The notes beneath the pieces were generated by a model that saw nothing but the letters and a program-made list of their open reading frames with translations, ran no database searches and was not told where the DNA came from. Of a DNA stretch of 15,930 nucleotides, positions 1-15,930 are shown piece by piece. The first letter of the stretch is position 1, and each line of letters opens with the position of its first letter. Source of the DNA: an uncultured Collinsella sp. Lineage in GTDB: Bacteria > Actinomycetota > Coriobacteriia > Coriobacteriales > Coriobacteriaceae. Both the position numbers and the translations under genes were made by a program. The stretch is taken from assembly GCA_900551625.1 (NCBI GenBank), contig URWZ01000013.1, positions 1 through 15,930 on the forward strand. The letters run 5' to 3'.

Positions 1-26
1 GGCTCGGAGATGTGTATAAGAGACAG
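1..26. other. Nextera transposase adapter remnant (non-genomic)
   Basis: Bases 8-26 read AGATGTGTATAAGAGACAG, the 19-base Tn5 mosaic end used in Nextera libraries. The seven bases before it (GGCTCGG) match the 3' end of the read-2 adapter arm. The match is exact over all 26 bases as I remember that adapter. This is library artefact left at a contig end, not chromosome, and any reading frame that starts inside it is spurious. Confidence 0.97.
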
Positions 27-391
27 GTGTGTGCTTGGCGCTGGCAGCGACGTTTGCCCTGGCGTGCACGCCGCTGGCCGTTGGCTTTGCGCTGTCGAGC
101 CTGGGTGCGCGCGAGGAGCTGCTCAACGGTGTGGGCAACCTGCTCGGCATGCTCATGACGTTTTTGGGCGGCGCCTGGATGCCGCTGTCGCTGATGGGCC
201 CGGCCGTGCAGACGGTGGCGCACTTTGTGCCGACATATTGGGTGAACGACGCGATCGGCAAGGCGCTCGCCTCGGATTTGACGTCCGCCGTGCTGGGCGA
301 CATCGCCTGCGACCTGGGCGTCACGGCACTCTTCGCCGTGGCCATCGCCGCCGCGGGCCTCGCCCTCGCACGCGCCAAATCCCGCGCCTAG
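27..391 (+). CDS. ABC-2 type permease, C-terminal fragment (5' end cut by contig edge)
   Basis: About 120 residues are readable in frame from position 29 to the TAG at 389-391. They contain three hydrophobic stretches: LALAATFALACTPLAVGFAL, then a segment around LLGMLMTFLGGAWMPLSLMG, then a final one near ALFAVAIAAAGLALA. The middle piece, with its G-G-x-W-x-P turn followed by HFVPTYWVNDA, is typical of the last membrane helices of ABC-2 family export permeases. The protein ends in a short basic tail. The N-terminal part and any upstream ATPase lie outside the window; the GTG at 29 is not a believable start because it directly abuts adapter sequence. The next genes encode another ABC system, so this may belong to the same or a neighbouring export locus. 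A short hairpin (GTCTG at 391-395 with CAGAC at 406-410) follows the stop but has no T-run. Confidence 0.8.
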
Positions 392-472
392 TCTGAAATA
401 AAGTCCAGACCTCGCCCCAAAATAGTTCGCCAAGGTTTACTATTACGCTCATAAAGTAGTATGAGGCTAACA

Positions 473-1198
473 ATGGGGGATACCATGGCAACGCAGGAAG
501 CCTACGTCCAGGTTAAGGATCTCAAAAAGCACTACGGCGACGGTGATGCGCGCCTGACGGTGCTCGACGGCATCGATACGTCCATCAACCGCGGAGAGAT
601 CTGCGTCATGCTGGGACCTTCGGGTTCGGGCAAGTCGACGTTTCTTAACCTGATCGGTGGCCTGGAGGATGCCGACGGCGGCTCTATCATGGTGGACGGC
701 TGCGACCTCACGGTGCTCAAGCCTACCGACCTGGGCGAGTATCGCCGCCGTGAGCTGGGCTTTGTCTTTCAGTTCTACAACCTGGTGCCCGACCTCACCA
801 TCAAGGAAAACATCGAGGTCACGGCACACCTGTCCAAAAAGCCGCTCAACATTGACGGCTTGCTACGCTCGCTGGGCCTCTACGAGCACCGCAACAAGTT
901 CCCGCGCCAGGTTTCGGGCGGCCAGCAGCAGCGCTGCGCCATCGGCCGTGCGCTCGTCAAAAACCCGGGCCTGCTGCTGTGCGACGAGCCCACCGGTGCG
1001 CTCGACTATAAGACGTCCAAGGAAATCTTGCAGCTCATGGAGGATGTCAACCGCACCTACGGCTGCACCATCATCATCGTCACCCACAACGCCGCCATCG
1101 CGCGCATGGCCAATCGCGTGCTGCGCCTGCGCGACGGGCGCATCGTCGAGGATGAGCTCAACGAGTCGCCCGTCTCGGCCGCCGAGCTCGATTGGTAG
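473..1198 (+). CDS. ABC transporter ATP-binding protein, LolD/MacB type
   Basis: This is the ATPase subunit that energises the FtsX-type permease encoded just downstream. Numbered from an upstream in-frame ATG at 461, the motifs are complete: Walker [10 protein letters not shown] (52-60), Q-loop Gln104 in [10 protein letters not shown], signature VSGGQQQR (151-158), Walker B LLLCDEP (171-177) and H-loop His209 in VTHN. The '[18 protein letters not shown]' stretch is characteristic of the LolD/MacB/FtsE branch. Start choice is uncertain: ATG 473 has GAGG six bases upstream, ATG 485 has GGGGGA four bases upstream, and ATG 461 has little. The gene stops eight bases before the permease ATG, so the two are surely co-transcribed. 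A weak promoter is possible around 436-462 (TTTACT, then TAGTAT 15 bases later). The substrate cannot be told from sequence; candidates are lipid, lipoprotein or antimicrobial peptide. Confidence 0.93.
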
Positions 1199-1206
1199 GC
1201 GGCGCC

Positions 1207-3873
1207 ATGACACCTCTCGCAAAACGTCTCCCACGCGAGCTGCGCCGCAATATCGGCAAGTACCTGGGCATCTTTTTGCTTATGTGCGGAAGTATCGCTC
1301 TCACCTCGGGCTTTTTGCTCGCAGCGCATTCCATCGGCTGCCTTATCGATGACATGCGCGATGCGTACACGATTGAGGACGGCCGCGTGACCACCTCCTT
1401 CGAGGCTACCGACGATCAACTCAAGGCCGCCGAGGATGCAGCCGACAACGTCGGCGGCGTCACGCTCTACAAGAATTTCTCCATCGACGCTATCATCAAA
1501 AAGGCGTCCGGCGACGACGGCACCAAGCGCACGCTGCGCACCTATGCGCACCGCACCAAGGTCGATATCGCGTCCTACTGCGAAGGTAGGCGGCCTAAGG
1601 CGGACGACGAGGTGGCCATCGACCGCGTCTTCGCCACCAATAACAACCTGTCCGTGGGCGATAAAGTCGAGCTCGAGGGTCGCACCTACACCATCTGCGG
1701 CATCATGACTCAGCCCGATAGCCAGGCGCTGTTCCTCAACAACTCCGACTTTACGGTGAACACCATCACCTATGGCGTGGCCGAGGTCACCGACGCCGGT
1801 TTTGCCGCGCTCGAGGACGTCGGCGGCGCGCCCGCCTACACCTATTCCTTTACCTTTACCGATCGCGACCTCTCCACTGCGGATCGCATCGATGCGGAGC
1901 AGGATATGGTCGAGGCGCTGACCGATGCCGATGCGCGCGTGGACGATCTGATCGACGCCGATTCCAACCAGGGTATTGGCTACGCGCGCGACGACGTGGA
2001 CGGCGACTCCATGATGTGGATGACGCTGCTCGACATCATCATCGTGATCATGGCGTTTGTCTTTGTGGTCCTTACCGACACCACCATCGAGGAGGAGAGC
2101 GCCATCATCGGCACGCTGCTCGCCAGCGGTTATCGCCGTCGCGAGATCGTCCTGCACTACCTCGCGCTTCCCGCCATCGTGGGCGTGGTCGCGGCTCTTT
2201 TGGGCACCGCTCTCGGCATTGCGTTCTTTACCGAGCCCATGCGCAGCCTCTATTACGGTTCGTACAGCCTGCCGCCCTTCCAGGTGTACTGGAGCTGGGA
2301 GATCTTTGTGAAGTGCGCCGTGGTTCCCGCCGCCGCGCTCATCCTTATCACGCTGGTGGGTCTGCTTCGCAAAATGGGCAAGACGCCGTTGCAGTTTCTT
2401 CGTCACGAAGCGAGCGGCAAGTCGGGCACCAAGTGCGGCCTGCAGCTGCCGGAGCGCATGGGTTTTGTTTCCCGTTTCCGCCTGCGTATCTTCCTGCGCA
2501 ACCTGGGTAACTTCGCCACGCTCTTCGTGGGCATTGCGTTTGCCTCGCTGCTGCTGCTCTTTGGCCTGGCGATTCTGCCCACGATGACGCACTACGCCGA
2601 CAACCTCGAGACGAGCCTGGTCGCCGAGCACCAGTACACGCTCAAGGCTCCGCTGGAGCTCGAGGGCACTGCCGAGGAGCGCGAGCAGTGGTCGGCACTC
2701 GAGCGCTTGCAGTCGGTTGACGGCGCGCTGCTTTCTGCCGCCCAGGATGCCGATGACGAGCTTGACGACGCGGCCGATGCGGCGCAGGCGGCGGCCGATG
2801 CCGCGACCGCATCTCCGTCTGCCGAGAGCCTGGCCGCGGCGCAGGACGCGCTTGCCAAGGTCCAGGACAAGAAGGATGCGCTCTACGCGCGCCTTGACGA
2901 TCTTGCCGATGCCCTCGGCCGCAACCGCGACGAGGCTATCGACCTGATCGACAAGGCCTCTAAGATCGACACTGACAACGACGAAATCCACCCGGTCAAT
3001 ACGACCGACAACGGCGCGGGCGCAATCGCGCAGGCCGAGAAATATGCCGTTTACCAGCTGCAATACGACCGCGGCGATGGTAATGGCGAGGAGACGATTT
3101 CCGTCTATGGCATTTCACCAGATTCGCGCTATTGGAAAGACCTCAACGTCGGCGATGGGCGCGTCGTCTTTGGCGGCGGTCTGCTCGATAAGTTTGGCTG
3201 GAGCGAGGGCCAGAAGGTCACGCTCAGCGACAAGTACGAAGGCGAGCATTATTCCCTTGAGTACGCGGGCAAGGACTGTGCCTGGGGCTCCAAGTCGGAC
3301 ATGAATATCTATATGAGCATCGACGACTTTAACGAGCTGTTCGACAACGACGCCGCCTACTTTAACGGCTATGTGAGCGACGAGAAGCTCGACCTCGATG
3401 CTCGTTACTTTGCCGGCGACACCACGCCCGACGACATGCGCGCCGTGGGCGACCAGTTCATCGGCATGATGAGCAAAATGATCGGCATGATGGTTGGGCT
3501 TGCGGTGTTCATCTTCCTGCTGTTTATGTACCTGCTGACCAAGGCTGTAATCGACCACAGCGCCCGGTCGATCAGCTACATGAAAGTCTTTGGCTATCGC
3601 GATAGCGAGATCTCGCATCTGTACATCCGCTCGATCACACTGTGCGTGGCGGTGTCGCTCGTGCTGAGCCTGCCGGTCATTATTGGCTCGCTCACGGCCA
3701 TCTTCCGCTCGATGCTGCTCGCCTACAACGGCAATATCGAGATCTACGTGCCCGCTTGGTCCATGGCTGCATGCGTCGGCATTGGCTTTACGACCTACCT
3801 GGTCGTGGCGCTGCTGCACACGCGCTCTATCAAGCGCGTGAGCCTGGCCGAGGCCCTCAAGGTGCAGGAGTAG
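1207..3873 (+). CDS. FtsX-family ABC transporter permease with coiled-coil extracytoplasmic domain
   Basis: The 888-residue protein holds two FtsX-type permease halves in one chain. Predicted membrane segments lie near residues 17-40, 268-290, 316-342, 366-388, 435-459, 755-780, 808-833 and 849-871. A large extracytoplasmic domain follows the first helix (about 41-265). A second (about 460-754) begins with an Ala/Asp-rich heptad-like stretch (505-588). The cytoplasmic loops EEESAIIGTLLASGYRRREI and SISYMKVFGYRDSEI are the coupling segments expected in FtsX proteins. The ATG at 1207 is preferred to an upstream in-frame TTG at 1192, which would overlap the ATPase stop. The partner ATPase is eight bases upstream. 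Its TAG stop is the first triplet of a 29-bp hairpin repeat. It probably exports or extracts a lipid, lipoprotein or peptide, or confers peptide resistance; the substrate is unknown. Confidence 0.92.
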   Translation: MTPLAKRLPRELRRNIGKYLGIFLLMCGSIALTSGFLLAAHSIGCLIDDMRDAYTIEDGRVTTSFEATDDQLKAAEDAADNVGGVTLYKNFSIDAIIKKASGDDGTKRTLRTYAHRTKVDIASYCEGRRPKADDEVAIDRVFATNNNLSVGDKVELEGRTYTICGIMTQPDSQALFLNNSDFTVNTITYGVAEVTDAGFAALEDVGGAPAYTYSFTFTDRDLSTADRIDAEQDMVEALTDADARVDDLIDADSNQGIGYARDDVDGDSMMWMTLLDIIIVIMAFVFVVLTDTTIEEESAIIGTLLASGYRRREIVLHYLALPAIVGVVAALLGTALGIAFFTEPMRSLYYGSYSLPPFQVYWSWEIFVKCAVVPAAALILITLVGLLRKMGKTPLQFLRHEASGKSGTKCGLQLPERMGFVSRFRLRIFLRNLGNFATLFVGIAFASLLLLFGLAILPTMTHYADNLETSLVAEHQYTLKAPLELEGTAEEREQWSALERLQSVDGALLSAAQDADDELDDAADAAQAAADAATASPSAESLAAAQDALAKVQDKKDALYARLDDLADALGRNRDEAIDLIDKASKIDTDNDEIHPVNTTDNGAGAIAQAEKYAVYQLQYDRGDGNGEETISVYGISPDSRYWKDLNVGDGRVVFGGGLLDKFGWSEGQKVTLSDKYEGEHYSLEYAGKDCAWGSKSDMNIYMSIDDFNELFDNDAAYFNGYVSDEKLDLDARYFAGDTTPDDMRAVGDQFIGMMSKMIGMMVGLAVFIFLLFMYLLTKAVIDHSARSISYMKVFGYRDSEISHLYIRSITLCVAVSLVLSLPVIIGSLTAIFRSMLLAYNGNIEIYVPAWSMAACVGIGFTTYLVVALLHTRSIKRVSLAEALKVQE

Positions 3874-3899
3874 TCATTTAAGAACGTCCCCAATGACTA
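3871..3899. repeat. Hairpin repeat copy 1 (REP-like), overlapping a stop codon
   Basis: A 29-bp element with a perfect 8-bp inverted repeat, TAGTCATT and AATGACTA, around the 13-base loop TAAGAACGTCCCC. A second copy at 12335-12363 matches 27 of 29 positions. The first three bases are the stop codon of the FtsX permease. There is no T-run, so it is a dispersed repeat rather than a standard terminator. Confidence 0.8.
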
Positions 3900-3909
3900 G
3901 GTGCCGTAC

Positions 3910-3940
3910 TTGACTTTACCTCTGCTTTAACTGGTACCAT
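3910..3940 (+). promoter_or_regulatory. Promoter of the DUF362 ferredoxin gene
   Basis: TTGACT at 3910-3915 is a near-consensus -35. An extended -10, TGG followed by TACCAT (3932-3940), lies 19 bases downstream. The spacer is slightly long, but the extended -10 compensates. The start codon is 42 bases further on. Confidence 0.55.
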
Positions 3941-3982
3941 CCTCTATGTCTGTAACGCCATATAGACCGAGGGGATAGATCT

Positions 3983-5188
3983 ATGACCGCAACTGCACCC
4001 GCAGCACCCGCTAAGGTGTACTTCACCAACCTGCGCACGCATGCTCGCGAGAGCCAGCTCGACAAGCTCAAGCGCCTCATCCGTCACGCCGGAATTGAGC
4101 AGATCGACTTTGAGAACAAGTTCGTCGCCATCAAGATTCACTTTGGCGAGCTGGGCAACCTGAGCTTTTTGCGCCCCAACTACGCCCGCGCCGTCGCGGA
4201 TGTCGTGAAGGAACTGGGCGGCAAGCCCTTCCTCACCGACTGCAACACGCTCTACGTCGGTAGCCGCAAAAACGCGCTCGAGCACATCGATACCGCCTAT
4301 CAGAACGGCTTTACCCCGTATGCCACGGGCTGCCAGATCATCATCGCCGACGGCCTCAAGGGTACCGACGAGGCGCTCGTCCCGGTCGAGGGTGGCGAGT
4401 ACGTGCGCGAGGCCAAGATCGGTCAGGCACTCATGGACGCCGACATCGTGATCAGCCTCACCCACTTTAAGGGTCATGAGCAGGCCGGCTTTGGCGGTGC
4501 CATGAAGAACCTGGGCATGGGAGGCGGCAGCCGTGCCGGCAAGATGGAGCAGCATGCCGCCGGCAAACCGAACGTCGCGACCGAGCACTGCATTGGCTGC
4601 CGTGCCTGCGAAAAGATCTGCGCACACAACGCTATCTCGTTCGACGATACCCGCGAGCGCGAGCTTGCCAGCGGCGCTACTCGCACGGTGCACGTGGCCG
4701 CCATCGACCACGATCGCTGCGTGGGGTGTGGGCGCTGCATTGCGGCGTGCAACCAGGACTGCATCAAGCCCGGCTATGACGCCGCGGCCGATGTGCTCAA
4801 CTACAAGATCGCCGAGTACACGAAGGCTGTCGTCGACGGCCGCCCGAGCTTCCATATCTCGCTTGCTATGGACATCAGCCCCAACTGCGATTGTCATCCC
4901 GAAAACGATACGCCTATCGTCAACGACATCGGCATGTTCGCGAGCTTCGACCCGGTCGCCATCGATCAGGCCTGCGCCGACGCCGTCATGGCGTCCGAGC
5001 CACTGCCCAACACCGAGCTCACCGATAGCGCGGCCAAGATGGAGCACAACCACGAGCATCTGGAGGGCGAGCAGGCGCACGACCCCTTCTGCATCACGCA
5101 TCCCGACACCGACTGGCGCGCGTGCATCGCGCACGCCGAGAAGATCGGCCTGGGCACGAGCAAGTACGAGCTCATCGAGGTCAAGTAG
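3983..5188 (+). CDS. DUF362 domain protein with two [4Fe-4S] ferredoxin clusters
   Basis: The 401-residue protein has a DUF362 fold split around a ferredoxin insert. Residues 11-190 include the family-typical KIHFGELGN, DCNTLY, LTHFKGHEQAGFGGAMKNLGMG stretch. Two CxxCxxCxxxC clusters follow: Cys203/206/209/213 and Cys246/249/252/256, enough for two [4Fe-4S] centres. The DUF362 C-terminal half resumes with DISPNCDCHPEN and GMFASFDPVAIDQACADAV. A His-rich loop follows (near residues 354-372). The start is fixed by GAGGGG at 3969-3974, eight bases before the ATG. It has its own promoter and terminator and so is probably monocistronic. No signal peptide is seen, so it should be cytoplasmic. Such proteins are presumed electron carriers or oxidoreductase partners; the actual reaction is unknown. 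Confidence 0.92.
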   Translation: MTATAPAAPAKVYFTNLRTHARESQLDKLKRLIRHAGIEQIDFENKFVAIKIHFGELGNLSFLRPNYARAVADVVKELGGKPFLTDCNTLYVGSRKNALEHIDTAYQNGFTPYATGCQIIIADGLKGTDEALVPVEGGEYVREAKIGQALMDADIVISLTHFKGHEQAGFGGAMKNLGMGGGSRAGKMEQHAAGKPNVATEHCIGCRACEKICAHNAISFDDTRERELASGATRTVHVAAIDHDRCVGCGRCIAACNQDCIKPGYDAAADVLNYKIAEYTKAVVDGRPSFHISLAMDISPNCDCHPENDTPIVNDIGMFASFDPVAIDQACADAVMASEPLPNTELTDSAAKMEHNHEHLEGEQAHDPFCITHPDTDWRACIAHAEKIGLGTSKYELIEVK

Positions 5189-5234
5189 CGCCTAGCTATT
5201 GGACAAAACAAGCGCCTTGTAGCGTAAGTTGAGC

Positions 5235-5273
5235 AAAAGCCGCCCACGAGCACAACGCTTGCGGGCGGCTTTT
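5235..5273. terminator. Bidirectional intrinsic terminator between convergent genes
   Basis: AAAAGCCGCCC (5235-5245) pairs perfectly with GGGCGGCTTTT (5263-5273) as an 11-bp stem. Inside it a further CGAGC/GCTTG pairing closes an ACAAC loop. The terminal A and T runs let it work for the DUF362 gene on the plus strand and for the hydrolase on the minus strand. Confidence 0.85.
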
Positions 5274-5351
5274 CAGAAGTGTGGTGAAAAATCGAATACC
5301 GCCGACCACAAACCGATTTTTGGCAACAAAACCCCAGACGTTGCTTTTTGC

Positions 5352-6317
5352 CTAAAAATTCTTATCGAGGAAGTCGTCGACCGTGTTCCAGTAGAGCTCG
5401 GGGTCAACTTGCGCACTCTTGGCGTGGGTGGCGCCGTGGATGGTGAGCTTTTGCTTGACCTTGCTGGCGCACGCGTCGTAGTTTTGGTCGAGCATACTGT
5501 ACGGCACAAAGGTGTCCTGGTCGCCGTGGATAAACAGCATGGGAACCGTCGCGTGTTTGAGTTGCTCCACACTGCTCGCCTTATGAAAGTCGTAGCCCGC
5601 GCGCACGTTGCACACCAAATTTGCTACATCGAGCAAGGGAAAACTGGGCAGGCCGAACACGTCCTTGAGCTGCAGAGAAAACTCGTCCCAAACACTCGTA
5701 TAACCGCAGTCCTCGATAATGCATTTTACGTTTGCGGGCAGAGATTCCCCCGCGACGTTCATGGCGGTTGCCGCACCCATCGACTCGCCAAAGACCAGGA
5801 TACGCGCCTCGGGGTCAGCCTGAACGATCCGCCCAATCCATGCAACGACATCTAGCCGCTCGGGCCAGCCCATGCCGATATAGTCGCCGCCGGAGCGCTC
5901 GTGGGCGCGGGCGGCGGGTGCGAGTACGTTCATGCCGCGGTCGTGGAATCGCTTGACGTATCGGGCCATACCGATGGGCTCGTTGGTATATCCATGCAGG
6001 CAGACGGCGTAGTCGTGCGTGCTCTCCGAAGCAGCAAAATACCAAGCGGCAAGCTCGGTTCCGTCATCTGCGGTGAGGCTGCTGCTCTCGCGATTCTCTT
6101 TAAACCACGCCCGCGCCTCGGTGTCCTCGGCATCCGGCTGCTCACCTTCTTTGTCGTTCTTGCTATCCTGCATCATCTTCATGGTGTACGGCGCTTGGGG
6201 GTTCAGGGCAAAGTCAAACAAATAGTTGCCGGCAAATCCGAGCAGCGCAACGACAGCCACCAGTGCAACAATGCCGGCTATCTTGAGCTTTCGATGGGAA
6301 CGTGCGTTTTGAGACAT
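5352..6317 (-). CDS. Membrane-anchored alpha/beta hydrolase (S33/YqkD-like)
   Basis: The 321-residue protein has a basic N-terminus and one hydrophobic helix (about 12-30), an uncleaved anchor placing the enzyme outside the membrane. The catalytic core is complete: the HGYTNE oxyanion-side loop (108-113), nucleophile elbow GESMG with Ser179, Asp268 in HGDQD and His298 in GATHAK. Length and layout fit the YqkD-like group of extracytoplasmic serine hydrolases, often called esterase or serine aminopeptidase-like; the natural substrate is unknown. The start is supported by AGGAAAG (plus-strand 6324-6330), six bases before the ATG. It converges on the DUF362 gene and shares its terminator. A strong promoter lies at 6367-6395 and two related palindromes flank it, so it is probably repressor-controlled. 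Confidence 0.92.
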   Translation of the reverse strand: MSQNARSHRKLKIAGIVALVAVVALLGFAGNYLFDFALNPQAPYTMKMMQDSKNDKEGEQPDAEDTEARAWFKENRESSSLTADDGTELAAWYFAASESTHDYAVCLHGYTNEPIGMARYVKRFHDRGMNVLAPAARAHERSGGDYIGMGWPERLDVVAWIGRIVQADPEARILVFGESMGAATAMNVAGESLPANVKCIIEDCGYTSVWDEFSLQLKDVFGLPSFPLLDVANLVCNVRAGYDFHKASSVEQLKHATVPMLFIHGDQDTFVPYSMLDQNYDACASKVKQKLTIHGATHAKSAQVDPELYWNTVDDFLDKNF

Positions 6318-6337
6318 GAGAAGCTTTCCTATAAGAT

Positions 6338-6351
6338 GTTAATACATCAAC
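6338..6351. promoter_or_regulatory. Candidate operator 2 (imperfect palindrome in hydrolase leader)
   Basis: GTTAATACATCAAC, read on the minus strand as GTTGATGTATTAAC, pairs at 5 of 7 positions. It matches 11 of 14 bases of the better palindrome at 6383-6396. It lies between the -10 and the ribosome binding site of the hydrolase gene, where a bound repressor would block elongation. Confidence 0.4.
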
Positions 6352-6366
6352 ATTTAATGCAAGCGC

Positions 6367-6395
6367 ATTATGGACGTTCGCCGTTGATGCGTCAA
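6367..6395 (-). promoter_or_regulatory. Promoter of the alpha/beta hydrolase
   Basis: On the minus strand TTGACG (plus 6390-6395) is followed by exactly 17 bases and then CATAAT (plus 6367-6372). The two boxes match five of six consensus bases each at ideal spacing. Confidence 0.75.
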
Positions 6396-6396
6396 C
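6383..6396. promoter_or_regulatory. Candidate operator 1 (palindrome over the hydrolase -35)
   Basis: GTTGATGCGTCAAC pairs at 6 of 7 positions and covers the -35 box of the minus-strand promoter. Its centre is 45 bp from that of the related palindrome at 6338-6351. The paired placement is typical of repressor operators, but the regulator is not identified. Confidence 0.5.
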
Positions 6397-6430
6397 AGGC
6401 AAAGAATGGGTAAACGAAAGGTCACGTATG

Positions 6431-6468
6431 GTGCAAATTTCGCACGTACCTAGACGCTTTGATATAGT
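6431..6468 (+). promoter_or_regulatory. Promoter region of the hemolysin-III gene
   Basis: An extended -10, TGA then TATAGT (6460-6468), lies 35 bases before the start. The -35 is poor (TTTCGC near 6438). A 15-base inverted repeat at 6431-6445, GTGCAAATTTCGCAC, pairs at 6 of 7 positions and lies over the -35 zone; it could be a regulator site. Confidence 0.5.
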
Positions 6469-6503
6469 GTTGAGAACTCTTTACGTTGGAGGATGTAACC
6501 GGC

Positions 6504-7187
6504 ATGTCCGATTCGAGCGACAGTTCTAAGCCGCGACCCAAGACCGCGGCCGTTCCACACTACACGGTGGGTGAGGAGATCATGAACTCCGTCACCCATG
6601 GTGTCGGCTGCCTGCTGGGTATCGCGGGCCTGGTGCTCCTGATCGTATTCGCCGCCCTGCGCGGCGGAAGCCCGGCCCACATGGCCGCGGCGATTGTCTA
6701 TGGCGTCAGCATTATCCTCGAATACCTAGCCTCCACGCTCTACCACGCGATTCAGCCCGCGCGCGCCAAGCGCGTGTTTCGCATCATCGATCACAGCTGC
6801 ATCTACCTGCTCATAGCCGGCAGCTATACGCCGTTTTGCCTCATCACGCTCGCAAACGACGGCGGCGCTGTGCTGTTCTTTGCCGTATGGGCCATCGCCA
6901 TCATCGGCATCGCCCTCGAGTGCTTTATGCGTGAGCGTCAACCGCACTGGGTAAGCGGCCTGGTCTACCTGCTGATGGGCTGGCTCGTTGTCTTTAAGCT
7001 GCCCGAACTTGTGGCGCTGCTCAACCCCGTGGCACTTGCCCTGCTCGCCGTCGGCGGCGTGTGCTACACCGCGGGCGTGCCGTTCTATATCGCCAAAAAC
7101 GTGCGCTATCTTCACAGCGTGTTTCACCTGTGGGTACTCGCCGGCAGCATCTTCCAGTTCATGGCGGTGATCCTCTTCGTAATCTAG
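6504..7187 (+). CDS. Hemolysin III / PAQR family membrane protein
   Basis: The 227-residue protein is almost entirely hydrophobic, with about seven membrane helices. It carries the HlyIII/PAQR hallmarks: E-x-x-N-S-V-T-H (Glu25, His32), STLYH (Ser77, His81), DHSCIYLLIAGSYTPF (96-111) and a C-terminal HSVFH (His204, His208). His81, His204 and His208 would form the zinc site known in this superfamily. The usual length is 200-230 residues. ATG 6504 is chosen because GGAGGA (6488-6493) sits ten bases upstream; an in-frame TTG at 6486 falls inside that site. The family name comes from a Bacillus cereus haemolysin, but the role in most bacteria is membrane or lipid homeostasis and remains unclear. 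A CNNM-family gene follows 110 bases downstream. Confidence 0.93.
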   Translation: MSDSSDSSKPRPKTAAVPHYTVGEEIMNSVTHGVGCLLGIAGLVLLIVFAALRGGSPAHMAAAIVYGVSIILEYLASTLYHAIQPARAKRVFRIIDHSCIYLLIAGSYTPFCLITLANDGGAVLFFAVWAIAIIGIALECFMRERQPHWVSGLVYLLMGWLVVFKLPELVALLNPVALALLAVGGVCYTAGVPFYIAKNVRYLHSVFHLWVLAGSIFQFMAVILFVI

Positions 7188-7232
7188 CGACCACGCCTGC
7201 GCGCCCGCGTCTTTGTTTGGGCGCCGGTGCAA

Positions 7233-7260
7233 TTGCCGTATCCGCCGTCAACGTTTTAAT
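7233..7260 (+). promoter_or_regulatory. Possible promoter of the CNNM/HlyC gene
   Basis: TTGCCG (7233-7238) and TTTAAT (7255-7260) are 16 bases apart and 38 bases upstream of the ATG. The -10 matches five of six bases and the -35 four of six, so this is plausible only. Confidence 0.4.
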
Positions 7261-7297
7261 CCGACGTCCCGAATCTTGGAGGTTCGAGAAACTCCCG

Positions 7298-8671
7298 ATG
7301 GACATAACCATCTCCCTTATCACCACCCTCGTTTTGACCCTCATCAACGGCTACTTCTCTATGTCCGAGATGGCGCTCACCACGGCTAAGCGCGCCGTGC
7401 TGGAGCATGATGCCGAGGAAGGCGATAAGCGCGCCGAGCGCGCCGTCCAACTCGCCGCCGACTCTGATCAGCTGTTGGCCACCATCCAGGTCGCCATCAC
7501 GCTCGTGGGCTTCGCCTCGTCCGCCGTCGCCTCGACGAGTCTGTCCGACCCGCTCGCCACGTGGCTCATGAGCTTTGGCATCGCGCCGCTCTCCGCCATC
7601 GCGCGCGGTCTGGCGCCGGTCATCATCACCGTCGCGGTCGCCTTTGTGTCCATCGTGATCGGCGAGCTTGTGCCCAAGCGCATCGGCCTGGCCAATGCCG
7701 AGGGCGTATCCAAGCAGGTCGTGGGACCGTTGTCGTTTTTCCAAAAGATCGCCCGTCCGCTCGTGTGGCTGACTGGCGCTTGCTCCGATGGCCTGGCCCG
7801 CATCCTGCGCATCAAGAGCGCCGACGACCGCCAAAACGTCTCGGAAGAAGAGATCAAGTACATGGTCTCGGAGCAGGACGACCTGCTCGACGAGGAAAAG
7901 CGTATGATCCACGAGATCTTTGACTTGGGCGATACCGTTGCCCGCGAGGTCATGGTGCCGCGCGTGGACACCACCATGTGCGAGGACGACGAGACGGTCG
8001 CCGACGTGCTGTCCACCATGCGCCAGACCGGCTTTAGCCGCATCCCCGTCTATCACGAGGATCCCGACAACGTCGCCGGCATCGCGCACATCAAGGACCT
8101 GATCCAGCCTTCGCTCGACGGCAAGGGCGACCAGCCCATCGCCGACTTTTTGCGCGACGCCACCTTTGTGCCCGACACCAAGGACATCCTGCCGCTGCTG
8201 TCCGAGATGCAGACCTCGCACGACCAGATCGTAGTGGTCGTGGACGAGTACGGTGGCACGGCCGGCATCATCACCATCGAGGACATCGTCGAGGAGATCG
8301 TGGGTGAGATCGAGGACGAGTTCGACCCCGACAACAAGTACCTCACGCGCCTTTCGCGCCGCGAGTGGCTCGTCGATGGGCGTTTTTCGTGCGATGACGC
8401 GATTGAGCTTGGTTGGCCGCTCGAGGAAAGCGATGATTATGAGACCATCGCCGGCTGGATTTTGGAGCTTTGCGACTCGGTGCCCGACATCGGAGAGGTG
8501 TTTGAGGTCGCGGGGTACAAGTTCAAGGTGCAGTCGATGCGTGGCCAGCGCATCTCGCTCATTCGCGTGATCGCTCCGGCCGAAACCGATAAGAAGGATT
8601 CCGAGCCCTCGACAGACGAGCCGACGGCGTCTGGTGCGGGCTCTGCGGACCCGCACGACGGCGACGAGTAG
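7298..8671 (+). CDS. CNNM/CorC-HlyC family transporter with CBS pair
   Basis: The 457-residue protein has the standard three-part layout. The CNNM (DUF21) membrane domain (about 1-185) shows NGYFSMSEMAL (17-27) and GELVPKRIGL (122-131). The CBS pair (about 215-335) contains EVMVPRVD (217-224) and VDEYGGTAGIITIEDIVEEI (315-334). The CorC_HlyC domain (about 345-427) is followed by a 30-residue acidic disordered tail. Family members are linked to Mg2+ or Co2+ export and Mg homeostasis; many are mis-named haemolysins. ATG 7298 begins exactly at the first membrane helix. The nearest strong Shine-Dalgarno, GGAGG (7278-7282), is 15 bases away and lies in a potential hairpin (GGAG 7278-7281 with CTCC 7292-7295), so initiation may be modulated. 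The next gene starts 24 bases after the stop. Confidence 0.93.
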   Translation: MDITISLITTLVLTLINGYFSMSEMALTTAKRAVLEHDAEEGDKRAERAVQLAADSDQLLATIQVAITLVGFASSAVASTSLSDPLATWLMSFGIAPLSAIARGLAPVIITVAVAFVSIVIGELVPKRIGLANAEGVSKQVVGPLSFFQKIARPLVWLTGACSDGLARILRIKSADDRQNVSEEEIKYMVSEQDDLLDEEKRMIHEIFDLGDTVAREVMVPRVDTTMCEDDETVADVLSTMRQTGFSRIPVYHEDPDNVAGIAHIKDLIQPSLDGKGDQPIADFLRDATFVPDTKDILPLLSEMQTSHDQIVVVVDEYGGTAGIITIEDIVEEIVGEIEDEFDPDNKYLTRLSRREWLVDGRFSCDDAIELGWPLEESDDYETIAGWILELCDSVPDIGEVFEVAGYKFKVQSMRGQRISLIRVIAPAETDKKDSEPSTDEPTASGAGSADPHDGDE

Positions 8672-8695
8672 GGTAAGGAAGAGTAGGGGAGAGTT

Positions 8696-9577
8696 ATGGC
8701 AGGCCTGTTCAACATCCTTAAGGTCACCGTCAGCGAGGACAAGATCTGCGCGCACGTGCTGGTGAACCCCGGCATGCCGCTCATGACCTCGGAGGACATC
8801 GAGGCCACGGCGCGCGTGTATTACCTGGTGCCCGCGATTGCCAAGCACCTGTGCCTGGGCGATTCCGGTCGCGAATTCCAGGACTGCATGGGCCAGACCG
8901 AGCTTTGCCATCTGCTGGAGCACGTGACGGTCGAGCTCATGAACGAGACCGGTCTCGCTGGCAGCATTTCGTGCGGCCGCACTCGCGTGAGTGAGCACGA
9001 TGAGCGTGTCTTTGAGGTCGAGCTTTCGTGTCCCGACGACGCGCTGGCCATCGGCGCGCTGTCTTCGGCGACCTTTATGATGGATTGGGCCTATCTGCAT
9101 GCCGATCAGCCCGCTCCCGACGTGGACGGTACGGTCGCGGGCCTGCGCAACCTGGTACTGGGCATGCGTGCCGAGGCCGAGGGCAAGGACCCGCACGAGG
9201 CCGTCGCCGCCGCGAACGCCGAGGGCGAGGCCGGGGACGCGACCGAGGGCGAGGCGCCTGCCGAGGCTGCCGTCGATCCTGTCGACGATGCCCCTGCCGA
9301 GGCTGCCGTCGATCCTGTCGACGATGCCCCTGCCGAGGAGACCGTCGAGGCCGAGCCCGCGGAGCCCCAGGGCGTCCCGAGCTTTGACGACGAGCCACAG
9401 GAGGTAATCGATACCGAGGGCGCGACCGCCGAAAGCCACGAGGCCCCCGCTGCCGTCTACGGTGGCGCGGCGACGGCTCCGGTCGCCCCCGCGCACGAGG
9501 GAGCGCTGCCGCTCGTTGACGGCGCCGGCGAGGACCCGGGCGCTACAGTGGCCATGCCTGCCATGCCACAGGAGTAG
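8696..9577 (+). CDS. Stand-alone cyanophycin-synthetase N-domain-like protein with acidic repeat tail
   Basis: No standard name applies. Residues 1-160 read like the N-terminal domain of cyanophycin synthetase CphA: a VPAIAKHLC helix (45-53), then TELCHLLEHVTVELMNETGL (68-87), then CGRTR (93-97) with FEVEL (106-110). The spaced pattern L-x-P, H-x-C, H-x-x-E-H-x-x-x-E-L and G-R-T-R matches CphA from memory. The ATP-grasp and Mur-ligase-like parts of CphA (some 700 residues) are absent. Residues 161-293 are Ala/Glu/Pro/Asp-rich and disordered, with two exact copies of PAEAAVDPVDDA. The start is set by GGGGA at 8686-8690, five bases before the ATG. It lies 24 bases after the CNNM stop, probably in the same transcript. 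No membrane segment or signal peptide is seen. It may be a polymer- or peptide-binding protein, but this is inference. Confidence 0.8.
   Translation: MAGLFNILKVTVSEDKICAHVLVNPGMPLMTSEDIEATARVYYLVPAIAKHLCLGDSGREFQDCMGQTELCHLLEHVTVELMNETGLAGSISCGRTRVSEHDERVFEVELSCPDDALAIGALSSATFMMDWAYLHADQPAPDVDGTVAGLRNLVLGMRAEAEGKDPHEAVAAANAEGEAGDATEGEAPAEAAVDPVDDAPAEAAVDPVDDAPAEETVEAEPAEPQGVPSFDDEPQEVIDTEGATAESHEAPAAVYGGAATAPVAPAHEGALPLVDGAGEDPGATVAMPAMPQE
9257..9348 (+). repeat. 36-bp coding tandem repeat (2 exact copies plus a decayed third)
   Basis: The 36-bp unit beginning CCTGCCGAGGCTGCCGTCGA runs at 9257-9292 and again without change at 9293-9328. A third partial copy reaches about 9348 with three mismatches. 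It encodes PAEAAVDPVDDA. The length is a multiple of three, so copy number can change without a frameshift. Confidence 0.9.
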
Positions 9578-9656
9578 GCTCACCCGCTTATTACCATCAT
9601 GTACCTGCGCCTTTACCGTACGCAGATGAGTAAGACGGCAAGCGCTGTGCTGCGGG

Positions 9657-9662
9657 TATAAT
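9657..9662 (+). promoter_or_regulatory. Consensus -10 box upstream of the YtxH/PRC pair
   Basis: A perfect TATAAT lies 51 bases before the YtxH start in a 136-base gap. No good -35 is visible at 16-18 bases upstream, so activity may need an activator. Confidence 0.5.
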
Positions 9663-9713
9663 GGACAGCATTCAAACGGTGGGCGCCGAGGTGCCCGCAG
9701 GAGAGGAATGAAC

Positions 9714-10103
9714 ATGGGTAAGACTTTCAACTTTATCTCGGGTGCGCTCTTCGGTGCTGCCGCCGGCGCCATCATCGGCGTCGCCCTGGCTCCGCGCTCG
9801 GGCGCCGAGACCCGCGCCATGGCTGCCGATATCGCCAACGACGCCTGGGATAACATGCGCGACACCTACGAGCACGGTGCCGAGGAGGCCCGCGCCGCGG
9901 TCAACGATTTTGGCCCGATGGTCGACGCCAAGACCGATGACCTGCGTGCCAAGGTTGACCTTGCCCGCGAGCGCATGGACCAGCTGCGCGAGCAGCTCAA
10001 CGACGCCATCTCGGGCGGCAACGTGACGCCCGCCGCCGATGTCGTGGTCGAGAACGCCGTCGAGGCCGACGCCGAGGCCGCGGAGCCTTCGACCGAGGCA
10101 TAA
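9714..10103 (+). CDS. YtxH domain-containing protein
   Basis: The 129-residue protein begins with a Gly/Ala-rich membrane helix followed by a basic-to-acidic turn, FISGALFGAAAGAIIGVALA then PRSGAETR (7-34), the signature of the YtxH family. The rest (35-100) is an amphipathic helix with coiled-coil character. The tail is Ala/Glu/Val-rich and acidic. Start choice: AGAGG (9702-9706) is seven bases before ATG 9714, while ATG 9708 would be only four bases from AGGAG, so 9714 is preferred. The stop TAA shares its last A with the ATG of the PRC-barrel gene (TAATG at 10101-10105), implying translational coupling and probably a joint role at the membrane. YtxH proteins are stress-associated in Bacillus; the molecular function is unknown. 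Confidence 0.87.
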   Translation: MGKTFNFISGALFGAAAGAIIGVALAPRSGAETRAMAADIANDAWDNMRDTYEHGAEEARAAVNDFGPMVDAKTDDLRAKVDLARERMDQLREQLNDAISGGNVTPAADVVVENAVEADAEAAEPSTEA

Positions 10104-10858
10104 TGCGCGCCGGGGATTTTGTCGGCGCCAAGATCTATCGCAAGCCTACCGAGGATAAGCGCACCAAAAAAGACGGCACGCCGCGCAGTCCTAAAAAGCT
10201 CGGCAAGATTCACTTTCCGGTCTTTACCCCGGGCGGTACGCGCGTGGTGGGCTTTATGGTGCGCCAGTCCGATATCGCGGGCATGATCGAGCGCCCCGAC
10301 CGATTTGTGGCGCTCGATGCCATTGGCGTCTACGAGGGCGCCATCGCGGTTGACGACGTCAAGGGCACCTACGATGCCGCTGCGGCCAAGCGCCTCGACA
10401 TCAACCTGGACGATTGCATTATCTGGGTTGGCATGGACGTGCGCACGGAGTCGGGCGATGTCGTGGGCTATTGCTCGGATGTGGAGTTCAAGCCGCGTTC
10501 GGGCATCGTGCAGACGTTCTACGTGACCGCCGGCACTGCCTCGAGTGTGCTGGTGGGCGACACGCAGATGCCGCCGACGATGCTGCGCGGCTACGAGAAC
10601 GGCGCGATGGTCGTCTCGGACGAGGTCAAGTCGCTCGGGTATTCGGGCGGCGCCGCCGCAAAGGCTGCCGAGGCAAGCGTCGTGGTGGGCGATAAGGTCA
10701 AGAAGGGCGCCAAGGTGCTCGATGACAAGGGTTCGGTCGCCGTGGACAAGGGCAGTCGCGCGCTGGGCAAGCAGCTCGGCAAGACGCGCGGTATGTTCAA
10801 GGCCTTTAAGGACGAATATCAAAAGGCGAGCGGTGGCTCGTCGAAAGCTAGCAAATAG
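10103..10858 (+). CDS. PRC-barrel domain protein, coupled to YtxH
   Basis: The 251-residue soluble protein appears to have two PRC-barrel-like segments. The first covers about 30-85 (KLGKIHFPVF, then TRVVGFMVRQSD). The second covers about 100-152 (DDCIIWVGMDV, then GDVVGYCSDVEF). Both have the beta-turn-beta pattern of a residue pair followed by G-x-V-V-G. The C-terminal 80 residues are Lys/Ala-rich, helical and basic, possibly binding the acidic YtxH tail or the membrane. The ATG at 10103 overlaps the YtxH stop by one base, with GAGG at 10095-10098 four bases upstream. PRC barrels occur in the photosynthetic reaction-centre H subunit, in RimM and in many uncharacterised envelope proteins; they bind protein or RNA partners. 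The specific role here is unknown. Confidence 0.82.
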   Translation: MRAGDFVGAKIYRKPTEDKRTKKDGTPRSPKKLGKIHFPVFTPGGTRVVGFMVRQSDIAGMIERPDRFVALDAIGVYEGAIAVDDVKGTYDAAAAKRLDINLDDCIIWVGMDVRTESGDVVGYCSDVEFKPRSGIVQTFYVTAGTASSVLVGDTQMPPTMLRGYENGAMVVSDEVKSLGYSGGAAAKAAEASVVVGDKVKKGAKVLDDKGSVAVDKGSRALGKQLGKTRGMFKAFKDEYQKASGGSSKASK

Positions 10859-10879
10859 CGACGTACCAAATGATGGGAG

Positions 10880-10909
10880 GCAAGCCGGAGACCTGTTGCT
10901 CCGGCTTGC
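10880..10909 (+). terminator. Strong hairpin between PRC-barrel and deacetylase-like genes
   Basis: GCAAGCCGGAG (10880-10890) pairs perfectly with CTCCGGCTTGC (10899-10909) around the loop ACCTGTTG. Only a weak T-stretch (TGCGTTT) follows. The next start codon is just 21 bases away, so it may act as a leaky terminator or a barrier in an operon. Confidence 0.55.
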
Positions 10910-10930
10910 TGCGTTTATGGGGGAGGGCAC

Positions 10931-12337
10931 ATGCGCCAAAACGGATCATATTCACACGGACGCTCGGGCTCGCGTCCGACGGCGCGCCGCGATCTGGGGC
11001 AGCTGCCCAGCGGTCAGCGCAAGCGTCACCGTAAGCCCGGCGCGATGTATCTCAACCATAGCCGCGGCTTTAGCGACCGCAGCGCTCGCATCGGCAACGG
11101 CCGCACGCCCCGCCGTCCGTCTCGCCTGCCCTATGCGCTCATCGCCGTGGGTTGCGCGCTCGTGCTGTTCATCGCTGCTGTCGTGGGCTACGTCAACCGC
11201 AGCGTGGATGTCGTCCTCAACGGCCAGGAGACTGCGGTGCGCGTCGGCTCTACGCTGCAAAATCTCATCGACGACCAGGAGCTGACCGATACCTACGACG
11301 CCGGGGACCTGCTGGCCGTTGACGACAGCGTGCTTACTCGCCATGGCGGCGAAAAGCTGTCGGTAAAAGTGGACGGCAAGCGCATAAAACAGGGCAAGTG
11401 GAAAAGCCGCGAGCTTACGGGCGGCGAGAAGGTGACGGTCAAAGACGGCCGCGACACGTATGAGAAGCATGAGGTCCAGGCGACGGTTATCGAGCCCAAG
11501 CTTAAGGTCGAGGGCGCGGGTGCCATCGAGTATGTCAAGACGTGGGGTATCCAGGGTCGCTCTGAGGTGTGGGTCGGCGAGCAATCGGGCAAGACGCAGG
11601 ACCGCGGCGAGGTCGTGCCCGCCACCGATTGCGTGGTCGAGTGCGCGAGCGTGGCGCCCAAGGGCAACGAAAAGTACGTGGCGCTGACGTTTGATGAGGG
11701 CCCGAGCGGCGTGACCAAGCAGATCTTGCAGGTGCTCAAGGAAAAGGGCGTCACCGCGACGTTCTTCCTGTCGGGCGATGCGGCCGAGGCCTCGCCCGCC
11801 ACGGCCAAGGCGATTGTCGATGCCGGCTGCGAGGTCGGCTCCAACAGTTACAGCGACGAATCGCTCAAGGGCAAGGATCGCGATGCAGTGCGCGAACAGG
11901 TTTCGAAGGGCACCGAGGCGATCAAGTCCGCGACCGGAACGTCGACGATGCTTTTGCGTGCTCCCTACGCAGCCTTTGACGAGCAAAACTGGATTGATGC
12001 GATGGACCTGGTGTCTGCCGTGGTCTCGTGGAATATCGATTCGGGCGACTGGCTGCTCAACGGTGCCGACGAGCAGGTCTCGACGGTGCTCGATTCGGTG
12101 ACGCCGGGCAACATTGTGTTGCTGACCGATAACGATGAATGCGCCGAGCAGACGCTCGAGGCGCTGCCGCAGATTATCGACGGGCTTATTGCCGACGGCT
12201 ACAAAATCGTGACATTGAGCGATCTGGTCAAGACGGATACATCGCTGAGCAAAAAGCTCACCTCGCTGACGAAGGTCACCATGCCCAAAAACGCCGTGTT
12301 CCCCCAGCTCGCCGAAGATGACGACACCACAGACTAG
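10931..12337 (+). CDS. Membrane-anchored polysaccharide deacetylase (CE4/NodB) homologue, degenerate active site
   Basis: The 468-residue protein has a basic cytoplasmic N-terminus (1-66), one membrane helix (68-88), an extracytoplasmic DUF348/ubiquitin-like part (about 91-200, SVDVVLNGQETAVRVGSTL) and a CE4 fold (about 248-432). CE4 motifs are in order but altered. Motif 1 is TFDEGPS, with Glu256 replacing the metal-binding Asp. Motif 2 is VGSNSYSD (302-309), where both zinc His are replaced (Asn305, Asp309). Motif 3 is RAPYA (343-347). Motif 4 is DSGDW (370-374). The motif 5 His is Thr399 in LLTDND. A metal-dependent deacetylase is therefore unlikely; sugar binding or regulation is more plausible. 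GGGAGG (10921-10926) supports the start. Its TAG stop is the first triplet of a hairpin repeat, so the C-terminus may have been set by that element. Confidence 0.87.
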   Translation: MRQNGSYSHGRSGSRPTARRDLGQLPSGQRKRHRKPGAMYLNHSRGFSDRSARIGNGRTPRRPSRLPYALIAVGCALVLFIAAVVGYVNRSVDVVLNGQETAVRVGSTLQNLIDDQELTDTYDAGDLLAVDDSVLTRHGGEKLSVKVDGKRIKQGKWKSRELTGGEKVTVKDGRDTYEKHEVQATVIEPKLKVEGAGAIEYVKTWGIQGRSEVWVGEQSGKTQDRGEVVPATDCVVECASVAPKGNEKYVALTFDEGPSGVTKQILQVLKEKGVTATFFLSGDAAEASPATAKAIVDAGCEVGSNSYSDESLKGKDRDAVREQVSKGTEAIKSATGTSTMLLRAPYAAFDEQNWIDAMDLVSAVVSWNIDSGDWLLNGADEQVSTVLDSVTPGNIVLLTDNDECAEQTLEALPQIIDGLIADGYKIVTLSDLVKTDTSLSKKLTSLTKVTMPKNAVFPQLAEDDDTTD

Positions 12338-12363
12338 TCATGTAAGAACGTCTCCAATGACTA
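12335..12363. repeat. Hairpin repeat copy 2 (REP-like), overlapping a stop codon
   Basis: This is the same 29-bp element as at 3871-3899, with two substitutions. Its stem is TAGTCAT and ATGACTA (7 bp) and the loop keeps TAAGAACGTCTCC. Again its first three bases are the TAG stop of the preceding gene, here the deacetylase homologue. Confidence 0.8.
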
Positions 12364-12437
12364 TGTCACGGATACGTCAGCGTTTGGTATGCCTGCGATG
12401 TGCAGTGCATAAATTCGGTGCCGCAGCGCGATGCTGA

Positions 12438-12446
12438 TGCTATAGT
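12438..12446 (+). promoter_or_regulatory. Extended -10 promoter of the mgtE-Nramp operon
   Basis: TGC followed by TATAGT is an extended -10, with no convincing -35 at 17 bases. It predicts a start near 12453 and a leader of about 205 bases before the GTG start. Confidence 0.5.
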
Positions 12447-12482
12447 TACTGCGGTTAATGAGGGTCAAGAGAAAGGTTACAG

Positions 12483-12515
12483 GTGAAATCCAAACCTCGA
12501 CCATACAGTCGATGA
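12483..12515 (+). CDS. Possible leader peptide (10 residues, two prolines)
   Basis: GTG-initiated frame encoding MKSKPRPYSR, with AAAGG (12472-12476) six bases before the start, an ideal ribosome-binding spacing. It runs through two stems of the leader, and its TGA overlaps a following ATG (ATGA at 12512-12515). Proline-containing leader peptides control Mg2+ transporter genes in enterobacteria (mgtL of mgtA), so the idea is attractive. Length alone makes a chance ORF entirely possible. Confidence 0.3.
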   Translation: MKSKPRPYSR

Positions 12516-12553
12516 CCCCATGCAGGTGCTTCTTGCGCATGTACGGGGTGTGA
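12512..12553 (+). CDS. Possible second leader peptide (13 residues), ATGA-overlapping the first
   Basis: The frame encodes MTPCRCFLRMYGV and ends at TGA 12551-12553. Its start overlaps the stop of the 10-codon frame, which would allow coupled re-initiation. It covers both arms of the alternative ACCCC/GGGGT hairpin. It has no independent Shine-Dalgarno, so support is positional only. Confidence 0.2.
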   Translation: MTPCRCFLRMYGV

Positions 12554-12646
12554 GCGCCGAGCGGCGTGCCGCCCGCGCATGCGTATACATATCTAAAAGT
12601 CCACGGACGGCGTGCCGGCATGGCCGCAGTTCGAAGGGATAATGAT

Positions 12647-12652
12647 GGGGAG
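12647..12652 (+). promoter_or_regulatory. Ribosome binding site fixing the GTG start of the mgtE-like gene
   Basis: GGGGAG lies five bases before GTG 12658. The first in-frame ATG (12676) has no such site, so the GTG is chosen. Confidence 0.75.
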
Positions 12653-12657
12653 CACCA

Positions 12658-14502
12658 GTGAATTATCTGAGTGAGATGCTCAAATTGCCGGTCTTGGACG
12701 TCGATGGCGAAAAGCTCGGCGTTGTGAACGATTTTGGCATTGCTACCGGCGAAGTTTTTCCGCACGTAACGTCGCTCGCGTTCCGCGGACCCGGCAAGAC
12801 GCCGTTTATGATCAGCTGGCGCAAATGGGTCGACCGTATCGACGAGACGGGTGTACACCTTAAGACGTCGGCCACCGAAATCCGTTTTTCGTACCTGCAG
12901 CCGACCGAACTCTTGCTTGCCCGCGACGTGCTCAACAAGCAGATTGTCGACACGCAGGGCATGAAGGTCGTGCGCGTAAACGACATCAAGTTTTCCATGT
13001 CGGGCGAAAACCAGCTGCGCCTGCTGGGCGCCGAGGTTGGTGCTCGCGGTCTGCTACGCGCCATCAGCCCCGCGCTCGAGCATATCGTCGAAGGCTTTAT
13101 GAAGCACCTGGGCAAGCCGCTCAGTGAGGACATCATCGCTTGGTCCTACATGGACCTGCTCGACCGCTCGACCAAGAACATTCAACTCTCGGTGTCGCAC
13201 AAGACGCTCGGCGAGCTGCACCCTGCCGACATCGCCGACATTATCGAGCAGCTCGACCCGCGCCTGCGTGCGCAGGTGTTTGCGCAGCTCGATACTGCCC
13301 AGGCCGCCGAGGCCATCTCGGAGTTCGATGACGACGAGCTTATGACCGAGATGCTCGAGGGTCTGTCCGATACGGACGCATCGTCGATGCTGGCCATGAT
13401 GGACCCGGACGATGCAGCCGACCTGATCGACGAGCTCGATTACGAGAAGGCCGAGAAGCTCCTGCGCCTGATGGGCGTCAAGGAGGAGAAGGCGATTCGT
13501 AACCTGCTGGGGTATGAGGACAACACCGCCGGCCGCATCATGACCTCGGAGTTTGTCTCCCTGCCCGCCACGGCAACGGTCGGTGACGCCATCGAGGCGA
13601 TTCGCGAGCTCGACGAGGACTTCGAGAGCGTCTACTACGTCTATACCGAGGATCCGAGCGGCATGCTGACCGGCGTGCTTTCGCTGCGCACGCTGATCGT
13701 AGCCGACCGTGACGCCACGCTGGGTCAGCTGGCCTATCGCGACCTGGTCTATGTGTCGCCCGACGAGGACCAGGAAGACGTAACGGACGAGATGACCAAG
13801 TACGACCTGGTTGCCATCCCTGTCTGCGACGAGAACCGTCATATCCTGGGTATCGTGACCTTTGACGACGCCATGGACGTTATCGCTGAGGAGCATCAGG
13901 AGGACCTGCAGATCGCCGGTGTCGGCTCGGGCGATAGCGCGTCGGACGACTCGACGAACGTGCTCAGCTGGTTCGTGCATCGCCAGTACTGGGTTGTTGT
14001 ATGGGGCATCGCGTCGTGCATCATGGCGACCGTGCTGGGAACGGCGCTCGGCTCCGCGCATCTGGTGGTGTTCCCCATGTGCGCCATGCCACTCGTACTG
14101 CTGGCGGCCTCGCGCATGGTGTCGTTCGTCAAGAACTACTTCCTGGAGTATGACGGTCACGACGACGAGCCCAAGCCGTATCTGGGGTTCTTCTTCCAGA
14201 GCACGGGCATGGGCCTGATTCTGTCACTCGTGACCTACCTGTGCGCTCAGCTGGTGCGCACCGCCGCGTTCCCCGATGCGCCCATGTTTGAGGAGCAACT
14301 CTTTACCGGGTGCTTTAATATCGCTGCCATCATTTGCCTGGTTGGCAACATGAGTGCCGTGATTTACCTGATGGTGCTGTTCTGGCGTGACGAGCATGAC
14401 CTCAACACGTCGGGCACCGCCATGAACGTTATTGCCGTCATGATCTCGTGCGTAGCGTACTGCGCCGCTGCGGTGCTGCTCACCATGTCGGTCATTGGTT
14501 AG
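12658..14502 (+). CDS. MgtE-like protein: PRC-like, MgtE_N, CBS pair and atypical membrane domain
   Basis: This 614-residue protein probably takes part in Mg2+ uptake or sensing. Domains in order: PRC-barrel-like segments at about 3-80 (LKLPVLDVDGEKLGVVNDF) and 88-145 (VLNKQIVDTQGMKVVRVNDI); the MgtE_N superhelix (185-290: LGELHPADIADIIEQLDPRL, then the DDAADLIDEL repeat); a CBS pair (about 295-415, starting AGRIMTSEFVSL); and five predicted membrane helices (about 443-465, 467-487, 510-532, 552-575, 588-611). Canonical MgtE is about 450 residues, lacks the PRC part and carries a G-G-N-x-G-x-Q pore motif that I do not find here. The soluble half resembles actinobacterial PRC-MgtE_N-CBS proteins. 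It starts at GTG and is followed eight bases after the stop by an Nramp-related gene. It may be a Mg2+ sensor or partner for that transporter rather than a channel. Confidence 0.85.
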   Translation: MNYLSEMLKLPVLDVDGEKLGVVNDFGIATGEVFPHVTSLAFRGPGKTPFMISWRKWVDRIDETGVHLKTSATEIRFSYLQPTELLLARDVLNKQIVDTQGMKVVRVNDIKFSMSGENQLRLLGAEVGARGLLRAISPALEHIVEGFMKHLGKPLSEDIIAWSYMDLLDRSTKNIQLSVSHKTLGELHPADIADIIEQLDPRLRAQVFAQLDTAQAAEAISEFDDDELMTEMLEGLSDTDASSMLAMMDPDDAADLIDELDYEKAEKLLRLMGVKEEKAIRNLLGYEDNTAGRIMTSEFVSLPATATVGDAIEAIRELDEDFESVYYVYTEDPSGMLTGVLSLRTLIVADRDATLGQLAYRDLVYVSPDEDQEDVTDEMTKYDLVAIPVCDENRHILGIVTFDDAMDVIAEEHQEDLQIAGVGSGDSASDDSTNVLSWFVHRQYWVVVWGIASCIMATVLGTALGSAHLVVFPMCAMPLVLLAASRMVSFVKNYFLEYDGHDDEPKPYLGFFFQSTGMGLILSLVTYLCAQLVRTAAFPDAPMFEEQLFTGCFNIAAIICLVGNMSAVIYLMVLFWRDEHDLNTSGTAMNVIAVMISCVAYCAAAVLLTMSVIG

Positions 14503-14506
14503 GTGG
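14501..14506 (+). promoter_or_regulatory. Ribosome binding site fixing the GTG start of the Nramp-related gene
   Basis: AGGTGG overlaps the mgtE-like stop codon and lies four bases before GTG 14511. The upstream in-frame ATG at 14448 would overlap the previous gene by 55 bases and add residues unlike the family. Confidence 0.65.
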
Positions 14507-14510
14507 TCGC

Positions 14511-15773
14511 GTGCAAAATACCAAGCAAAAGTCGGGCACCAAGCAAAAGTTGACCATCGCGGCTATCTTTGGCGCTATGGGTCCCGGTCTGCTGGCGGCG
14601 CTTTCGGGCAATGACGCCGGCGGCATTGCAACGTATTCCAGCGCGGGCGCCAGCTATGGCTACAAGATGCTCTGGATGCTTCCCGTCATGACCGTGCTGC
14701 TCATCGTGACGCAGGAGACCGCGGCGCGCTGCGGCTGCGTCACGGGCAAGGGCCTGGCATCGCTCATTCGCGAGCGCTTTGGCGTGCGCAAGAGTGTACT
14801 TGCTATGGCGGCGCTGTTGATCGCCAACACGGCTGTGACCATTTCTGAGTTTGCGGGCATCGCTAGCGGCCTTGCTCTCTTTGGCGTGCCGGCGAGCATC
14901 TCGGTGCCGTTGGTAGCGCTGCTGGTGTGGATGCTTACCATGTCGGGCAGCTTCCAGCGCATCGAGAAGATCCTGCTGCTGGTGAGCTGCGTGTTCGTGA
15001 CCTATATTGTCGCCGCGTTTATGGCTGGCCCCAACTGGGGTGAGGTCGCGGTCGACCTGGTCGTGCCTAACATTCAAAATGACCCCAGCTACGTGTCGCT
15101 CGTGGTCGCAACGATCGGTACCACCATCGCGCCGTGGATGATTTTCTTGGCGCAGAACAACGTGGTCGATAAGAATGCGGGCGAGGGCGATATCGTGCTG
15201 CAGCGCATCGATACCGTGAGCGGCTCGCTTGCCGCCGATGTCATTGCCGGCTTTATTATCATCACGACCGGTACGGTGTTGTTCCCGGCGGGTATTCAGA
15301 TTAGCGATGCTGCCGATGCCGCCCGCGCGCTAGAGCCTATTGCGGGTCAGTGGTCCACGGTACTGTTTGCCTCGGGCCTGGTCGCGGCGAGCTTCTTGGC
15401 CGCCTGCGTGCTGCCGGGCGTTACGTCGAGCGCTATCTGTGAGGCATTTGGCTGGGAGCGCGGTGCCGACCGCAGCTGGGACGAGGCCCCGGTCTATCGC
15501 GGCATCATTACGGCCATCATCGGTATCTCTGCCGTGCTGGTGCTTATGCCTGGCGTCGATTTGTTCCAGATTATGATGACCTCGCAGGTCATCAACGGTG
15601 TGCTGCTGCCCGTGGTCTTGGTATTCCAGGTGGTTATCGCGGCGGATCGCCACATTATGGGCGCCAACCGCAACGGCCGCGTATGGAACGTGCTCACGTG
15701 GGCGACTATCGGCGTGATTACGGTGCTGACGGTCGTCATGTTTGTGCTGCAAGCGATGGGCTACAGCGCTTAG
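14511..15773 (+). CDS. Nramp-related divalent metal transporter (probable Mg2+ type, NRMT-like)
   Basis: The 420-residue membrane protein has the Nramp (SLC11) fold, with about eleven helices. Helix 1 reads GPGLLAALSGNDAGGIATYS, where the usual DPGN metal motif is DAGG (Asp35-Gly38). The following SYGYKMLWMLP and QETAARCGCVTGKGLASLIR fit the family. In helix 6 the usual A-T-V-M-P-H is T-T-I-A-P-W (204-209), so the metal-coordinating Met that selects transition metals is replaced by Ala207 and the His by Trp209. Loss of that Met characterises Nramp-related Mg2+ transporters, described functionally for Eggerthella lenta and Clostridium proteins. The gene follows the mgtE-like gene by eight bases and ends before a strong terminator, forming a two-gene operon. 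Mn2+ or Fe2+ transport is less likely. Confidence 0.9.
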   Translation: MQNTKQKSGTKQKLTIAAIFGAMGPGLLAALSGNDAGGIATYSSAGASYGYKMLWMLPVMTVLLIVTQETAARCGCVTGKGLASLIRERFGVRKSVLAMAALLIANTAVTISEFAGIASGLALFGVPASISVPLVALLVWMLTMSGSFQRIEKILLLVSCVFVTYIVAAFMAGPNWGEVAVDLVVPNIQNDPSYVSLVVATIGTTIAPWMIFLAQNNVVDKNAGEGDIVLQRIDTVSGSLAADVIAGFIIITTGTVLFPAGIQISDAADAARALEPIAGQWSTVLFASGLVAASFLAACVLPGVTSSAICEAFGWERGADRSWDEAPVYRGIITAIIGISAVLVLMPGVDLFQIMMTSQVINGVLLPVVLVFQVVIAADRHIMGANRNGRVWNVLTWATIGVITVLTVVMFVLQAMGYSA

Positions 15774-15790
15774 CGCCTCTTTTGCTTCCG

Positions 15791-15825
15791 AACAGGCCGC
15801 AGCGATGGGCTGCGGCCTGTTTTTT
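15791..15825 (+). terminator. Intrinsic terminator of the mgtE-Nramp operon
   Basis: AACAGGCCGCAGC (15791-15803) pairs perfectly with GCTGCGGCCTGTT (15809-15821) around the loop GATGG, followed by more T. The 13-bp GC-rich stem with a T-run is a textbook terminator, 18 bases after the stop codon. Confidence 0.95.
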
Positions 15826-15930
15826 GTCTGTTATAGGGTGTTAGTTATATGGCAGTGGGCAAAAAATACCAAATATGAGTACTGTTGCTAATTGAATAGC
15901 ATTTACATCCAAGAAGATAATGAACATAAC
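15826..15930 (+). other. AT-rich intergenic tail with possible promoter
   Basis: The last 105 bases are markedly AT-rich against the GC-rich genes and contain no credible ORF. TTGAAT (15892-15897) and GATAAT (15916-15921) are 18 bases apart and could be a promoter for a gene beyond the window. An inverted repeat, TGCTA and TAGCA (15886-15901), overlaps the -35. Confidence 0.35.

Follow-up and report, generated by a model that had tools for sequence, protein, structure and literature searches.

The gene at positions 8696 to 9577 (+ strand) of the analysed DNA, a 15,930-nucleotide stretch from an uncultured Collinsella sp. that we call the window, is likely to encode a zinc metallohydrolase that stands alone and is of the type found as the N-terminal domain of cyanophycin synthetase (CphA1); its substrate is probably a peptide that is not cyanophycin. 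This assessment was built on homology, fold prediction, residue conservation, distribution, and gene neighbourhood. Under this reading, a gene that common gut bacteria (Collinsella and the class to which it belongs) have widely retained under a misleading name would become a testable enzyme. The third active site of cyanophycin synthetase, a recent discovery, would gain free-standing relatives, with an operon hinting at substrates.

Gene structure and domain identity

The features to which the analysis refers are listed below; A1 denotes an alignment of the window protein with 42 fetched loci picked for diversity (43 rows).

7265..8671, + strand: CNNM/CorC-like gene, 24 bases upstream (PF01595, CBS, CorC_HlyC; context only)
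8696..9577, + strand: stand-alone CphA-N-type protein with an acidic tail; coding sequence, ATG start, 293 aa (open reading frame list; PF18921 above cut-off)
8696..9190, + strand: N domain, residues 1-165, predicted metallopeptidase-like fold
8846..8848, + strand: His51, counterpart of SuCphA1 H57, second shell (42/43 in A1; alignment to 7lg5)
8852..8854, + strand: Cys53, counterpart of SuCphA1 C59, predicted metal ligand (43/43; alignment; CphA1 role from the account in PMC9262961)
8909..8911, + strand: His72, counterpart of SuCphA1 H79, predicted metal ligand (43/43; alignment to 7lg5)
8918..8920, + strand: Glu75, counterpart of SuCphA1 E82, predicted general base (43/43; alignment to 7lg5)
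8921..8923, + strand: His76, counterpart of SuCphA1 H83, predicted metal ligand (43/43; alignment to 7lg5)
8933..8935, + strand: Glu80, counterpart of SuCphA1 E87, second shell (E 34, D 7, S 1, Q 1; n=43)
9191..9574, + strand: acidic low-complexity tail of varying length, whose final part is largely conserved after a variable stretch
9250..9338, + strand: 36-bp tandem repeat, 2.5 copies, within the tail
9708..10103, + strand: YtxH-family gene, downstream (PF12732; same strand in 32/39 loci, across much of the class)
10103..10858, + strand: PRC-barrel-like gene, downstream (PRC match weak, below cut-off; same strand in 30/39 loci)

The open reading frame is a real gene and not a chance frame, because the protein has 2149 homologues at E <= 1e-3 and its divergence is dominated by synonymous changes. 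Comparing residues 1-165 of the window with 15 close loci gave 11-38 synonymous changes per locus against 0-3 non-synonymous ones (dN/dS 0-0.03), and the domain is under very strong selection in these loci; five more distant loci gave dN/dS values of 0.18-0.32, with synonymous changes nearing saturation. An AGGGG sequence lies just 5' of the start codon (8685-8689), and the promoter scan revealed no promoter-like site near the gene. We discarded the idea that the gene is a piece of CphA cut off by the end of a contig or assembly, because the frame is complete inside the window and a stand-alone gene occurs in most sampled genomes of the class. At the window's own edge (1-60), the opening bases encode peptides such as MCIRDR and SYTHLRA, which are characteristic of artefacts that adapters or contig ends leave in metagenome assemblies.

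The only Pfam family found in the protein was PF18921 (Cyanophycin synthase-like N-terminal domain), with a score of 30.5 bits (cut-off 27) over residues 38-126. Pfam and NCBIfam scans detected neither an ATP-grasp nor a Mur-ligase domain in the 293 residues, as the preliminary description had held. Full CphA models matched the N part only, with scores far under their cut-offs; TIGR02068 (cyanophycin synthetase) gave 25.9 bits against a cut-off of 850. The protein is thus a member of PF18921 and is not a cyanophycin synthetase. From the single sequence the link to CphA is thin, because a PDB search with it placed CphA at E 0.61, and matches of the tail to rubrerythrin ranked higher (E 0.2-0.3). 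The predicted model of the N domain, a metal-free prediction, had the same fold as the solved CphA1 N domains: the seven best Foldseek rows were CphA1 (E 3e-7 to 3e-5, TM 0.69-0.77). The first non-CphA matches were LuxS chains, which were weak (E from 0.07, probability 0.15-0.30, TM 0.24-0.27), and M16 peptidases were not seen among the 50 matches listed. These results bear out the earlier assignment to the CphA N domain, including the structural comparison proposed for it.

Related proteins already carry names. The listed protein P0023, recorded under Collinsella aerofaciens, has an N domain identical to that of the window and, similar to the Chloroflexota proteins P0243 and P0250, is named "cyanophycin synthetase family protein". 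Records of this name are the same or homologous stand-alone proteins; the name implies synthesis, yet no ligase domain is present, and in these genomes the label does not imply cyanophycin production. No paper on the free-standing form was found among open-licence papers, where the closest results were the CphA1 structure papers PMC9262961 and PMC9427784. The proposal of an undescribed family is supported in part: the literature search gave nothing on the free form, and both PF18921 and record names exist in databases.

Conservation of the predicted active site

According to the structural account in PMC9262961, the N domain of CphA1 produces primers by acting as a metallopeptidase-like endo-cyanophycinase. 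The same account describes a metal held by C59, H79, and H83, with E82 as the base and H83 supported by H57 and E87; the E82Q variant was inactive in primer-free synthesis, and the domain additionally anchors the nascent polymer. In our alignment, C53, H72, E75, H76, H51, and E80 of the window family fell on SuCphA1 C59, H79, E82, H83, H57, and E87, respectively. The CphA1 N domains (SuCphA1 and TeCphA1) and the window domain are hence alike in sequence family, in predicted fold throughout the domain, in the metal-site residues C, H, E, and H, and in the second-shell H and E; unlike them, the window protein is free-standing and has a lineage-specific acidic tail. The CphA2 N domain is another of the known systems nearest to this protein.

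The landmarks reported previously were located where expected (HLLEHVTVEL, residues 72-81; GRTR, residues 94-97). The H-x-C at residues 51-53, upstream of HxxEH, was overlooked in that description and completes the predicted metal site. Six columns of A1 were invariant in the 43 rows (P46, C53, T68, H72, E75, and H76), and four of these are metal or catalytic residues, a coincidence of approximately 5e-7 if columns are treated as exchangeable, which is a rough yardstick only. Near-invariant columns included H51 and D115 (42/43 each); H51 was replaced by Q in one row, and E80 by S or Q in two.

The gene was read in 70 fetched loci, which represent 69 of the 185 genomes found positive in the survey described below (L001 and L013 are one gene). 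Cx18HxxEH was present in 69 of the 70 loci, the exception being L047, where an insertion gives x24; L036 has Q for H51, and L063 and L066 are without the final acid. The full pattern H-x-C-x18-HxxEH-xxx-E/D appeared in 240/240 of the proteins listed (120 of 2149 plus 120 of 309), of which the first 120 count as little more than one because they are near-identical in the N domain.

Comparison with CphA was based on 37 of 100 fetched CphA loci, picked for diversity. CphA has 19 residues between the Cys and HxxEH (Cx19HxxEH) in 36 of the 37 loci and 21 in L178, whereas the window family has 18. The polymer-contact residue R70 of SuCphA1 was R in those 36 CphA loci but is not R in the window protein; the two columns of A1 that could correspond to R70 are mainly occupied by D, A, E, V, or C, and R was found in 2/43 rows at one and 0/43 at the other. 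E90, another polymer contact, is uninformative because it varies in CphA too.

Distribution of the domain and its relationship to CphA

The class sample comprised 197 genomes of Coriobacteriia, the class of the genome nearest to that of the window (G001); f1 to f22 are the family labels of the tool. The N domain was identified in 185/197 genomes and in 164/170 good genomes. Six of the 12 genomes without it were good, so some losses are probably real; three of the 12 were the only f7 genomes sampled. None of the 197 genomes contained CphA (TIGR02068) above the cut-off, which also led us to reject a CphA split elsewhere in the genome, as examined in these relatives of the window genome. Sub-cut-off TIGR02068 matches occurred in 197/197 and were, by position, ATP-grasp or Mur-ligase parts. 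The five strongest partial matches (f2 and f7) were ATP-grasp parts, and the two examined, both from f7, were GshF; a sixth strong partial match was L078 (f18). Cyanophycinase (TIGR02069) was above the cut-off in 0/197 genomes, with weak partial matches in 69.

The survey further covered Actinomycetota (296 genomes, searched with A1) and Chloroflexota (201), Pseudomonadota (200), Deinococcota (81), and Myxococcota (77), searched with PF18921. In Actinomycetota, 46/296 genomes matched, 26 within the class (frames of 136-350 aa) and 20 elsewhere. Eighteen of these 20 had long, CphA-size frames, and the remaining two, L094 (frame break) and L098 (beside a masked run), were Cx19 CphA pieces. Matches in Pseudomonadota (9/200), Deinococcota (4/81), and Myxococcota (13/77) were CphA-size frames apart from those of two Myxococcota genomes, whose shorter frames (444 and 260 aa) are, by coordinates, cut at a contig start. 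In five Pseudomonadota genomes (G692, G755, G823, G843, and G869), the first CphA was accompanied, approximately 2 kb away, by another CphA-size frame whose N domain has diverged.

Chloroflexota matched in 24/201 genomes; 22 frames were CphA-size, and L180 was a Cx19 CphA piece with a stop near the contig end. L179 was the single genuine free-standing relative among the 24 matches (1.5e-19 with the A1 profile). Its gene (4090-4617, + strand) and the proteins P0241-P0254 constitute a Chloroflexota free-standing group, of which 14 proteins of 174-255 aa were listed, that of L179 included; all 14 have Cx18HxxEH and R in place of H51. No Ddl-like gene was recognised in the six-frame listing of L179.

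A quick maximum-likelihood tree of 87 domains separated CphA from the free forms by a branch with an SH-aLRT of 97, and the Coriobacteriia free rows formed one side of another, weakly supported branch (56). Because its branches are long, its support is weak in places, and it is unrooted, this tree gives no age order between the free domain and CphA. These sequences nevertheless do not support the view that the free form arose recently from a sampled CphA that had lost its ligase parts, because CphA branches apart from the free forms.

Acidic tail and gene neighbourhood

The tail, which starts at approximately residue 166, was low-complexity and acidic as first described. Among 18 distinct close sequences aligned from the species group, insertions made the central part of the tail variable, but residues 223-293 (approximately 70) were largely conserved. 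A full-length model from near-identical rows had a pLDDT of 41.5 and was uninformative on the tail. Net acidic tails of 40-379 aa were present in 26/26 measured f1 and f3 loci; in the other families the frame stops 0-5 aa from the cut domain in 27/27 loci.

A CNNM gene was just upstream in 9 of the 11 f3 loci, and YtxH and PRC-like genes were downstream in 11/11, as in the window. Outside f1 and f3, CNNM was upstream in 1 of 28 loci (f6). The CNNM neighbour initially pointed out is thus real, and both it and the tail are lineage-specific; we rejected them as a defining context because they are confined largely to the lineage of the window. YtxH occurred in 21 and PRC in 19 of the 28 loci. The weakly PRC-barrel-like product of 10103-10858 was encoded near the N-domain gene in 30/39 class loci, adjoining the YtxH gene.

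Downstream on the same strand, the 28 loci carried an aminotransferase (18/28) and a D-Ala-D-Ala-ligase-like (Ddl-like) gene (18/28). These and the other neighbour counts are lower bounds because some loci end at contig ends. The aminotransferase had PF00155 in the member scanned, and its nearest named families (PdxR/MocR, MppQ, and GntC) were all below cut-off. Upstream, 17 loci of f4, f8-f11, and f19 carried UPF0182 (16), holin-like (16), and RlpA-like (14) genes, and SerS was upstream in 10/10 f5 loci. The two partner genes were absent beside the window gene and not found in 10 of the 28 other loci. Tail and operon partners were mutually exclusive among the sampled loci, which may reflect one event on the tree.

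The Ddl-like gene is a second copy: 9/9 picked genomes that have it carry a better-scoring Ddl elsewhere. Three f1 and f3 genomes tested had one Ddl each, located away from the N-domain gene (on another contig, 96 kb away, and 48 kb away). The 17 operonic copies formed their own clade apart from seven canonical ones (SH-aLRT 100). One active-site stretch read FDFSAMYTPG in L070 and L052 versus YDYESKY in the canonical L181 and L184; other rows varied. This divergent gene lay 3' of the stand-alone domain in L070, L054, L052, L045, L060, and others of the deeper Coriobacteriia. We found no paper on D-Ala-D-Ala ligase and Coriobacteriia that was tied to the free form. The survey for linked enzymes suggested at the outset thus yielded no cyanophycinase above cut-off in the class sample and, in deeper lineages, an often adjoining ATP-grasp ligase of the Ddl-like kind.

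Proposed function and alternative explanations

From these observations we infer metal binding, catalysis, a substrate, and an order of losses and gains. Residues 1-165 would coordinate a metal with C53, H72, and H76, E75 serving as the general base and H51 and E80 forming the second shell. The domain would hydrolyse a peptide or a peptide-like amide, probably inside the cytoplasm. Cyanophycin is probably not its substrate, because no cyanophycin enzymes scored above cut-off in the sampled class and the polymer-contact Arg is missing. The ancestral substrate would most plausibly be a short, perhaps D-amino-acid-containing, cell-wall-type peptide, because in deeper lineages the gene often lies beside a MocR-type aminotransferase and a second Ddl-like ligase, an operon that adjoins cell-wall-type genes in some families. 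The cell-wall link is contextual because the partners are absent beside the window gene and not found in 10/28 loci; retention of the domain without partners in the lineage of the window suggests that it has a role of its own.

A bolder extension, which we regard as tentative and rather doubtful, is that the Coriobacteriia family represents old, unstudied, minimal (approximately 155-residue) Cys-His-His zinc peptidases that are a sister and not an offshoot of the primer-making CphA domain, and that together with a dedicated second Ddl-like ligase and a MocR-type aminotransferase they form, or originally formed, a "split" ligase-plus-peptidase pair making and trimming an undescribed peptide. 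If true, this would reveal the source of CphA's third module.

A metal-stabilised binding module without catalysis, holding a peptide or a partner protein through a domain whose Cys/His/Glu cluster is structural, appears unlikely. The binding family proposed in the preliminary description gains partial support from the polymer anchoring described for the CphA1 N domain (PMC9262961), although its landmark corresponds to the active site in that account. The activity of CphA1 is slow and its domain also binds polymer, so a purely binding role is conceivable, and the tail could serve as an interaction segment. However, Glu75, which aligns with the general base of CphA1 and is not a ligand there, was invariant in 43/43 rows; a structural site needs no general base, and this invariance counts against a structural cluster.

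That the protein is a true endo-cyanophycinase cutting environmental or dietary cyanophycin is very improbable. This is the activity described for its closest characterised relative, CphA1 (PMC9262961), but cyanophycinase and CphA were above cut-off in 0/197 genomes, the R70 counterpart is not kept, and a patchy spread would be expected, yet 185/197 genomes have the domain.

We give scarcely any credence to a LuxS-like or other non-peptidase hydrolase sharing an HxxEH-plus-Cys metal site. LuxS has HxxEH and a Cys ligand, and LuxS chains were the first Foldseek matches after CphA; nevertheless, the fold match was weak compared with CphA1, and no LuxS appeared in profile matches at E <= 10. The third ligand of the window family, predicted to be an upstream Cys, would distinguish it from M16 and LuxS. 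The M16 inverzincin peptidases share the HxxEH motif (as described in PMC9262961), but their third ligand is an acidic residue or His located downstream, and the window family shows the HxxEH part of this arrangement only.

Finally, a functionless relic of CphA left after loss of the ligase parts would accord with the homology to CphA and the lack of CphA above cut-off in the class sample, but the low dN/dS in close loci, the near-universal retention (185/197), and the separate branching of CphA from the stand-alone rows (SH-aLRT 97) make it a negligible prospect.
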